Below are positions 1-64,000 of a DNA stretch of 64,000 nucleotides, in pieces (position 1 is the stretch's first letter; every line of letters starts with the position of its first letter). The DNA is from Sphingomonas brevis (GTDB lineage: Bacteria > Pseudomonadota > Alphaproteobacteria > Sphingomonadales > Sphingomonadaceae). The notes under the pieces were generated by a model. That model did no database searches, was not told the DNA's origin, and worked only from the letters and a program-made list of their open reading frames with translations. The translations under genes were made by a program, and so were the position numbers. Where the stretch lies: contig NZ_JAMGBB010000001.1 in assembly GCF_023516505.1 (NCBI RefSeq), positions 930,001 to 994,000 on the forward strand, given 5' to 3'.

Positions 1-1002
1 ATGGTGCAGCCAGACCATTAGCGAGACGACGCAGATGACCATCGTCGCGAACACCATCGAACGGTATCCGAACAATGGCTTGCCGGAAAATGTCGCAGCA
101 ACTTCCGAATAGATGCCGAATGCCGGCAGGACGAGGATGTAGACCTCCGGATGCCCCCAGACCCAGATCAGGTTCATGTAGAGCATCGAGTTTCCGCCAC
201 CATCGTTGGTGAAGAAATGGAAGCCCATGTACCGGTCGAGCATGAGCAGCGCGAGGGTCACCGTCAGCACCGGGAAGGCGGCCAGGATAATCAGGTTCGA
301 CGCCAGCGAGGTCCAGCAAAACACCGGCATTCGCAGGTATGACATGCCCGGCGCGCGAGTCTTGAGAATGGTCGTCACGAAGTTGACGGCCGTGAGGACC
401 GTTCCGACCCCTGATATCTGCAGGGCAACAAGGTAGTAATCGACGCCGACGCCGGGCGAGAATTCCAGCTCGCTAAGCGGCGGATAGGCGAGCCAGCCGG
501 TCCGGGCGAACTCGCCGACGAACAGGCTGACGTTGACCAGCAATGCCCCCGACGCCGTCAGCCAGAAGCTGACATTGTTCATCGTCGGGAAGGCGACGTC
601 GCGTACCCCTAATTGCAGCGGCACGACGAAATTCATGAAGCCGATGACAAACGGCATCGCCACGAAGAAGATCATGATCGTGCCGTGTGCGGAGAATATC
701 TGGTTGTAATGCTCGGGCGGGAGATACCCCTGCGATGCGCCGATCGCCAGCGACTGCTGGAGCCGCATCATGATCGCATCGGCGAAACCGCGCACCAGCA
801 TCAGAAGGGCCAGCACGATGTACATAATGCCGATCTTCTTGTGATCGGTGGACGTGATGTAGCCGTGGTAGAGCGCCGGCCAATAGCCCTTGCGCCAAAC
901 CCAGAGGCCGACGCCCAGCACTACCAGGATCACCACAAGCGAGGTGATCAGCGGGATCGGCTCGTGCAACGGAATCGCGTCCCAAGTCAGCTTGCCAAGC
1001 AT
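1..1002 (-). CDS. cyoB: Cytochrome o ubiquinol oxidase subunit I (partial, N-terminal 334 residues)
   Basis: This is the heme-copper subunit of the terminal quinol oxidase in the inner membrane, which reduces O2 and pumps protons. The start is ATG at 1002, three bases after the cyoA stop, and the reading frame is open to base 1, so roughly half of the usual ~660 residues is present. The N-terminus [16 protein letters not shown], the stretch [16 protein letters not shown], and the helix VI motif [12 protein letters not shown] (first CuB histidine and the D/K-channel region glutamate) are all typical of CyoB. The last visible residues, VWLHH, are the paired CuB-ligand histidines. The upstream cyoA gene fixes it as a quinol oxidase rather than a CuA cytochrome c oxidase. 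The rest, and probably cyoC and cyoD, lie beyond the left edge. Confidence 0.96.
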
Positions 1003-1005
1003 TAC

Positions 1006-1926
1006 TCAGCCTCCCGGTGACGCCGTCGGAGCCGGCTCCGACGGCGGAGCGGCTTGGGGAAGATGGAGCTGATCGACGCGATTGGCGACGACCGCGTCGA
1101 ACAGGCCCGGCGCGACGGCGCCGTAGGTAATTGGCTTCACGTAGCTGGTCGGCTTCGACAGCTCGGCAAAGGATGCCGCGTCGAGCGCCCCGCCCTGGCC
1201 ATGCGCGCCTTGCGCCCACATCGCGAACTGATCGGCCGGAAGAACCTCGGCCTTGAACTCCATGCCTGGAAAGCCATCACCACTGAAATGCGCCGACAGT
1301 CCGTCATAGACGCCTTGCCGGTCGGCCTGCAGATTCAGCTGCGTCGTCATCCGCGGCATGGTGTAGATCATGGTGCCGAATTGCGGCACGAAGAATACGT
1401 TCCATACGGTCGCCGAGGTCAGGCGATAACTGACCGGCGTATTGGCCGGGACAACCAGCTTGTTGACGGTCGCTATGCCCTGGTCCGGGTAGATGAACAG
1501 CCATTTCCAGTCGAGCGAAACGACCTCGACCTTGAGCGGCGGCTTGTCGGAAACGAGCGGCTTGCTGGGTTCGAGGTCGTGGCTGCTGATCCAGGTAATG
1601 CCGCCAAGCAACATGATGGTCAGCAGGGGAATACCCCACACTACCATCTCGATCGCCCCCGAATACTCCCATTCCGGGAGATATTCCGCCTTGTCGTTGC
1701 CGCGCCGGAACCACCAGGCCACCGCAACCGTCGCGACCATCGTCGGAATGATGATCGCCAGCATGATCGCAGTCGAATTGATGAGAATGGTCTTCTCGGC
1801 ACTGCCGACCGGACCGACCGGATCAAGAATCCCACGGTCGCAGGCGGACAGCAGCACAACGAAGGGGGCAAGCAGAGCAGCCCTGCCCGCCAGGATGCGA
1901 AGTTCAGCCTTCGACCTCTGCGACAT
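1006..1926 (-). CDS. cyoA: Cytochrome o ubiquinol oxidase subunit II, lipoprotein
   Basis: Subunit II of the quinol oxidase; it has the cupredoxin fold but no CuA site, as expected for a quinol oxidase. Start chosen at ATG 1926 (MSQRSKAEL), preceded by AGGGG nine bases upstream, rather than an upstream in-frame codon at 1962. The signal sequence ends in the lipobox LLSAC, so the mature protein is probably lipid-anchored at Cys. Two membrane helices follow (about residues 40-60 and 85-105), then the periplasmic domain with VVSLDWKWLFIYPDQG and the COX_ARM-like C-terminal part. The tail is rich in Pro, Ala and Ser (PPSEPAPTASPGG). It is the first gene of a cyoAB operon, three bases from cyoB. 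Confidence 0.95.
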   Translation of the reverse strand: MSQRSKAELRILAGRAALLAPFVVLLSACDRGILDPVGPVGSAEKTILINSTAIMLAIIIPTMVATVAVAWWFRRGNDKAEYLPEWEYSGAIEMVVWGIPLLTIMLLGGITWISSHDLEPSKPLVSDKPPLKVEVVSLDWKWLFIYPDQGIATVNKLVVPANTPVSYRLTSATVWNVFFVPQFGTMIYTMPRMTTQLNLQADRQGVYDGLSAHFSGDGFPGMEFKAEVLPADQFAMWAQGAHGQGGALDAASFAELSKPTSYVKPITYGAVAPGLFDAVVANRVDQLHLPQAAPPSEPAPTASPGG

Positions 1927-2017
1927 GGACGACCCCTGTTCTGCCGTCACGAAGACAGCCAAGCCCTAGGCGCGTTTAGGTACATAAATCAATATTGGTT
2001 GCGGGTCCGATGCGAAT

Positions 2018-2092
2018 TGGCTGGGGCGGCAGGATTCGAACCTGCGAATGCCGGTACCAAAAACCGGTGCCTTACCACTTGGCGACGCCCCA
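2018..2092 (-). tRNA. tRNA-Gln (anticodon UUG)
   Basis: Read on the minus strand, the gene folds into a cloverleaf. The acceptor stem is TGGGGCG paired with CGCCCCA, the discriminator base is G and CCA is encoded. The anticodon stem CCGGT/ACCGG holds the seven-base loop TTTTGGT, giving anticodon TTG for glutamine. The T arm contains GGTTCGAATCC. It lies alone in the gap between cyoA and the GGDEF/EAL gene. Confidence 0.96.
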
Positions 2093-2205
2093 GCATGGGC
2101 GCCCATCGGAATTGGGCGCTGGCTCGCGGGGCGGCTTATAGTGGCAATGATCGGCTTGAAAAGCCCTTCTCCCCGGCTTTTGCCGAGGAGGCGTTGAGAG
2201 GCGCT

Positions 2206-4557
2206 TCAGGCCCGGCGAAGCGCCGCGGCTGCGGAATTCTCGAACAGCTCGCTGGCCGGCACTGGACGGCCGAAGTGAAAGCCCTGCAACTGCGTGCAGC
2301 CGAGCTGTCGCATTATTTCGGCCTGACCTTCGGTCTCGACTCCTTCGGCGGTGGTTTCGACCCCGAGACCGCGCGACAAGGCCAGGATTGCGTGAACGAT
2401 TGCAACGCAGTCCTGGGCGCCGTCCGCTGCACCGCGGACAAAGGCTTGGTCGATCTTGATCTTTGAAAAATGCGCCCGGCTCAAATAGCCGAACGAGCTG
2501 TAGCCCTTGCCAAAGTCATCGAGCACCAGCCGAACGCCGAGGGAGCGAAGCCTCTCAAGCGAGGCAAGGGTCGCGGCGTCGTCGCCAAGGAATACGCTCT
2601 CGGTCACTTCCAGCTCCAACCGGCTGGGCTCCAGCCTGCTGGCGGCAAGGGCACCAAGGACAGTCTTCGCCAGCCCCGCGCCGGTCAGCTGTGCAGCCGA
2701 GATATTGACCGCGACGCGCATTCGCCCGTCCCAGCGCGATGCTTCGGCACATGCCTCACGAATGACCCAGTCGCCGATCTGGTGAATCAGGCCAGCGTCC
2801 TCGATGATCGGGATGAATTGGTCGGGCGGAATGTCGCCACGCCGGGGATGGCGCCAGCGCAGCAATGCCTCGCGGCCGACGATCTTGCCATTCCTGGCGT
2901 CGACGATCGGCTGGTAGGCGAGAGTCAGGCCATCGCCGCCCAGGGCCTCGCGAACGTCCTGCTCGAGCAACCGGTGGTCTTCGGCCTGCTCGAACATATA
3001 GCGCTCGAAGAAGGCATGGCCGCCCCGGCCGTTCTCCTTGGCCCGGTAGAGGGCGAGGTCGGCCGCACGCATCAACTGTTCTTCCAGGACGCCGTCGTCC
3101 GGGCAAATGGCGATGCCAATGGTCGCTCCGACGTGCAGCGTCGCGGCTCCGATCGTGAAGCTCTTCGACAGTTCGACAATAATCCGTTCCGCGGCCGACG
3201 CGAGCCGTCCCCGATCGGCTTCTCCACTCCAGATGATGGCGAATTCGTCACCGCCGATACGGCCAACCTGGCCATCTTCGCGTGCCGCCTCTTGAAGCCG
3301 TCGACCTACCTCGACCAGCAATTGATCGCCGATCGCGTGGCCAAGCGTGTCGTTGACCAGTTTGAACCGGTCGAGATCGACCAGCAGCAGGGCGCAACCC
3401 TTGTTATCACCCCACTGGCGAAGGACTGCTTCCTCGAGCAATTCACGAACCAGCAAACGGTTGGCGAGACCGGTCAGCAGATCGGTACGCGCCGCGCGCA
3501 CCGAGTCATCGCCCGACAATCGCGCTTCGGTGATATCCGATGCGACGCCCCGCCAGCCAACCAGCTTGCCTTTTTCGTCGAGGATCGGCTTGGCGGAAAT
3601 CGACCACCAGCTCTGGCGGTCCGCGGACAGGATTGCGCGGTCGCGAAATGGCGTACCGTTGCCCAGATCCTCGAAAAGGCTGCGCATTCCACTGGATAAT
3701 GTCGATATTTGGCCCAGCGGATCGAGGAATCGCTGGTAGTGCACCCCGATTACCTGCTCTTCGCGAAGGCGCATGGCGGTAAGGAGCTCGACCGACATGT
3801 TGACGATGCGAAGTTCGGCATCGAGCTCCCACAAGCCAGCCGACCCGGTAGCTTCGAGCTCGCGCAACAATTTGATGATTTCGCCCTGCTCGCGAAGCTC
3901 GATCCGGTCGCGGCTGTGGGCGATGAACTGGCGTGCAGTGGTCAACACGTTCGTCATCAGCACCACCGCATAGACCAGTACGAGCAAGAGCATTGATGGG
4001 CTCTCGAGCTTGATCGTCAACGTCGCGCAGCCGATCGTCAGCAAGCCGACGTAGAGAAGCGCGGCCTGAGGGAGGGAAACCAGCGTGATGCTTCCGGCGC
4101 TGACCAAGGCGGCCATTGTTACACAAACGAAAATTCGCTGCGGAGGCTCGGCCAGGTCGAACCAATAGATCGGCGGCACCAGCCAAAGCGAGGCCAGGAC
4201 CGCAATCAAGAGGCAGATCGTTTCGGTTCTCGGCGGGTGAAGTTCCGCATATTCGGGATCCTCACGCAGCCGCACGGCCCGTACGCCGCGCATGAAGCAA
4301 AGCAGCAGCGCCGCTCCAAACCACAGCCCGAGCTGGAAATTGTCGATGGTGTCGCGCAGCACGATCACCATCACGGCAGCGGTGAGAATCTGAACGGCGA
4401 CAGTCGCCGGCACCAGGCGGACAAGCGCGTCGATCTGCGCGCGGCGGACCGCCTGGCCGATGCGGTCGCGAGGCGCCGCAAGCGACAGCATTTCGCCGCA
4501 GCTCAGTCCGCGCGACTGGGCACGGCGATCCACATTTTCCTGCAACGCGCCCGCCAC
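2206..4557 (-). CDS. Membrane-anchored PAS-GGDEF-EAL cyclic-di-GMP protein
   Basis: This 783-residue protein is predicted to make and/or break cyclic di-GMP. The N-terminal third carries several hydrophobic helices (about residues 45-205), followed by a PAS-like domain (about 235-345). A GGDEF domain (about 355-520) has an intact RIGGDEFA motif at 435-439, and an EAL domain (about 535-775) has REALLRW at 562-568, DDFGKGYSSFGYL and TTAEGVE. Both catalytic signatures look complete, so it could be bifunctional, although many tandem proteins work mainly as phosphodiesterases. The PAS and membrane parts suggest a sensed input near the inner membrane. It stands alone between tRNA-Gln and ilvE. An alternative start is Met23. 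Confidence 0.93.
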   Translation of the reverse strand: MAGALQENVDRRAQSRGLSCGEMLSLAAPRDRIGQAVRRAQIDALVRLVPATVAVQILTAAVMVIVLRDTIDNFQLGLWFGAALLLCFMRGVRAVRLREDPEYAELHPPRTETICLLIAVLASLWLVPPIYWFDLAEPPQRIFVCVTMAALVSAGSITLVSLPQAALLYVGLLTIGCATLTIKLESPSMLLLVLVYAVVLMTNVLTTARQFIAHSRDRIELREQGEIIKLLRELEATGSAGLWELDAELRIVNMSVELLTAMRLREEQVIGVHYQRFLDPLGQISTLSSGMRSLFEDLGNGTPFRDRAILSADRQSWWSISAKPILDEKGKLVGWRGVASDITEARLSGDDSVRAARTDLLTGLANRLLVRELLEEAVLRQWGDNKGCALLLVDLDRFKLVNDTLGHAIGDQLLVEVGRRLQEAAREDGQVGRIGGDEFAIIWSGEADRGRLASAAERIIVELSKSFTIGAATLHVGATIGIAICPDDGVLEEQLMRAADLALYRAKENGRGGHAFFERYMFEQAEDHRLLEQDVREALGGDGLTLAYQPIVDARNGKIVGREALLRWRHPRRGDIPPDQFIPIIEDAGLIHQIGDWVIREACAEASRWDGRMRVAVNISAAQLTGAGLAKTVLGALAASRLEPSRLELEVTESVFLGDDAATLASLERLRSLGVRLVLDDFGKGYSSFGYLSRAHFSKIKIDQAFVRGAADGAQDCVAIVHAILALSRGLGVETTAEGVETEGQAEIMRQLGCTQLQGFHFGRPVPASELFENSAAAALRRA

Positions 4558-4652
4558 TCGTCCCTAACCGCCCATTCCCCAAAGATCCGGCAAGCTTGGC
4601 TTAAGCGAAACATTGCGAAGAAAGAGTGAACGGGCGGGGCGAGTTTTGACGA

Positions 4653-5540
4653 TCAGTAATTAAGGCGGCGATTGACCAGATCGTCATAGTCTTTGGCCAT
4701 CTGCCGCGACAGCTCGCCAATCTCGAAGTTCCATGGACCGACCGACTGGATGAAGGTGACCTCGGCGGCCGACCCGGTAATGAACATCTGCTGGAAGCTT
4801 TCGAGCTCGTCCGGCCAGATCGCCCGCTCATTGACTTCAATGCCACGGCGACGCGCAAGATCGATGATCGTACGACGGGTGATCCCGTCAAGAAAGCAAT
4901 CGGGGACGGGAGTGTGAAGCGCACCGTCCCGAACAAAGAAAGCGTTGGCGCCGGTCGCCTCTGCCACCTGGCCGCGCCAATCGAACATCAGGGCGTCGTC
5001 ATAGCCACGCTCGTCCGCGTGCTTTTTGGAGAGCGAGGCAATCATGTAGAGGCCCGCCGCCTTGCTGTGCACAGGCGCGGTATAGGGGGCCGGGCGACGC
5101 CATGGCGCGATGTCCATGCGAAGTCCGCGGGCAGCAATATCGGGCGAATAATATTTGCCCCAATCCCACGCTGCGATCGCCATGTGCGGCTTGGTGCCCT
5201 TTGGCGAAACTCCCATCTTTTCCGAACCCAGCCATGCGACCGGGCGAACATAGGCGTCGGTGAGGCCGTTGGCCTTGACGACTTCGTCGCACGCGGCGTC
5301 AATTTCCTCGACCGTCCAAGGCAGCTCGAAACCCAGCAGTTCGGCCGACTTGCGAAGCCGCGCGCTATGCTCGCTCAGCTTGAAGATTACACCGCCATAG
5401 GCACGTTCGCCTTCGAATACAGATGAGGCATAGTGCAGCGCATGTGTCAGGACATGGACGTTAGCTTCCCGCCACGGGACCATCTTGCCGTCAATCCAGA
5501 TCCACCCGTCGCGGTCGTCGAAGCTGCGCGTTTCGGCCAT
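4653..5540 (-). CDS. ilvE: Branched-chain-amino-acid aminotransferase
   Basis: PLP enzyme of fold type IV that transfers the amino group between glutamate and the keto acids of Leu, Ile and Val. It is 295 residues long, normal for the family. The start GRDGWIWIDGKMVPW-like segment, the HALHYASSVFEGERAY motif, and HSKAAGLYM containing the probable Schiff-base lysine are visible, as are EATGANAFFV and the C-terminal FITGSAAEVTFI. ATG 5540 is preceded by AGAGGA. It is the last gene of the minus-strand run that begins with dxs, 49 bases downstream of proC. Cytoplasmic; the D-amino-acid transaminase branch of the same fold is an alternative, but the substrate-loop sequence fits IlvE better. Confidence 0.92.
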   Translation of the reverse strand: MAETRSFDDRDGWIWIDGKMVPWREANVHVLTHALHYASSVFEGERAYGGVIFKLSEHSARLRKSAELLGFELPWTVEEIDAACDEVVKANGLTDAYVRPVAWLGSEKMGVSPKGTKPHMAIAAWDWGKYYSPDIAARGLRMDIAPWRRPAPYTAPVHSKAAGLYMIASLSKKHADERGYDDALMFDWRGQVAEATGANAFFVRDGALHTPVPDCFLDGITRRTIIDLARRRGIEVNERAIWPDELESFQQMFITGSAAEVTFIQSVGPWNFEIGELSRQMAKDYDDLVNRRLNY

Positions 5541-5589
5541 GTCATCCTCTCTTATCGAGCGCCGCGCCTAGGCTAGCGTCCATGGGCCG

Positions 5590-6393
5590 TCAATTGCGGC
5601 GCGCAGCTTCCTCGGCCAGCTCTTTGCCACGTCGGACAGCGGCGGCCAGCGTGCGATCGACCAGCTGTTGCAATCCATCCGGTGCATCGAGCACGGCAAG
5701 GCCTTGCTCGGTAGTTCCCTTGGGGCTGGCCACCCTGAGAGCAATCTCAGTCATGGATGCGGCGGTCTCGGCAGCATAGGCGCCCGTTCCGACCAACGTC
5801 TGGATGGCAATTTGCTCGGCTTGCTCCGGTCGCAGCCCAAGTGCCTTCCCGCCTTTGCCGAGCGCCTCGATAAAGCGCGCGACATAGGCCATGCCCGCCG
5901 ATGCGACAGCGCCAATCACCCCCAATTCCTCCTCTCGCCGACACACCGCAATCATGCCCAGCGAAGCGATCAACGCGGTGATTTCATCAAAACCGTCATC
6001 CGCGGAATAAATGGCGGTAACGCCCTGGACCTGCGCCACCGGCAGATTGGGCATGATCCGGACGATTGCCCCGGCGTTGGGAAAAAGCTCACGAAGCGTC
6101 GCGGCGGTTACGCCCGCCAACATCGAGACCAGCACTGTTTCCGGTCCAACGTGCGGAGCCAGGCCAGGGGCCACCTCAGCAAGCTTTTGCGGCTTGAACC
6201 CCAACATCACGAAGCGCGGCCGTTCGTCGGGGTAATCGGTGATCGTTCGGATACCCTCGACCGGCGTTCCACTTGGCCGGACCACGGTCACACCGGTAAA
6301 ATCGGCGCCGCCGGCACGCCACCCGTCGACCATCGCCCCGGCCATATTACCGCAGCCGACCAGCCAGGCCGGCACCGGAAACGTCGCCGTCAT
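5590..6393 (-). CDS. proC: Pyrroline-5-carboxylate reductase
   Basis: Catalyses the last step of proline synthesis, NAD(P)H-dependent reduction of pyrroline-5-carboxylate. It is 267 residues long, the usual size. The N-terminal Rossmann motif VGCGNMAGAM binds the nucleotide, and FVMLGFKPQKL follows. RIMPNLPVAQVQGVTA and the C-terminal helical dimerisation region with ASMTEIALRVASPKGTTEQGL carry the family signature. It starts four bases after the ybjN stop, so it is probably translated from the same transcript. Confidence 0.94.
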   Translation of the reverse strand: MTATFPVPAWLVGCGNMAGAMVDGWRAGGADFTGVTVVRPSGTPVEGIRTITDYPDERPRFVMLGFKPQKLAEVAPGLAPHVGPETVLVSMLAGVTAATLRELFPNAGAIVRIMPNLPVAQVQGVTAIYSADDGFDEITALIASLGMIAVCRREEELGVIGAVASAGMAYVARFIEALGKGGKALGLRPEQAEQIAIQTLVGTGAYAAETAASMTEIALRVASPKGTTEQGLAVLDAPDGLQQLVDRTLAAAVRRGKELAEEAARRN

Positions 6394-6397
6394 GACG

Positions 6398-6901
6398 TCA
6401 CGCTTCTCCGGCGGTATCGATAAGGGCAGCGGAAATCGCTTCGGTGGGCGACTTGCCGCCCCACAGGACGAACTGGAACACCGGATAGAAGCGCTCGCAC
6501 TCCTCGATCGCGGCCTCGCTGATCGCCTCGGCCTGCTCGAAGCTCATCGATTCCCCTTCGCCGACCAGTGCAGCGTGGCGGAACACGATCAGGCCCGAGC
6601 CAGACCATAGTTCGAAATGACCGAGCCACAGTTGCTCGTTGATGAGGCCGATCGACTCGTAGATGGCGGCCCGCTTTTCCACCCCGACCTTGATGTCGGG
6701 GAAGGCCAGGAACTGTAAAACCTGGTCTTCCTGCCGCCACACGCCGCGCAGCTCATATTGCGCCCAGCTGCCGGTAGCTGAGGCAATAATTTCACCGTCG
6801 CCGGCCCGCTCACAGGCCCAGCCGCGCGCTTCGAAATATTGTTCCAGCATTTCGATCGGCGCGCCATCATCGCGCTCGTCGGCTTCAGGTTCGTCGGTCA
6901 G
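6398..6901 (-). CDS. YbjN domain-containing protein, probable CTG start
   Basis: A small cytoplasmic protein of the YbjN (putative sensory transduction regulator) family; its molecular role is not established. The conserved core begins MLEQYFEARGW at ATG 6850 and runs to GGKSPTEAI. There is no good ribosome site before that ATG. In frame upstream lies an acidic stretch (TDEPEADERDDGAPIE) reaching a CTG at 6901 that overlaps the stop of the preceding gene as CTGA, with GGGAG seven bases before it. I therefore propose CTG as the start, giving 167 residues; the conservative call is ATG 6850 with 150. It belongs to the dxs-to-ilvE run. Confidence 0.85.
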   Translation of the reverse strand: MTDEPEADERDDGAPIEMLEQYFEARGWACERAGDGEIIASATGSWAQYELRGVWRQEDQVLQFLAFPDIKVGVEKRAAIYESIGLINEQLWLGHFELWSGSGLIVFRHAALVGEGESMSFEQAEAISEAAIEECERFYPVFQFVLWGGKSPTEAISAALIDTAGEA

Positions 6902-7194
6902 GGCTTGGCTCCCGGCTTGGCTGCCTTGCCGGTCTTCTTAGCGGGAGCCGGTTTCGCGGCCAACTCGAGAGCTTCAATCCGCTTCCGGAGCGCTTCATTC
7001 TCGTCGCGCGCGGCAACTGCCATCGCCTTGACCGCGTCGAACTCGTCGCGGCTGACGAAATCCATTCCCCCGACCCACTCGCGCATTTTATCGCGCATCG
7101 ACGCCTCGGCTTCCCGGCCGACGCCGGCCATGGTGCCGGCAACGCCATTCATCATCTTCACCAGATCGTCGAAAATCCGATTTTGCGACTGCAT
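6898..7194 (-). CDS. UbiK/BMFP-type accessory factor
   Basis: A 98-residue protein of the BMFP (YqiC/UbiK) family. In enterobacteria UbiK helps the UbiI/UbiJ-containing complex of ubiquinone synthesis and forms a trimeric coiled coil. The N-terminal amphipathic part MQSQNRIFDDLVKMMNGVAG, the segment VSRDEFDAVKAMA, and the coiled coil ENEALRKRIEALE are the family hallmarks; the tail is Lys/Ala/Pro rich. Its ATG overlaps the tspO stop by one base (TAATG), and its own stop overlaps the proposed CTG start of the ybjN gene. Confidence 0.87.
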   Translation of the reverse strand: MQSQNRIFDDLVKMMNGVAGTMAGVGREAEASMRDKMREWVGGMDFVSRDEFDAVKAMAVAARDENEALRKRIEALELAAKPAPAKKTGKAAKPGAKP

Positions 7195-7724
7195 TATGAC
7201 TTCACTCCCGTGATCCCCAGCGGCGCCGCATCGGCGCCGGGATTCAGCTTGCCGGTCTCATAGTTGAGCGTGGTCGCGAGACACAACCACAGAAGATAGG
7301 GCAACATCAGCCAACCCGCCAACGGATTGAGCCGGCGAAAGTAACGCGCCGCCGCCAGCGCCATCACCAGCATTGTAACGATGATCACAAACGCAACGTC
7401 GATCATATGCATTCCGAAGAACACCGGCGACCAGGCGAAGTTCAGAAGCAGCTGGCCTCCGAACAGCCATAGCGCGTCCCGTCGTTCCTTCGATGGCGGC
7501 TGTTGCAGGACGATCGCCAGGGCAATTCCAAGCAAAGTGTACAGGATCGTCCAGACCACCCCGAACATCCATGCAGGGGGCTGAAACGATGGCTTCGCCA
7601 GCGGTGCATACCAGTCGTTCGAAAAACCGCTGTTCGACCAATAGCCGATCAGGCTGCCGAATATCACGATCGCGGGTACGGCGATCAATGCCTTCTTGAG
7701 TACGCCCTGCGTTGATGCCGTCAT
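7194..7724 (-). CDS. tspO: TspO/MBR family membrane protein
   Basis: A five-helix membrane protein of the TspO/peripheral benzodiazepine receptor family, which binds porphyrins and in alphaproteobacteria affects tetrapyrrole and oxygen-related regulation. It has 176 residues from ATG 7724, which is preceded by AAGGAG, so I reject the in-frame start at 7829. WYAPLAKPSFQPPAWMFGVVWTILY is the characteristic helix I-II region (Trp and Pro rich), and NFAWSPVFF and LPYLLWLCLATTLN are also typical. Its start overlaps the tlyA stop as ATGA. Confidence 0.93.
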   Translation of the reverse strand: MTASTQGVLKKALIAVPAIVIFGSLIGYWSNSGFSNDWYAPLAKPSFQPPAWMFGVVWTILYTLLGIALAIVLQQPPSKERRDALWLFGGQLLLNFAWSPVFFGMHMIDVAFVIIVTMLVMALAAARYFRRLNPLAGWLMLPYLLWLCLATTLNYETGKLNPGADAAPLGITGVKS

Positions 7725-8464
7725 ATTCGCTCCTTTAGTGCGCCCAGCAAGAATTCGACATTGCCTTCCGGGCCGGTGATCGGGCTTTGTTCGACGCCGA
7801 GAACGTTCCAGCCCTTCGAGACGATCCAAGCCGCGGCCTCGTCACAGACGCGCTGGTGAACTGCTTCGTCGCGGACCACGCCGCCCTTTCCCACTTCCTC
7901 TCGGCCCGCTTCGAATTGGGGTTTGACCAAGGCTACCAGCCGAGCGCCGGGCCGCGCCAGGTCGAGTGCACGATCGAGTACCTTGGCCAGGCCGATGAAG
8001 CTGGCATCGCACACGACAATGTCGATCGGGTCCGGGATGATGTCGATTGTGAGATCGCGGGCGTTGGTCTGTTCGTGGACGGCCACTCGGGGGTCGCTAC
8101 GCAGCTTCCAGGCGAGTTGGTTGGTGCCAACGTCGACCGCATAAACCTTGGCGGCGCCGCGACTGAGCAGGACGTCGGTGAAACCGCCGGTCGAGCTACC
8201 CACATCCAGAGCCACGGCGCCGGTCACATCGAATCCGAAATGCGTGAGGCCGTGGTCTAGCTTGATTCCGCCGCGCGACACCCAAGGATGGTCCCGCCCC
8301 TTAAGGATCAGCTCCGCATCTTCGGGAAGCAGGTCGCCCGCCTTGGCTACCCGCCGGTCGCCGGCGAATACATTGCCGGCCAGGATTAGAGCCTGCGCCC
8401 TGGTCCGGCTTTCGGCCAGGCCTCGAGCAACCAGCAACTGGTCAGCCCGAACCTTAGAGGGCAC
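7721..8464 (-). CDS. tlyA: TlyA-family rRNA methyltransferase
   Basis: S4 RNA-binding domain (about residues 1-60, RADQLLVARGLAESRTRAQ) followed by a Rossmann methyltransferase domain with the SAM motif ALDVGSSTGGFTDVLL and the catalytic region DIVVCDASFIGL and LVKPQFEAG. The family 2'-O-methylates rRNA and was formerly called hemolysin A. I place the start at GTG 8464 (VPSKVRADQ), because GGAGGAAC lies about five bases upstream; the in-frame ATG at 8485 would sit inside dgkA and lacks such a site. Length is then 247 residues. The stop overlaps the tspO ATG by four bases. Confidence 0.9.
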   Translation of the reverse strand: MPSKVRADQLLVARGLAESRTRAQALILAGNVFAGDRRVAKAGDLLPEDAELILKGRDHPWVSRGGIKLDHGLTHFGFDVTGAVALDVGSSTGGFTDVLLSRGAAKVYAVDVGTNQLAWKLRSDPRVAVHEQTNARDLTIDIIPDPIDIVVCDASFIGLAKVLDRALDLARPGARLVALVKPQFEAGREEVGKGGVVRDEAVHQRVCDEAAAWIVSKGWNVLGVEQSPITGPEGNVEFLLGALKERI

Positions 8465-8481
8465 TCTGTTCCTCCAGCCAA

Positions 8482-8850
8482 TCAATCACGATAAAACCAA
8501 TCGGCCAGGTGGGGGCCAAAGATCGAAAGGGCGATCAGGGCAGCGGTCACGGCGCAGATCAGGACCCCGGCGGCGGCAACGTCCTTTGCCCTCCCAACAT
8601 CGGGATTCTGATCGAGTGTGACGGCATCGCCCAATCGCTCGAACGCCGTATTGAAGGCCTCGCCCGCCCAGACCAAGGCGGCAGCAATCAGGATCCAGCG
8701 CCATTCTTCCATGGAAAGCTGCAACACCAAGCCGAGAATGATTGCGCCAACGCTTGCCGCCAAATGCCACAGTGAGCTGCGTTCCGACCGGATCAGGTGC
8801 CCCAGTCCGCTTAGTGCGATACGGAGGCTGCGTAGCGGGTCGGGCATCAT
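8482..8850 (-). CDS. dgkA: Diacylglycerol/undecaprenol kinase, small membrane type
   Basis: A three-helix membrane kinase that phosphorylates diacylglycerol or undecaprenol with ATP. It has 122 residues from the ATGATG at 8850, where the first ATG overlaps the upstream stop (ATGA); the ATG at 8871 lies deep inside the previous gene. The signature is WAGEAFNTAFERLGDAV followed by AKDVAAAGVLI, with the catalytic glutamate in the E-x-x-N-x-x-x-E pattern. Next to dxs, which feeds undecaprenyl phosphate synthesis, a role in the lipid carrier cycle is plausible but unproven. Confidence 0.92.
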   Translation of the reverse strand: MMPDPLRSLRIALSGLGHLIRSERSSLWHLAASVGAIILGLVLQLSMEEWRWILIAAALVWAGEAFNTAFERLGDAVTLDQNPDVGRAKDVAAAGVLICAVTAALIALSIFGPHLADWFYRD

Positions 8851-9269
8851 GCCGCGTTCCGCACCGTCCATCCGGCCATCAGGTCGAGATGGCGGCCCAG
8901 CTCGGCGACGGTCGGGTCATTATTGAGCGGCGAAAAGCGAGGAAGCGGGTCGCCGCCGCGCATCGACCGCCAGAAATGGATGATCAGCCCTTCGATTTCG
9001 GGTCGATCGATCATGATCTGGCTTTCCAGCCGGTCGTCGGGCAGCGGCCTTAGCGGCGCGTGGTAGTAAGCGGCGAGCTCACGCCACAAAAAGCGGGTCG
9101 TGGTCGGCGAAACGAAGGCCCGCGCCATCGCCCGCTCGAACCGGTCGACCTCGATCCGTCCGCGCTTCCTGGCCAGCCTGGCATGGCGGCGGCGCGACAT
9201 GGGCATGGTAACGAAAAACAGGACCAGCAGGCCGACAAGGCCGGCGACGATCCACTGTTCCAGTGTCAG
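8847..9269 (-). CDS. Hypothetical single-helix membrane protein, probable CTG start
   Basis: No family recognised. The frame contains an ATG at 9206 ([10 protein letters not shown]), but the codons before it encode a clean hydrophobic helix ([17 protein letters not shown]) that would be lost with that start. Extending upstream reaches CTG at 9269, which overlaps the dxs stop as CTGA and has GGGAG seven bases before it, giving 140 residues. The rest is a basic, soluble domain with [13 protein letters not shown] and [16 protein letters not shown]. Its stop overlaps dgkA by four bases, so it is locked into the dxs operon. The function is unknown. Confidence 0.75.
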
Positions 9270-11194
9270 GCGATCGCTCCCGCATCGGCATTGACGTCGT
9301 TTCGGCGCAGCGCCTTCAGAACCGTTTCGACGATATGCGGCGCGTTCAGGCCGGCCTCGTCATATTGCCTGGCGGGACTATCCTGGTCCTGGAAAATATC
9401 GGGCAGGCGCATCGTGCGGAGCTTGAGGCCCGCGTCGATCAGTCCTTCGTCGCTGGCCATGGTCAGCACATGCGCTCCAAGCCCGCCGATCGAAGCCTCT
9501 TCGACCGTCACCGCGACCTCATGCGTGGTGAGCAGGCGGCGGATCAATTCCTCATCGAGCGGCTTGGCAAAGCGAAGATCGGCGACGGTCGTCGAAAGGC
9601 CCTTCGCCTCAAGCAGGTCGGCGGCCTTCTCGGCCTCCTCGAGCCGTGTACCGAGCGATAGGATCGCGACGGCCTTGCCCTCGCGAACGATGCGGCCCTT
9701 GCCGATCTCCAGCTCCTCCGGCGCGGAAGGCATGGCGAGGCCCCGGCCGTTGCCGCGCGGATAGCGCAGCGCGATCGGACCTGAATCATGCAGCGCCATG
9801 GTGTGGACCATATGGACCAGCTCGACCTCGTCGGCGGCGGCCATCACCACGAAATTGGGCAAGGTGCACAGATAGGCGAGGTCGAAGCTGCCGGCATGGG
9901 TGCAGCCGTCAGCGCCGACCAGCCCGGCGCGGTCCATGGCGAATCGCACCGGCAAATTCTGGATGGCAATGTCGTGGACCACCTGGTCGTAAGCCCGCTG
10001 CAGGAAGGTGGAGTAGATCGCGCAGAACGGCCGGTGCCCTTGCGCGGCGAGACCGCCGGCAAAGGTCACCGCATGCTGCTCGGCGATGCCGACGTCGAAG
10101 GTGCGGTCCGGGAAGGCCGCCTCGACCTTGTCGAGCCCGGTGCCCGATGGCATCGCCGCGGTGATGGCGACGATCTTGTCGTCGCGCGCCATTTCGCCCT
10201 TGAGCGCCTCGGCGAACACGGCGGTATAGGCTGGCGGCCCGCCGCCCGGCCCCTTGTCCTGCTTGCCCGAGACGATGTCGAACTTGACGACGCCATGATA
10301 TTTGTCGGCGGCATTCTCGGCCGGGGCATATCCCTTGCCCTTCCTGGTCACGGCGTGGACCAGGATCGGGCCTTCCTCGGCATCGCGGACATTTTCCAGC
10401 ACTTCGACCAGCGCCTCGACATTATGTCCCTCGACCGGGCCGACGTAATAGAAGCCGAGCTCCTCGAACAAGGTGCCGCCGGTAACCCAGCCGCGGGTAT
10501 ATTCCTCCATCTTGCGCGCCGCGCGATGGAGAGGTTCGGGCATCGACCGGGCCAGCTTCTGGGCCAGGCGGCGAGGCCCAAGATATTTGTCGGACGAAAC
10601 AAGGCGGGCGAGGCTATTGCGCAAGCTGCCTACAGGCGGGGCGATCGACATGTCATTGTCGTTCAGTATGACGATCAGCCGGTTGCCCGCTTCATGGGCA
10701 TTGTTCATCGCCTCGTAAGCCATGCCGGCGCTCATCGCCCCGTCGCCGATCACCGCGATCGCGCGGCCCGGTTTGTTGGCCAGCTTGTTGGAGATGGCAA
10801 ACCCTAGCGCCGCGGAGATGCTGGTCGAGCTGTGCGCCGCGCCGAACGGATCATATTCGCTCTCCGCCCGCTTGGTGAAGCCGCTGAGGCCCCCACCCTG
10901 GCGGATTGTACGGATGCGGTCGCGGCGGCCGGTAACGATCTTATGCGGATAGCATTGGTGGCCGACGTCCCAGATGAGGATGTCGTTGGGCGTATCGAAA
11001 ACATAATGGACGGCAATGGTCAGCTCGACCACGCCGAGGCCTGAACCGAGGTGCCCGCCCGACTGGGAGACGGCCGAAATCATCTCGGCGCGAAGCTCGT
11101 CGGCAAGCTGCTGCAGCTGGCTCTTGTCCAGCTTGCGGATATCGGCCGGATAATGGACCTGGTCGAGCAGCGGTGTTTCGGGACGATCGGACAT
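9266..11194 (-). CDS. dxs: 1-deoxy-D-xylulose-5-phosphate synthase
   Basis: Thiamine-diphosphate enzyme that condenses pyruvate and glyceraldehyde-3-phosphate, the first step of the MEP isoprenoid pathway. It has 642 residues from ATG 11194 ([13 protein letters not shown]), close to the family norm. [17 protein letters not shown], the TPP motif [35 protein letters not shown] and [15 protein letters not shown] are all intact, followed by the transketolase C-terminal domain. It is the first gene of a long minus-strand run, and its stop overlaps the following gene. Confidence 0.97.
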
Positions 11195-11287
11195 TGGGGC
11201 GCATCTATCCCGTTGAGCGAAGCCTGTCACCAATCTGCCTTCGATTTCAGCAATTGCTCAGGAAAAGCTCAGCTCATTTTGCTCTGG

Positions 11288-11308
11288 ATCCCGGATCATG
11301 TCCGGGAT
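11288..11308. repeat. Short palindrome (ATCCCGG family), copy 1
   Basis: Perfect 8-bp arms ATCCCGGA and TCCGGGAT around a 5-bp loop, followed by GAC. It lies between dxs and the Zur-like gene. A closely similar unit occurs at 58979-59004, so this is a dispersed extragenic palindrome rather than a local accident. Confidence 0.7.
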
Positions 11309-11319
11309 GACGCGCAGCG

Positions 11320-11778
11320 TCAGCTGCAGTCCTCGCAGCGGCCACGGACTTCGATCACCGGCCGCACTTCGGCAAAGCCGGCGTGTTCGGCGGCATTGCG
11401 AACGCCTTCGGACAGCTTGTCGTCGTCGATGTGCGTCGCCTGCCCGCAGCTGTCGCAAATCAGGAATATGCAGTCGTGCAGGCAGCCGGGATGCTGGTTG
11501 GCGACATAGGCATTTGCACTTTCGACCCGGCGAGCCAGGTTCGTGCCGACGAACAGGTCGAGAATCCGATAGACGCTGTTCGCCGCGACCCGCTTGCCGC
11601 GAGCCTTCGAGACCGCTTCGGCGATGTCATAAGCGCTAGCGGGCTTGTCGAAGGATGCGAGGGCATCGAACACCGACGCCCTCATATCCGTCCATTGTTC
11701 ACCGCGCTCGACCATGCGCCGAGCGGCGGCGTCATGAAGCGACGGTCCCTGGTGAAGCTGATGCGAATGGGCTGACAT
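11320..11778 (-). CDS. zur: Fur-family metal regulator, probably Zur
   Basis: A 152-residue winged-helix repressor of the Fur superfamily from ATG 11778 (MSAHSHQLHQ). The helix-turn-helix region is ASAYDIAEAVSKARGKRVAANSVYRILD (shown in parts), followed by metal-site residues in CLHDCIFLICDSCG and the C-terminal GRCEDCS. Two CxxC pairs suggest a structural zinc. The short length, the His-rich N-terminus and the partner gene encoding a MerC-like membrane protein fit Zur better than Fur or PerR, but the metal is inferred. It lies 46 bases after merC, probably in one operon. Confidence 0.82.
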   Translation of the reverse strand: MSAHSHQLHQGPSLHDAAARRMVERGEQWTDMRASVFDALASFDKPASAYDIAEAVSKARGKRVAANSVYRILDLFVGTNLARRVESANAYVANQHPGCLHDCIFLICDSCGQATHIDDDKLSEGVRNAAEHAGFAEVRPVIEVRGRCEDCS

Positions 11779-11824
11779 GGTCGAAAGATAGGACTTGCGG
11801 GGGTCAGCCGCAAGCAATCTGCAA

Positions 11825-12193
11825 TCACTCGGCGGCGATATAATTTAGCCGGTGGCCGAGCGCGAGAATCCCGACTCCAACGACGGTGTAGAGCGCTTCG
11901 GTACCGTTATGCGGCAGGGTCAAAGCGCCCGCCATCACGCCAAGGCCAAGGCCGCCAATCGCGCTGGGCATCGAATAGCCATGGTCCAGGATGCCTCGGC
12001 CGAGCGCGATCGCTCCCATGATCATCGCCAGGCCGAGGCCAACCTCATGAATCCAGTCGGCGCCAAGTATGCTGCCAGCGCTGGCGACCAGCGCCAGCAG
12101 AACCGACGTCGCCAGGCAATGCACAAGGCAAAGGCCGGAGAGCCCGATGGCCATCCGGTCAAGGCGATGGTTGGGAATCGCGAGCAGCGACAT
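11825..12193 (-). CDS. MerC-like membrane protein
   Basis: A 122-residue protein with about four hydrophobic helices, resembling the MerC domain family of metal (classically mercury) uptake proteins. The Cys-containing segment SGLCLVHCLATSVLL in helix I and HNGTEALY are typical. I chose ATG 12193 (MSLLAIPNHRLDRM); a longer frame to 12235 would swallow the probable operator. No merA, merR or merT is nearby, so mercury resistance is unlikely. With the Zur-like gene downstream, a zinc or other divalent metal role is inferred. Confidence 0.8.
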   Translation of the reverse strand: MSLLAIPNHRLDRMAIGLSGLCLVHCLATSVLLALVASAGSILGADWIHEVGLGLAMIMGAIALGRGILDHGYSMPSAIGGLGLGVMAGALTLPHNGTEALYTVVGVGILALGHRLNYIAAE

Positions 12194-12198
12194 GGCGC

Positions 12199-12235
12199 GT
12201 GATATAACGTCGCCTTTGCAACGTGACAATATCAC
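12199..12235. promoter_or_regulatory. Candidate operator upstream of merC-zur
   Basis: In the divergent gap between merC and ctaA, the half-sites TGATAT (12200-12205) and ATATCA (12229-12234) face each other. The right one is also part of a small palindrome with GTGA/TCAC arms (12223-12235). AT-rich palindromes before metal-regulator operons are often Fur/Zur sites. The match is not to a consensus I can verify, so this is a candidate only. Confidence 0.35.
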
Positions 12236-12296
12236 ATGAACAATAATTTCGAGATTGTTGGCAAGCTGTTGTTATCCAGCCATAGCGCACCGCCAT

Positions 12297-13349
12297 ATGG
12301 ACTCGGCATTGGCTCAACCCGTCTCGGTTTCGACCCGCACCGCTCGCCCGCTCGCCATCGCCAATTGGCTTTTCGGAGTCGCGGCGATGGTATTCCTGAT
12401 GGTTGTGGTCGGCGGCATCACGCGGCTAACCGAAAGCGGTCTTTCCATCACCGAGTGGAACCCGGTTCGCGGTGCAATTCCCCCGCTCACCCACGAGCAA
12501 TGGCAGCATGTCTTTGATCTCTACAAGCAAACGCCGGAATATCGCGAGATCAATGGGCCGGCTGGTATGGACTTGGCCCAATTCAAATTCATCTTCTTTT
12601 GGGAGTGGGTCCACCGGCTGATCGGCCGGCTGATCGGCGTTGTGTTCGCGCTACCGCTCCTCTGGTTCGCCGTACGGCGCGCGATTCCCAGGGGCTATGG
12701 CTGGAAGTTGGTCGCGCTGTTGCTGCTGGGCGGAAGCCAGGGCCTGCTTGGCTGGTACATGGTGATGTCCGGGCTGGTCGATCGTACCGACGTCAGCCAT
12801 TTCCGCCTTTCGGCCCATCTCTTGCTGGCGTTGTTCATCATGGCCGCGCTGGTCTGGACCGCGCTCGACCTTCGCTATCTGGCGAAAAATGGCGACAACC
12901 GCCCTGCACGCCTGACGAGCCCGGCGTTGGTCACCGGAACGATCCTGTTCGTCCAATTGCTGCTCGGCGCCTGGGTCGCGGGCCTCAATGCCGGCTATGT
13001 CGCCAGCGACTGGCCGTTGATGCAGGGCGGGCTGGTTCCAGACGGCATCGATTGGGCATCGGGAGCTGGATGGGCTTTCACCCACGATCCCTATTTGCTT
13101 CATTTCCTTCATCGCTGGTGGGCATGGGTCGTCGTTGCCGCCCTGGTCATATTTGCGCGCAAGGTGAAGCCGGTCGATCGATCCGCGGCGAAGGCGATCC
13201 ACATTGCATTCGGCACCCAGATCCTGCTCGGCATCGCCACGGTGATGAGCGGGATGAATATCGTGCTGGCGGTGTGCCATCAGGCCGTCGGCGCGCTGGT
13301 CGTCGCCTCGGTAACCTGGGGTGCCAACAGTGTTGGGCGCGCCAAGTGA
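12297..13349 (+). CDS. ctaA: Heme A synthase (COX15/CtaA family)
   Basis: Converts heme O to heme A in the inner membrane for aa3-type oxidases. It has 350 residues and eight predicted helices. The start is ATG 12297 (MDSALAQPVS); earlier in-frame codons would add an unlikely leader. The motifs VVVGGITRLTESGLSITEW, FFWEWVHRLIGRLIG and HFLHRWWAWVV carry the heme-binding histidines, and MQGGLVPDG is typical of the alphaproteobacterial class. Its TGA overlaps the cutA GTG start. It implies that the organism also has an aa3 oxidase besides the cyo enzyme at the left edge. Confidence 0.95.
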   Translation: MDSALAQPVSVSTRTARPLAIANWLFGVAAMVFLMVVVGGITRLTESGLSITEWNPVRGAIPPLTHEQWQHVFDLYKQTPEYREINGPAGMDLAQFKFIFFWEWVHRLIGRLIGVVFALPLLWFAVRRAIPRGYGWKLVALLLLGGSQGLLGWYMVMSGLVDRTDVSHFRLSAHLLLALFIMAALVWTALDLRYLAKNGDNRPARLTSPALVTGTILFVQLLLGAWVAGLNAGYVASDWPLMQGGLVPDGIDWASGAGWAFTHDPYLLHFLHRWWAWVVVAALVIFARKVKPVDRSAAKAIHIAFGTQILLGIATVMSGMNIVLAVCHQAVGALVVASVTWGANSVGRAK

Positions 13350-13660
13350 GCGTCGCCACGGTCTATGCCGTGTTCGCCGACCCGGCAGAAGCGCAGCGGA
13401 TCGGCATGACGATCGTCGAGGAAAAGCTTGCCGCCTGCGTCAATATCCTCGGCCCTTGCCGCTCCATCTACCGCTGGGAAGGCGCGATCGAGACTGCGAC
13501 GGAAACCCCGGCCCTGTTCAAGACCACCCTCGCTAGGGCCGATGCATTGATCGCGCGGGTCACCGAACTCCACAGCTATCGGAATCCAGCCATCGTCGTC
13601 TGGCCGATCGAGCGGCTTCCTGCAGCATATGGCGACTGGGTTGAAAACGAGCTCCGGTAA
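13346..13660 (+). CDS. cutA: CutA divalent-cation tolerance protein
   Basis: A small trimeric cytoplasmic protein of the CutA1 family, linked genetically to copper and divalent-metal tolerance, with unclear biochemistry. It has 104 residues from a GTG at 13346 that overlaps the ctaA stop as GTGA. The core EEKLAACVNILGPCRSIYRWEG, TTLARADALIARV and HSYRNPAIVVWPI matches the family from end to end. Co-translation with ctaA is likely. Confidence 0.94.
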   Translation: MSVATVYAVFADPAEAQRIGMTIVEEKLAACVNILGPCRSIYRWEGAIETATETPALFKTTLARADALIARVTELHSYRNPAIVVWPIERLPAAYGDWVENELR

Positions 13661-13692
13661 TATTTTACCCGTCAGCAAATGCCCGCTTTTGC

Positions 13693-13721
13693 TTGACTTT
13701 ATCGCACCTCTCCGCAAATAG
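13693..13721 (+). promoter_or_regulatory. Candidate promoter of rplM-rpsI
   Basis: TTGACT at 13693-13698 is followed after 17 bases by AAATAG at 13716-13721. The -35 box is strong and the -10 box is weak. It sits about 60 bases before the rplM start in an otherwise empty 120-base gap, which is where a ribosomal-protein promoter is needed. Confidence 0.45.
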
Positions 13722-13781
13722 CGCGCTCACAAGCGCTGCCTGAAAGGTGGCGTTTTCCTGTTTTGAAGAGAGGTCCAGCCC

Positions 13782-14261
13782 ATGAAGGCGCTGATGAAGA
13801 CCACCAAGTCGGTAAAGCCGGCCGAGGTCGAAAAGAAATGGCATCTGATCGATGCCGAGAATCTGGTGGTCGGCCGCGTTGCGACGATCATCGCCAACAT
13901 CCTGCGCGGCAAGCATAAGCCGAGCTTCACCCCGCACGTCGATTGCGGCGACCATGTCGTCGTCATCAATGCAGGCAAGGTGCGCTTCACCGGCCGCAAG
14001 CTGCAGGACAAAATCTATTACAAGCACACCGGCTATGCCGGCGGCTTGAAGGAAGTCACGGCCGACAAGATCCTCGAGGGCCGCTTTCCCGAGCGTATCC
14101 TGGAGAAGGCTGTCGAGCGCATGATCCCGCGCGGCCCGCTCGGCCGCGACCAGATGCGCGCCTTGCACCTCTACAATGGCACCGAGCATCCGCACGGCGG
14201 CCAGAACCCTGAACTTCTCGACGTTGCGTCGATGAACCGCAAGAACAAGGTGGGCGCATAA
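13782..14261 (+). CDS. rplM: 50S ribosomal protein L13
   Basis: Early-assembly protein of the large ribosomal subunit. It has 159 residues, slightly longer than the E. coli protein, as usual in alphaproteobacteria. [37 protein letters not shown], the [19 protein letters not shown] region and [18 protein letters not shown] are diagnostic. GAGAGG precedes the ATG. It is followed after one base by rpsI, the conserved L13-S9 operon. Confidence 0.98.
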
Positions 14262-14262
14262 C

Positions 14263-14841
14263 ATGGCTGGCAAGAAGTCCCTTTCCGACCTCGGCGCACT
14301 GACCGGCCAGGAGCCGGAAGTTCCCGCCGTCGAAACCGCTGAGGCCCCGGCTGGCGAGACCGCCACGATCGAGGCAACCGAAACCGTCGAAGCTCCGGCA
14401 GCGCCGGTCGCTCCGCAGGTCGAAACTCCGCTGCGCGAGCAGCAACTCGACAAATATGGCCGCGCCTACGCGACCGGCCGCCGCAAGGACGCCGTTGCGC
14501 GCGTCTGGCTGAAGCCGGGTTCGGGCAAGATCGAGGTCAACGGCCGCGATCAGTCGATCTATTTCGCTCGTCCGACCCTGCGCCTGGTGATCAACCAGCC
14601 GTTCGGCATCACCGATCGCATCGGCCAGTACGACGTGGTCGCCACCGTCAAGGGCGGCGGCTTGTCGGGTCAGGCCGGTGCGGTCAAGCACGGCATTGCC
14701 CAGGCACTGTCGCGCTACGAGCCGGCGCTGCGCACCGCGGTGAAGCGCGAAGGCTTCCTGACCCGCGACAGCCGCGTGGTCGAGCGCAAGAAGTACGGCC
14801 GGGCCAAGGCTCGCCGCAGCTTCCAGTTCTCGAAGCGCTAG
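14263..14841 (+). CDS. rpsI: 30S ribosomal protein S9 with acidic N-terminal extension
   Basis: The last ~130 residues (from about [20 protein letters not shown] to the invariant RSFQFSKR C-terminus, which reaches the P-site tRNA) are canonical S9. They are preceded by about 60 residues rich in Glu, Ala, Pro and Thr ([20 protein letters not shown]), predicted to be disordered. Alphaproteobacterial S9 proteins are commonly extended, but this one is long at 192 residues. The start is fixed by the one-base gap from the rplM stop. A strong terminator follows. Confidence 0.97.
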
Positions 14842-14863
14842 GCGTTTCGGCAAACAGCACAAG

Positions 14864-14896
14864 AAAGGGCGGTTGGGGTTTCCCAGCCGCCCTTTT
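14864..14896 (+). terminator. Rho-independent terminator of rplM-rpsI
   Basis: An 11-bp stem (GGGCGGTTGGG with CCCAGCCGCCC, one G-T pair) with a short loop, flanked by AAA on the left and TTTT on the right, starts 23 bases after the rpsI stop. This is a textbook intrinsic terminator. Confidence 0.88.
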
Positions 14897-14930
14897 CGAT
14901 TCTAGGCTGTGGCTCCAGAAGGGGGTCCTG

Positions 14931-16181
14931 ATGCCGCGCATGTTCTTGCTGTTGTTCGCACTCTTGCTTGCCGGACCGGCGTTCGCCGAGCCCCTTCTAC
15001 TGAAACCCTCGAGAGTGTTCGACGGGACCGCCATGCATGAAGGGTGGCAAGTGATGGTCGACGGCGACCGGATATCGGCCGTCGGTCCGAACCTGATCGT
15101 GGCCGAGGGTACCCGCACCGTCGATTTGCCCGGTACGACCCTGTTGCCGGGGCTGATCGAAGGCCATTCACACCTGTTCCTCCACCCCTACAACGAGACC
15201 CTTTGGGACGATCAGGTCCTCCATGAACCGCTCGCGCTGCGAACCGCCCGCGCGGTAGCACAGGCCAGGCGAACGCTGGACGCCGGCTTCACCACCGAAC
15301 GCGACCTTGGGACGGAAGGTGCCGGCTTTGCCGATGCCGGCCTCAAGCAGGCGATCGAAAAGGCTATCGTCCCCGGGCCCCGCCTGCTCGTTTCGACCAA
15401 GGCGATCGTCGCGCGCGGCGCTTACGGTCCCAAGGGTTTTGAGCCCGGCCTCGCCATTCCCCAGGGCGCGCAGGAAGTCGCCGGTGTCGACGAAACCGTC
15501 CGAGCGGTTCGCGACCAGGTCGCCGGTGGCGCCGATGTCATCAAATTCTATGCCGATTATCATTGGGGCAAGGGCGAGCCGAGCCGGCCGACCCTTTCGC
15601 AGGCCGAGCTCGACGCTGGCGTTGCGGCCGCGCACGATGCCGGACGGCCGGTCGCGGTCCATGCAACTACGGCGGAAGGCATGATGAGGGCGGTTCGCGC
15701 CGGTGCGGATACGATCGAGCACGGCTATGGCGGGACGGCCGCTGTGTTCGAAGCCATGGCCAAGCGCCATGTCGCGCTGTGCCCGACGCTTGCGGCATCG
15801 GAGGCCTATGCACGCTATTTCCAGCGCTGGGATGGACGCGAACCGGCACCTGCCAGCGTCGAGGAGAATCGGGCGTCATTCCGGCTGGCAATGAAGGCAG
15901 GTGTTCCAATCTGCATGGGCGGCGATGTCGGCGTCTATTCCCACGGCGAGAACTGGCTGGAGATGGACTCGATGGTCCGGGCAGGAATGCCGGCGGAGCA
16001 TGTGCTAAGGGCCGCGACCTCCGGAAATGCGCAAATCTTCAGTCTGCCCGACCGTGGGCAGATCAAGGCCGGCCTGCTCGCTGACCTCGTCGCCGTCGAC
16101 GGCGATCCGACGCGCGATATCCAGGCAATTCGTAAAGTCCGCCTCGTCGTCAAAGGCGGCGCAGTGGTCATCCAGCGCTAA
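14931..16181 (+). CDS. Secreted amidohydrolase (prolidase-like)
   Basis: A 416-residue metal-dependent hydrolase of the amidohydrolase superfamily with a Sec signal peptide (FLLLFALLLAGPAFA, cleavage probably before EPL). The first metal motif GLIEGHSHLF, the possible carboxylated lysine in DVIKFYADYHWG, the histidines in VAVHATT and IEHGYGG, and the Asp in CMGGDVG are all present. The family includes Xaa-Pro dipeptidases and imidazolonepropionase-like enzymes; the substrate cannot be told from sequence. Four bases separate it from the DDAH gene, so they are probably one operon. Confidence 0.88.
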   Translation: MPRMFLLLFALLLAGPAFAEPLLLKPSRVFDGTAMHEGWQVMVDGDRISAVGPNLIVAEGTRTVDLPGTTLLPGLIEGHSHLFLHPYNETLWDDQVLHEPLALRTARAVAQARRTLDAGFTTERDLGTEGAGFADAGLKQAIEKAIVPGPRLLVSTKAIVARGAYGPKGFEPGLAIPQGAQEVAGVDETVRAVRDQVAGGADVIKFYADYHWGKGEPSRPTLSQAELDAGVAAAHDAGRPVAVHATTAEGMMRAVRAGADTIEHGYGGTAAVFEAMAKRHVALCPTLAASEAYARYFQRWDGREPAPASVEENRASFRLAMKAGVPICMGGDVGVYSHGENWLEMDSMVRAGMPAEHVLRAATSGNAQIFSLPDRGQIKAGLLADLVAVDGDPTRDIQAIRKVRLVVKGGAVVIQR

Positions 16182-16185
16182 CCAT

Positions 16186-16944
16186 ATGCCTCTTGCTTTC
16201 ACCCGCAAGGTCAGCCCGCGCATCGTCGACTGCGCGCTGACTCACGTCGATCGCCAGGCGATCGATGCCGACCGCGCCATTGCCCAGCACGCCGCCTATG
16301 AGCAGGCGCTGCGAGAAGCTGGGTTTGACGTCGTTCGCCTCCCTTATCTGGCGGAAGATCCCGATGCGGTGTTTGTCGAGGATACCGCGATCCTGCTGGG
16401 AGGGCATGCGGTGATCACTCGCCCCGGCGCGGCATCGCGGGCCGATGAGGTGGATTCGACGGCCACGGGTCTCGAGCCCTATTTTGCGATCCATCGGCTG
16501 ACAGAAGGAACGCTCGACGGCGGCGATGTGCTCAAGATCGGCGACACGCTGTACGTCGGACAGTCGAGCCGGACCGACGAAGCCGGGACGACAGCCCTGC
16601 AGGCCATCGTCACGGCGCTCGGCTATCGGGTCGTGCCGGTAGAGGTCGGCCGCTGCCTTCACCTCAAGACCGCAGTGACCTTCGCCGCCCCCAATACGCT
16701 GCTGTTCAATCCGGACTGGGTAGATCCCGCGATATTCGAAGGCACGGATCCCCTGCCGGTCGCGACGGACGAGCCATGGGGAGCCAATGTCGTGCAGGCC
16801 GGGAAGCGGCTGATCTATGCAGCGGGAAGCCCGAAGACCGCCGACCGGCTGGGCCAGCGCGGCTTCGACGTCGTGCAGCTGGATCTGTCGGAATTGCAGA
16901 AGGCCGAGGCCGGCGGCACCTGCATGAGCCTGATCGGTGATTAG
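16186..16944 (+). CDS. Dimethylarginine dimethylaminohydrolase-like amidinotransferase
   Basis: A 252-residue protein of the guanidine-modifying superfamily; family members hydrolyse methylated arginines to citrulline. AVFVEDTAILLGGHAVITRP (acidic substrate-binding residues E65, D66), GRCLHLKTAV (catalytic His159) and EAGGTCMSLIGD (nucleophile Cys246) are all intact. It starts at ATG 16186, four bases after the amidohydrolase. No arginine-degradation genes are adjacent, so the physiological substrate is open. Confidence 0.91.
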   Translation: MPLAFTRKVSPRIVDCALTHVDRQAIDADRAIAQHAAYEQALREAGFDVVRLPYLAEDPDAVFVEDTAILLGGHAVITRPGAASRADEVDSTATGLEPYFAIHRLTEGTLDGGDVLKIGDTLYVGQSSRTDEAGTTALQAIVTALGYRVVPVEVGRCLHLKTAVTFAAPNTLLFNPDWVDPAIFEGTDPLPVATDEPWGANVVQAGKRLIYAAGSPKTADRLGQRGFDVVQLDLSELQKAEAGGTCMSLIGD

Positions 16945-16955
16945 GGTCCTGAACC

Positions 16956-18503
16956 TTAGTCCATCACCGCATGCTGCTGCGGACCGGTCCCGACCTGGTT
17001 GCCGCGCTTCATCAGCAAGAGCAGCGGCAGCACCGCGAAGGTCACCAACATCATCAGCTTGAAGTCGTCGAGATAGGCGATGAACACCGCTTGCCGGGTT
17101 ACTTCCGCATTGATCACGGCGATCGCGGTTGCCCCCTGCGGGGCGATCGCCTGCAGCAGGCTCGGGTCCACCGTTGGGATGGTTTGGTCGGTGATCTTCG
17201 ACGCGATGTCGGCATGGGCGACCTGGGACATTCGCACCAGCTGGGTGCTGACAACCGAAATGCCGATCGATCCGCCGATATTGCGGGACAGGTTGAGCAG
17301 GCTGGCAGCGGTCGTGCGCATCCGCGGCAACAAGGTCTCGAACGCAAGGCTCTGCAGCGGCACGAAGATCAGGCCGAGGCCAAGACCCTGGACCACGCCG
17401 CTCATGATCACCGGGTTCGATGGCTGTTCAAGCGCAAAGCCGGTCATCATCCATAGCGATATGCCCATCAAGGCAACGCCGATACCCACCAGAAGGCGCG
17501 AATCGATCTTGCCCGTCAGGCGGCCGGCGAGGAGCATGGAGATGAGGGTCCCTACCCCGCGCGGAGCGGTCAGATAGCCGGACTGAAGTACCGAATAGCC
17601 GTAGAGATTCTGCAGCATCGGCGGCAACAGCGCCAGGCCGGCAAGCAGCAGCACGCCGGTCACGGCCATGAACAGCAGGCCGGTCGAAAAATTGCGGTCG
17701 GCGAACATCGACCGTTCGAACAGCGGATTCTTGGCGGTCGCAAGATGAACGACGAACATCCAGGCAGCCGCAATTGCGACTCCCATTTCGGCCAGCGTTT
17801 CCCAACTGGAGAACCAATCGTTCTGCTCGCCGCGATCCAGGAACAGCTGCAAGGCGCCGAGCGCGATCGCCAGCAAGGCGAAGCCGAAAATATCGAACTT
17901 TCGCTGATGTTTCTCGGCGCGCGGCATGTAGCGCGCCATCAGCAGGGCACAGATGATGCCAACCGGCAAGTTCACCAGGAACACCCAGCGCCAATTGTAA
18001 TTGTCGGTCAGCCAGCCGCCCAGCACCGGCCCCAGGATCGGACCGATCATCACGCCGCCACCGAACAAGGCCATTGCCTGGCTATGCTTTTCGCGCGGGT
18101 TGATGTCGAACAATGTGGCCTGGGCCAGCGGGACAATGAATGCGCCGCCGACGCCTTGCAGCGCCCGGAAAAAGACCATTTCGCCGAGCGAGGTGGCAAT
18201 GGCGCACAGTACCGAAGCCGCCGTAAAGACCACCACGGAAATCAGCAGCAGCCGCTTGCGCCCGACCTTGTCGGCCAGCCAGCCGCTGATCGGCAAGGCA
18301 ATGGCGGAGGCGACGATATAGCTGGTCAGCACCCAGTTGATGCTGTCCTGGCTGGCGCTGAGACTGGCCTGCATGTGCGGCAGCGCGACATTGGCGATGG
18401 TCGTGTCCAGCACCTGCAACAGGACGGCCATCATCACCCCGATGGTAACGATGATCCGTGCACCTCGCGGCAACGGTTGCGCGGCGGTTTGCGCGTCGCT
18501 CAA
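16956..18503 (-). CDS. emrB: EmrB/QacA-family (DHA2) multidrug efflux transporter
   Basis: A 515-residue major-facilitator protein with 14 predicted helices, the inner-membrane pump of an EmrAB-type tripartite system. LDTTIANVALPHMQASL, the motif A region GWLADKVGRKRLLL, and VLGGWLTDNYNWRWVFLVNLPVG are typical of DHA2. The start is probably the TTG at 18503 (MSDAQTAAQ), with GAGGG eight bases upstream, 11 bases after the emrA stop. Efflux substrates are unknown. An outer-membrane partner is not encoded here. Confidence 0.93.
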   Translation of the reverse strand: MSDAQTAAQPLPRGARIIVTIGVMMAVLLQVLDTTIANVALPHMQASLSASQDSINWVLTSYIVASAIALPISGWLADKVGRKRLLLISVVVFTAASVLCAIATSLGEMVFFRALQGVGGAFIVPLAQATLFDINPREKHSQAMALFGGGVMIGPILGPVLGGWLTDNYNWRWVFLVNLPVGIICALLMARYMPRAEKHQRKFDIFGFALLAIALGALQLFLDRGEQNDWFSSWETLAEMGVAIAAAWMFVVHLATAKNPLFERSMFADRNFSTGLLFMAVTGVLLLAGLALLPPMLQNLYGYSVLQSGYLTAPRGVGTLISMLLAGRLTGKIDSRLLVGIGVALMGISLWMMTGFALEQPSNPVIMSGVVQGLGLGLIFVPLQSLAFETLLPRMRTTAASLLNLSRNIGGSIGISVVSTQLVRMSQVAHADIASKITDQTIPTVDPSLLQAIAPQGATAIAVINAEVTRQAVFIAYLDDFKLMMLVTFAVLPLLLLMKRGNQVGTGPQQHAVMD

Positions 18504-18514
18504 CGCTCAGGCCC

Positions 18515-19540
18515 TCAATTGTCGAGCTTGACCGTAACCGTCGACGACAGTCCGGCGATCATCGGCCGAGACGGCTTGCCGTCAAATGCTATCCGGACCG
18601 GAACGCGCTGGGTAACCTTGACCCAGTTCCCATTGGCGTTCTGGGCCGGGATGATGGCGAACTCGCTGCCGGTCCCGGCACCGAGGCTTTCGACATGACC
18701 CCTGAATTTTGCTCCGGGATAGGCATCGATCTCGATCTCGGCGATTTGGCCGGGGACCATGCGACCGACATCCTTCTCCTTGAAGTTGGCCTCGACCCAG
18801 GCGTTGGAGTCGTGGACCAGCGACAACATGCCAAGGCCGATGACCGCCATCTGCCCGACTTGCAGCTTGTCGGCGTTGGCGATCGTCCCATCCATCGGCG
18901 CACGGATGATGGTGCGCGACAGATCCAGCTTCGCCTTGTCGACCGCCGCCTGTGCCTGGGCGATCGACGGCTGCTCGCCAGGCGCCAGCGCCGCACCGGC
19001 GTTGGCCGAACGGGCACGCGCGTCGGCAAGCTCGGTTTCGGCCGTCCGAACTTCGTTGAGCGCATCTTCATAGTCGGCACGCGTCGTGAATCCGCGCTTT
19101 AGCAGGGCCGACTGCCGGGACAGCGAATTTCGCTTGATCGCCAGATTCGCCTCGGCCCCGGTGATATCGGCCCCGGTGCCAGCCGCCTGCGTTCTGAGCT
19201 GCGTCGTCTGCAGCCTGGCAGCGGCGAGCATCGCCTGGGCCTGCTCCAACGCTACTTGGTAAGGCGCCGGGTCGATGCGGAACAGCACGTCACCGCGCTT
19301 GACCTGGACGCCATTCTTGACCGCGACGTCGACAACCGGGCCGTTAACCTGCGCGCTCACTGAAACAATGTCCTGCTTCACGGCGGCATTGTCGGTCGAC
19401 ACACTGTCGCCGCTTATCAGCCAATAGCCAAGCCCGGCGAGCAGGATCAGCGCAGGGACAATCCACATCAGCAGGGTGCGGCGGCTCTTCGGCTTCAGCT
19501 CGGTGAGTGTCTCCCCCGCAACAGCGCTCATCTTGTTCAC
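18515..19540 (-). CDS. emrA: EmrA/HlyD-family membrane fusion protein
   Basis: Periplasmic adaptor that links the EmrB pump to an outer-membrane channel. It has 341 residues. One N-terminal anchor helix (LLMWIVPALILLAGLGYWLI) is followed by the biotinyl-lipoyl half-motifs VDVAVKNGVQVKRGDVLFRI and IRAPMDGTIANADKLQVGQ, with a coiled-coil hairpin between them. The GTG start at 19540 overlaps the marR stop as GTGA, with AAGGA seven bases upstream. It is the second gene of marR-emrA-emrB. Confidence 0.93.
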   Translation of the reverse strand: MNKMSAVAGETLTELKPKSRRTLLMWIVPALILLAGLGYWLISGDSVSTDNAAVKQDIVSVSAQVNGPVVDVAVKNGVQVKRGDVLFRIDPAPYQVALEQAQAMLAAARLQTTQLRTQAAGTGADITGAEANLAIKRNSLSRQSALLKRGFTTRADYEDALNEVRTAETELADARARSANAGAALAPGEQPSIAQAQAAVDKAKLDLSRTIIRAPMDGTIANADKLQVGQMAVIGLGMLSLVHDSNAWVEANFKEKDVGRMVPGQIAEIEIDAYPGAKFRGHVESLGAGTGSEFAIIPAQNANGNWVKVTQRVPVRIAFDGKPSRPMIAGLSSTVTVKLDN

Positions 19541-19989
19541 GCGGACTTCCTTTCGGCGCTTTCGACGGCGACCATATTCTCGCGAATTTTCTCAAGCGTC
19601 GTGCGAAGAACGGCGATTTCCTGGTCGCCAATTCCCGCGAACGCACCGGCCAGGCAATCCTCGGCCAGGACCTTCAAACGTTCGATTAGGGGGTCGGCCT
19701 TGTCGGTCAGAAACAGGCGCCAGCTGCGGCGGTCGACCGGATCACGGCGGCGCTCGACCAGACCAGCCTCTTCAAGCCGATCGACGATGCGCCCGGCCGT
19801 GATCGGTTCAACGTCCAGCCTGTCAGCCAGTTCAACCTGTTTCATTCCCGGCTCGCGGCTGAGCCTAAACATGGCGCGCCACTGGGCGCTTGTCGCCCCA
19901 TGTACGGCCGCATGGCGGTTGAACTGACGGCGCAGCATGCGGCTGGTTTCGCCGAGCTCCCACGCCACTTCCTTGAGTGAACTTGACAT
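19537..19989 (-). CDS. MarR-family transcriptional regulator of the emr operon
   Basis: A 150-residue winged-helix protein that probably represses its own operon and is released by a drug or phenolic ligand, as EmrR is. The start is ATG 19989 (MSSSLKEVAWELG). The DNA-binding part reads MKQVELADRLDVEPITAGRI and VDRLEEAGLVERRRDPVDRR, the classic MarR wing. It is the first gene of marR-emrA-emrB, and a palindrome lies 14 bases upstream of its start. Confidence 0.92.
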   Translation of the reverse strand: MSSSLKEVAWELGETSRMLRRQFNRHAAVHGATSAQWRAMFRLSREPGMKQVELADRLDVEPITAGRIVDRLEEAGLVERRRDPVDRRSWRLFLTDKADPLIERLKVLAEDCLAGAFAGIGDQEIAVLRTTLEKIRENMVAVESAERKSA

Positions 19990-20002
19990 AGGCACGCATA
20001 TA

Positions 20003-20016
20003 ATAAGCTTGCTTAT
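20003..20016. promoter_or_regulatory. Candidate MarR operator
   Basis: Perfect inverted repeat ATAAGC, two-base spacer, GCTTAT, embedded in an AT-rich stretch between the divergent marR and amn starts. Position, symmetry and size fit a MarR-type operator that controls marR-emrAB. The binding itself is inferred. Confidence 0.6.
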
Positions 20017-20069
20017 AATTTCAACCACTGTCTTGCCAACGCCACAATGTGAGTCCAATCGGGGCACTC

Positions 20070-21521
20070 ATGACAGAACAGAAAATGATCGAGGCGATCC
20101 TCGACGAGCTTGAAACCCGCTACTCCGCCTCCGTTGAAAATCTTCGCGACGCGCTCACCGACTACGCCGAAAAGGGCATCCGCCCCGATCCCGCCAAGCG
20201 CGACGATGGCGCATTTTCCTACCCGGAACTGCGGATCGAATATGATCCCGAAATGCCGCCGCCGACGCCGGATCGCGCCTTTGCACGGCTGAACCAGCCC
20301 GGAATTTACACGACGTCCATCGCCCGGCCGGCCATGTTTCGCGAATATCTTCGCGAGCAACTTGAACATCTGATCCGCGATTACCCAATCAAGGTCAGCG
20401 TCGGCGCTTCGGCCAGCGAAATCCCCTATCCCTATGTGCTCGATGGCGGCGAATTGAACCTCGAGGGAATTTCGACCGCGGAATTGTCGCGCTGGTTTCC
20501 GTCGACCGACCTTGTCCACATTGGCGACGAAGTTGTCGATGGCGGCTGGGACGTGGCGCTGGATCCGACCCGCCCGCTAGCGCTGTTCGATGCGCTCCGC
20601 ACCGATTTCAGCCTGGCGCGGCTGAAGCATTACACCGGCACGCCGGCCGAGCATTTCCAGCGCTACGTTCTGTTCACCAACTACGTTCGCTACGTCGACG
20701 AGTTCGTCCGCTTCGCAATAGCCGCGTTGCGCGACCCGGACAGCCGCTTCACCAGCCTGTCAGTGCCGGGCGGCAGCTTCGAGCATGGCGACCTGACCGA
20801 CGCCGAGGAGCAGATCGCCGCCGGCGCCTGGCGGCGCCACCAGATGCCGGCTTACCATCTGATAACGCCCGAGGGCGACGGCATCACTTTGGTCAACATC
20901 GGCGTCGGGCCATCCAACGCCAAGACGATCTGCGACCATATTGCGGTGCTTCGGCCGGAGGCCTGGTTGATGATCGGCCATTGCGGTGGCCTTCGCCCAA
21001 GCCAGACCATCGGCGATTATGTCCTAGCCCATGCCTATTTGCGCGATGATCATATCCTCGATGATTTGCTGCCGGTGGAAATCCCGATCCCGGCCATCGC
21101 CGAGGTCCAGACCGCGCTCTACAACGCGGCGCTGACCGTTACCGGCGAGGATGAAGACAGCGTCAAGAAGCGCCTTCGCACGGGCACGGTGGTGACCACC
21201 GACGACCGCAACTGGGAGCTTCGCTACACGCTCTCCGCGCTGCGGTTCAACCAGAGCCGCGCGGTTGCGATCGACATGGAATCGGCCACGGTTGCGGCCC
21301 AGGGCTATCGCTTCAGGGTACCTTACGGCACGCTGCTCTGCGTGTCGGACAAGCCACTTCATGGTGAGCTGAAGCTGCCCGGCCAGGCCAACGCCTTTTA
21401 CGAACGGGCGATCAGCCAGCATCTCCGCATCGGCATCGAAACGCTCGACATCCTGCGCAACGAAGGCGACGGACTGCACAGCCGCAAGCTGCGCAGCTTC
21501 GACGAGCCGCCGCTGCGCTAG
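20070..21521 (+). CDS. amn: AMP nucleosidase
   Basis: Hydrolyses AMP to adenine and ribose-5-phosphate. It has 483 residues from ATG 20070 (MTEQKMIEAILDELE), which matches the long Amn proteins. An N-terminal Amn-specific domain (VSVGASASEIPYPYVLDGGE, ERYVLFTNYVRYV-like segment) is followed by the nucleoside phosphorylase fold with GPSNAKTICDHIAVLRP, MIGHCGGLRPSQTIGDYVLA and AIDMESATVAAQGYRFRVP. It opens a region rich in nucleotide salvage genes. Its stop codon is the TAG of a CTAG that also ends the convergent gene. Confidence 0.95.
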   Translation: MTEQKMIEAILDELETRYSASVENLRDALTDYAEKGIRPDPAKRDDGAFSYPELRIEYDPEMPPPTPDRAFARLNQPGIYTTSIARPAMFREYLREQLEHLIRDYPIKVSVGASASEIPYPYVLDGGELNLEGISTAELSRWFPSTDLVHIGDEVVDGGWDVALDPTRPLALFDALRTDFSLARLKHYTGTPAEHFQRYVLFTNYVRYVDEFVRFAIAALRDPDSRFTSLSVPGGSFEHGDLTDAEEQIAAGAWRRHQMPAYHLITPEGDGITLVNIGVGPSNAKTICDHIAVLRPEAWLMIGHCGGLRPSQTIGDYVLAHAYLRDDHILDDLLPVEIPIPAIAEVQTALYNAALTVTGEDEDSVKKRLRTGTVVTTDDRNWELRYTLSALRFNQSRAVAIDMESATVAAQGYRFRVPYGTLLCVSDKPLHGELKLPGQANAFYERAISQHLRIGIETLDILRNEGDGLHSRKLRSFDEPPLR

Positions 21522-23254
21522 CTCTTCGGAGGCACCCAGTCCTTGGGCGTGAGGTCGGTAATCCGGCCGAGCTCCGGCACCGGCGGATTGGTAGCGAGAT
21601 AGGCTTCGGTCACATCAAGATCGAGCCCGGCATCGACCGGCTCACTGCCGCCCGCGAGAAGCGTGTAATTGTCCCCACCCGAGGCGAGGAAATTGTTGAC
21701 CGCAACACGGTAGGTTTTGCCCGGATCGATAGCCCTGCCGTCCAGGGTCATTGTGACGATCCGCTGGCCTGCGGCACGCGACTTGTCAAAACTGAAGCGG
21801 AAATTGGCCGAGGGCGTCAACATGTTGGGCTGGGCCACACTGTTGGTCCCGCTGGCGAACTGCTGCTCCAACACCGCCTTGATCTCCGCCCCCGTGTAGC
21901 TTTTGGTCACGACGTTGTTGGCGAAGGGTTGCATCGCAAAAATCTGGCCGAAGGTAACGGCGCCGTCGGCGGCCGGCATCAGGTCGGTGCGCGCCCCGCC
22001 GTTATTCATCAATGCGAAGTCGGCGTTGCCGCGGCCAGGGTCGCGGGCGACGAACAGCTGACCGTCGGAGATCAACGCGGCCGCCTGACTCTCAATGCCT
22101 TCGCTGCCCTTAAGCACGGCGCCCGCAAGGCGTCCCACCGGGCGGTTGGCAGCGCCCGCAGCCGCATCATGGTAACGCTTGACCAGTGCGGCCACCTCAG
22201 GATCGGCCGCAAATAGCCGATGTGACGACACTAGAGGTGCGGTCAGGCGCGCCGTCTGGATCGGCTCGCCCTGGACGATGATGAAGTTGCCCTTGTCGCC
22301 GGTCAGCGAACCGCCCGGCCGGTCAAAGGTCAACCGGATGTCCGTGATCAGCGCCCCATATTTGCCCGAGCTGGTCAGCAATCGCGAACCCCCGCCCGGC
22401 ATAGGAACGCGGCAGATATAGGCATTGTGGGTATGCCCGGAGACGACCAGCTGGATGGCTGGATCGAGCCTGGCAAGGATCGGCAAAATGTCCCCGGCCA
22501 GGCCCGGACAGCTTTGGTCATCATATTTGCCGGTGATCGAGCCGCCCTGGTGGATCAGCAGGACGATGGTGCTGGCCCCGGCTGACTTAAGGTCTGGAAC
22601 CAGCGCGTTGGCGGTCGCCGCCTCATCGGTAAACTTCAGTCCGGTCACGCCGGATGGCGAAACCAGCGTCCTGGTCTCTTTCAGCGTCATGCCGATGAAG
22701 CCGATCCGGACCCCGCCGACCTGCTTGATCGCGGTGGCCGGAAACAGCGTCTGTCCATTTGGCCCCACGACATTGGCGGCCAGATATTGGAAGCCGGCAC
22801 CCGTGAAGCGTTCGACCGCGCAGGGCTTGCGATTGGTGTGTTTCTCGCAGCCGCCCTTTTGCATCCTGAGCAACTCGGCCGAGCCTTTGTCGAACTCATG
22901 ATTGCCGACCGAGGCCAGATCGAGCCCGGCCATGCTCAGCGCCTTGATGGTCGGCTCGTCAAGGAACAAGGCGGATGTAATCGGGCTTGCGCCGATCAGG
23001 TCCCCGGCCGCGACGGTGACGCTGCTTGGCGTCCGCATCTGCTTCAGAGCATTGGCGAGATAGGCTGCACCGCCGGCCGGCACCGCGCCATCCGCGGCGG
23101 GCACGGTCAAATTGGGCGGCTCGAGATTGCCGTGGAAATCGTTGATGGCGAGAATCTGTACCTCGACCGGTCCGGTCGCGATCGGCGCCGGCCGCGGCGT
23201 CGTGGCGCAGGCAGCGAGGAAAAAAACGAGAGCAAGAAACGCATGCTTCTTCAT
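21518..23254 (-). CDS. 5'-nucleotidase/metallophosphoesterase lipoprotein (UshA-like)
   Basis: A 578-residue exported enzyme predicted to remove phosphate from nucleotides or cyclic nucleotides outside the inner membrane. The lipobox FFLAAC marks a lipoprotein. The metallophosphoesterase domain has INDFHGNLEPP, GDLIGASP, GNHEFDKG and VSGHTHNAYIC, and the C-terminal nucleotidase domain has FALMNNGGARTDL and a NNFLASGGDNYTLL substrate loop. Dephosphorylated nucleosides could feed the NupC transporter encoded about 2 kb away. It is convergent with amn, sharing the CTAG stop. Confidence 0.92.
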   Translation of the reverse strand: MKKHAFLALVFFLAACATTPRPAPIATGPVEVQILAINDFHGNLEPPNLTVPAADGAVPAGGAAYLANALKQMRTPSSVTVAAGDLIGASPITSALFLDEPTIKALSMAGLDLASVGNHEFDKGSAELLRMQKGGCEKHTNRKPCAVERFTGAGFQYLAANVVGPNGQTLFPATAIKQVGGVRIGFIGMTLKETRTLVSPSGVTGLKFTDEAATANALVPDLKSAGASTIVLLIHQGGSITGKYDDQSCPGLAGDILPILARLDPAIQLVVSGHTHNAYICRVPMPGGGSRLLTSSGKYGALITDIRLTFDRPGGSLTGDKGNFIIVQGEPIQTARLTAPLVSSHRLFAADPEVAALVKRYHDAAAGAANRPVGRLAGAVLKGSEGIESQAAALISDGQLFVARDPGRGNADFALMNNGGARTDLMPAADGAVTFGQIFAMQPFANNVVTKSYTGAEIKAVLEQQFASGTNSVAQPNMLTPSANFRFSFDKSRAAGQRIVTMTLDGRAIDPGKTYRVAVNNFLASGGDNYTLLAGGSEPVDAGLDLDVTEAYLATNPPVPELGRITDLTPKDWVPPKS

Positions 23255-23262
23255 CAGTGCCT

Positions 23263-23331
23263 CGTCATTGCGAGCGAATGCGAAGCAATCCAGTCTGGAT
23301 TGCTACGTCGCTTGCGCTCCTCGCAATGACG
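23263..23331. repeat. Palindromic extragenic repeat (TCATTGCGAG type)
   Basis: A 69-bp imperfect inverted repeat begins with GTCATTGCGAGCG and ends with its complement CTCGCAATGAC; the inner arms are AGCAATCCAG and CTGGATTGCT. This looks like the dispersed REP-like elements found in many bacteria. It lies between the 5'-nucleotidase and cytidine deaminase genes, partly in the upstream region of both. Confidence 0.75.
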
Positions 23332-23362
23332 CCAAGGCTTGTCGAGGGAATTTGAAGGCTTC

Positions 23363-23818
23363 ATGACCGTGCTCATGACCGATGAACAACTGATCGCCGC
23401 CGCGCGCGAGGCCGCGCTTAAAGCCTATGCCCCCTACTCTCGTTTTTCGGTGGGCTGCGCGATCGAGAGCGTCGACGGGCAGGTGGTGACCGGCACTAAT
23501 GTCGAGAATGCCTGCTACCGTCTCGGAGTATGTGCCGAGCAGAGCGGTCTCAGCGCTGCGCAACTTGCCTTCGGTCTCGGCAATGTCGCGCGGATCGCGG
23601 TCGCTGGCGGCGATGGTTCGGGTACCAGCCTTTCGGGTGACCTGGTCTGCACGCCATGCGGCGGCTGCCGCCAGGCAATCCACGAGGCCAGCTGCCTGTC
23701 CGGCCGCGACATCGAGATCATCTGTTCAAATGGCGACGGCTCAACGGTCGAGTACCACAACATCTCGACCCTCATCCCGCATGGCTTCGGACCGGCCAAT
23801 CTCAAGGATGCCGGGTAG
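23363..23818 (+). CDS. cdd: Cytidine deaminase
   Basis: Zinc enzyme converting cytidine and deoxycytidine to uridine forms. It has 151 residues from ATG 23363, with GAAGG upstream; Met at 23375 is the alternative. APYSRFSVGCAI, GTNVENACYRLGVCAEQ (zinc Cys and catalytic Glu) and CTPCGGCRQAIHE (the other two zinc Cys) define the homotetrameric class. It lies inside the nucleoside-salvage neighbourhood. Confidence 0.95.
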   Translation: MTVLMTDEQLIAAAREAALKAYAPYSRFSVGCAIESVDGQVVTGTNVENACYRLGVCAEQSGLSAAQLAFGLGNVARIAVAGGDGSGTSLSGDLVCTPCGGCRQAIHEASCLSGRDIEIICSNGDGSTVEYHNISTLIPHGFGPANLKDAG

Positions 23819-23821
23819 TCG

Positions 23822-24772
23822 CTACTTCAGCTTAATTTCCCGGAGCCGCTCCTGGAGATAGTCGTCGGCCGTTATCGGCGGCCACTTCGGCTGCTCGCCC
23901 GGCGCAACCGTGCCCGGCAGCGCTTCAATCAGGAAGTCCGAGCGGAAGTGGAGGAAGTAAGGCATTGAAAAGCGCGCATGGCTCGCCCGGTCAGGCGCCG
24001 GATTGACGACGCGATGTGACGTAGAGCGCAGCACGCCGTTGGTCAGTCGCTGAAGCATGTCGCCGATATTGATCACCAGCTCGCCGGGCCGTGAAATGAC
24101 CGGGATCCAACGGCCATCCTTGGTCTTCAACTCCAGCCCGGCCTCCTCGGCCCCCAGGAGCAGCGTGATGGTGTTGATGTCTTCATGCGCCCCCGCGCGG
24201 ATATGCTCGCCGGTCGGCTCGGTCTGCGCCGGGTAATGGAGCAGCCGCATCACGGAATTGCCGTCCTTGACCGTATCCGTGAAGTAATCCTCGTCGACTT
24301 TCAGGAAGCGGGCAATCGCCCGCAGCACCTTGAGGCCCGCCTGGTCGAACGCCTCAAAAAGCTCCTGGAACGTCTCTTTGAAGCCCGCCACCTCGGACGG
24401 CCAGACGTTGGGCAACATGCTCGACGCATATTTGTGTCCAGCTGGCAGATCGCGGCCGACGTGCCAGAATTCCTTGAGATCGTGTGCCTTCAGCCCTTTG
24501 GCCGTCTCGATCCCGAATGGCGTGTAGCCGCGCTGGCCACTCTGACCCTCGATGAAATATTTCCGCTTCACGTCTTCGGGAAGCGCGAAGAATAACTTCG
24601 ACTTCTGCTCCGCGCTGTCGATCAGATCCTGCGGGATGCCATGGTCGCGTATCACCGCGAAGCCATAGTCGACGAAACTGCGGCCAAGCTCATTGGCGAA
24701 ACCCTGCGGGTCCTCGTCGGCATCGGCTAACGAAACGGAAGCGATCTGATCGCTGGTCAAAACGTCGGTCAT
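23822..24772 (-). CDS. Isopenicillin N synthase-like 2OG-Fe(II) oxygenase
   Basis: A 316-residue non-heme iron dioxygenase of the isopenicillin N synthase family. The N-terminal DIOX_N part (SFVDYGFAVIRDHGIP) is followed by the jelly-roll core with Fe ligands in AGAHEDINTITLLLG (HxD) and STSHRVVN (His), and the 2-oxoglutarate-binding RFSMPYFLHF. The substrate is unknown. Its neighbours suggest a nucleoside or base as one possibility, because related Fe/2OG enzymes oxidise thymine and nucleosides, but this is only a contextual guess. It is convergent with cdd. Confidence 0.88.
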   Translation of the reverse strand: MTDVLTSDQIASVSLADADEDPQGFANELGRSFVDYGFAVIRDHGIPQDLIDSAEQKSKLFFALPEDVKRKYFIEGQSGQRGYTPFGIETAKGLKAHDLKEFWHVGRDLPAGHKYASSMLPNVWPSEVAGFKETFQELFEAFDQAGLKVLRAIARFLKVDEDYFTDTVKDGNSVMRLLHYPAQTEPTGEHIRAGAHEDINTITLLLGAEEAGLELKTKDGRWIPVISRPGELVINIGDMLQRLTNGVLRSTSHRVVNPAPDRASHARFSMPYFLHFRSDFLIEALPGTVAPGEQPKWPPITADDYLQERLREIKLK

Positions 24773-24792
24773 GTCAGGCTCTTAGCAAAAAA

Positions 24793-26067
24793 TCAGCCGA
24801 TCATCAGCCCGGCTAACGCGGCGCTCATCAGATTGGCGAGCGAGCCGGCCAGCAGTGCGCGCAGGCCAAGCTTGGCGATCATCGGCCGCTGGTTCGGCGC
24901 GAGGTTGCCGGTCACCGCCATCTGGATTGCGATCGACGAGAAGTTGGCGAAGCCGCACAGCGCGAAGGTGACAATGGCCCGGCTACGGTCGCTGAGCGCG
25001 GCCGCGGGACCCGCGGCATTGCCGAGGTCGATGAAGGCAACGAATTCGTTCAGGACGATCTTGGTGCCGAACAGGCCGCCGGCAACCCCCGCCTCGTTCC
25101 ACGGAACGCCGATCAGATACATTACCGGCGAAAACAGCAGGCCGACAATTGCCTGGAACGACAGGTCGGGCCGGCCGAACCAGCCGCCGATACCTCCGAG
25201 AATACCATTGGCGAGCGCCACCAGGGCGACGAACGCCAATACCATCGCGCCGACGGCCACCGCCAGCTTGACGCCGGTTTGCGCGCCCTGCGCGGCGGCC
25301 ATGATGATGTTTGCCGGGCGCTCGCCCTCCTCGAAGGTATGGACCTCAATCTCATCCTCGGGCGCGACGACCGCGCCGCCTTTGAGGGCAAGTTCCTCGG
25401 GATCGGCCGGTTCGTCCGGCATGATTAGCTTGGCCATCAGGATGCCGCCCGGAGCGGACATGAATGCCGCGGCCAACAGATAAGGCAGATATTTTTCGCC
25501 GAGCAGCCCGGCATAGGCTGCGAGGATTGTCCCGGCGACGCCGGCCATACCTACTGCCATCAGGGTGAACAGGTGCGACGGCGCCAGCGCGGCGAGATAA
25601 GGCCGGACCACCAACGGGCTTTCCGACTGGCCGACGAATATATTGGCTGCCGAACCAAGCGATTCGACCCGGCTGATCCCGGTCACCCAGCCGATCGCGC
25701 CGCCGACCCAGCGCACGATCCGCTGCATGATGCCAAGATGATAAAGGATGGCGACCAGGGAGGCGAAGAAGACGATTACCGGTAGCGCGGCGATGGCAAA
25801 AGTGTGCGCCAGGGGGTTGGCGTCGGTCGGGCCGAACAGGAATTCGGTGCCCTTGGTGGCGTAGCTGAGCAGGCTGGCGACACCATCCGACATGCCCTGG
25901 ATGACCGCGCGTCCGCCGCTGGTTCGAAGCACCAGGAAGGCGATGACCGCCTGTAATGCGAAGGCAGCACCGACGACGCGCAGGCGGATTGCCTTGCGGT
26001 TAGACGAAAACAGCACGGCAATCAGAATGATAGCGGCGATCCCCGCCAGCCCAAGCAATTGGTTCAT
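24793..26067 (-). CDS. nupC: NupC-family concentrative nucleoside transporter
   Basis: A 424-residue inner-membrane symporter of the CNT family that imports nucleosides with protons or sodium. VFFASLVAILYHLGIMQ, VFVGQSE-like (IFVGQSESPLVVRPY), GVAGTILAAYAGLLG and the C-terminal LCGFANFSSIAIQM carry the substrate and ion site signatures. It lies between the oxygenase and the LOG/adenosine kinase pair, and fits as the uptake step of the salvage region. Confidence 0.93.
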   Translation of the reverse strand: MNQLLGLAGIAAIILIAVLFSSNRKAIRLRVVGAAFALQAVIAFLVLRTSGGRAVIQGMSDGVASLLSYATKGTEFLFGPTDANPLAHTFAIAALPVIVFFASLVAILYHLGIMQRIVRWVGGAIGWVTGISRVESLGSAANIFVGQSESPLVVRPYLAALAPSHLFTLMAVGMAGVAGTILAAYAGLLGEKYLPYLLAAAFMSAPGGILMAKLIMPDEPADPEELALKGGAVVAPEDEIEVHTFEEGERPANIIMAAAQGAQTGVKLAVAVGAMVLAFVALVALANGILGGIGGWFGRPDLSFQAIVGLLFSPVMYLIGVPWNEAGVAGGLFGTKIVLNEFVAFIDLGNAAGPAAALSDRSRAIVTFALCGFANFSSIAIQMAVTGNLAPNQRPMIAKLGLRALLAGSLANLMSAALAGLMIG

Positions 26068-26094
26068 GTAACGCGACCCCTCCCCCGGGCCATC

Positions 26095-26667
26095 CTACCA
26101 AGTAACGCCTTGTTCCGAATTTTTCGCCGCTTCGTCCAGTAGGTTGAGCGCTTCTGCCGGCGTTTCCGCTTTCAGCATCTGCAGACGCCGGGCCTGGCTA
26201 AGGAAGCCACTGTCGCGCACATGGTCCATGAAATCGCTTAGGTCGTTCCAGAATCCGTTTACGTTCAAAAGGCAGAAGGGCTTGGCGTGATAGCCAAGTG
26301 CGTTCCAGGTCCAGGCCTCGAACATCTCATCGAGCGTACCGATCCCACCCGGAAGGCAGACGAACCCGTCGCACAACTCGGTCATCTTGGCCTTGCGTTC
26401 ATGCATGTTGGCGACGGTGGTGAGGTCGGTCAGGCCGGTATGGGCCACCTCATGATCGACCAGGGCCTGCGGGATAACGCCATAAACCTTGCCGCCGGCC
26501 GCAAGCATCTCGTCGGCAATGATCCCCATCAGTCCCAGCCGTCCGCCGCCATAAACCATGTCGACGCCGCGCGCTGCCATTTCGCGCACAAGCGCGCGTG
26601 CGGCATCGGCGAAAGCCGGGTCGCTGCCCGGTGCGGAACCGCAGTAGACCGCTAGCTTCCGGATCAT
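26095..26667 (-). CDS. LOG-family nucleoside-monophosphate phosphoribohydrolase
   Basis: A 190-residue Rossmann-like protein of the LOG (lonely guy / lysine-decarboxylase-like) family; members split AMP or cytokinin nucleotides into base and ribose-5-phosphate. Start at ATG 26667 (MIRKLAVYCGSAPG), overlapping the PfkB stop as ATGA; the frame's longer start at 26781 lies inside that gene. The hallmark PGGIGTLDEMFEAW and VYGGGRLGLMG are intact. The activity overlaps that of Amn 6 kb away. Confidence 0.9.
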   Translation of the reverse strand: MIRKLAVYCGSAPGSDPAFADAARALVREMAARGVDMVYGGGRLGLMGIIADEMLAAGGKVYGVIPQALVDHEVAHTGLTDLTTVANMHERKAKMTELCDGFVCLPGGIGTLDEMFEAWTWNALGYHAKPFCLLNVNGFWNDLSDFMDHVRDSGFLSQARRLQMLKAETPAEALNLLDEAAKNSEQGVTW

Positions 26668-27650
26668 AGCTTCACCAATTCCTTCAGGTCCGAGATCGGC
26701 CGAGCGCCATAGTGCTGGATCACCTCGCCGGCGGCGATCGCCCCGGTCCACAGGCAGCGTTCCAAGCCTGCGCCCTTGCACCGAGCGGCGAGAAATCCGG
26801 CAGCGAAAAGGTCTCCGGCCCCAGTTGTATCAACCACTTGCCTAACCGGGGCGGCCGGGATCGCAACCCGTTCGCCGGCCTCCAGGCCAATGGCGCCGTC
26901 CGGCCCCTTGGTAATGACCAGTGTCGGGACCTTCGCGGCCAACTCATTGAGGGACGCTTCAAGGTCGGTTCGGCCCGTCAACTGTCGCGCCTCATCTTCG
27001 TTGCAGAACAGCAAGTCGACCCCGCCGCTGCCGATCATCTCCGAAAAGCTTTCCTTACGTCCGGCGATGCACACGCTTTCACTCAGTGTGAACGCGACTT
27101 GCCGGCCGGCGCCGTGAGCGACGTCGATCGCATCCATCATCGCCGCGCGTGGTTTCGCCGGACCGAATAAATAGCCTTCCAGGAACAGAATCGAAGCCGA
27201 CGCAATCAGCTGGCGGTCCAAGGCTTCCGTGCTCAGCTCATGGCTGGCCCCAGGCGACGTGTTCATCGTCCGTTGGCCGTCCGGCGTGACCAGGATCAGG
27301 CAGCGGCCTGTCGGCGGGCCATCAAGCAACGGCGGCGTGTCGAAGCGCACACCGAGCGCGTGCATGTCATGCTCGAAGATCAGGCCGAGCTGGTCTTCGG
27401 CGACCTGGCCGATGAATCCAGCCGACCCGCCCATCGCCGCGACGCCCGCCATCGAATTGGCGGCCGATCCGCCCGACATTTCCCGCGCTACTCCCATCGC
27501 CGAGTAAAGCTCGTCAGCCTGCGCCGGCGTGAGCAGCTGCATCGAGCCCTTGGGCAAATTATGCGCGCGAATGAACTCCTCATCGCAATTGGCGATGACG
27601 TCGACGATGGCATCGCCCATGGCCACAATGTCGAGGGAAGCTTTGGTCAC
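26664..27650 (-). CDS. PfkB-family sugar kinase, probably adenosine kinase
   Basis: A 328-residue ribokinase-fold enzyme. GSMQLLTPAQADELY, MSGGSAANSMAGVAAMGG, the FIGQVAEDQLG segment and the PfkB signature 2 DTTGAGDLFAAGF with the catalytic Asp are clear. The alphaproteobacterial proteins of this type are annotated as adenosine kinase (adenosine to AMP), consistent with NupC and LOG next door; other nucleoside or sugar substrates remain possible. Start is GTG 27650. The stop overlaps LOG by four bases. Confidence 0.88.
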   Translation of the reverse strand: MTKASLDIVAMGDAIVDVIANCDEEFIRAHNLPKGSMQLLTPAQADELYSAMGVAREMSGGSAANSMAGVAAMGGSAGFIGQVAEDQLGLIFEHDMHALGVRFDTPPLLDGPPTGRCLILVTPDGQRTMNTSPGASHELSTEALDRQLIASASILFLEGYLFGPAKPRAAMMDAIDVAHGAGRQVAFTLSESVCIAGRKESFSEMIGSGGVDLLFCNEDEARQLTGRTDLEASLNELAAKVPTLVITKGPDGAIGLEAGERVAIPAAPVRQVVDTTGAGDLFAAGFLAARCKGAGLERCLWTGAIAAGEVIQHYGARPISDLKELVKL

Positions 27651-27735
27651 GCTGCGCGCGCCTAGCCGCGCGACGCCGAAGCGGTCAAGAAATCGAGGGA
27701 CTTGCGGCGGACAACAAAGGCGCTACGCCTCACGC

Positions 27736-28425
27736 ATGACCGACCAGACGACCTCGACCTCCCCTGCAATCCCTCGCTCCTTGTTTGCCTTCGCCATCTT
27801 CTACGGCGGCATGGTTTGCATCGCCGGCGTACTCGGCAACAAGCAGGTCGCACTCGGCCCGCTGTCGGCAATTGGGCCGCTAGTCGGTCTCGGCCCGCTG
27901 GCCGTCGAAGCCGGCATTTTCGCATTCCTGATGCTGGTGGTGACTTCAAGCTCGGTCGCCGAGCTTCACGGCCGCGCCACTGCCAACCGGCTGGTTCTTA
28001 TCGGCTTCGTGCCGCTGATCGTTTCGCTGCTGCTCAGCGTGGCCGTGCTGGGACTTCCCGCCGCCCACGACATGGACCCGGCAAGGTTGAGCGCCTTCGA
28101 AACCATCATGGGCGGCACTCCGCGGATCTGGCTCGGCGGGATCCTGGCCTATGGCCTTTCGACGCTGCTCAATGTCTCGATCTTTGCGCGACTGAAGGGC
28201 CAGGAGGGTGAGAAATTGCTGTGGCTGCGTTCGGCCGTTGCCAGCGCGCTCAGCCAGATCGTCGACACGCTGATCTTCATTTCGGTCGCCTTCTACGGCG
28301 TCTTCCCGATCGGCGAGCTGCTGCTCGGCCAGATGATGGCCAAGGTCGTGCTTTCGATCATCCTGGTGCCCCCATTTATCTACGGCTTCGTGGCCCTGGG
28401 ACGCAGGCTGGATTCCCAATATTAA
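27736..28425 (+). CDS. YhhQ/VUT-family queuosine-precursor transporter
   Basis: A 229-residue membrane protein with six predicted helices. ANKQVALGPL-like (GNKQVALGPLSAIGP), SVAELHGRATANRLVLIGF, and LRSAVASALSQIVDTLIFISVAFYG are characteristic of the YhhQ family that takes up the 7-deazaguanine precursors of queuosine. Start ATG 27736 was chosen over in-frame codons that overlap the PfkB gene. Divergent from the PfkB-LOG pair. Confidence 0.9.
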   Translation: MTDQTTSTSPAIPRSLFAFAIFYGGMVCIAGVLGNKQVALGPLSAIGPLVGLGPLAVEAGIFAFLMLVVTSSSVAELHGRATANRLVLIGFVPLIVSLLLSVAVLGLPAAHDMDPARLSAFETIMGGTPRIWLGGILAYGLSTLLNVSIFARLKGQEGEKLLWLRSAVASALSQIVDTLIFISVAFYGVFPIGELLLGQMMAKVVLSIILVPPFIYGFVALGRRLDSQY

Positions 28426-28665
28426 CCCCAAGCGTTGCCGAATCGCACCAGCCGCAAATTCAATTTATTGGCCGTCACAAAAATGTAGCATCCGCCGTTT
28501 CTTGCCCTTAGGCGTCACCCTGGGGATGCAGCGATGGGGTGGGGTTTTTCTGCAACGCAATGGCGAAAAGGTGATGGCCTGAACGGCTAGTCACCCAAGT
28601 GTCTAATTCGACCCCTAGCTGCCCGGCATTCGTATTCAGTGCGTAGATAAATATTGGGGTCTAAC

Positions 28666-31600
28666 GTGAAAAAAATCGTCCTACTCGCTTCGAGCGCGCT
28701 CGTCGCTCCTGCCGTCGTCGTCGTCGCGCCGATGTCGGCCGTCGCCCAGCAAATCACTACCTCCATCCAGGGTAAGGTGACCAACGAGTCGGGCGCGGCG
28801 GTCGCCAATGCGACGGTGACGGTAACCGACACCCGCACCGGCGCGTCGCGGGACATCAGTGCCGATTCACAAGGCCTGTTCAACGCCGAGAATCTGACGA
28901 CCGGCGGCCCATACACCGTGACGGCGAAGGCCGACGGCTATCAGGGCCAGACGGTCGATACCATTTTCACCACCCTTCAAGGCCCGACTGAACTCACCTT
29001 TTCGCTGAGCCCGGTCGCCGAAGCAGCCGACACGCAGACGATCGTCGTCACGGCGGCGCGGGTGAAAGCCACGCAGCTCGAGATTGGCCCCGGCACGTCG
29101 TTCAACACCCAGGCATTGCAGGCCGCGCCGACCTTTGACCGCGATATTCGCGACATCATCAAGGCGGACCCGCGCGTCAGCCTCGATCGCCAGGACGTAT
29201 CCAGCGGCGGTTCCGGCGCGGACAGAATTTCGTGCCTGGGCGGCAACGACCGTTTCAACACCTTCACCGTCGACGGCATTCCGCAAAGCGACATTTACGG
29301 CCTTAACGACACCGGCTTCTCGTCGCGCAGCTCGACCCCGGTTCCCTACGACGCGGTTCGCGAGGCCCAGGTCCAGTTCGCTCCGTTCGATGTCGAATAT
29401 GGCCAGTTCACCGGCTGCGCGATCAACGTCGTGACCAAATCCGGTTCCAACCGGTTCCATGGCGGTGGGTTCTACGAATTCTCGAACAGCGACCTGCGCG
29501 GTGACGAACTGCCTGGAATTCACCTGGCTCCGATCCAGCCCGACAAGCGCTGGGGCGTCAATTTCAGCGGTCCGATCATCAAGGATCGCCTGTTCTTCTT
29601 CGGCGCCTACGAAAAGCAAACCTCCGGCCAATCGCAGGACGACGGTCCGGCCGGAGCGGGATACGCCAACGAGATTACGGCCGTCACCGAGGCCCAGTTC
29701 AACCAAATCTCCCAGGCGATCCTCGACATTTACGGAGTCGACACCGGCCCGTTGGTCCACAACCGGCCTTTCACCAACAAGCGGCTGTTCGGACGCGTCG
29801 ACTGGCAGATTACCGACGACCACCGCCTGGAGCTGACCCATCAGCGGCTCAAGGAAAACACCGTCAAGACCGATGACTTCAACACGACCGACCGTGTCGT
29901 CACCGGCCTCAACAACTACCTCAATAGCGGCACCGACTCGAAATATTCTTCGGTCCGCCTCTATTCCAACTGGACCGACAATTTCTCGACCGAGCTGCGC
30001 TACGCGCACTCGAACGTCCAGGACATCCAGGATCCAATCGGCGGCGGCGAAGCGCAGTCGGGCAGCCCGATCACGCGCATCGTTGTCGGCGTCGACAATC
30101 CAGGTTCAGCCCCGGATGCGACGATCATCGCCGGCCCCGGCTTTTCGCGCACCGCCAACGATCTCAAGACCAAGCTCGACCAGTTCAAGGCGACCGCAAA
30201 TTACGATGCCGGCGATCACAAGCTGAAGCTGGGCTTCGAATATAACCATGCCAACCTGTTCAACCTGTTCGTCCAGAACGCGACCGGCACGCTCGTTTTC
30301 CGGAACTTCGCGGACCTTCAGAACGGCATTCTCTCGAACGGAACCTCGACCGCCAATCCAATCTCGACTGTCACGGTTCCAGGCACTGCCGCGGGCGCCT
30401 ACATCAACGGCACGGAAAGCGGCGACATCAATGACGCCGCTGCGTCCTTCAGCCGGACCATCTACTCGCTCTATGCCCAGGACGATTGGCGAGTGAATGA
30501 CGATCTTAAGCTGGTCGGCGGTATCCGCGTCGATTGGTACTCGGGCGATCATCCAAGGCTCAACGAGGTCTTCGAAAATCGTTACGGCTTTGGCAACGAT
30601 ACCGGATTCAGCGATCTCGATCCGGTCATCCTGCCGCGTCTCGGCTTCACCTATAACCTGCCTGAATTCAGCGTCGTCAAGCACAGCCGACTTCAGGGTG
30701 GCGTGGGTATCTTCTCTGGTGGCGACCCGGTCGTTTGGTTCGGAAACGTATTCCAAAACAATGGCATGGGTTTTGGGCAAGGCGTGAGCAGGGGCTCGGT
30801 CGGCGGTATTCCGACTGGCTGTCCTGCCGGCCCGCTCGACGTCGTCGATGCCGGCGGCAACTTCACCGGATTCCCGCAATGCGTCGTCGATCATGCCAGC
30901 ACGCTGGCCGCGACCGGCAACGGTTTCACCCAGGCGGTCGATCCGGACTTGAAACTGTCGACCGTCTGGCGCGCCAACATCGGCTACCAGGCCGACGTTG
31001 AGTTCGCCGACACCGCGTTCGGTCGCGGCTGGCACGTCAACCTCGATTACATCTACAGCCAGTACAAGAATCCGTTCACGATCGCGGACCTCTCCCAGGC
31101 GGTCGATCCCAGGAAGGGGCTAAACGGCTATACGATCGACGGGCGTCCCATTTATTCGACGATCGATCCGCTCGCGACCGGATGCTCCGCGACCCTGGTC
31201 GAATTCAATCCCACTCCAATCTACGACAACGTCAGCAATGCCTGCTTCGGCGGCGCGCTTCCAACCAACCTCAGTAACCGCGGCGAATATTTGCTGACCA
31301 ACGCCGGAAGCTACCGGACGCATGTGGCATCGTTCGTTCTGCAAAAGAACTTCGATGCCGGACTGCTGACGTCGGGCGGATCGAGCGTATTCACCTTCGG
31401 CTACGCCTATACCAACGCGCACGATCGCCGGAACATGTACAACTCGACGGCGGGGTCCAACTTCAACGTGACCTCCGTCTTCGACCGGCAGGACCCGGAT
31501 GCGTCGCGGGCATTCTACGAGACGCGTCACAACATCACCTTCTCGGGCAATATCCGCGAAAAGTTCTTCGACGATCTCGCAACGTCGCTCGGCTTTACCT

Positions 31601-32202
31601 TCGTTGCCAGGTCGGGCCGTCCTTACAGCCTGACCTTTGCCGGCAGCGGCGTGTTCAACGCCAACCAGAGCAGCAGCACCAACGGCAACCTGGTCTATCT
31701 GCCGACGGGGCTGACCGACCCGAACGTGTCGCCATTGTCGACGATCAGCGCCTCGGACATGCAATTGCTGGTCGATTTCGCCAGCTCCCATAAGTGCGCG
31801 AAGAAATATATCGGCAGCACCATTCCGCGGAACACCTGCACCAACGACTGGTACAAGGATCTTGATCTGCGCTTCTCGCAGGAGCTGCCTGGACCGGGCC
31901 GGCTGTTCGGAAGCCCGTACGGCATCAAGGATAAGCTCACCGCCTATCTGATGGTCGATAACTTCCTGAACCTGCTCAACAAGGACTGGAACAATCAGCA
32001 TCGCCGGGACTTCGGCGGCCGCCAGCAGATTGCGGGGCTGACCACGACCGGCGTCGACGCCAACGGCAAGTATATCTTCGCCAACGCCAGTCCCCTCGTC
32101 ACCAACGCAGCCACCGGGCTTCGTCCGTACGACACGGCGAACTTCATCAACGTGTCGAGCTCCGTCTGGAAACTGAAGCTGGGTATCAGCTACGAATTCT
32201 AA
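28666..32202 (+). CDS. Oar-like TonB-dependent outer-membrane receptor with CarboxypepD_reg domain
   Basis: A 1178-residue outer-membrane receptor. I place the start at GTG 28666 (VKKIVLLASSALVAP), preceded by GGGG. A signal peptide ending SAVAQQ is followed by a carboxypeptidase-regulatory-like beta domain (about residues 35-120), a plug domain (RDIRDIIKADPRVSL, GPFNVDYG-like FAPFDVEYGQFTGCAINVVTKSG) and a C-terminal barrel ending KLKLGISYEF, with a terminal aromatic Phe. The class resembles Oar of myxobacteria and the large receptors common in Sphingomonads and Caulobacter. The ligand is unknown. No TonB-box-linked operon genes are adjacent; a terminator follows. Confidence 0.92.
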   Translation: MKKIVLLASSALVAPAVVVVAPMSAVAQQITTSIQGKVTNESGAAVANATVTVTDTRTGASRDISADSQGLFNAENLTTGGPYTVTAKADGYQGQTVDTIFTTLQGPTELTFSLSPVAEAADTQTIVVTAARVKATQLEIGPGTSFNTQALQAAPTFDRDIRDIIKADPRVSLDRQDVSSGGSGADRISCLGGNDRFNTFTVDGIPQSDIYGLNDTGFSSRSSTPVPYDAVREAQVQFAPFDVEYGQFTGCAINVVTKSGSNRFHGGGFYEFSNSDLRGDELPGIHLAPIQPDKRWGVNFSGPIIKDRLFFFGAYEKQTSGQSQDDGPAGAGYANEITAVTEAQFNQISQAILDIYGVDTGPLVHNRPFTNKRLFGRVDWQITDDHRLELTHQRLKENTVKTDDFNTTDRVVTGLNNYLNSGTDSKYSSVRLYSNWTDNFSTELRYAHSNVQDIQDPIGGGEAQSGSPITRIVVGVDNPGSAPDATIIAGPGFSRTANDLKTKLDQFKATANYDAGDHKLKLGFEYNHANLFNLFVQNATGTLVFRNFADLQNGILSNGTSTANPISTVTVPGTAAGAYINGTESGDINDAAASFSRTIYSLYAQDDWRVNDDLKLVGGIRVDWYSGDHPRLNEVFENRYGFGNDTGFSDLDPVILPRLGFTYNLPEFSVVKHSRLQGGVGIFSGGDPVVWFGNVFQNNGMGFGQGVSRGSVGGIPTGCPAGPLDVVDAGGNFTGFPQCVVDHASTLAATGNGFTQAVDPDLKLSTVWRANIGYQADVEFADTAFGRGWHVNLDYIYSQYKNPFTIADLSQAVDPRKGLNGYTIDGRPIYSTIDPLATGCSATLVEFNPTPIYDNVSNACFGGALPTNLSNRGEYLLTNAGSYRTHVASFVLQKNFDAGLLTSGGSSVFTFGYAYTNAHDRRNMYNSTAGSNFNVTSVFDRQDPDASRAFYETRHNITFSGNIREKFFDDLATSLGFTFVARSGRPYSLTFAGSGVFNANQSSSTNGNLVYLPTGLTDPNVSPLSTISASDMQLLVDFASSHKCAKKYIGSTIPRNTCTNDWYKDLDLRFSQELPGPGRLFGSPYGIKDKLTAYLMVDNFLNLLNKDWNNQHRRDFGGRQQIAGLTTTGVDANGKYIFANASPLVTNAATGLRPYDTANFINVSSSVWKLKLGISYEF

Positions 32203-32222
32203 TCCGGTCTAACGACCAATGG

Positions 32223-32260
32223 GCGGCGTCGCTTCTTCGGGAGCGGCGCCGCTTTCGTTT
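32223..32260 (+). terminator. Rho-independent terminator after the TonB receptor
   Basis: A 13-bp stem (GCGGCGTCGCTTC with GGAGCGGCGCCGC, including G-T pairs) closed by a TTCG tetraloop is followed by TTTCGTTT. It starts 20 bases after the receptor stop. Confidence 0.82.
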
Positions 32261-32297
32261 GAACCTAACTTAAGTTGGCGGATTTCGCCGTCGGCAG

Positions 32298-32355
32298 GGG
32301 CGCTCAGTCGCCCCTTCGCTGCCGCTCCGGGCGCTCTAACGGGCGCTCAGTCGCC
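32298..32355. repeat. Pair of 15-bp direct repeats
   Basis: GGGCGCTCAGTCGCC occurs at 32298-32312 and again at 32341-32355, in the 200-base gap between the receptor terminator and tRNA-Gly. A small inverted repeat (GCTCGC, GCGAGC) follows the second copy. Nothing coding is visible here. Confidence 0.7.
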
Positions 32356-32375
32356 GCTCGCTCCGCGAGCGCGCC

Positions 32376-32412
32376 CCAAAATCGGACCGTGCCCCGCACG
32401 GTCGGATTTTGG
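32376..32412. repeat. Long palindrome abutting the 3' end of tRNA-Gly
   Basis: Seventeen-base arms beginning CCAAAATCGG and ending GATTTTGG, with one mismatch, surround a CCC loop. The right arm includes the complement of the tRNA 3' CCA. On the tRNA strand it lies immediately downstream and may act as a processing hairpin or factor-aided terminator, although there is no T tract. Confidence 0.65.
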
Positions 32413-32483
32413 AGCGGGTAGCGGGAATCGAACCCGCGCGTTCAGCTTGGGAAGCTGACAGGCTACCATTACATCATACCCGC
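32410..32483 (-). tRNA. tRNA-Gly (anticodon CCC)
   Basis: On the minus strand the acceptor stem GCGGGTA pairs with TACCCGC, followed by discriminator T and encoded CCA. The anticodon stem TCAGC/GCTGA encloses TTCCCAA, giving anticodon CCC for glycine. The T arm reads GCGGGTTCGATTCCCGC. Confidence 0.95.
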
Positions 32484-32526
32484 GCGGCTGCCGATCTAGG
32501 TCGCGGCCAGTCGAGCGTCAACGCTT

Positions 32527-33300
32527 CTAGATCCCGCCCGCGACCGGCTCATAGCCGAGGTCGGCGAGCTGGTCGGCCAGACTGTCCGCGACCGCTTGGG
32601 CTCGGTCAGCATCCTCCGATCGAACTACGAAGTTCGACCCGACCCTGCCCTCTTTAAAGAAGGGGTAGCTTCCGATCGAGATGCCGTCAGCGGCCTGCTC
32701 GGCCATGCGCAACATGTCGGCCACTTCGCTCTCCGGAGCGAAAGCGCCGACAGTCACTGAAACCAGCGGTCTGCCACCTTCCAGCTTTCCCGTCAGCGCG
32801 TCGAGCATTCCCGCGGTGATGTGCGGAACTCCGGCCATCAGGAATAGATTGCCGATTTGGATTCCCGGCGCGCCCGACATCTGGTTTTCGATCAGCTCGG
32901 CACCTTCGGGTACCCGCGCCATTCTCAAGCGCCCCTCGTTGAGCCCGCCTCGATTTTCATAATAGCCTTCCAGGATGGCGCGCGCGGCCGGATGAATAAC
33001 GACCGGGACGCCTAGCGCCTTTGCGATCGCATCCACGGTGATGTCGTCATGGGTCGGTCCGATGCCGCCCGTGGTGAAGCAATAGTCGTAACGGTGGCGG
33101 AGCGCGTCCACCGCCTCGACGATCCGAGCCTCGACGTCAGGCACGACCCGCACCTCCGCCAGCCTGATGCCTTGCGCGTTGAGCCAGGTCGCAACCTGGG
33201 CAATATTCTTGTCCTGGGTCCGGCCAGACAGGATTTCGTCGCCGATCACCGCCAGCCCGGCTGTCCAAACCTTCGACAAGTCACGCCCTCCATTCGACAT
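32527..33300 (-). CDS. CinA-type molybdopterin-binding domain protein
   Basis: A 257-residue protein with the MoCF-biosynthesis (MoeA/MogA-like) fold that forms the N-terminal half of CinA. IGDEILSGRTQDKN, TTGGIGPTHDDITVDAIA and NLFLMAGVPHIT are the conserved blocks. The C-terminal CinA amidase domain (PncC) is absent, so this is the short competence/damage-inducible-like form. In other organisms the N-terminal domain is an ADP-ribose pyrophosphatase; whether that holds here is unknown. Divergent from map. Confidence 0.9.
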   Translation of the reverse strand: MSNGGRDLSKVWTAGLAVIGDEILSGRTQDKNIAQVATWLNAQGIRLAEVRVVPDVEARIVEAVDALRHRYDYCFTTGGIGPTHDDITVDAIAKALGVPVVIHPAARAILEGYYENRGGLNEGRLRMARVPEGAELIENQMSGAPGIQIGNLFLMAGVPHITAGMLDALTGKLEGGRPLVSVTVGAFAPESEVADMLRMAEQAADGISIGSYPFFKEGRVGSNFVVRSEDADRAQAVADSLADQLADLGYEPVAGGI

Positions 33301-33328
33301 TTCGATGCCCCTACCCTATCTGGGGCTC

Positions 33329-34159
33329 ATGACGGAATACATCCAAGTCGGCCCCGAAGATCGCGCCGAACCGCGCAGCCATGTAATCAAGCTGCACGGG
33401 CCCGAGGGGTTCGACGGCATGCGTCGCGCCGGCCGCCTGGCCGCCGAGATCCTCGACGCGCTGGTGCCGCAGGTTGTTCCGGGCGTGACGACCGGAGAAA
33501 TCGACGCAATCGTTCAGCGGATGACCCTGGAAGCCGGCGGCATACCCGCGACGCTTGGCTATCGTGGCTATACCAAGAGTTGCTGCACCTCGATCAACCA
33601 TGTCGTATGTCATGGCATTCCAGGCGATAAGGTTTTGAAGGACGGGGACATCGTCAACATCGACGTGACGCCGATTCTCGACGGCTGGCATGGCGATACC
33701 AGCCGCATGTTCCTGGTCGGCGATGTGCCGATCAAGGCGAAAAAGCTGGTTGATGTCACCTACGAATGCCTGATGCTGGGACTTGAGCAGGCCAAGCCCG
33801 GCAACCGGCTTGGTGACGTTGCTAACGCCATCCAGGTCCATGCCGAAAAGCACCGCTACGGCGTGGTCCGTGATTTCTGCGGGCATGGACTGGGCCGGCT
33901 GTTCCATGACAGCCCGGAAGTGATCCACGCCGGCCGGCCCAACACCGGCCCGGAACTCAAGCCCGGGATGTTCTTCACGGTCGAGCCAATGATCAATATC
34001 GGCCGTCCGGACGTTAAGCTTCTCGACGACGGCTGGACCGCGGTGACTCGCGACCGCTCCCTATCGGCTCAGTTCGAACATTCGATCGGGATCACCGAAA
34101 CCGGGTGCGAGATTTTCACGAAGAGCCCGAAAGGGCTGGATCGTCCGCCCTACGCCTGA
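33329..34159 (+). CDS. map: Methionine aminopeptidase type I
   Basis: Removes the initiator methionine from nascent proteins; cytosolic dinuclear metalloenzyme. It has 276 residues from ATG 33329 (MTEYIQVGPED). Metal-ligand regions are seen: VNIDVTPILDGWHGDTSRMF (two Asp), VRDFCGHGLGRLFHD (His), MFFTVEPMINIG (Glu) and QFEHSIGITETG (Glu). SINHVVCHGIP is the substrate-site loop. The N-terminus has a short extension of about 20 residues relative to E. coli Map. Confidence 0.96.
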   Translation: MTEYIQVGPEDRAEPRSHVIKLHGPEGFDGMRRAGRLAAEILDALVPQVVPGVTTGEIDAIVQRMTLEAGGIPATLGYRGYTKSCCTSINHVVCHGIPGDKVLKDGDIVNIDVTPILDGWHGDTSRMFLVGDVPIKAKKLVDVTYECLMLGLEQAKPGNRLGDVANAIQVHAEKHRYGVVRDFCGHGLGRLFHDSPEVIHAGRPNTGPELKPGMFFTVEPMINIGRPDVKLLDDGWTAVTRDRSLSAQFEHSIGITETGCEIFTKSPKGLDRPPYA

Positions 34160-34222
34160 ACCATCGAGCACAAGTCCGCCGGCGCCTCGCGCCGCCGGAC
34201 CGAGGCAGCAAAACATGGAATC

Positions 34223-34324
34223 CGGCGCGAAGTAAATTCGCGCCGTCGGTCCTGTCGCCCTATGGGCGCAGGCCGCCCGATGCTCGTCGACTCTTCGCGC
34301 TGCTAGCGATTGCGGCGCAATCGC
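34223..34324. terminator. Two hairpins between convergent map and the nucleotidyltransferase
   Basis: The first hairpin has perfect 9-bp arms CGGCGCGAA and TTCGCGCCG around GTAAA (34223-34245). The second has perfect 8-bp arms GCGATTGC and GCAATCGC around GGC (34306-34324). They lie in the 187-base gap between convergent genes, where they could end transcription from both sides; neither has a T tract. Confidence 0.5.
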
Positions 34325-34346
34325 CGCGCTGCGCTCGGCTTCTCGC

Positions 34347-35108
34347 CTAAGCGGCCTTCGACTTCCGCACTTCGTCCCAACGAGACACAAGCGCCTGCGC
34401 ATTCTCGACGTCCTCAGGGAAATCGACCTCACCCCATTCGTGGCCGCTGATGTCCAGCGTCCAGACCGGAGCTTCCTGAGCGACCTGGTGAATGACGCGA
34501 AGGTACCAGATGGTGGTCCCTTCGGCGGTGCGAATCGCACGCTCGATGGCGTGGCGGAATGTCTGGGCGCCTGCCCCGCGAAAGGCCAGCAGACCGATCG
34601 ACTCGGCATTGACCTCATCGAGGTCGAGCCGCTTGCCGATGGCGTGCAGCCGGCCTGCGTCGTCGACGACGACCTTCATATCGTCCTCGTCATAGCCATC
34701 CTTGCGGTCGATGGTGACGCAAATGCCTTCGCGGTCGCCGTTGCCGACCACCTGCGCCATCAACGCCTCGCTGACCAGCGTATCGCCGTTCCAGACCAGT
34801 ACATCGCCTTCGATCTCGGCCTTTGCCACGAACAGCGAGCCCAGGTTGTCGGCAACCTTGTAGAAGGGGTTGTAGACGGTCCGCACACGCGGTCCGATGT
34901 CGCCGCGACGCTTCAGGGCCAATTCAATCTGGTCGTCGCGGAAACCGGTCACCACGACGGCCTCTTCGACGCCATTGGCGGCCAACGCATCGAGCTGACG
35001 GTCGAGCAAGGTGCGGCCGTTGAACTCGATCAGGCACTTCGGCCGGTCGTCCGTAAGATGTCCGAGACGCGAGCCCTGGCCGGCGGAAAGAATAATCGCT
35101 TTCTTCAT
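34347..35108 (-). CDS. Sugar-phosphate/choline-phosphate nucleotidyltransferase (NTP_transferase family)
   Basis: A 253-residue Rossmann-like nucleotidyltransferase from ATG 35108 (MKKAIILSAGQGSRLG). The signature AGQGSRLGHLTDDRPKCL for NTP and metal binding, and VLVWNGDTLV for the metal-binding Asp, are intact. It resembles LicC-type and MobA-like activators that make CDP-choline or NDP-sugars for surface polymers, but the substrate is not determined and no surface-glycan genes are adjacent. Confidence 0.85.
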   Translation of the reverse strand: MKKAIILSAGQGSRLGHLTDDRPKCLIEFNGRTLLDRQLDALAANGVEEAVVVTGFRDDQIELALKRRGDIGPRVRTVYNPFYKVADNLGSLFVAKAEIEGDVLVWNGDTLVSEALMAQVVGNGDREGICVTIDRKDGYDEDDMKVVVDDAGRLHAIGKRLDLDEVNAESIGLLAFRGAGAQTFRHAIERAIRTAEGTTIWYLRVIHQVAQEAPVWTLDISGHEWGEVDFPEDVENAQALVSRWDEVRKSKAA

Positions 35109-35218
35109 ATCGCCGACCAACTGCCCTCTAATTGCGGCAGAGATTTGTCCAAAACATTGCAGTCGCCGCACCGCAGCATCAGCCCATGGCGCTTTTTCGT
35201 CTCATGTGCCTATGATGA

Positions 35219-35581
<363 letters not shown>

Positions 35582-35622
35582 CGGTTCCGCTTCGCCTTTC
35601 CCTAGGCTAGGCATAGGCGACG

Positions 35623-35832
35623 ATGGACGATCCCCGCCTCGCATCAATGTCGCCTGATGAGCTCAAGGGTCTTATGCGCGCCCTCGGTTACCGGACTCAA
35701 AGCGATCTTGCCAATGCGATCGGTGTCAGCCGCTCGGCCGTCAGCCTGTGGCTGGAAGGCAAGGTCGGAGTTCCCCGGCCCGTGGCCATGCTGCTGCGCA
35801 TGTTGGTCGGCGCCCAACGCCGGGCATTCTAG
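35623..35832 (+). CDS. Small XRE-type helix-turn-helix protein between glnB and glnA
   Basis: A 69-residue protein, almost entirely one Cro/C1-like HTH: MRALGYRTQSDLANAIGVSRSAVSLWLEGKVGVP (shown here only to place it at residues 18-51), followed by VAMLLRMLVG. The pattern Q-x-x-L-A-x-x-I-G-V-S-x-x-x-V-S-x-W is standard for helices 2 and 3. There is no second domain for ligand binding. It starts 41 bases after glnB and ends 116 bases before glnA, on the same strand, so it may be co-transcribed with glnB. A role in nitrogen control is inferred from position only. Confidence 0.85.
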   Translation: MDDPRLASMSPDELKGLMRALGYRTQSDLANAIGVSRSAVSLWLEGKVGVPRPVAMLLRMLVGAQRRAF

Positions 35833-35948
35833 CTTCCTACCGGTGAAAAGTTCACGGCAGTCGTGACTCCGTCACGCTGCGCTGGAATCGGTGAGGCAAT
35901 AGCCAAGGCTTGGGCCAAGGCGATTCTCACATTCCAGCGAGGACCATC

Positions 35949-37361
35949 ATGGCAAATGCGGCGGCGAAAATTCTGAAGCAGATCGAAGAAAATGAGATCG
36001 AGTATGTCGATCTCCGTTTCACGGATCCCAAGGGCAAGTGGCAGCATCTGTCGATGGTCGCTTCGGTCATCGACGAGGACATGCTGACCGACGGCTTCAT
36101 GTTCGACGGCTCGTCGATCGCCGGCTGGAAGGCGATCAACGAGAGCGACATGATCCTGATGCCTGACCTCGAGGCGGCCTATGTCGACCCCTTCTCGGCG
36201 ACGCCCATGCTGATCCTGGTCTGCAACGTGGTCGAACCCTCGACCGGCGAACTTTACGCGCGCGATCCCCGCTCCACCGCCACGCGGGCAGAATCCTATT
36301 TGAAGGCGACCGGCATCGGCGACACTGTATTTGTCGGTCCCGAGGCCGAGTTTTTCATGTTTGACGATGTCCGCTTTGAAGATGGCTACGCCGCCTCCGG
36401 CTTTACTATCGACGATATCGAGCTGCCGACAAACACGGCCACCAAATATGACGGCGGCAACCTTGCCCATCGCCCGCGCGCCAAGGGCGGCTATTTCCCG
36501 GTCGCGCCAGTCGACAGCGCCGTCGATATCCGCGGCGAGATGGTCTCGACGATGATTGAAATGGGCCTGCCCTGCGACAAGCATCACCATGAGGTGGCCG
36601 CCGCCCAGCATGAGCTCGGCCTGACCTATGGCAAGCTGGTCGAGACTGCCGACCGCATGCAGGTCTACAAATATGTCGTCCACATGGTCGCCAACGCCTA
36701 TGGCAAGACGGCAACCTTCATGCCCAAGCCGATTGCTCAGGATAATGGCAGCGGCATGCACACCCACATGTCGATCTGGAAAGGCGGCAAGCCGCTGTTC
36801 GCCGGCAACGGTTATGCCGGGCTGTCGGAAATGGCGCTCTATTTCATTGGCGGCGTGATCAAGCACGCCCGTGCCCTGAACGCCTTCACCAATCCGACGA
36901 CCAATAGTTACAAGCGGCTCGTCCCGGGCTTCGAGGCGCCGGTGCTGCTGGCCTATTCGAGCCGCAACCGCTCTGCATCATGCCGGATACCCTATGGCGC
37001 GGGAGAAAAGGCCAAGCGGGTTGAGTTCCGCTTCCCGGATGCAATGGCAAATCCCTACCTTGCCTATGCAGCGCTGCTGATGGCTGGTCTCGACGGTATT
37101 CAGAGCCGCATTCATCCCGGCGAAGCAATGGACAAGAACCTCTACGACCTGCCGCCGGCCGAGCTGGTCAATGTTCCGACCGTGTGCGGCAGTCTTCGCG
37201 AGGCGCTGGTAGCCCTTGGCAACGACCGGGCCTTCCTGACCAAGGGCGACGTGTTCAGTGACGACCAGATCGATGCCTACATCGAACTCAAGTGGGACGA
37301 GGTCATGCGTTGGGAGACCACGCCGTCGCCGGTTGAGTTCGATATGTATTATTCGGCTTAA
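35949..37361 (+). CDS. glnA: Glutamine synthetase type I
   Basis: ATP-dependent ammonia assimilation enzyme, a dodecamer of 470-residue subunits. Start at ATG 35949 ([16 protein letters not shown]) with GAGGA upstream. [46 protein letters not shown]-like ([15 protein letters not shown]), [26 protein letters not shown] and the adenylylation site DKNLYDLPP (Tyr near residue 398) are present, so it is the GSI-beta form regulated by covalent modification. Confidence 0.98.
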
Positions 37362-37372
37362 GCAATCCGCAG

Positions 37373-37395
37373 CCGCGATGCCGGGGGCATCGTGG
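37373..37395 (+). terminator. Hairpin after glnA
   Basis: Arms CCGCGATGCC and GGCATCGTGG (one G-T pair) surround a GGG loop, 12 bases past the glnA stop. It has no T tract, so it is only a probable terminator. Confidence 0.5.
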
Positions 37396-37503
37396 ACCGG
37401 TTACTCGGCCCGTTAATTAAATGCGGGCCGAAGCCTGAAAGTTACCGGATCGTAACCCTTTGCAGGCCATCGTGCGCGCGTCATGGCGTGTGAGGTCGTC
37501 TCG

Positions 37504-38445
37504 ATGAACAGTTTCCGTAAGGCCATCCTGACCGGGAAGGGCCTCAAGGTTGACCCTGTCGTCCCGCAGAAGAGCACCCGCGGCGCGGTCGAGGACGACC
37601 TGTCGACGGTCGAGGTGCCGCGCGGCGAAGAGCGCTCGCAGAACCACCGCGACGACGATCGCCACCGCCTTGAGCAAGAGACGATCTGCGTTCGGTTCGA
37701 AGGTTCGGAGCATCAGGCCGACCTGATCAACCTGTCCGGTGGCGGAGCCATGATCCGCGCCGACTTTTCCCCGCGCCTGTGGGAGCGCGTCGACCTGATC
37801 TTCGCCGAAGGGTCGGAGATCGAATGCGCCGTTCGCTGGCTGCGTGACGATCGCGTCGGGCTGGAATTCGCTCACGAAACAAAGATCGATTGCGATGCCG
37901 AAACACGCGACAAACTGCTGCTCGATGTCATTCGCCGCAGCTTCGGTGACGTGAAGATTACGACAGCCAAGCGCGAAGATATGCCGATCAGGGCCGCGCC
38001 CTTGGCCAAAAGCCCGGATGAAGAAGACGAGGTCGCCAACAGCCGGCGCAACGAGCGCCGCCATCCGCTCGTGTGGATGGGCCAGGTTTTCTACAACCAC
38101 GATTGCGAGAAGGTTCGGCTGCGCAACATTTCGGAGAATGGCGCCCTGATCGAAGCACCGATCGTCTATCCGCTGGGCGCTGAAATCTATCTGGACCTGG
38201 ATGATGCCGGGCAACATTTCGCCACGGTCAGCTGGACCTTCGGCGACAAGATCGGGCTCAAGTTCAAGGATAAGTTCGATCTTCGGGTACTGGGCAAGTC
38301 AAAGCCGGTAGTGACCCCGTCGATGCTTACCCGCCCCGGCCCTACTCAGGCCATGGCCGATCAGGACAATCCATGGGCCGAGGGCTGGAACCGTCAGTCG
38401 ATTGACGACTTGCGCGACGACCTGGAAGGTTTCCTGAAGCGTTAA
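37504..38445 (+). CDS. Tandem PilZ-domain protein
   Basis: A 313-residue protein from ATG 37504 (MNSFRKAILTGKG) carrying two PilZ-like domains, the c-di-GMP receptor fold. Domain 1 (about residues 50-125) has the arginine cluster in RDDDRHRLEQ and INLSGGGAMI; domain 2 (about 180-270) has RRNERRHPLVW and RNISENGALIE. Domain 2 fits the RxxxR...[D/N]xSxxG rule well, whereas domain 1 has a looser spacing. A cytoplasmic c-di-GMP effector role is inferred; the enzyme at 2206-4557 could supply or remove the signal. Confidence 0.85.
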   Translation: MNSFRKAILTGKGLKVDPVVPQKSTRGAVEDDLSTVEVPRGEERSQNHRDDDRHRLEQETICVRFEGSEHQADLINLSGGGAMIRADFSPRLWERVDLIFAEGSEIECAVRWLRDDRVGLEFAHETKIDCDAETRDKLLLDVIRRSFGDVKITTAKREDMPIRAAPLAKSPDEEDEVANSRRNERRHPLVWMGQVFYNHDCEKVRLRNISENGALIEAPIVYPLGAEIYLDLDDAGQHFATVSWTFGDKIGLKFKDKFDLRVLGKSKPVVTPSMLTRPGPTQAMADQDNPWAEGWNRQSIDDLRDDLEGFLKR

Positions 38446-38481
38446 GCCGCTCACCTATGCCTCCGGGCTAGATTGCGCTGA

Positions 38482-39771
38482 TCAATCCTCCAGGATCAGG
38501 CTGGTCGCCTGGGTTTCACGCATTCTCAGGACCGCAATCAGATAGATTGCACAAAGCCCTGAAATATATATGTAAAACCATTGCTCGTGGCCGATATTCT
38601 TAAGCCACAGAGCAATATATTCCGCCGTCCCGCCAAAGATTGTGTTGGCAATCGCGAAGGGCAGCGCGACCCCTAGCGCGCGTATATCGGCTGGGAACAA
38701 CTCCGCTTTTACGATCGCGTTGATCGACGTGTAACCGGTGACCATCACCAGCGCAGCCATCACCAGAGCGAATGCTTTCCCGACAGTGTGGGTATCGGCC
38801 AGCGTCACAAAAATCGGGTAAGTGAAAAGCGTTCCGCACACCCCAAAGAAGATCATTAGCGGCCGCCGGCCAAGCCGGTCGGACAGCCTCCCGGCAATCG
38901 GCTGCAGCAAGAGCATGATCGCCAAGGCGACGGTCATCAGTTGAGAAGCGGTTGCCTTGTCGAAGCCGCTGGTGTTGGCCAGGAACTTCTGCAGGTAGAT
39001 GGTGTAAGCGTAAAATGACGCCGTGCCCCCCGCGGTGATCGCGATCACGAGGAAGGCTTCACGGGGATGGTGGCGAAACAGGTTGCGAATTGACGATTTC
39101 CGCCGCTCCGTTTGTGCAGCCACATTTTCATAGCTGACCGTCTCGTCGAGACGACGGCGGATGAAGAACACCACAATTGCCAACACCGCCCCGGCGATGA
39201 AGCCGACCCGCCAACCCCAGGCATGCATGGCGTCTTCGCCCAGCACTGCCTGCAGGAATACCAGCAGCGCGAGCGCGCAAAGCTGCCCGCCGATGATTGT
39301 CACATAAAGAAAGCTTGACCAGAATCCGCGTCTTTCGCGGTCGGCGATCTCCGACATGTAGGTCGCGCTCGACCCATATTCGCCGCCAAGGCTCAGCCCC
39401 TGGACGATCCGCGCTACAAGCAGGATTGCCGGCGACAGGATTCCCGCCTGGGCATGGGTCGGCGCGACCGCGATCATCAGCGATCCGAGACACATCAGGC
39501 TGACCGAAAGGGTCAGACCGGCCTTGCGGCCCTTGTGATCGGCGTAGATTCCCATCAGCCAGGCGCCGACCGGCCTCATCACGAAGCCTACGGCAAATAT
39601 TGCCGCGGTCTGGAGCAGCTGCGCCGTCTGGTCGCCCTTGGGAAAAAAGCTGGATGCGAAGTAAAGCGCGAAAGCAGAATAGACGTACCAGTCGAACCAT
39701 TCGACCAGATTGCCGGCCGACCCGCCAACGATGTTTTTCAGGCGGCTGTTACGCTCCTGGCTAGCGGGCAT
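38482..39771 (-). CDS. MHS-family (KgtP/ProP-like) proton symporter
   Basis: A 429-residue major-facilitator protein with 12 predicted helices of the metabolite:H+ symporter family. GGSAGNLVEWFDWYVYSAF, GWLMGIYADHKGRK-like (LMGIYADHKGRKAGL), VQGLSLGGEYGSSATYM and RLSDRLGRRPLMI are hallmarks. The closest described relatives transport 2-oxoglutarate, citrate, proline or shikimate; the substrate here is not certain. Its start overlaps the end of the secreted-protein gene by 11 bases, so it is the last gene of the tamA-led run. Confidence 0.9.
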   Translation of the reverse strand: MPASQERNSRLKNIVGGSAGNLVEWFDWYVYSAFALYFASSFFPKGDQTAQLLQTAAIFAVGFVMRPVGAWLMGIYADHKGRKAGLTLSVSLMCLGSLMIAVAPTHAQAGILSPAILLVARIVQGLSLGGEYGSSATYMSEIADRERRGFWSSFLYVTIIGGQLCALALLVFLQAVLGEDAMHAWGWRVGFIAGAVLAIVVFFIRRRLDETVSYENVAAQTERRKSSIRNLFRHHPREAFLVIAITAGGTASFYAYTIYLQKFLANTSGFDKATASQLMTVALAIMLLLQPIAGRLSDRLGRRPLMIFFGVCGTLFTYPIFVTLADTHTVGKAFALVMAALVMVTGYTSINAIVKAELFPADIRALGVALPFAIANTIFGGTAEYIALWLKNIGHEQWFYIYISGLCAIYLIAVLRMRETQATSLILED

Positions 39772-40333
39772 CGAACTTGGTCACTTCGAGCAAGAAATAG
39801 CGCTCCCCGTTTCGAGTCATCCGCAATTGCCCGGGAAACACCGCCCCGTTCGAATTGAGTAGGCCATCGAAACGGAATTCCTGCCACGCCCTGCCGCCCT
39901 CTGCGGGAACCTCGTTTACGGCGCCGCTCAATTGGCCGTCCGGTCCAATCCGGAACCAGGTCGCAACCGGGCCCGGCACGCTGAACAGATTGACGCCTTC
40001 CGCCAAATGCCGCGGCAACTGTTCGGCTGCAACCTGAAGCTGCTGGTAGAAGCCGAACTGGGCCCGCTCCTCATCCCACATTTCCTTGGGCATCGGCTGC
40101 GCCTGACCGCCCCGCTCGATCGTCCCACCGGTCGAGGAAAGCGTCATTCGCCGAAGCCCTTTGGCTTCGCCGAGATCAACCGGCCAGCTCTCGCTCACCA
40201 CTTTGCCGTCGCGGTCGATGCTCGACCGTACCGCGATCTTGAGGACTTGGCCGGGTGGATAGACTTCGGCCTTACCTTCCCAGCTAAGCGTCAACGGACT
40301 GGCTGCTGCCGCCAATAAGGCAAGGCCAATCAA
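39761..40333 (-). CDS. Secreted protein of unknown function, TTG start
   Basis: No family recognised. The real start is probably TTG 40333, which overlaps the permease stop as TTGA and has GGGGAG seven bases upstream; longer frames to 40492 lie inside that gene. This gives 190 residues beginning MIGLALLAAAASPLTLSW, a short signal peptide. The mature part contains VVSESWPVDLGEAKGLRRMTL and WQEFRFDGLLNSNGAVFPGQLRM, suggesting a small beta-rich periplasmic domain. It sits in the tamA-tamB operon. Confidence 0.78.
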   Translation of the reverse strand: MIGLALLAAAASPLTLSWEGKAEVYPPGQVLKIAVRSSIDRDGKVVSESWPVDLGEAKGLRRMTLSSTGGTIERGGQAQPMPKEMWDEERAQFGFYQQLQVAAEQLPRHLAEGVNLFSVPGPVATWFRIGPDGQLSGAVNEVPAEGGRAWQEFRFDGLLNSNGAVFPGQLRMTRNGERYFLLEVTKFDAR

Positions 40334-41757
40334 GCCGCCGCTCCCCTCGCCTTCTCGGCAAGGCGTCCGCTGTACGCCATATAGATCAGCAGCCCGATAA
40401 TCTGGGCGATCACGAAGAACTTCTGGGTCTGCCATGGCAGGTTGAGAAACAGATAAACGCAGCCCAAAATGCCGCCCAGGCCGACGACCCATGGCAGGGG
40501 CGTCCTGAATTTGCGTTCGCGATCAGGCTCGCGGCGGCGGAGTACCAGCATCGCGGCGCAAACCGCCGTGAAAGCTGCGAGTGTCCCCGCGTTGGCCAAG
40601 GCTGCAATCCTATCGAGCGGGATAATGCCGGCAAAAGCCGAGGTGACGACCGCGGTGAAGACGGTGATGCGCACCGGCGAGCCGCGGCTGGAAACCCGGG
40701 CCAGACTGCTCGGCAGAAGTCCATCGCGGGCGATGGTGAAGAAGATGCGGCTCTGTCCATAGAAGAAGGCAAGGATGACGGTCGGCAAAGCGACTACGGC
40801 CGAGACTGCAAGGATCTTGGCCGCCCAAGGCTGCCCGATTTCGCGCAAAATGAGCGCCAATGGCTCCGGACTATTGGCGAAGCCGGTGTAGGGAACCGCG
40901 CCGATCGCGGCCGCCGCGATCGCCATGTAGATAAGCACGCAAACCGCCATTGATCCGACAATGCCGATTGCCAGATCCCGGCCGGGATTCTTCGCTTCCT
41001 CGGCCGCGGTGGCAATTGCGTCGAAGCCGTAGAAAGCAAAAAAGATAATGGCTGCGGCCGCCATCACGCCGACTTCGGTCGCCTTTCCATCGGCGCCTAT
41101 TACCGTGTGCTTGGCGAAGCCTTGGGCCATGAACGGCTCGAAATGCGCGGAATTGAACACGCCGAATGCCACCACCAGGAACAAGGCCAGCGCCAGCAAT
41201 TTGATCACCACCAATATCGCGTTGAGCGTCGCGCTCTCGCGTGTTCCGGCGATCAGCAGGCCCGCGACGACCACGATGATGAAGATCGCCGGGATATTGA
41301 TGATCCCGCCAAGCTCCGGCCCCTGCGCCAGGCTCATTGGATAGTTGAGATACTCATGCAGCAGCGGCGCGGCGTAGCCGGACCAGCCGACCGCGACCGC
41401 GCTCACCACCAATGTATATTCAAGGATCAGGGCAACCCCGATCATCCAGGCGATAAGCTCGCCAAAGACAACATAGGAATAAGTATAAGCCGACCCCGAC
41501 GCCGGGATCATCGTCGCAACTTCGGCATAGGCCAGCGCCGCGCAGGCGCAGATCACGCCGGCGATGGCGAATGACAGGATCACGGCCGGCCCGGCCTTGC
41601 CCGCGCCAACACCAATCAACGTGAGAATGCCGGTTCCGACGATGGCGCCGACCCCTAGCGCGACGAGGTGCGGCCAGGACAATGTCTGCGCCAGCCGGTG
41701 ATGCTCCGGCATGTCCTCACGAGCGACAATCGACTTGCGAACGTTCCAGTTCTTCAC
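40330..41757 (-). CDS. APC-family amino-acid permease
   Basis: A 475-residue transporter of the amino acid-polyamine-organocation superfamily with 12-14 helices, similar to the cationic amino-acid (CAT/YfnA-like) group. VGAIVGTGILTLIGVGAGKAGP, PASGSAYTYSYVVFGE, IFFAFYGFDAIATAAEEAKNP and LPTVILAFFYGQSRIFF are typical. The start is taken as GTG 41757 (VKNWNVRKSIV), which has GAGGGGGA just before it; an upstream frame to 41844 lies within tamB. Substrate unknown. Confidence 0.9.
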   Translation of the reverse strand: MKNWNVRKSIVAREDMPEHHRLAQTLSWPHLVALGVGAIVGTGILTLIGVGAGKAGPAVILSFAIAGVICACAALAYAEVATMIPASGSAYTYSYVVFGELIAWMIGVALILEYTLVVSAVAVGWSGYAAPLLHEYLNYPMSLAQGPELGGIINIPAIFIIVVVAGLLIAGTRESATLNAILVVIKLLALALFLVVAFGVFNSAHFEPFMAQGFAKHTVIGADGKATEVGVMAAAAIIFFAFYGFDAIATAAEEAKNPGRDLAIGIVGSMAVCVLIYMAIAAAAIGAVPYTGFANSPEPLALILREIGQPWAAKILAVSAVVALPTVILAFFYGQSRIFFTIARDGLLPSSLARVSSRGSPVRITVFTAVVTSAFAGIIPLDRIAALANAGTLAAFTAVCAAMLVLRRREPDRERKFRTPLPWVVGLGGILGCVYLFLNLPWQTQKFFVIAQIIGLLIYMAYSGRLAEKARGAAA

Positions 41758-41768
41758 CGGCTTCCCCC

Positions 41769-44700
41769 TCAATAATCCTTGCTGACACGCACGTTGGCAC
41801 TGGTTCGGCCAATCGTCGAGACCGACGACAGGATCGAGAGCCAACGCGTGACCTGATATTCCGCCCGCGTCGCCGAATAACCCTGACCATCCGTGATCAC
41901 TTCCACGAAAAGTTTCCGGGTAAGGTACTTGCCCGCCGACACGGCAGTCTTCTGTCCGGTTGCGACGTCGGCCGGAAGAATCCGCAACCGGTCCAGCCCG
42001 ACGGCCCGGCGAAGCGCGTTGATCGGGTCCAGTGTGCCGGACCCAGAGCGGAGCGCCGCCACGGCAGTTGCCAATTGAAGTGCCTCCGGCGCCGACAGGT
42101 TGGTGATCGACGTCCCAAACAACAGCCGCGAAAGCAGTTCGTCCTGCGGCAACTGAGGTACGGAGGCGAAGGTGATTTCAGGCTTCAGCCCGGTCCCACC
42201 GACCAGGATACTGGCGTCCAATCCCTGGATCTGGGCCGCTGCCCTGATGTCGAGGAATGGGTCGGGAGGACTCTCTCCACGGAACCGGATCGCGCCGCGA
42301 TCAAGCCGGAAATTACGTCCGGCAAATTCATAGTCGCCCCGGATCAGGTCCGCTCGCCCGGTCAACCGCGGCGCATCGACTGTGCCTTTGACGCTAAGGT
42401 CGGTCGTCCATCTGCTATCGATGCCAAGTCCGCGCACATTAAGCTCGCCGCCGGCCACATCGACATCGAGCTTCCACGGCTGGAGCTGCCGCAGTTCGAT
42501 AACCTCATCGGCATCCTGTCCGACATTTCGAACCACCAATTGCGGCACCGATGCCGCCGCGCTCGCCCTGCCGAGGGTGAAGCGCCCGCTATCGAGGTGC
42601 AGCTTGCCGCTGATCGTTCCACCTTCGCCGCCCGACTTGATCGCCAGCGGTCCGGTTACCGTTGCGGCCAAATCATCGCGGTCGAGCAAGCGGGCTCTCG
42701 CCGCGTCGAACTTGAGGTCCAGTCCGGTCTTGCCGCCCGAAAAATCGACCGTGCCGCTGCCGCTGATCGTGCCGCCGCCGGGAGTGGATCCGGTAATTCC
42801 GGACAGGACCAGCCTCGGCCCGGCGAACCGGCCCTGTGCATGGACTCGCTCGACCACCATACCGGTGACGGCGCTTTCGATTCTCGCGCCGTCGGCCTTG
42901 AGCGAGCCGCGAATCTGCGGTTCGACCAGCCGCCCGCCGATATCGGCGCCGATCGCGATCGGGCCCGACAGGTCGAAAACCTCGACGCCCGACAGACGCC
43001 ACAGCGTGTCAGCGGGGCCCGCATAGCGCATCTGCAGCAACATCGGCGCATTCATCAGTTCGGCGACGATCGGGCCGCGACCCAAAGGCGCGAACCGGGC
43101 CTGCGCCCGGCCGATTGCCTTCCCGTCGCTGACCGCGACCGCGCGCAACGCCGCCCGGCCCTGACCCAGCACCGCGTTGACGCCCACATCGATCGGTTTT
43201 GAGGTCAGCACCAATCCGGCCCGGCTAAGTCCGCGCACCCGCAAATTGGCGCTGCCCGAGGGCTGACCTGCCCAGCTATATTCGACACGGCCGCTGGCAA
43301 TTCCCCCCAGCTCCGCCTTGGGCCAGACGACATCGAGCAATTGCAACGGCAGAGCCTGGATGTCGGCGCGGAACTGCGGCTGATCGCCGGTCCGGCCGGA
43401 AAGCGTTCCGAGGCCGCCACCAAAGCGTACGCGCGTCGGTGCGACCTCCCATCCGCCAGCGACCCTGGTCAAAACCGCCGGGCTTTCCAGCGTCAATGGC
43501 TTGCGATCCAGTTCGCCACGGCCGGTAACGCTGACCCTGTCCGGTGTGACATTGGCCAAGGCGACGAGTTGGAATGCGCTACCGCGCATTCCCGAAACCG
43601 CGGCACGCACCTGGCCCGTACCATTGACCAGATGCGCATTCGCCGAGACCCGCGCCAGCGAAACGCCACTGGTTGAGAGCCCGCGCGCGGTAACGACGCC
43701 GTCGAGCGTCGTCTGCTCCTCAGCAAGGATGATCGTCCCGTCGACCCGTCCGGTACGGACACTCAAGGCCGGCGGGCCGGCGAGGTTGAGGCCGTTGGCC
43801 GCGAGGTGAGCTTCGATCCGCTGATCGTCGTTGACCGGCGCGAAATCGAGCGTCCCATTAATTGGCCCGTTTGCAAGCCGGAGCTGGCCGGTGAATCCTC
43901 CGGGATCGGCCCTGAGCGATCCGGTCGCAGTGGAGCCGGCGACATTCAGCGCCGCAATGGCGATCGTCGTCTTCTCGCCCCGGGGCAGCAGGATATCGCC
44001 GTTGGAGGTGAAGGGGCCGAGCCGGGATTGGCCTTCCGCCCGATAGGCAAAGCCCTGTACGGTCGGATCGAGGAACAGCCGCATGTCACGGATGCCCAGC
44101 ACGTCATTGGGACGCTCCAGGAACAGCTCCACCTTGGGCCGCTCGATACGACCGTCGAGCCGCAGCCGGAGCGGCCCATATTGCGCCTGAGTCCCGCGCG
44201 CCTCGATCAGGAAGGTGCCGTCCTTGCGGCGAATGCCCGCCCCTGACAGCCGCAGCTTGGGGGAATAAAGCTGCAGGTTGGTTAGGTGCACAATGCCATC
44301 ATTGCCGCGTTCAAGGTCCGTGGTCAGGCGCGGCAGACCTCCGGTCAGGGAGGCAAAAAAGCTGTTATCGAGCCGGCGGACCCAGGCCTGCGCCTTGCCG
44401 AGCACCCTGGATCCCTTGCCTCCCGGGCCCGGCACAACCTGGAGCTGCGTTTCCACATCGACGACGCCAAGGCCTGGAATCAGGTAGCGCTTCATCCCGC
44501 CGGATATGGCGATGTCGAACCGGCCGGTCTTAAGGTCGATCAACAGCGAAAGCGTGCCGTTGACCTTGGCGCTGGAAAGCTTGAGCTTTTCGCCCCGGGC
44601 GAACTGCGGAGTGATCGCCAGAAATCCCTGCAGGCTAAGGTTGGCCAATATCCCGCCTGCGATATCGCCCACTCCGGTAATCGCCCGCGCCTTTAGCAGC

Positions 44701-45950
44701 AGCGGCACCCGCATCGGCCAGGGCGACAGCTTGCCACGACCTTCGGCGCGAACGTCGACAAAGCCGGTCCTGTCGAAGGCGACCTGAGGGCTGGTCAGGC
44801 GGTAGGCATAGTCGGCGCTGGCCCTTGGACCGTCGAGCGTCCACACCATCCGCACGTTGCGGCCGGTCATGTTGGGGAACAGCGCCGGCGGGCGCAGCAG
44901 GTCGATGCCGATCGCAACCTCATCGTAGCGGCCTTGGGCGAAGTCCAGCTTGCCGGCGGCTGCCGCCCTCAGAGACGGCGACGTCATGGTCAGCTTGCCG
45001 TCGAGGATCCGCTGCTCGAACGTCGCATCGCCGCTGACCTTCACCACCGGCGCTGTCAGCCGCTGAAGCTTGCCTTTGAGAAATGGCGACAGCGCCAGGT
45101 TGCCGGTCAGGCGGTAACGGCCGCTGTCCACGCCCAATATTAGCTTGGCCGTGTCGCGCCGCTCGACCAGCAAATGTGCCGAGCCTCGCCATTTGGTCCA
45201 GCTGCCGTCGCCAGAAATTGTCAGGTCGATCGGCCGTTTCAACCCGACCAAAGCCGGGATCAGCCCGTCGCCCGGCGCAATTGCACGGACGTCGAGATCG
45301 AACCGATCCCGATCAGGCTCGGCATCGAGCAAAGCGATCAGCTTGTCGCCGTCGAGCATTCCGAGCTTGAGGCCGATCATTGCCCTGCCGGCGCGAATGT
45401 CGGCTTCACCCGACAGGCTTCCGGCCCTGGCTGCACCGCTTACTTCGCGCGCCAGTTCAAGCCGGTCGATCGTGAGACTGCCGATATGGATGTCGAATTT
45501 GGGCAGCAACGGCCCCTTGCGGCCGGTCTTCCGGAGCTTGGGTAAGCGCTGGACACGCACCAGCGGGGATTCCAGACGGTCGATATGCAGGCTGTTGTAC
45601 AGCCAGGCTCCGGGTGCCCAGTCGACCATGATTTCCGGGCTGGTCGCGAACACTCCGTCCGGATCGCTGACGGCGACGCCCTTCAGGCGCGCCACGCCAT
45701 AGATCGATCCCTCGATCCGCGCGACACGGATCCGAAGCCCGGTCGCGGTTTCGACCTGGCCGATCCGATCGACGATGAACCGATGGCCCGGAGCGGTGTC
45801 GAGCAGGATCAACCCCCCGAACGCCAATGCCATCAGAACCAGCAGCAACACCGCCAATTCAATCGCCAGGCGCCGCGCCCAATGGCGGCGAGCGGAAGCA
45901 ACGAAGGGAGCGCCTCCCGCCTCGCCAGGGGTGATCGCGGCCTCGACCAT
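41769..45950 (-). CDS. tamB: Translocation and assembly module inner-membrane component TamB
   Basis: A 1393-residue periplasm-spanning protein of the TamB/AsmA-like bridge family, anchored by one N-terminal helix (LAIELAVLLLVLMALAFGG). The long beta-repetitive body ends in the DUF490 domain: RGDYEFAGRNFRLDRGAIRF, IVGGTGLKPEITFASVP, PQDELLSRLLFGTSI and the C-terminal IGRTSANVRVSKDY. TamB forms a hydrophobic groove that helps outer-membrane protein insertion or phospholipid transfer with TamA. Its ATG overlaps the tamA stop by one base (TGATG). Confidence 0.94.
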   Translation of the reverse strand: MVEAAITPGEAGGAPFVASARRHWARRLAIELAVLLLVLMALAFGGLILLDTAPGHRFIVDRIGQVETATGLRIRVARIEGSIYGVARLKGVAVSDPDGVFATSPEIMVDWAPGAWLYNSLHIDRLESPLVRVQRLPKLRKTGRKGPLLPKFDIHIGSLTIDRLELAREVSGAARAGSLSGEADIRAGRAMIGLKLGMLDGDKLIALLDAEPDRDRFDLDVRAIAPGDGLIPALVGLKRPIDLTISGDGSWTKWRGSAHLLVERRDTAKLILGVDSGRYRLTGNLALSPFLKGKLQRLTAPVVKVSGDATFEQRILDGKLTMTSPSLRAAAAGKLDFAQGRYDEVAIGIDLLRPPALFPNMTGRNVRMVWTLDGPRASADYAYRLTSPQVAFDRTGFVDVRAEGRGKLSPWPMRVPLLLKARAITGVGDIAGGILANLSLQGFLAITPQFARGEKLKLSSAKVNGTLSLLIDLKTGRFDIAISGGMKRYLIPGLGVVDVETQLQVVPGPGGKGSRVLGKAQAWVRRLDNSFFASLTGGLPRLTTDLERGNDGIVHLTNLQLYSPKLRLSGAGIRRKDGTFLIEARGTQAQYGPLRLRLDGRIERPKVELFLERPNDVLGIRDMRLFLDPTVQGFAYRAEGQSRLGPFTSNGDILLPRGEKTTIAIAALNVAGSTATGSLRADPGGFTGQLRLANGPINGTLDFAPVNDDQRIEAHLAANGLNLAGPPALSVRTGRVDGTIILAEEQTTLDGVVTARGLSTSGVSLARVSANAHLVNGTGQVRAAVSGMRGSAFQLVALANVTPDRVSVTGRGELDRKPLTLESPAVLTRVAGGWEVAPTRVRFGGGLGTLSGRTGDQPQFRADIQALPLQLLDVVWPKAELGGIASGRVEYSWAGQPSGSANLRVRGLSRAGLVLTSKPIDVGVNAVLGQGRAALRAVAVSDGKAIGRAQARFAPLGRGPIVAELMNAPMLLQMRYAGPADTLWRLSGVEVFDLSGPIAIGADIGGRLVEPQIRGSLKADGARIESAVTGMVVERVHAQGRFAGPRLVLSGITGSTPGGGTISGSGTVDFSGGKTGLDLKFDAARARLLDRDDLAATVTGPLAIKSGGEGGTISGKLHLDSGRFTLGRASAAASVPQLVVRNVGQDADEVIELRQLQPWKLDVDVAGGELNVRGLGIDSRWTTDLSVKGTVDAPRLTGRADLIRGDYEFAGRNFRLDRGAIRFRGESPPDPFLDIRAAAQIQGLDASILVGGTGLKPEITFASVPQLPQDELLSRLLFGTSITNLSAPEALQLATAVAALRSGSGTLDPINALRRAVGLDRLRILPADVATGQKTAVSAGKYLTRKLFVEVITDGQGYSATRAEYQVTRWLSILSSVSTIGRTSANVRVSKDY

Positions 45951-47974
45951 CAGAATGCCTGACCCAGTCCGACAACGACTGCGATCGAGCCGTCGCCGGA
46001 TTTGCGGTTGAGCGGGGTGCCGACGTCGATGCGGATCGGTCCGAAGCTGGAATAGTAACGGGCGCCTAGCCCGACGCCGATCTGCCAGTCGCCGAACTTG
46101 GGCATTGCGTTGGTCGACAGAGTACCGCCGTCGATAAACGGCACGATTCCGAAATTGCCGCCGAACGCCTTCAATCGAATGCGGGCTTCAAGACTGAACT
46201 CTGCCAGGCTGCGCCCGCCGATGGGATCGCCATCGATATCGCGTGGCCCGAGCCGCTGGTAGCCGTAGCCCCGCACCGAACCCCCGCCGCCCGAATAAAA
46301 TCGCCGCGACGGCGCGATATCGTCCCGGCTCGCGCCGACAATGGTACCGACGCGCACTCGCCCGGCAGCCACGATCCGGCTCGACAGCTTATGATAGGCA
46401 CTGCTGTCTAGCTGAACCCGGGCGTAGGGGAATGTGCCACCCTGAAAGCTGATCTCCGGGCTCAAACGGCCCAGCAGGCGGAATCCCTTGGTCGGATCGA
46501 GCAGGTCGTCGGTGGCGTCATAGCCAAGGCTGCCCGGGATCGCGCCGATGAAGAATGTTCGCCGCCGTGGTTCGCCAGTCGCTTCGATCGTGTCTCGCTC
46601 GTCCGAGGCGACCAGCTCGGCGCCAAGGCTCCAGGTCCACTTCTTCTGCCAGATGAAATTGCTTTGCCGCTCGAACCCGCCTGACAGAGAAAGGGTACGC
46701 GCTTCGAACGCGTCGCGATCGACGTGACTGGCCAGGATCTGGGCATTGAGCACCTGATCGCGCCGCAGCCAATTGCTGCGGCGGACCGAGACCGCTCCCA
46801 ATTGCTCCTGCGTACCCGCAACCCCGCGAACCGTCAGCGCCCCCTCTGGATTGAAGAAATTGCGGTGCTGCCAGCTCGCTTCTCCGCGAAGCCCTTCGCC
46901 CGTGCCATAGCCCGCTTCGCCGGCGATGGTCCGCATCGGTGCCGGGTCAAGCTTGACCGCAAGGTCGATGATTCGGCCATCGTCACGCGGAATCTGCGTG
47001 ACTTCGACCGACGCCACCAGGCCGGTGGCGATCAGGGCCCGCCTCAAGTCGGCGACTTCGTCGGCCTCGAACCGGTCCCCCGGCTTGAACCGTGCAATCT
47101 GCTGAACATGCCGCGGGGAAAAGGGCGGCTGACCGGATACGGTGATGCTGCCGAATTTCGCCACCGGTCCCGGGATTACCGGAAGCACCAATCGTGCGGT
47201 CTGCGCCTCATGGTCGACCATTATGTCTTGCTCGCCAACCTTGGCGGTCGCGAACCCGCGTTCGCCCAGCGCGACCTGAAGCGCGACGCCAGCGGCAATC
47301 ACTTTCTGCGCAACGACCGGATCGCCGGCCTTGACCGCGAAGGCGTCTCTCAATCCCGCCGCCTCGTTCCCTGCCGCCGCCTCGATCCCGGGCAGTTCAA
47401 CGCTCTCGAAGTGATACTGCTGGCCGGCGACGGCTGACAGAATGATGGCCAGTGCGCCATTGGCGGTGTTGATTTGCGGCTCGACCGTCGCGTCATAATA
47501 GCCTTGGCTACGAAGCAGTTCGGCCAGCAGCTCGGCGTCGGCCCTGGCTCGCCGGTCGATCTGCGCTGCGTTGGCCCTGTGCTTGCGATCGGCCTTAAGG
47601 GTCGAGCGTGCGTCGAATCCGGCCCTGATCTCATCCGTCGCTTCAAGCCCCTCGATGCCTTCGATCGACCAGCGATAGTTGCGTGTGGCCGAGGCATCCT
47701 CGACACCTTCGGCCGCCTGCTCGGTCGCTTCCGCCGCGGCCTCGGGCGCGACGCCTTCCACCTCAGGCGGTAAAACCGGGTCGGGTTGATTGAGGTCTGG
47801 CCATTCCACACCCAGGTCGGGCATGGAATCGAGCGGGGCCGAAGGGTCGAGCTCTGCCGGATCGGTGACTGGTGGAGCGGTTTGGGCACAGAGCGGGGCA
47901 GCGCCGAGCGCCAGCCCGGCACAGCCCGCAAGCCAATGGAACCCTGTTCCTAGCCCGGCGCGACGCTCACCCAT
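45950..47974 (-). CDS. tamA: Outer-membrane TamA (BamA/Omp85 family)
   Basis: A 674-residue Omp85-family protein with a signal peptide ending LCAQ, an unusually acidic/proline-rich linker (about residues 30-105, PEAAAEATEQAAEGVEDAS), three POTRA-like domains (about 105-345) and a 16-strand barrel. The barrel has the family RGY motif in GGGGSVRGYGYQRLG and ends RKSGDGSIAVVVGLGQAF with a terminal Phe. Together with tamB it forms the translocation and assembly module. It heads the five-gene minus-strand run to 38482. Confidence 0.93.
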   Translation of the reverse strand: MGERRAGLGTGFHWLAGCAGLALGAAPLCAQTAPPVTDPAELDPSAPLDSMPDLGVEWPDLNQPDPVLPPEVEGVAPEAAAEATEQAAEGVEDASATRNYRWSIEGIEGLEATDEIRAGFDARSTLKADRKHRANAAQIDRRARADAELLAELLRSQGYYDATVEPQINTANGALAIILSAVAGQQYHFESVELPGIEAAAGNEAAGLRDAFAVKAGDPVVAQKVIAAGVALQVALGERGFATAKVGEQDIMVDHEAQTARLVLPVIPGPVAKFGSITVSGQPPFSPRHVQQIARFKPGDRFEADEVADLRRALIATGLVASVEVTQIPRDDGRIIDLAVKLDPAPMRTIAGEAGYGTGEGLRGEASWQHRNFFNPEGALTVRGVAGTQEQLGAVSVRRSNWLRRDQVLNAQILASHVDRDAFEARTLSLSGGFERQSNFIWQKKWTWSLGAELVASDERDTIEATGEPRRRTFFIGAIPGSLGYDATDDLLDPTKGFRLLGRLSPEISFQGGTFPYARVQLDSSAYHKLSSRIVAAGRVRVGTIVGASRDDIAPSRRFYSGGGGSVRGYGYQRLGPRDIDGDPIGGRSLAEFSLEARIRLKAFGGNFGIVPFIDGGTLSTNAMPKFGDWQIGVGLGARYYSSFGPIRIDVGTPLNRKSGDGSIAVVVGLGQAF

Positions 47975-48069
47975 CGAGGATCAGCCTAGCATGGAGGAAG
48001 AACGACGCCACCTCCCGCGCGCACGCGGGCTAGCGCGCCTGTCGCGCGCTCCGGCTTTCTCACTAAAAC

Positions 48070-48279
48070 TTAATGGACGGTGCCGCGAACTTCCTGGTCG
48101 GACAGAGTGACGATCACCCGTTCGATCTGGCGCCAATGGCAGAAGCGGAGGACATTGCCCTGGTCGCGGCTATGCTCGGCCCTCGCCGCTGCTTCAAACC
48201 CGGCATCATCGCCATAGGTTTCCAGCAGAAGCGCGGCATCGGCCAGCGCGGCTCGGCCATGTATGTAGGGCATCTCCAT
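48070..48279 (-). CDS. Small conserved hypothetical protein
   Basis: A 69-residue soluble protein with no recognised domain. MEMPYIHGRAALADAALLLETYG and NVLRFCHWRQIERVIVTL are compact and mostly helical, with one Cys and one His close together in FCHW. It has GGGG before the ATG. It is upstream of tamA on the same strand, with a 95-base gap, so it could be the first gene of that transcript. The function is unknown. Confidence 0.6.
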   Translation of the reverse strand: MEMPYIHGRAALADAALLLETYGDDAGFEAAARAEHSRDQGNVLRFCHWRQIERVIVTLSDQEVRGTVH

Positions 48280-48356
48280 GGCCCCGATTTAGCTCACGCT
48301 ACCTTGCGGTTCGGCGCACAGACAAGGTCAACGAAACGTCAACCATGTTTGCGAGC

Positions 48357-48378
48357 CGTCATGCCGGGGGGCATGACG
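48357..48378. repeat. Short perfect palindrome
   Basis: Nine-base arms CGTCATGCC and GGCATGACG around GGGG, in the gap before the small membrane-protein gene. It resembles the ATCCCGG-type extragenic palindromes in size but differs in sequence. Confidence 0.6.
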
Positions 48379-48428
48379 AGATTGCGAACATCTGGCTTCG
48401 ATTGAGGCAATCTGCCATTCGCTTGGCC

Positions 48429-48599
48429 ATGAACCGTCGCTCGACCGCCGCCGGCGGAATCTTCCTGTTCCTCGGCCTGCTCATCGGCGCCACCTATGGC
48501 ATCAACGCCGGTGAGCCGATGCTGGGAGTGCTGCTTGGGTTCGGCGCCGGGATAATCCTGGCGCTGCTGGTGTGGCTTATCGACCGCCGGCGGAATTGA
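48429..48599 (+). CDS. Small two-helix membrane protein
   Basis: A 56-residue protein from ATG 48429 (MNRRSTAAGGIFLFLG). Two hydrophobic helices separated by a glycine-containing turn (GIFLFLGLLIGATYG, then GVLLGFGAGIILALLVWL) are capped by the basic tail IDRRRN. No family recognised. It is convergent with the S24 regulator gene, nine bases away. Small-protein start and reality are moderately supported by clean hydrophobic periodicity. Confidence 0.6.
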   Translation: MNRRSTAAGGIFLFLGLLIGATYGINAGEPMLGVLLGFGAGIILALLVWLIDRRRN

Positions 48600-48608
48600 T
48601 ATCGAAGG

Positions 48609-49259
48609 TCATGCGACCCTGCGCGCCGCCCAGATTACGCGGCCGATGCAGTCGATCTCATCCAGCCCGCAATCCGGAAGATCGATATAGGCCGGATTAT
48701 CGGACTGGACCGTAAGACGGCGGCCCACAGGGTGGATCGCCAGCCGCTTGACCAGCAGTGCCCCGTCGACGCGCAGCACATAAATACCATCGCGCAGCCG
48801 GTCCGGCCCATCGGCGAGATCGACCAAAATATCGTCGCCATCATTCAGTGTCGGCGCCATTGAATCGCCCTCGATGCGAATCACCGACAGGCTGTCCGCC
48901 AAAGATCGGGTCATCGACTTCAGCCAGCGCGGATCAAAGGCGAAATAGGGCCGCACGCTTTCCTCGCCGGAGAGTGCGCCAGGGCCAGTCGACGTCCTTA
49001 CCGCGGTGCGCGGGACTGGAACGAGCTCGCCAAATTCCGCCGCGGGATCGGCCGAAGGGCCACCCAGCATCGACTCGGGAATCCGGAAATGACGCGCCAG
49101 CATCCTGCGCTCATTTTCTCCGAGCTGCTTCGGAGTGCCCTTGCGCAGATATTGCTGAACATATGCCGCATTGCGCCCGATCATGCGCGACAGCGAGGCG
49201 AAATTATCTCCCCGCTCCGCACAAAGCCGTTCCAGCACCTGCCGAGGGGTAGAGTTCAT
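48609..49259 (-). CDS. XRE/S24-type repressor (LexA/CI-like)
   Basis: A 216-residue protein with an N-terminal HTH (about residues 8-60; FASLSRMIGRNAAYVQQYLRKG) and a C-terminal S24/LexA peptidase fold. The catalytic pair is intact: Ser133 in EGDSMAPTLNDGD and Lys171 in ALLVKRLA. Phage CI-like repressors of this fold cleave themselves on RecA activation, but the linker (about residues 70-105) has no Ala-Gly or Cys-Gly site, so cleavage is doubtful. It diverges from two small genes across a palindromic operator and may control both sides. No phage genes are nearby. Confidence 0.88.
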   Translation of the reverse strand: MNSTPRQVLERLCAERGDNFASLSRMIGRNAAYVQQYLRKGTPKQLGENERRMLARHFRIPESMLGGPSADPAAEFGELVPVPRTAVRTSTGPGALSGEESVRPYFAFDPRWLKSMTRSLADSLSVIRIEGDSMAPTLNDGDDILVDLADGPDRLRDGIYVLRVDGALLVKRLAIHPVGRRLTVQSDNPAYIDLPDCGLDEIDCIGRVIWAARRVA

Positions 49260-49275
49260 GCGGTCAGATTAACCA

Positions 49276-49301
49276 TAGGAAAATTCCTAGACAAGTAGGA
49301 A
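49276..49301. promoter_or_regulatory. Candidate operator of the S24 repressor
   Basis: A perfect palindrome TAGGAA, AA, TTCCTA (49276-49289) is followed by a third TAGGAA half-site at 49296, exactly 20 bases from the first and on the same face of the helix. It lies between weak leftward boxes (TTGTCT complement at 49289-49294, TAATCT complement at 49266-49271), so binding would block the repressor's own promoter. Confidence 0.55.
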
Positions 49302-49355
49302 ACTCATTGGAATTGAAGCAGCCGCCGATTCGCCGAACGTTGGGGACAAACAGCC

Positions 49356-49529
49356 GTGCATTTGCTTCGACACGTGGAGAAATATCTAAAGATCAGCAAC
49401 ACGCCAGCGGCCCGCTTCGGCCGCGAGGCAATGGGCGACCCTCGGTTCGTATTCGATTTGCGCAGGGGGCGAGAGCCGCGGCCGCGAACGGTCGCTCGGA
49501 TCCTTGCCTTCCTGGAGACCGGCCAATGA
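49356..49529 (+). CDS. 57-residue HTH-like protein divergent from the S24 repressor
   Basis: A short reading frame starting at GTG 49356 (GGGGA about nine bases upstream) encodes VHLLRHVEKYLKISN then TPAARFGREAMGDPRFVFDL and RRGREPRPRTVARILAFLE. The spacing T-x-x-x-F-G-R-x-A-x-x-D-P-x-F-x-x-D-L-x-x-G-R resembles a minimal XRE/Cro fold, with the second half as a recognition helix and the G-R-E-P turn. I recall similar tiny proteins from Sphingomonads but cannot name a family. Its TGA overlaps the next ATG as ATGA, which supports it being translated. Confidence 0.62.
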   Translation: MHLLRHVEKYLKISNTPAARFGREAMGDPRFVFDLRRGREPRPRTVARILAFLETGQ

Positions 49530-49858
49530 TGAAACTGGCCCTTTCGCCTGCTGCGGCCGGGCTATTGCGCGCCTTGCTGGCCAAGGCCGGCATCAAGCGA
49601 GATAGGATTTTGCTTACTGAATGCCGGTCCACTGATTGGCATTCCCTAACCTTTATTGGAGAACGGCACGAAATCGAGCTGCGGGTAGCTGGGCCGGACG
49701 CCGACCTAATCTGTGAGCGCTTAACCAGGGGCCTCAATGAAGCGGAGTTCGCCATACCGGGCCAGCTTGTCGCCGACATCGGGCTGGAGCGGCCGCCAAG
49801 GCGGAACAGCGACTCATCCGTCAGCCTCTTCATAGAGGCGCTCACCATTGCCGAGTAG
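49526..49858 (+). CDS. Hypothetical protein coupled to the small HTH gene
   Basis: A 110-residue soluble protein starting ATGATG at 49526, overlapping the previous stop by four bases. No domain recognised. MMKLALSPAAAGLLRALLAK is a basic N-terminal helix, and the middle (RILLTECRSTDWHSLTFIGERHEIELRV) looks like a small beta sheet. The tail contains EFAIPGQLVADIGLE. Its coupling to the HTH protein suggests a shared task. The function is unknown. Confidence 0.65.
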   Translation: MMKLALSPAAAGLLRALLAKAGIKRDRILLTECRSTDWHSLTFIGERHEIELRVAGPDADLICERLTRGLNEAEFAIPGQLVADIGLERPPRRNSDSSVSLFIEALTIAE

Positions 49859-49898
49859 AGGACTGTCCGGGGGGCAATCTGACGAGGCAATCGAATGA

Positions 49899-50369
49899 CT
49901 AGCGCAAATTAGCGCGGATATTGGCGAGCGCGGCATGAAGTGCAGCGCTGGCGTCGACTTGCTGATCGACCGCGGAAAGCTCCGCCCCCGCCGGCCTGCC
50001 CTGTTCGTTCAAATAATCCGAAATTTTGAGCACCAGTTCGCCGGGCGTGGGCTCCGCCCGCGCAAATAATTGCACGACCCGGGAATCTGCGTCCGGCTCG
50101 ATCAGCCGATCTTCAAGCAGCAGCACGTCATCGTCGTCGGAGAACTCAAATTCGACCGCGTCGAATTCTGTTCCGTCCGCGACGGGCGCGACGCCCGCCA
50201 TCCGCATTGCGACGAACCCGGCTGCCAGACCGATCACCCCGCACCCCACTTTGGCCACCAGTGGCAGTCCAGCGAGCGCGGCCGACCAGGCCGCGGCGCA
50301 GGCGAGAATCAACGGTGCGGCCCATTCTGCCACAGCTTCGACAGGATGCGGTTTTCCGGCCCAGGTCAT
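49899..50369 (-). CDS. Hypothetical membrane protein with acidic cytoplasmic tail
   Basis: About 156 residues from ATG 50369 (MTWAGKPHPVEAVAEW); a TTG at 50399 could add ten residues. Two hydrophobic helices (APLILACAAAWSAALAGLPLV and VGCGVIGLAAGFVAMRMAGV) are followed by a soluble region with an acidic run (EFEFSDDDDVLLLEDRLIEPDADSRVVQLF). No family recognised. It is convergent with the 110-residue gene to the left, 40 bases away, and lies 18 bases after the PfpI-like gene on the same strand, so it may be co-transcribed with it. Confidence 0.65.
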   Translation of the reverse strand: MTWAGKPHPVEAVAEWAAPLILACAAAWSAALAGLPLVAKVGCGVIGLAAGFVAMRMAGVAPVADGTEFDAVEFEFSDDDDVLLLEDRLIEPDADSRVVQLFARAEPTPGELVLKISDYLNEQGRPAGAELSAVDQQVDASAALHAALANIRANLR

Positions 50370-50417
50370 TGCACCAACATAGCGCCAATTGATTGCCAAG
50401 CCGTTTAGGCGCTCGGC

Positions 50418-50960
50418 TTAGGCCCTCGCCTCAATCGCCGCGATCAACGCAGCGGTAAAGGCCGGCACATCGTCGGGCTTGCGGCTGGTGATGATATTTC
50501 CGTCTGTCACCGCTTCCTCGTCGACCACCTCGGCCCCGGCGTTCTTGAGATCGGTTCGGATCGACGGCCAGCTGGTCGCCTGCCGACCGCACAGCAGATT
50601 CGCTTCGACCAGCAGCCAGGGCCCGTGGCAGATGGCGGCGACCGGTTTGTCGGTATTGGCGAATTCCCGGATCAGCCCGATCGCATCTTCGTGGGTACGC
50701 AACTGGTCCGGGTTGCTTACGCCACCTGGTAACAGCAGCGCGTCATAGTCCGCGGCAGTCGCGTCCTTGATCAACAGGTCGGGCTTTATCGACTTGCCCG
50801 GCTCGTCATGCACCGTTCCCATAATCTCATCCAGGCTGAGTGAGGCGAGCGTCACCTTGGCGCCCTTGCCGAGCAAAATCTCGCGCGGCCCGAACAGTTC
50901 GCTCTCCTCGAACCGGTTAGTGGCCATGATCAGCACATGGGCTTCGCCGATTGGCGGCAT
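50418..50960 (-). CDS. PfpI/DJ-1 family protein
   Basis: A 180-residue protein of the DJ-1/ThiJ/PfpI superfamily, subtype PfpI (general stress, deglycase-like or protease claims). The nucleophile elbow AAICHGPWLLVEA with Cys and the preceding YDALLLPGGVSNPDQLR are typical. The start is ATG 50960 (MPPIGEAHV): the upstream AAGGAG sits six bases before it, whereas the ATG at 50966 would touch that site. It is divergent from the topoisomerase gene. Confidence 0.88.
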   Translation of the reverse strand: MPPIGEAHVLIMATNRFEESELFGPREILLGKGAKVTLASLSLDEIMGTVHDEPGKSIKPDLLIKDATAADYDALLLPGGVSNPDQLRTHEDAIGLIREFANTDKPVAAICHGPWLLVEANLLCGRQATSWPSIRTDLKNAGAEVVDEEAVTDGNIITSRKPDDVPAFTAALIAAIEARA

Positions 50961-51011
50961 ATTCATCTCCTTGGGCCGGCGAAACGGGAACCGCGACGCC
51001 CTTGCTCCTTT

Positions 51012-52049
51012 ATGGCTCGACCAACGATGGAGGTCGCCAAAAGCATGTTGCGTCATAGCTCCGACAACGAGCCGGGCTACAGCCGTCAACAGAAGGGCCG
51101 ATTCTGGGCCTATTTCGACGAACATGGCAAGCGGATCACCAACCGTGACGAGATCGACCGCCTGAATAAGATCGCTCTGCCGCCGGCCTATACCGACGCC
51201 TGGTATTGCAAGGATGCCAACGGGCACCTGCAGGCCACCGGGCGCGATGCCCGCGGCCGCAAACAATACCGCTATCATCCCGATTATCGGCTCAAGCGCG
51301 ACACGTCGAAATATGAAGGCTGCCTAGAGTTCGGCGCGGCGCTCCCCAAACTTCGAGCCCGGGTCGAGCGCGACCTCGGGAAACGCAAGCTTGAGCGCGA
51401 TACGGTGCTGGCAGCGGTTGTGCGCCTGCTCGACCGGGAGCAAATGCGGGTCGGCAACGAGGAATATGCCCGCGACAACAAGAGCTTCGGCGCGACGACG
51501 CTGCGTACGCGCCACCTGCGCCGCGCCGGTGGCAAGCTGAAGATGCGCTTCACCGGCAAGCACGGCATCATTCACGAAGCCACGATCACCGACCGCAATT
51601 TGAAGCGCGTCGTCAGCAAGTGCCAGGACCTTCCCGGCCAGATGCTGTTCCAATATGTGAACGGCGACGGCGAGCCTCAGCCCGTCACTTCGGCGGACGT
51701 CAATGCCTATATCCGTGAGACGACCGGCGGCGACTTCACCGCCAAGCATTTCCGAACCTGGGGAGCCAGCGTCATCTTCTTCGACCAGCTGCTGCGCAAG
51801 GATGAGGAAAAGCGCCTCAGCCTGAAAACGGCGCTCGAACCGGTTGCCGAAGCTCTCGGCAACACGCCTGCCATCAGCCGCAAGAGCTATGTTCATCCCA
51901 GGCTGATTGATGCTCTCCAGGAAGATCCTCGCGATCCGCTCCACGGCATGACCCGCCCGTCTCCCCGCCGTCGGCTGACCGGCGCGGAGACCGCGTTCCT
52001 GGCCTTCCTCAAGAAGAAGCCGCGCCGGCGAAGGAAGGCAGCGGCTTGA
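51012..52049 (+). CDS. DNA topoisomerase IB (poxvirus type)
   Basis: A 345-residue type IB topoisomerase that relaxes supercoils through a 3'-phosphotyrosyl intermediate. QKGRFWAYFDEHGKRI and IALPPAYTDAWYCKDANGHLQATGRDARGRKQYRYH form the N-terminal domain. The catalytic domain has RVGNEEYARDNKSFGATTLR, LKMRFTGKHG and the active tyrosine in SRKSYVHPRLIDAL. The start is uncertain (51012, 51027 or 51045); none has a perfect site except GGAGG upstream of 51045. Its TGA overlaps the mscS start as TTGA. Confidence 0.91.
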   Translation: MARPTMEVAKSMLRHSSDNEPGYSRQQKGRFWAYFDEHGKRITNRDEIDRLNKIALPPAYTDAWYCKDANGHLQATGRDARGRKQYRYHPDYRLKRDTSKYEGCLEFGAALPKLRARVERDLGKRKLERDTVLAAVVRLLDREQMRVGNEEYARDNKSFGATTLRTRHLRRAGGKLKMRFTGKHGIIHEATITDRNLKRVVSKCQDLPGQMLFQYVNGDGEPQPVTSADVNAYIRETTGGDFTAKHFRTWGASVIFFDQLLRKDEEKRLSLKTALEPVAEALGNTPAISRKSYVHPRLIDALQEDPRDPLHGMTRPSPRRRLTGAETAFLAFLKKKPRRRRKAAA

Positions 52050-53203
52050 ACCTTGCCCTCGCCCTCGCCACAAGCGCGGTCATGAAGCAGCTGAAAGTCC
52101 CGAGCCCGCAGAAAATCGACAGCCTGTTCGACTGGATCCTTGCCAATCTCGACCGGCTGGCGATCGGCGCGATGATTGCCGCGGCAATCGTCGCCGTCAT
52201 GCTGGCCATGCGCTGGATTGGCCACCGCCTGCTGGCGAACGAACCGGCCGAGTGGGGCTGGCGCGGGATCATCGGACGGGTGCTTGCCAGGACCAGCGTC
52301 TTCTTCATGGTTGCCGCGGCAATCGACATCGTCGTCAGCTACGCCGCCATCCCGGCCAAGCTGGCGCACCTCGCCGACATGTTCTTCCTCGTTGCAGCCT
52401 CGCTGCAGGCGGCGATCTGGGCGCGCGAGATCATCGTCGGCGTTATCCGCAGCAGGGTCGGCGAGGATCCCGGGGCATCCACGCTCGGCAACGCGATGGC
52501 CCTGATCCGCGTGCTGGTGAACGTCGTGGTGTTCGCCATCGCGTTGGTGGTCATCCTCGATAATCTGGGCGTCAACGTCACCGCGCTGGTGGCGGGCCTG
52601 GGCATCGGCGGCATTGCGATCGGCCTCGCCGCGCAGGGCATCTTCTCTGACCTGTTCGCGGCTCTTTCGATCGTGTTCGACCGCCCGTTCCGGCGCGGCG
52701 ACACGATCCGTTACGGTAGCGGCACTGACGTCACGGTCGGGACCGTAGAGCGTATCGGCCTCAAGACCACGCGCCTGCGCAGCATTTCCGGCGAGCAGGT
52801 GATCATGGCCAATACCAAGCTGCTGGAGCAGGAAGTCCGCAATCTCGCGGAGGCCAAGGTCAGACGAGTGTCGCTGACCTTCAGCCTGACCTACCAGACG
52901 TCGGCCGAAACGCTGGAGAAGCTGCCGGCGATTGCCGAAGCCGTGATCAAGGCAGTGAAGACCGCCAAGCTGGTCCGCTGCATCCCGACCGCCTTCGCTC
53001 CAAGCTCGATCGACTGCGAGCTGGTTTACGACGACCGGACGATCAGCCCCGACACGCTCGCCCACCACAAGGCGGACATCATCGTCGGCATGGCTCGCGC
53101 CTTCGCCAGGGAAAAGATCGATTTCGCCTATCCGACGCAGACGACCTACACAGCCGCGCCTGATGGCAAGCTGGTCATGCCTTGGGCGCAGCCACCGAAA
53201 TAA
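52046..53203 (+). CDS. MscS-family mechanosensitive channel
   Basis: A 385-residue small-conductance mechanosensitive channel protein. The TTG start at 52046 overlaps the topoisomerase stop and is preceded by GGAAGG seven bases away; Met at 52082 is an alternative. Three to four helices lead to the pore helix VTALVAGLGIGGIAIGLAAQGIFSD, followed by the MscS beta domain (FDRPFRRGDTIRYG, VERIGLKTTRLRSISGEQVIMAN) and a C-terminal alpha/beta domain. It relieves osmotic downshock in the inner membrane. Confidence 0.92.
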   Translation: MNLALALATSAVMKQLKVPSPQKIDSLFDWILANLDRLAIGAMIAAAIVAVMLAMRWIGHRLLANEPAEWGWRGIIGRVLARTSVFFMVAAAIDIVVSYAAIPAKLAHLADMFFLVAASLQAAIWAREIIVGVIRSRVGEDPGASTLGNAMALIRVLVNVVVFAIALVVILDNLGVNVTALVAGLGIGGIAIGLAAQGIFSDLFAALSIVFDRPFRRGDTIRYGSGTDVTVGTVERIGLKTTRLRSISGEQVIMANTKLLEQEVRNLAEAKVRRVSLTFSLTYQTSAETLEKLPAIAEAVIKAVKTAKLVRCIPTAFAPSSIDCELVYDDRTISPDTLAHHKADIIVGMARAFAREKIDFAYPTQTTYTAAPDGKLVMPWAQPPK

Positions 53204-53262
53204 GCTTGCCGTAGCGTCAATTTCGACGCTCTTGCCAGCATCGTTGGGCCGGGCCTAAGCGG

Positions 53263-53724
53263 ATGCCTATGCCCGTCGCCGCTCTTGACGATATCCGCGC
53301 CAAAGTCGGCCAGCAGGTCGGCACTTCCGACTGGATCGAAGTTACGCAAGACCGCATCAGCGCCTTTGCCGATGCGACCGAGGACCATCAGTTCATCCAT
53401 GTCGATCCGGTCGCCGCCGCCGCGGCCGGGTTCGGCGGAACCATCGCCCACGGTTTCCTCAACCTGTCGCTGCTGAGCCGAATGGCGGCCGATGCCATGC
53501 TGGTCCCCGACACCACGCGCATGGCATTGAATTACGGCCTCGACCGCGTCCGCTTCATCGCCCCGGTCAAGGCGGGCAAGCGCGTACGTGGCCATTTCAC
53601 GCTGGACGGGGTCGACGAGAAAGCCCCCGGGCAGTTACTCATTCGCCAGACCGTCACGGTCGAGATCGAGGGCGAGGAGAAGCCCGCCCTCACCGCCCAA
53701 TGGCTTGGCCTCATCTTCACCTAG
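53263..53724 (+). CDS. MaoC-family (R)-enoyl-CoA hydratase
   Basis: A 153-residue hot-dog-fold hydratase. The catalytic Asp and His are in [15 protein letters not shown] and the MaoC motif [18 protein letters not shown] follows. Such enzymes give (R)-3-hydroxyacyl-CoA and are called PhaJ where they feed polyhydroxyalkanoate synthesis. It starts ATG 53263 and lies ten bases upstream of a thiolase gene with AGGAGA in between, so both are likely one operon. Which pathway they serve is not certain. Confidence 0.9.
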
Positions 53725-53734
53725 GAGAATTCCA

Positions 53735-54919
53735 ATGTCCGTCCGCGACGCCGTCATCGTCTCCACTGCCCGCACCCCCATCGGCCGCGCCTACAAGGGT
53801 GCGTTCAACGCCACCGCCGGCGCCACGCTCGGCTCGCTGTCGCTAGCGCCCGCGATCGAGCGAGCGGGCATCGAGGCCGGCGAAATCGACGATGTGGTCT
53901 GGGGCTGCGTGCTGACCCAGGGCACCCAGGGTGGCAACATTGGCCGCCAGGTCGCGCTTCGCGCCGGCTGCCCGGTCACCGTTTCCGCCCAGACCATCGA
54001 CCGCCAATGCGCGTCGGGGCTGATGGCGATCGCCACCGCCGCCAAGCAGGTGGTCGTCGACAGGATGGATATCGTCGCCGCCGGCGGCCAGGATTCGATC
54101 AGCCTGGTCCAGACGCCCGAAATGCGGATCAGCGGCGACCCCTCTCTGATTGCAATGCACAAGGACGTTTATATGCCGATGCTCGGCACCGCCGAGACGG
54201 TCGCCCAGCGCTACGGCATCAGCCGCGAGGCGCAGGACGAATATGCGCTGCAATCGCAGCTGCGGACCGCCGCCGCCCAGGCCGAGGGCCGCCTGTCGGC
54301 CGAAATCGTGCCGGTCACCACCAGCATGGGGATCAAGGACAAGGAAACCGGCGAAGTCTTGTTCAAGGAAGTCACCGTCGACAAGGATGAGGGAAACCGA
54401 CCCGAGACCACGCTTGAAGGCCTTTCCTCCCTGCAGCCTGTGTTGGGCCCCGGCACGTCGATCACCGCCGGCAACGCCAGCCAGCTGAGCGACGGCTCGT
54501 CCGCCTGCGTCATCATGGACGGCGCGCTTGCCGAGAAACGCGGACTGGAGCCTCTGGGCCGCTACATCGGCATGGCCGTCGCCGGCACCGAGCCCGACGA
54601 AATGGGCATCGGTCCGGTGTTCGCCGTGCCGAAACTGCTGCAGCGCTTCGGCCTCAAGATGGACGATATCGGCCTGTGGGAACTGAACGAGGCGTTCGCG
54701 GTGCAGGTGCTCTACTGCCGCGACAAGCTTGGCATCCCCAATGAGTTGCTCAACGTCAATGGCGGCGCGATCTCGATCGGCCACCCCTACGGCATGTCAG
54801 GCGCGCGCCTGACGGGCCATGCGTTGATCGAAGGCAAGCGCCGCGGCGCCAAATATGTCGTCGCCACCATGTGCATCGGCGGCGGCATGGGCGCTGCTGG
54901 GCTGTTCGAGGTCCTGTAG
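53735..54919 (+). CDS. Acetyl-CoA acetyltransferase (thiolase)
   Basis: A 394-residue thiolase-family enzyme joining or cleaving acyl-CoA. The start is ATG 53735, preceded by AGGAGA, rather than the longer frame into the hydratase gene. The three catalytic features are seen: nucleophile Cys92 in [10 protein letters not shown], the His in [17 protein letters not shown] and the second Cys in [15 protein letters not shown]. Biosynthetic (PhaA-like) and degradative thiolases share these features. With MaoC upstream and PhaZ 4 kb away a role in polymer or fatty-acid metabolism is plausible. Confidence 0.92.
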
Positions 54920-54938
54920 CGCCGAAAATCCTCAATCG

Positions 54939-55028
54939 TTCGTCCTGAGCGGAGCGCGGAGCGCGTAGTCGAAGGGCGCAGCGCCAAAGCCCTTCGACTT
55001 CGGCCTAGCTGCCTACGCTCAGGACGAA
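54939..55028. repeat. 90-bp compound palindromic repeat
   Basis: Outer arms TTCGTCCTGAGCG and CGCTCAGGACGAA (13 bp, perfect) enclose inner arms AGTCGAAGGGC and GCCCTTCGACT (11 bp, perfect). The element occupies most of the gap between the thiolase and DUF4126 genes and looks like a dispersed bacterial repeat able to form a cruciform. Confidence 0.8.
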
Positions 55029-55071
55029 TGGCATGGTTGTCAGGATTGGCTGTTTCTGACAGCCTATCCAT

Positions 55072-55680
55072 GTGACCCCCGTCGAACTCGTCGCCCTCGC
55101 TGCCTCGACCAGCCTGCTGGCCGGCTGGCGGCTGTATCTTGTCACTTTGATCACCGGGCTCGGCATGAAGTTCGGCTGGGTCGCCCTGCCCGAACAGCTG
55201 AAGATGCTCGACGTGCTGGCCAATAATTGGGTGCTCGGCATCGCCGCCCTCGGCACCTTTTGCGAATTCTTTGCCGACAAGATAGCCTGGGTCGACAGCG
55301 CCTGGGACGCCATTCATTCGTTCATCCGTCCCTTGGGCGGAGCGCTCCTCAGCCTTGCCATCATCGACAGCGCCGACCCCGCCTGGCAGATCGGAAGCTT
55401 CCTGCTTGGCGGCGGGGCGGCATTGATGGCCCATGCCGGCAAGGCCGGCGCCCGCACGCTGGTCAACGCCAGCCCCGAGCCATTCTCCAACATATTGGTC
55501 TCGACCGGGGAGGATGTCGCCACCGGCGGTCTGCTGGCGCTGGCCATCGCCAACCCGATCGCCGCCGCGCTGATCGCGCTTGGCCTGGTGCTGTTGTCGA
55601 TCTGGCTGGTATTTGCAGCCCGCCGCGCATTGGCGCGACTGATCGACCGGGTGAGCCCGCCCCGGACCCCAGCGGCGTGA
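55072..55680 (+). CDS. DUF4126 membrane protein
   Basis: A 202-residue membrane protein that matches the DUF4126 family; function unknown. The start is GTG 55072 (MTPVELVALAASTSLLAGWRLY). About four to five helices are visible, with GTFCEFFADKIAWVDSAWDAIHSFIRPLGGALL as the most conserved stretch (a long intramembrane or surface helix) and NASPEPFSNILVSTGEDV between later helices. Its TGA overlaps the MFS GTG start, so the two are translationally coupled. Confidence 0.85.
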   Translation: MTPVELVALAASTSLLAGWRLYLVTLITGLGMKFGWVALPEQLKMLDVLANNWVLGIAALGTFCEFFADKIAWVDSAWDAIHSFIRPLGGALLSLAIIDSADPAWQIGSFLLGGGAALMAHAGKAGARTLVNASPEPFSNILVSTGEDVATGGLLALAIANPIAAALIALGLVLLSIWLVFAARRALARLIDRVSPPRTPAA

Positions 55681-57086
55681 ATCGCGCGTCCGGTAGGCGG
55701 CAACACCCGCGCTGGACCCTGGTGATGTCGGTTGCCGCCAGCTCACTCAGCTTCATCGACGGTTCGATCCTCAACGTCGCGCTTCCCGCGATCCGCGCCG
55801 GGACACAAGCAGGCGCCGCCGAAGTCCAGTGGGTCGTCAACATCTACACGCTGCCGCTCGCCGCGCTGATCCTGCTCGGAGGCGCGCTCGGCGATCATCA
55901 GGGGCGAAGGCGATGGCTGGTGATCGGCACCGCCTTGTTTGGGCTTGGCTCGCTGGCTTGCGCGGTCAGCGGCGCGCTTGAGCCCTTGCTGGCTGGACGC
56001 GCGCTGCAGGGTATTGGTGCCGGACTGTTGCTGCCCAATAGCCTCGCCCTGCTTAACGGTGCCTATGAAGGCGAGGACCGCGGCCGGGCGATCGGCACCT
56101 GGGCGGCGGCCGGAGCGATCTCCGCCGCCATCGCGCCGCTGATCGGCGGATGGCTGGTCCAGAATGCGGGCTGGCCGAGCATCTTCTACATCAACCTGCC
56201 GTTCGTCGCCGCGGCGATCACCGTTGCGCTGACCAGGGTCGAAGAGGTCAAGGAGCCCGAGAAAGCCCGGCTCGACCTCGTCGGCGCCGCATTGGCGACT
56301 CTTGGCCTCGGCGCCGCCACCTATGGGCTGACCCTTTGGTCCCAGACGTTCAAGCTGACCCAGGTCGCAACCATCACGCTTGTCGCCGGGGCGACGCTGC
56401 TGCTGGGATTTGTGCTTTGGGAGCGGCATCTCAAGGGCAAGGCAATGGTGCCGCTGTCGCTGTTCGAGAATCGCTGCTTCTCCTCGCTCAATCTAATGAC
56501 CTTCCTGCTCTACGGTGCGTTCGGCGGCGCGATGCTGCTGATCCCCTATGTGCTGATCGAGGCCGGCGACTATTCGCCGGTCCAGGCCGGCCTTTCCCTG
56601 CTTCCCCTGTCGATTCTGCTGGGCGGCCTGTCGCCGCTGATGGGCAAGCTGTCGGTTCGGGTCGGGCCGCGCATTCCTCTCACCGTCGGCCCGATCGTAG
56701 TTGGCGCCGGCCTTATGCTTGCCACCCGAATTGCCTCCAGCCAGGCCTATTGGACACATGCCTTCCCGGCGATCCTCGTGATGTCGATCGGCATGACCCT
56801 TGCGGTTGCGCCGCTTACCAGCACGGTGCTGGCCGCGGTCGACCGGCACCAGACCGGCATGGCTTCCGGTTTCAACAGCGCGGTGGCGCGGCTTGGCGGG
56901 CTGATCGTCGTCGCTTTGATGGGTGCCGTGCTGATGCAGCAAGGCGATGCATTGCTGGCGCCGTTCTCCAAGGCGCTGGTCGTCATGGCCATTGTCGCCG
57001 CTGTGGGCGGGATCGCCGCCTTTTTCGGTTTGACTGGCCGATGGATGCGGCATGATCCCAACCCCTCCGACGCGCGGCCCTGCTAG
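55677..57086 (+). CDS. DHA2-family MFS drug-efflux transporter
   Basis: A 469-residue, 14-helix major-facilitator protein of the EmrB/QacA type. Start at GTG 55677 (VNRASGRRQHPRWTLV), overlapping the DUF4126 stop as GTGA. SFIDGSILNVALPAIRAGTQ (motif of helix I), LGGALGDHQGRRRWLVIG and LQGIGAGLLLPNSLALL are typical. There is no adjacent membrane-fusion gene, so it may act without an outer-membrane partner. The substrate is unknown. Confidence 0.91.
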   Translation: MNRASGRRQHPRWTLVMSVAASSLSFIDGSILNVALPAIRAGTQAGAAEVQWVVNIYTLPLAALILLGGALGDHQGRRRWLVIGTALFGLGSLACAVSGALEPLLAGRALQGIGAGLLLPNSLALLNGAYEGEDRGRAIGTWAAAGAISAAIAPLIGGWLVQNAGWPSIFYINLPFVAAAITVALTRVEEVKEPEKARLDLVGAALATLGLGAATYGLTLWSQTFKLTQVATITLVAGATLLLGFVLWERHLKGKAMVPLSLFENRCFSSLNLMTFLLYGAFGGAMLLIPYVLIEAGDYSPVQAGLSLLPLSILLGGLSPLMGKLSVRVGPRIPLTVGPIVVGAGLMLATRIASSQAYWTHAFPAILVMSIGMTLAVAPLTSTVLAAVDRHQTGMASGFNSAVARLGGLIVVALMGAVLMQQGDALLAPFSKALVVMAIVAAVGGIAAFFGLTGRWMRHDPNPSDARPC

Positions 57087-57148
57087 GTTCGTCTCTCCCG
57101 CGTAATTTGCTAAACGATGCGCCATTACGACTCAGCGGGAGGGCGGCA

Positions 57149-58912
57149 ATGGATCACGGTGTGCGACTGTCATTGGCGCTGGCGTCCACGACATTGCTCG
57201 GCGTCAGCGCTCCACTGGAATTCAGTGCCCAGCAACTGGCCCTGCTCGATCCTTCGGCCAATATGGCCGCACTTTGCGGCGGCGGCAGAGGTCCGTCGAT
57301 GCGCGACCGGCTGGCCATGTCGGCCGCGCTGGTCCAGGCCGCCCAGTCGCCTGCGCCCATCCGACTCTATGACGGCCTCGGCAAGGTCCATTTCCCGGTA
57401 AGCACGACCAGCCCCGAAGCGCAGCGCTACTTCGACCAAGGCATGGCCTTCGCCTATGGCTTCAACCACGCCGCCGCGATTGCTTCGTTCAAGGAAGCAC
57501 AGCGGCTCGATCCCGATTGCGCCATGTGCTGGTGGGGCGAATCCCTCGCCTATGGCCCGAATATCAATGCTCCGCTGACGCCGGACGCCAACGGACTGGC
57601 CCTGAAGTCGATTGCCGAAGCACAGGCGCGCGCGACCAAGGTCACGCCGCCCGAACGGGCGCTGATCCTGGCGCTGGCCAAGCGCTATTCGGCCGACCCC
57701 AACGCCAAACGCGCCGACCTCGACGGCGCTTATGCTGACGCGATGCTGACCGTCGCGCGCTATTATCCACAGCATGACGATATTTCGCTGCTCGCGGCCG
57801 AGGCGGCGATGGATACGCTGCCGTGGGACTATTGGGAGCCCGACAAGCAAAGCGCCAAGCCGCGCCTCGGCGAGGCGATCCGCCTGGTCGAGACGGTATT
57901 GGCCCGCAATCCCGACCACCCGCAAGCCCCGCACCTCTACATTCACTTGATGGAGAACGGCCCGAATCCGAAGCGCGCTGAGGCTGCTGCGGATCGCCTC
58001 ACCTTGCTGTCCAGGGATGCCGGTCACCTCGTCCACATGCCGGCTCACATCTATTACCGGCTCGGGCGCTGGAAGGATTCGATTCGCGTCAACATCGACG
58101 CCGCCCACAAGGACGAGGCCTACATCAAGGAATCGGGCGACAAGGGATTCGTCCGCTACGGCTATTATCCGCACAACGTTCATTTCATCGTCACCTCGGC
58201 GCAGATGGGCGGCGACCTGCCGACCGCCATCAGCGAGGCCAAGCGGCTGGGATCGATCGTCGATGCCGGCACCGCCTCCCAGCTCGCCTGGGTCCAGGCG
58301 ATCAATGCCGCGCCCTATTTCGCGACGCTGCAATTCGCTTCGCCCAAGGAGGTGCTGGCGCTGCCGGAGCCCGATCCCCGGCTTCATTATGTCCAGGGTA
58401 TTCGCCATTATGTCCGGGCGGTTGCCTACGCCCAGCAGAACAACAGCCAAGGCTTCGACGCCGAATTGACCGAGCTGAAGCGCATCCAAGGCTCCGGGCT
58501 TCTCCAGCCCATGGTCGACCAGGGCATGCCCGCGACCGACTTGCTGGCGCTGGCGGAACATGTCGCGCTTGGCAAACAGGCCGGCTTCCGTGGTCGCCAT
58601 AACCAGGCAGTCGAGCATTTCCGGGCAGCGCTCGCGATCGAAAACCGCATACCGTACATGGAACCGCCGTGGTGGTATTATCCGGTCAACCAGTCGCTGG
58701 GTGCCGCGCTTTACCGTGCCGGCAAATATGACGAGGCCCGGCAGGCATTCACCGCCGCGCTTGCCAAATATCCGAACAATGGCTGGGCGCTTTACGGCCT
58801 GTCGCTAGCCGAGCGTGCGCAAGGGCGACCGGCGCAGGCGGCCGCGGCCCGCGCCGCACTCAGCCGCGCATGGATGGGCGATCCGCGATGGCTGAAGATG
58901 GAACGGATTTAG
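57149..58912 (+). CDS. Exported tetratricopeptide-repeat protein
   Basis: A 587-residue protein from ATG 57149 (MDHGVRLSLALAS) with a strong upstream GGAGGG. A signal peptide is likely (RLSLALASTTLLGVSAPL). The body has degenerate TPR-like repeats, for example NHAAAIASFKEAQRLDPDCAM near residue 130 and HNQAVEHFRAAL and YDEARQAFTAALAKYPNN near the end, plus the conserved PHLYIHLMENGPNPKRAE and LVHMPAHIYYRLGRW. This whole-length pattern is seen in uncharacterised bacterial TPR proteins. The partner is unknown. It is convergent with phaZ. Confidence 0.82.
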   Translation: MDHGVRLSLALASTTLLGVSAPLEFSAQQLALLDPSANMAALCGGGRGPSMRDRLAMSAALVQAAQSPAPIRLYDGLGKVHFPVSTTSPEAQRYFDQGMAFAYGFNHAAAIASFKEAQRLDPDCAMCWWGESLAYGPNINAPLTPDANGLALKSIAEAQARATKVTPPERALILALAKRYSADPNAKRADLDGAYADAMLTVARYYPQHDDISLLAAEAAMDTLPWDYWEPDKQSAKPRLGEAIRLVETVLARNPDHPQAPHLYIHLMENGPNPKRAEAAADRLTLLSRDAGHLVHMPAHIYYRLGRWKDSIRVNIDAAHKDEAYIKESGDKGFVRYGYYPHNVHFIVTSAQMGGDLPTAISEAKRLGSIVDAGTASQLAWVQAINAAPYFATLQFASPKEVLALPEPDPRLHYVQGIRHYVRAVAYAQQNNSQGFDAELTELKRIQGSGLLQPMVDQGMPATDLLALAEHVALGKQAGFRGRHNQAVEHFRAALAIENRIPYMEPPWWYYPVNQSLGAALYRAGKYDEARQAFTAALAKYPNNGWALYGLSLAERAQGRPAQAAAARAALSRAWMGDPRWLKMERI

Positions 58913-58924
58913 GCGACGCCACTC

Positions 58925-59004
58925 GTCACCCCGGCCTTGAGCCGGGGTCTGCCTGCCTTAGGTTGGGGAAGAAAAAGCAGATCCCGGGTCAGGCCCGGGA
59001 TGAC
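58925..59004. repeat. Inverted pair of ATCCCGG-type palindromes between convergent genes
   Basis: The left unit GTCACCCCGGCC...GCCGGGGTCTGC and the right unit GCAGATCCCGGG...CCCGGGATGAC are each palindromic and are inverted copies of each other. They occupy the gap between the TPR gene and phaZ and could stop transcription from both sides. The right unit matches the copy at 11288. Confidence 0.75.
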
Positions 59005-59006
59005 AG

Positions 59007-60236
59007 TCAACTATTCGAGGCGATGAACTTCTCGACCACCGGCGCGATCTGCTCGCGCCATTTGCGGCCGTTGAAGATGCCGTAATGGCCAACGTCCTTG
59101 GCGAGCAGATATTGCTTCTTCGCCGCGGGTAGCGACGACGCAAGGTCAAGCGCCGCCTTGGTCTGGCCGATGCCGGAAATATCGTCGCGTTCGCCCTCGA
59201 TCGCCAGCAAGGGCGTATCCTTGATCGCCTTGGGATCGACCTTCTTGCCGCGATGCTCGAGCTCGCCCTTGGGCAGCAGGTGGCGCTGGAACACGACATC
59301 GACCGTCTGCAGGTAGAATTCCGACGTCATGTCGCACACCGACAGATATTCGTCGTAGAACGCCCGCGTCGCATCTGCGCTTTCGTCGTCGCCGACCACC
59401 AGATGCTTGAACATCTCCCAATGGCTGACGAGGTGCGACCCCAGGTTCATGGTCATGAACCCGGCCAGCTGCAGGAAGCCCGGATAAACCTTGCGGCCAT
59501 GGCCCGGATAGATCATCGGCACGGTGGCAATGACATTCTGCTGGAACCAGGCATGCGGCCGCTGGGTCGCCAGCGTATTGACCGCGGTCGGCGCCTTGCG
59601 GGTATCGACCGGCCCGCCCATCATGGTCAGGGTTTGCGGTCTTGCCGGATGCTTGCCGGCATTCATGATCGCGGTTGCGGCATAAGCGGGAACCGAGGGC
59701 TGGCACACCGCCAGCATATGCGGCCGTTTGCCGGTCCGGTCGTAGATCGCCTGTGAAAATTCAATCAGATAGTCGATGTAGTCGTCGAGATCGAAAATGC
59801 CTTCGCTGACTGGCACGAGCTTGGCGTCGCGCCAGTCGGTGATAAACACATCGTGCCTGGGCAGCATCCGCGCGACCGTCCCGCGCAGCAGCGTCGCATA
59901 GTGGCCCGACATCGGCGCCACGATCAGCAGCGGCTCTCCGGCATCATGGTCGACCTTGCGGAAATGCTTCAGCTGCCCGAACGGTTTGCGAAGCTCGATA
60001 TCCTCGTCGACACGAACCAGTTTCTTGCCGACCTCGATCTCCGCGATCCCGAATTCCGGCTTGCCGCGGGGCGCCGAGGCATGGGCGAATACTTCAAGGC
60101 CCGCTGCAACCAGCGGGCCCATCGAGGAATATCCGAACGGATTTGTCGGGTTGTTGAGCCATCCGGCGCCGAGGCCTGCCAACTTGCTCGCGCTGGTCAG
60201 TAGCGAGCGCTGCACCTCATAGGCGTCATAGAGCAT
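59007..60236 (-). CDS. phaZ: Intracellular polyhydroxyalkanoate depolymerase
   Basis: A 409-residue alpha/beta-hydrolase that degrades intracellular PHB/PHA granules. It starts at ATG 60236 (MLYDAYEVQRSLL), three bases inside a TTG-initiated frame. The nucleophile elbow is Cys-type, MLAVCQPSVPAYAATA, as in this family rather than the usual serine lipase box; DVGHYGIFNGRKWRE supplies the histidine. The C-terminal part LLAIEGERDDISGIGQTKAA is conserved. No PHA synthase (phaC) is visible in the window. Confidence 0.93.
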   Translation of the reverse strand: MLYDAYEVQRSLLTSASKLAGLGAGWLNNPTNPFGYSSMGPLVAAGLEVFAHASAPRGKPEFGIAEIEVGKKLVRVDEDIELRKPFGQLKHFRKVDHDAGEPLLIVAPMSGHYATLLRGTVARMLPRHDVFITDWRDAKLVPVSEGIFDLDDYIDYLIEFSQAIYDRTGKRPHMLAVCQPSVPAYAATAIMNAGKHPARPQTLTMMGGPVDTRKAPTAVNTLATQRPHAWFQQNVIATVPMIYPGHGRKVYPGFLQLAGFMTMNLGSHLVSHWEMFKHLVVGDDESADATRAFYDEYLSVCDMTSEFYLQTVDVVFQRHLLPKGELEHRGKKVDPKAIKDTPLLAIEGERDDISGIGQTKAALDLASSLPAAKKQYLLAKDVGHYGIFNGRKWREQIAPVVEKFIASNS

Positions 60237-60373
60237 CAAAATGTCCTGGGAAAATGGAACACGTTAAATCGGAATGTGGGGCCGGATTGCCCCTACGGCA
60301 AGCAAATTGCTGCGCCGCACCCTCGCAATGCGGCAATTGAGGCAAAGCAGACACACTGCTAGCAACGCTGCCC

Positions 60374-62146
60374 ATGGCTACCGCCCACGACCGCCCCAAG
60401 GGCAAGTCCGTTTCCGACCTCAACATGGTTTGGCGCTTTGCCAGCCATTATCCGGGACATATCGCCGGCGCGGCGGTCGCCCTGCTGATCGCGGCCGCGG
60501 CGACATCGGGTGTCCCGTTCGCCTTCAAGCTGATCATCGACCGCGGCTTCTCGGGTAGCGGGGATATCGCTCGCTGGTTCCAATATCTGTTGATGCTGGT
60601 GTTGGTCATGGCGCTCGCCACCGCGGTGCGCTTTTACTTCGTCAGCTGGCTCGGCGAGCGCGTCGTCGCCGATATCCGCCTGGCCGTTCATCGCAACCTG
60701 TTGCGCCTGGCCCCCGGCTTCTTCGAGGAAAACCGCCCGGCCGAGATAACCAGCCGGATCACGGTCGATACGACGATCATCGAACAAGTGGTCGGGACGA
60801 CCGTTTCGGTCGCACTGCGCAATGTAGTGATGGGCATCGCCTGCACGGTAATCCTGTTCGTGCTGGCGCCCAAGCTGGCCGCGATGATGCTTGTGGGAAT
60901 TGCCGTCATCGTCCTGCCGCTGACCTTCCTTGGCCGGCGTGTCCGCGCCATCTCCAAGCGCAGCCAGGATCGCATCGCCGATGTCGGCACCGTCACCAGC
61001 GAGGTGCTCGGCGCGATGAAGATCGTCCAGGCCTTCAACCAGCAGGACCGCGAGACCGAGCGCTTCACCAGCGCTACCGAAGCCGTGTTCGCCACCGCCA
61101 GGAAGCGCATCGGCCTGCGCGCGCTGATGACCTTCCTGATCATCTCGCTGGTGTTCACCTCCATCACCTGGGTGATCTGGCAAGGCGCGGTCGACGTCGC
61201 GTCGGGTCAAATGACCGGCGGCACCATTGCCGCCTTCGTGCTCTACGGCGGGCTTCTTGCCGGAGCGTTCGGCGCGCTCAGCGAGGTCTATGGCGACCTG
61301 CTGCGTGCGGCGGGCGCGTCGGAGCGGCTCAATGAATTGCTGACCGCGGAGACGACGATCCGCGCGCCGGCCAATCCGGTCGCCCTGCCCAAGCCCGCCG
61401 AAGGCCGGCTCAAGTTCGATAACGTCAGCTTCCACTATCCGACCCGCAAGGACACCTCCGCGCTTGCCGGCTTCAACCTTGAGGTTCGCCCCAACGAGCG
61501 GCTGGCGGTGGTCGGCCCGTCGGGCGCGGGCAAGACCACCATCTTCCAGCTCGCCCAGCGCTTCTACGATCCCGAACAGGGCCGGGTGTCGCTTGACGGC
61601 GTGGATCTCAAGGATGCCGACCCGGCCGATATCCGGGAGCGGATTGCCATGGTCCCGCAGGAAGTCGTGATCTTCGCCGCCTCCGCTCGCGATAATCTGC
61701 GCTACGGCAATTGGGACGCAAGCGAGGACGAGATTTGGCAGGCAGCGCGCGATGCCAATGCCGAAAGCTTTCTCCGCGCACTTCCCGAAGGGCTCGACAC
61801 CTATATGGGTGAAGGGGGCGCGCGCTTGTCCGGCGGCCAGCGCCAGCGGATTGCGATCGCCCGCGCGTTATTGCGCCGCGACGCCCCGCTGCTCCTGCTC
61901 GATGAAGCCACTTCCGCGCTCGACGCCGAAAGCGAGCGGCTGGTGCAGGAGGCGCTCGACCGATTGATGGGCAACCGCACCACCATCGTCATCGCCCATC
62001 GCCTCGCCACCGTCAGGGCCGCCGATCGCATCATCGTCATGGATCATGGCCGGATCGTCGAGGAAGGCGACCACGCCAGCCTCACGGCACAGGGCGGCCT
62101 CTATGCCCGCTTGGCGCGCTTGCAATTCGACGGGCTTGCCGCCTGA
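60374..62146 (+). CDS. ABC transporter, fused permease and ATPase (MsbA-like)
   Basis: A 590-residue half-transporter that exports a lipid, drug or peptide. Six membrane helices (about residues 25-310) precede the nucleotide-binding domain with Walker A GPSGAGKTT, Q-loop MVPQEVVIFAASARDNL, signature ARLSGGQRQR, Walker B LLLLDEATSALD and H-loop VIAHRLATV, all intact. Half-transporters of this group act as homodimers. Sequence alone does not separate MsbA from other lipid or multidrug exporters. Confidence 0.9.
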   Translation: MATAHDRPKGKSVSDLNMVWRFASHYPGHIAGAAVALLIAAAATSGVPFAFKLIIDRGFSGSGDIARWFQYLLMLVLVMALATAVRFYFVSWLGERVVADIRLAVHRNLLRLAPGFFEENRPAEITSRITVDTTIIEQVVGTTVSVALRNVVMGIACTVILFVLAPKLAAMMLVGIAVIVLPLTFLGRRVRAISKRSQDRIADVGTVTSEVLGAMKIVQAFNQQDRETERFTSATEAVFATARKRIGLRALMTFLIISLVFTSITWVIWQGAVDVASGQMTGGTIAAFVLYGGLLAGAFGALSEVYGDLLRAAGASERLNELLTAETTIRAPANPVALPKPAEGRLKFDNVSFHYPTRKDTSALAGFNLEVRPNERLAVVGPSGAGKTTIFQLAQRFYDPEQGRVSLDGVDLKDADPADIRERIAMVPQEVVIFAASARDNLRYGNWDASEDEIWQAARDANAESFLRALPEGLDTYMGEGGARLSGGQRQRIAIARALLRRDAPLLLLDEATSALDAESERLVQEALDRLMGNRTTIVIAHRLATVRAADRIIVMDHGRIVEEGDHASLTAQGGLYARLARLQFDGLAA

Positions 62147-62164
62147 TATTCGATTTTTCTAATG

Positions 62165-62187
62165 GCCAGTTTCGACCCATTGCGGTC
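62165..62187. repeat. Short repeat (ACCCATTGCGG type), divergent copy A
   Basis: A diverged copy of the element at 62895 and 63462, sharing the core TTCGACCCATTGCGGTC. Here the left arm is changed (GGCCAG) so the palindrome is broken. It lies 19 bases after the ABC transporter gene. Confidence 0.6.
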
Positions 62188-62270
62188 ATTAGCTCTTATG
62201 TTACGGTCTCCCCATCGGGCTTGGGCAGATTGCGTTTCCACTTGCTCATTTTGACTCTCGCCGGAGTTTC

Positions 62271-62891
62271 ATGACCGACTTCGAGTTTCTTTTCGCGCTG
62301 TTCGGCCTGCTGTTTGGGCTCATCGTGGCCGAGCTGTCCATTCGATTCGCCGATGCAATCGATTCCAATCATGAAACGCCGCTTGGAATCCTGACGCCTG
62401 CGCTAGCGCTCCTCTTGCTGACGGATGTTACAGGCTTCTGGTTGTGGATCTGGGCGGCAAGGAGTGTGCTCACAGTCAGCTGGCCATCGGTATTCTCCGG
62501 TGTTTTCTTGGCCATGCTCTACTTCGTCGCGGCTTCGCTTGTCTTCCCGCGGACTAATCGCAAGAGGACCCATCTCGACGAGCACTATTGGTCACGAAAG
62601 AGGGTAGTCGCAGCCGTGATGCTGTTTGTGAACCTGGTAGCCACGGGCGGGATGCTTACTCTGGCAGATCCTGCTTGGAACGACTGGTGGTTCTACTATT
62701 ATTTTCCGAGCTACCTCCTTGCCCTTGCGGGTCTGACGTTCAGCCGTTCCCGTGGACTGGACCTTTTCTTTCTAGCCTGGGCGATTGCCGTGAATATCTC
62801 GGGAGGCTTCAGCCTCCTTCCCAATTCGCAGTTTGGGGAGCAGGTGGGCCTTGCTCCCAATCCCGCTACTTATGCGGCTCCACATCACTGA
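62271..62891 (+). CDS. Hypothetical multi-helix membrane protein
   Basis: A 206-residue protein with about six hydrophobic segments, starting MTDFEFLFALFGLLFGLIVAE. No family recognised. Charged positions such as ELSIRFADAID after helix I and RTNRKRTHLDEHYWSRKRVV in the central loop could bind a partner. Codon use looks less GC-rich at third positions than its neighbours, as do the next gene and the intergenic DNA, a possible sign of later arrival. Confidence 0.7.
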   Translation: MTDFEFLFALFGLLFGLIVAELSIRFADAIDSNHETPLGILTPALALLLLTDVTGFWLWIWAARSVLTVSWPSVFSGVFLAMLYFVAASLVFPRTNRKRTHLDEHYWSRKRVVAAVMLFVNLVATGGMLTLADPAWNDWWFYYYFPSYLLALAGLTFSRSRGLDLFFLAWAIAVNISGGFSLLPNSQFGEQVGLAPNPATYAAPHH

Positions 62892-62894
62892 AGC

Positions 62895-62918
62895 GTCCGC
62901 TTTCCACCCATTGCGGAC
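62895..62918. repeat. Short palindromic repeat (GTCCGC...GCGGAC), copy B
   Basis: Perfect 6-bp arms GTCCGC and GCGGAC around a 12-base loop TTTCCACCCATT. It starts four bases after the stop of the membrane-protein gene. It is the most intact of three copies in 1.3 kb. Confidence 0.7.
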
Positions 62919-62981
62919 TTTTCCATTTGGGCGATACCGCAACTGGACACGGTCGCTGCTCCAGGCGTAACCCGTCCCGAC

Positions 62982-63461
62982 ATGATCTCGATGGATAGGC
63001 GATTTCTGTTGGTGGGAGCGATTTCTGTCGCGCTCTTGCCGCAGATTGCAAAAGGTGCCGCGCACGGTCGCTCACCTCGCATCCTTTTCGTTTGTCAGTT
63101 CGGCACCGTCAAAAGTCCGATTGCGCGTGAACTATTGAAACGCCGCGCGGCTGAACGTCGAATAGCGATTGCGGTCAGTGCGCGTGGGATTACGCCTGAA
63201 GAACATTTGCCGCCAGAATTACTCCACCGCCTGGCACAAGAAGGAATCGATCCGGCTTCTGAGCCGCTGACGAAGCTTCAACCAAGTGACATTGCTGCCG
63301 CGGATCTTGTCGTCGCCTTCGACAAGCTTCCTAGTGAATATCATCCACGCCGATTCAAGGATTGGAGTGACCTGCCGTCGATGCTGAACGACTATGGCCA
63401 CGCCAGGTCGATGCTCGATGCGCGCATCGACAAATTGCTGGATGGATTGATCGGGCGGTAA
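62982..63461 (+). CDS. Exported low-molecular-weight phosphatase-like protein with Lys in the P-loop
   Basis: A 159-residue protein with an N-terminal signal containing twin arginines (MDRRFLLVGAISVALL), suggesting Tat export, then a low-molecular-weight tyrosine phosphatase or ArsC-type fold. The phosphate loop is FVCQFGTVKSPIARELL: Cys38 is kept, but the invariant arginine of the CX5R(S/T) loop is Lys44. The C-terminal acidic region KDWSDLPSMLNDYG may hold the general acid. Activity is therefore uncertain. It is upstream of the also twin-arginine MsrB gene. Confidence 0.75.
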   Translation: MISMDRRFLLVGAISVALLPQIAKGAAHGRSPRILFVCQFGTVKSPIARELLKRRAAERRIAIAVSARGITPEEHLPPELLHRLAQEGIDPASEPLTKLQPSDIAAADLVVAFDKLPSEYHPRRFKDWSDLPSMLNDYGHARSMLDARIDKLLDGLIGR

Positions 63462-63486
63462 GGTCCGCTCTCCACCCGTTGCGGCC
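63462..63486. repeat. Short palindromic repeat, copy C
   Basis: GGTCCGC and GCGGCC arms flank the loop TCTCCACCCGTT, a variant of copy B. It begins directly after the stop of the phosphatase-like gene. Confidence 0.65.
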
Positions 63487-63558
63487 ATAACCGCCCGGCA
63501 TCGACGTCATGCCGACTTGGCAGCGGCTATTCATCTGCCCATCTATATAGGTAGCGAC

Positions 63559-64000
63559 ATGGATAACGATCGCCGCCTGTTTCTCGGCCTAGTCGGCACG
63601 ACCGCTGTCGCCGGCCCGCTTGCCTATTCATTCGGCAGCGGATCCCCAGCCGAGGCCGCTAGCTTCGAGGTGCAGCACAGCCCCGCCGATTGGCAGCGGC
63701 GCCTTGGGCCGGCCCGCTTCGGAATCCTGCGCGAGGAAGGGACGGAACGCCCCTTTACCAGCCCGTTGCTGGATGAGCATCGCAAGGGACTGTTCGCCTG
63801 CGCCGGCTGCGCGCTGCCATTGTTCAGCTCAGCGGCCAAGTTCGACAGCGGCACTGGCTGGCCGAGCTTCTGGAAAGCGCTGCCGAACTCCGTCGCTTAC
63901 CGCCGGGATTCAACTTTGGGCATGGTCCGGACCGAAGAGCATTGCCGCCGCTGCGGAGGGCATCTCGGCCATGTGTTCGATGACGGCCCGCCGCCAACCG
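63559..64000 (+). CDS. msrB: Tat-exported peptide-methionine (R)-S-oxide reductase, partial
   Basis: The N-terminal 147 residues of an MsrB-type enzyme, which reduces oxidised methionine in proteins; the right window edge cuts it before the catalytic Cys (usually in RYCxNS). A signal NDRRLFLGLVGTTAVAGP has the twin-arginine pattern, pointing to a periplasmic enzyme. The MsrB core is clear: FACAGCALPLFSSAAKFDSGTGWPSFW, and RTEEHCRRCGGHLGHVFDDGP with the zinc-binding Cys pairs. Confidence 0.93.
   Translation, partial: MDNDRRLFLGLVGTTAVAGPLAYSFGSGSPAEAASFEVQHSPADWQRRLGPARFGILREEGTERPFTSPLLDEHRKGLFACAGCALPLFSSAAKFDSGTGWPSFWKALPNSVAYRRDSTLGMVRTEEHCRRCGGHLGHVFDDGPPPT

Follow-up and report, generated by a model that had tools for sequence, protein, structure and literature searches.

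Among the closest described counterparts of the locus analyzed here are the CI/Cro regions of lambda-, 434- and P22-type phages. As in these, an S24-type repressor gene and a small Cro-like gene point away from shared operator sites ~20 bp apart, the repressor promoter appears to be autoregulated, and most members have a putatively cleavable linker in the repressor. The linker position occupied by the Ala-Gly pair is the one used by LexA and CI. A further point of reference is the alphaproteobacterial SOS system, in which LexA recognizes the motif GTTC-N7-GTTC (PMC3323433, PMC7987155). The present locus lies in a window of 64,000 nucleotides of the Sphingomonas brevis genome (contig NZ_JAMGBB010000001.1, positions 930,001 to 994,000 of the forward strand), and the following features are referred to throughout, in window coordinates:

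48609-49259, minus strand: S24-type repressor of 216 aa with an N-terminal HTH, a C-terminal S24 domain, a GDSM serine and a VKR lysine
48984-48989, minus strand: Thr91-Gly92 of the repressor, aligned with the Ala-Gly self-cleavage site of its relatives
49266-49271, minus strand: putative -10 of the S24 promoter, TAATCT, 6 nt ahead of the start codon, placed by promoter alignment on the S24 strand
49276-49289: O1, TAGGAA-AA-TTCCTA, putative operator within the spacer of the putative S24 promoter
49286-49299: core CCTA-GACAAG-TAGG, an inverted repeat linking O1 and O2
49289-49294, minus strand: putative -35 of the S24 promoter, TTGTCT, within the core
49296-49301, plus strand: O2, putative TAGGAA half-site, two turns of the helix (20 bp) away from O1 and part of the conserved core
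49327-49331: GANTC (CcrM-type) site in the leader/promoter region of HTH57
49356-49529, plus strand: HTH57, a GTG-started gene of 57 codons for a predicted Cro-like mini HTH protein
49526-49858, plus strand: P110, 110 residues, with a W.S.TF.G.RH core conserved in the family alignment

A first-pass annotation of this DNA had proposed the three genes as a CI/Cro-like switch, and its coordinates, strands, GTG start and stop/start overlap are all accurate. The stop of HTH57 and the start of P110 overlap by 4 bases (ATGA), and 96 bp separate the S24 and HTH57 genes.

Genes of the cassette and their conservation

The repressor matches PF00717 (Peptidase_S24; 2.7e-14) as well as PHROG repressor families, and its gene is kept in 56 of 61 same-genus genomes; the one close relative found among named genomes is a Sphingomonas MAG, with an S24 protein that is 81% identical. 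The GDSM-type serine motif occurs in 53 of 54 compared S24 proteins, and the same number carry Ala-Gly in the linker, the window protein with its Thr-Gly being the sole exception. A second S24-family protein encoded in the same genome (C1:517632), with a LexA-type box nearby, is probably LexA. Relatives of the cassette repressor (47-50% identity) were also observed on large replicons of Sphingomonas and Sphingobium listed as plasmids (NZ_CP047896.1, 79820-80470; NZ_CP081002.1, 1116862-1117518).

The 57-codon frame, which the first-pass annotation had flagged as easily missed, is real, as indicated by its presence in 186 of 200 family genomes and by the pattern of substitutions relative to one relative (L053), where 24 codon changes are synonymous and 7 non-synonymous, and third positions account for 27 of the 37 base changes. 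Neither HTH57 nor P110 matched a family in Pfam, NCBIfam or PHROG, and sequence comparison detected no homology between HTH57 and the HTH domain of the S24 repressor. The AF2 model of HTH57 predicts four helices with high confidence (pLDDT 91), in what would be a Cro/434-repressor-like domain. Its structural neighbours found with Foldseek include HipB, HigA, the 434 repressor and Cro, P22 c2 and DdrO; TM values are mostly 0.6-0.75, with 0.65-0.75 for XRE/Cro proteins, and the E-values are not significant (>0.001). For P110, neither a Pfam nor a PDB relative was found, no known toxin family was matched, and the AF2 model was unusable. HTH57-like domains were additionally seen as tandem pairs within one frame in other alphaproteobacterial families (L149, L152, L156, L164), often next to an S24 repressor.

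The same divergent order of S24 and HTH57-P110, whose occurrence in relatives the first-pass annotation had suggested checking, was encountered in most of the loci read. P110 adjoins HTH57 in most loci, and a recognizable P110 or S24 is missing from some cassettes. The cassette often sits between TamAB and TopIB-MscS in relatives, and its named neighbours in the window are TamA, TamB, DJ-1/PfpI, topoisomerase IB and MscS, with no phage genes beside it, in agreement with the original description. The host cassette is a near-universal chromosomal locus of the Sphingomonadaceae. Two local peculiarities were recorded within the genus: in one locus (L032, genome G198, 5187-8049) ~2.9 kb separates S24 and the operator from HTH57, and in the window a 166-residue protein next to P110 (49902-50399, minus strand; no Pfam or NCBIfam match) has a relative, among the compared loci, only in that same L032.

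Putative operator and promoters, and possible DNA-damage control

Both the O1 palindrome and the third TAGGAA 20 bp further on are present as originally described. Their conservation was assessed in 26 own-genus cassettes fetched by S24 and 24 other-genera cassettes fetched by HTH57, the operator itself not being used for retrieval. Conservation holds for the control region but less well for the palindrome: the strict form TAGGA-4-TCCTA is found in only 4 of 26 own-genus and 13 of 24 other-genera cassettes, while the core CCTAGACnnGTAGG is found in 24 of 26 and 18 of 24, respectively, vastly more often than chance would give (~0 in shuffles). The right region had therefore been noticed, but on this comparison the best conserved element is CCTA-GACAAG-TAGG rather than the O1 palindrome. 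A looser form, TAGG-6-CCTA, occurs in 23 of the 26 own-genus cassettes; in some relatives a third TAGGA-N4-TCCTA site follows ~20 bp past O2. In the orientation of the S24 gene the core reads TTGTCT, and across relatives this is followed by a 17-nt spacer and a TA-rich hexamer that lies near the S24 start codon in the own genus, so that the near-invariant GACAAG is most simply taken as the -35 element of the promoter that drives the repressor gene. The window S24 mRNA is probably leaderless, judging from the position of the putative -10, and the O1/O2 region may well constitute an autoregulated operator.

Within the 2.59 Mb genome no second copy of the palindrome exists, also when 1 mismatch is allowed, and 174 of 200 genomes contain TCCTAGACAAGTAGGA with 2 mismatches or fewer, usually as a single copy. 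The suggestion that TAGGAA palindromes elsewhere might define a regulon is consequently not borne out; with an operator that is essentially single-copy per genome, the switch is local. The GANTC site is present in 27 of 27 own-genus cassettes (7.7 in shuffles) and 44 of 50 other cassettes (17.6 in shuffles), and it lies ~25-34 nt upstream of HTH57 in all of the own-genus cassettes, which hints at a CcrM/GcrA input at the HTH57 promoter.

The possible link to DNA damage was examined by searching for the LexA box as GAAC-N7-GAAC. A box upstream of HTH57 was found in 15 of 24 other-genera cassettes and in none of the 26 own-genus cassettes; the window has only a degenerate GAAC-N7-ACAA, judged by eye. 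In other cassettes the HTH57 gene itself contains a LexA-type box, GAACATTTCATGAAC, with few exceptions at the 3' end of the gene, just ahead of P110 (nt 144-147 of HTH57 in L116-L118, L120, L121, L123, L129-L132, L140 and L141). A promoter box was counted in 17 of 50 cassettes and a box inside HTH57 in 13 of 50, the two are never found together (0 of 50), and their distribution is phylogenetically clustered. The damage link put forward in the first-pass annotation is therefore plausible for relatives (LexA box in 15 of 24, Ala-Gly in 53 of 54) and weak for the window (0 of 26, Thr-Gly). DNA-damage control is likely in the relatives, as far as box and linker sequences can indicate, and has probably been weakened, lost or replaced in the window's species, which lacks the LexA box and has Thr-Gly at the cleavage position. 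The natural variants with and without the LexA box, and with and without the cleavage site, leave the trigger of the switch open to dissection.

Phage relatives and Mu-like insertions

Four viral contigs (L203, L204, L208, L209), distinct from those in which a host cassette has been split, carry an HTH57-type gene behind two to three TAGGA-N4-TCCTA-like sites. In L203 this gene is followed by genes for RusA and a primosomal protein, with an XRE-type regulator opposite, and in L208 it stands opposite a CI-like S24 gene and upstream of a DNA primase gene. These phage genes occupy the cro position alone, with no P110 there; among known phages, HTH57 was found only in Synechococcus phage MinM1, and S24/HTH57 pairs are also present in other alphaproteobacterial families. 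The cro position of the phage genes behind the same type of site supports the CI/Cro-like layout originally proposed, and together with the predicted HTH57 fold it suggests that the cassette works like a CI/Cro region, though in the window outside any phage. With no phage genes alongside it in the window, it does not control phage lytic genes there; the cassette would work like an immunity switch without itself being a phage immunity region.

The operator search of viral contigs also returned, among others, contigs of ~40 kb, and Mu-type transposases were found in 12 of 14 cassette-bearing contigs tested. An interpretation of these as phage-encoded cassettes was rejected, since the junctions are those of host cassettes split by Mu-like prophages, and they were left out of the count of phage homologues. 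A transposase query against 398 family genomes, chosen to escape the bias of the operator search, identified the transposase in six, and in three of these (G026, L272/L273; G123, L274/L278; G713, L275/L279) the prophage lies inside the S24/HTH57 cassette, with the S24 side on one flank and the HTH57/P110 side on the other. The insertion points in these three genomes fall between nt 0 and ~30 of HTH57, with 5-bp duplications GCCAA, ATCGA and TCGAG, and two viral contigs show 5-bp target duplications TTGCT and CAGCG; the G648 insertion has no target duplication, and the junction of G639 is identical to that of G713, the two possibly representing a single lineage. Among viral contigs, cassette insertions were seen in L174, L179, L188, L190 and L198, in HTH57 or P110 and in both orientations, and some contigs are interrupted directly after HTH57 or in early P110. 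By our own arithmetic, random insertion into a 1-kb target would be expected in ~1 in 3,500 cases, so that three of six is far from chance, albeit in a small sample. The cassette S24 is furthermore present on 9 of 29 IMG/VR contigs with this transposase. Some Mu-like prophages thus insert preferentially into this cassette.

The Mu-like phages encode a separate S24 repressor together with a Ner-like gene, and TAGGA-N4-TCCTA palindromes are absent from the kilobase before their transposase genes. Cross-control by the host S24 was rejected on these grounds, and shared immunity accordingly fails to explain the insertion preference. Citromicrobium is a relative of the sphingomonads. In a 2025 study of its Mu-like phage phiA, the insertions of all 24 lysogens fell into a single hypothetical gene of the host, inside a 40-bp zone, while replicative transposition was genome-wide (PMC12486242). 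This one-gene target zone resembles the insertions in the first 30 nt of HTH57, and the phiA target gene goes unnamed in the main text of that study (PMC12486242). The recurrent insertion in HTH57 is a possible explanation of this target bias. We tentatively raise the possibility that a host-owned lysogeny/SOS-type switch has been adopted as the preferred lysogenic locus by a Mu-like clade, either because transposition is guided to an S24- or HTH57-bound operator or because only a disrupted HTH57/P110 allows a lysogen to be stable. If true, a host regulatory switch would set the lysogenic target of a transposable phage, and would do so almost site-specifically.

Proposed mechanism and comparison with known systems

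The interpretation that we favor, with some confidence but well short of certainty, is that the bacterium has here a chromosomal CI/Cro-type switch of its own, local in its action and homologous to the immunity region found in temperate phages of Alphaproteobacteria. An S24 dimer would bind O1 and the adjoining O2 half-site, which coincide with the spacer and the -35 element of the putative S24 promoter and lie upstream of the HTH57-P110 promoter, and would thereby repress both its own gene and the rightward HTH57-P110 operon. In relatives, repression would be lifted by RecA-stimulated cleavage at Ala-Gly together with departure of LexA from its box, allowing HTH57-P110 to be transcribed. HTH57, as a Cro-like mini-repressor, could then occupy the same TAGGA sites and keep S24 off, with P110 as the presumed output of the switch. 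The layout and its conservation, the operators, the promoter geometry, the motif at the cleavage site, the LexA boxes of relatives and the phage homologues are read directly from sequence; that S24 and HTH57 bind DNA, that they act cooperatively, that cleavage and induction take place, and what P110 does, we infer. Movement from phage to host ("domestication") is the likely direction, although the tree does not prove it.

Other explanations share parts of this evidence. HTH57-P110 could be a module of a different kind, for example a DNA-binding partner and an effector in an antitoxin-like arrangement, whose promoter is repressed by S24 with neither operator competition nor a two-state switch. 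The ATGA coupling of a small HTH gene to a partner without a known family, as well as HipB and HigA among the fold neighbours (E >0.001), would fit such a module, but the solitary HTH57-type genes in the phage cro position, behind the same operator type and without P110, would not, and we regard it as a rather unlikely alternative. The use of the same operator type by phages with HTH57-type genes could mean that the main function of the chromosomal repressor is to protect the host by silencing incoming phages with TAGGA-N4-TCCTA operators. This appears improbable, because sphingomonads are only putative hosts of those phages and the Mu-like phages that enter the cassette lack such sites in their own control region.

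A simpler arrangement would be an ordinary autoregulated S24 gene beside an SOS gene pair, with LexA as the real control and S24 setting only its own level. The LexA box that many relatives have at either of two positions and the overlap of O1 by the putative S24 promoter agree with it, but the own genus keeps the operator with 0 of 26 LexA boxes, and we give this arrangement little credence. The phage-type repressor, the cro-like gene and the altered cleavage site of the window copy might also suggest a decaying prophage remnant; this is very improbable and already contradicted by conservation, namely the occurrence in 186 of 200 genomes, the constraint at the protein level, the conserved operator and the frequent synteny with TamAB and TopIB-MscS.

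The chromosomal CI/Cro-type switch that we favor would amount to a phage-style decision switch in almost all of a large family, involving two unnamed protein families and thus an undescribed regulatory decision, and would join CI/Cro logic and LexA control at one promoter. Like the alphaproteobacterial LexA/SOS regulon, the cassette has LexA-type boxes before HTH57 in many other-genera members, but unlike that regulon it is boxless in the own genus and has a dedicated second S24 repressor sharing the promoter. With the temperate phages of Alphaproteobacteria (L203, L204, L208, L209) it has in common the HTH57-type gene in the cro position and the TAGGA-N4-TCCTA sites, and with L208 also a CI-like S24. 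The phage regions differ in that replication genes come after the HTH57-type gene, the Ala-Gly motif is missing from the phage S24 proteins of L208 and L206, and the core GACAAG-TAGG is specific to the host bacterial family. Compared with CI/Cro regions of the lambda, 434 and P22 type, finally, the cassette is chromosomal in nearly all family genomes with phage genes absent alongside, has P110 as its putative output gene and an added LexA box in many relatives, and in the window carries Thr-Gly at the cleavage position.
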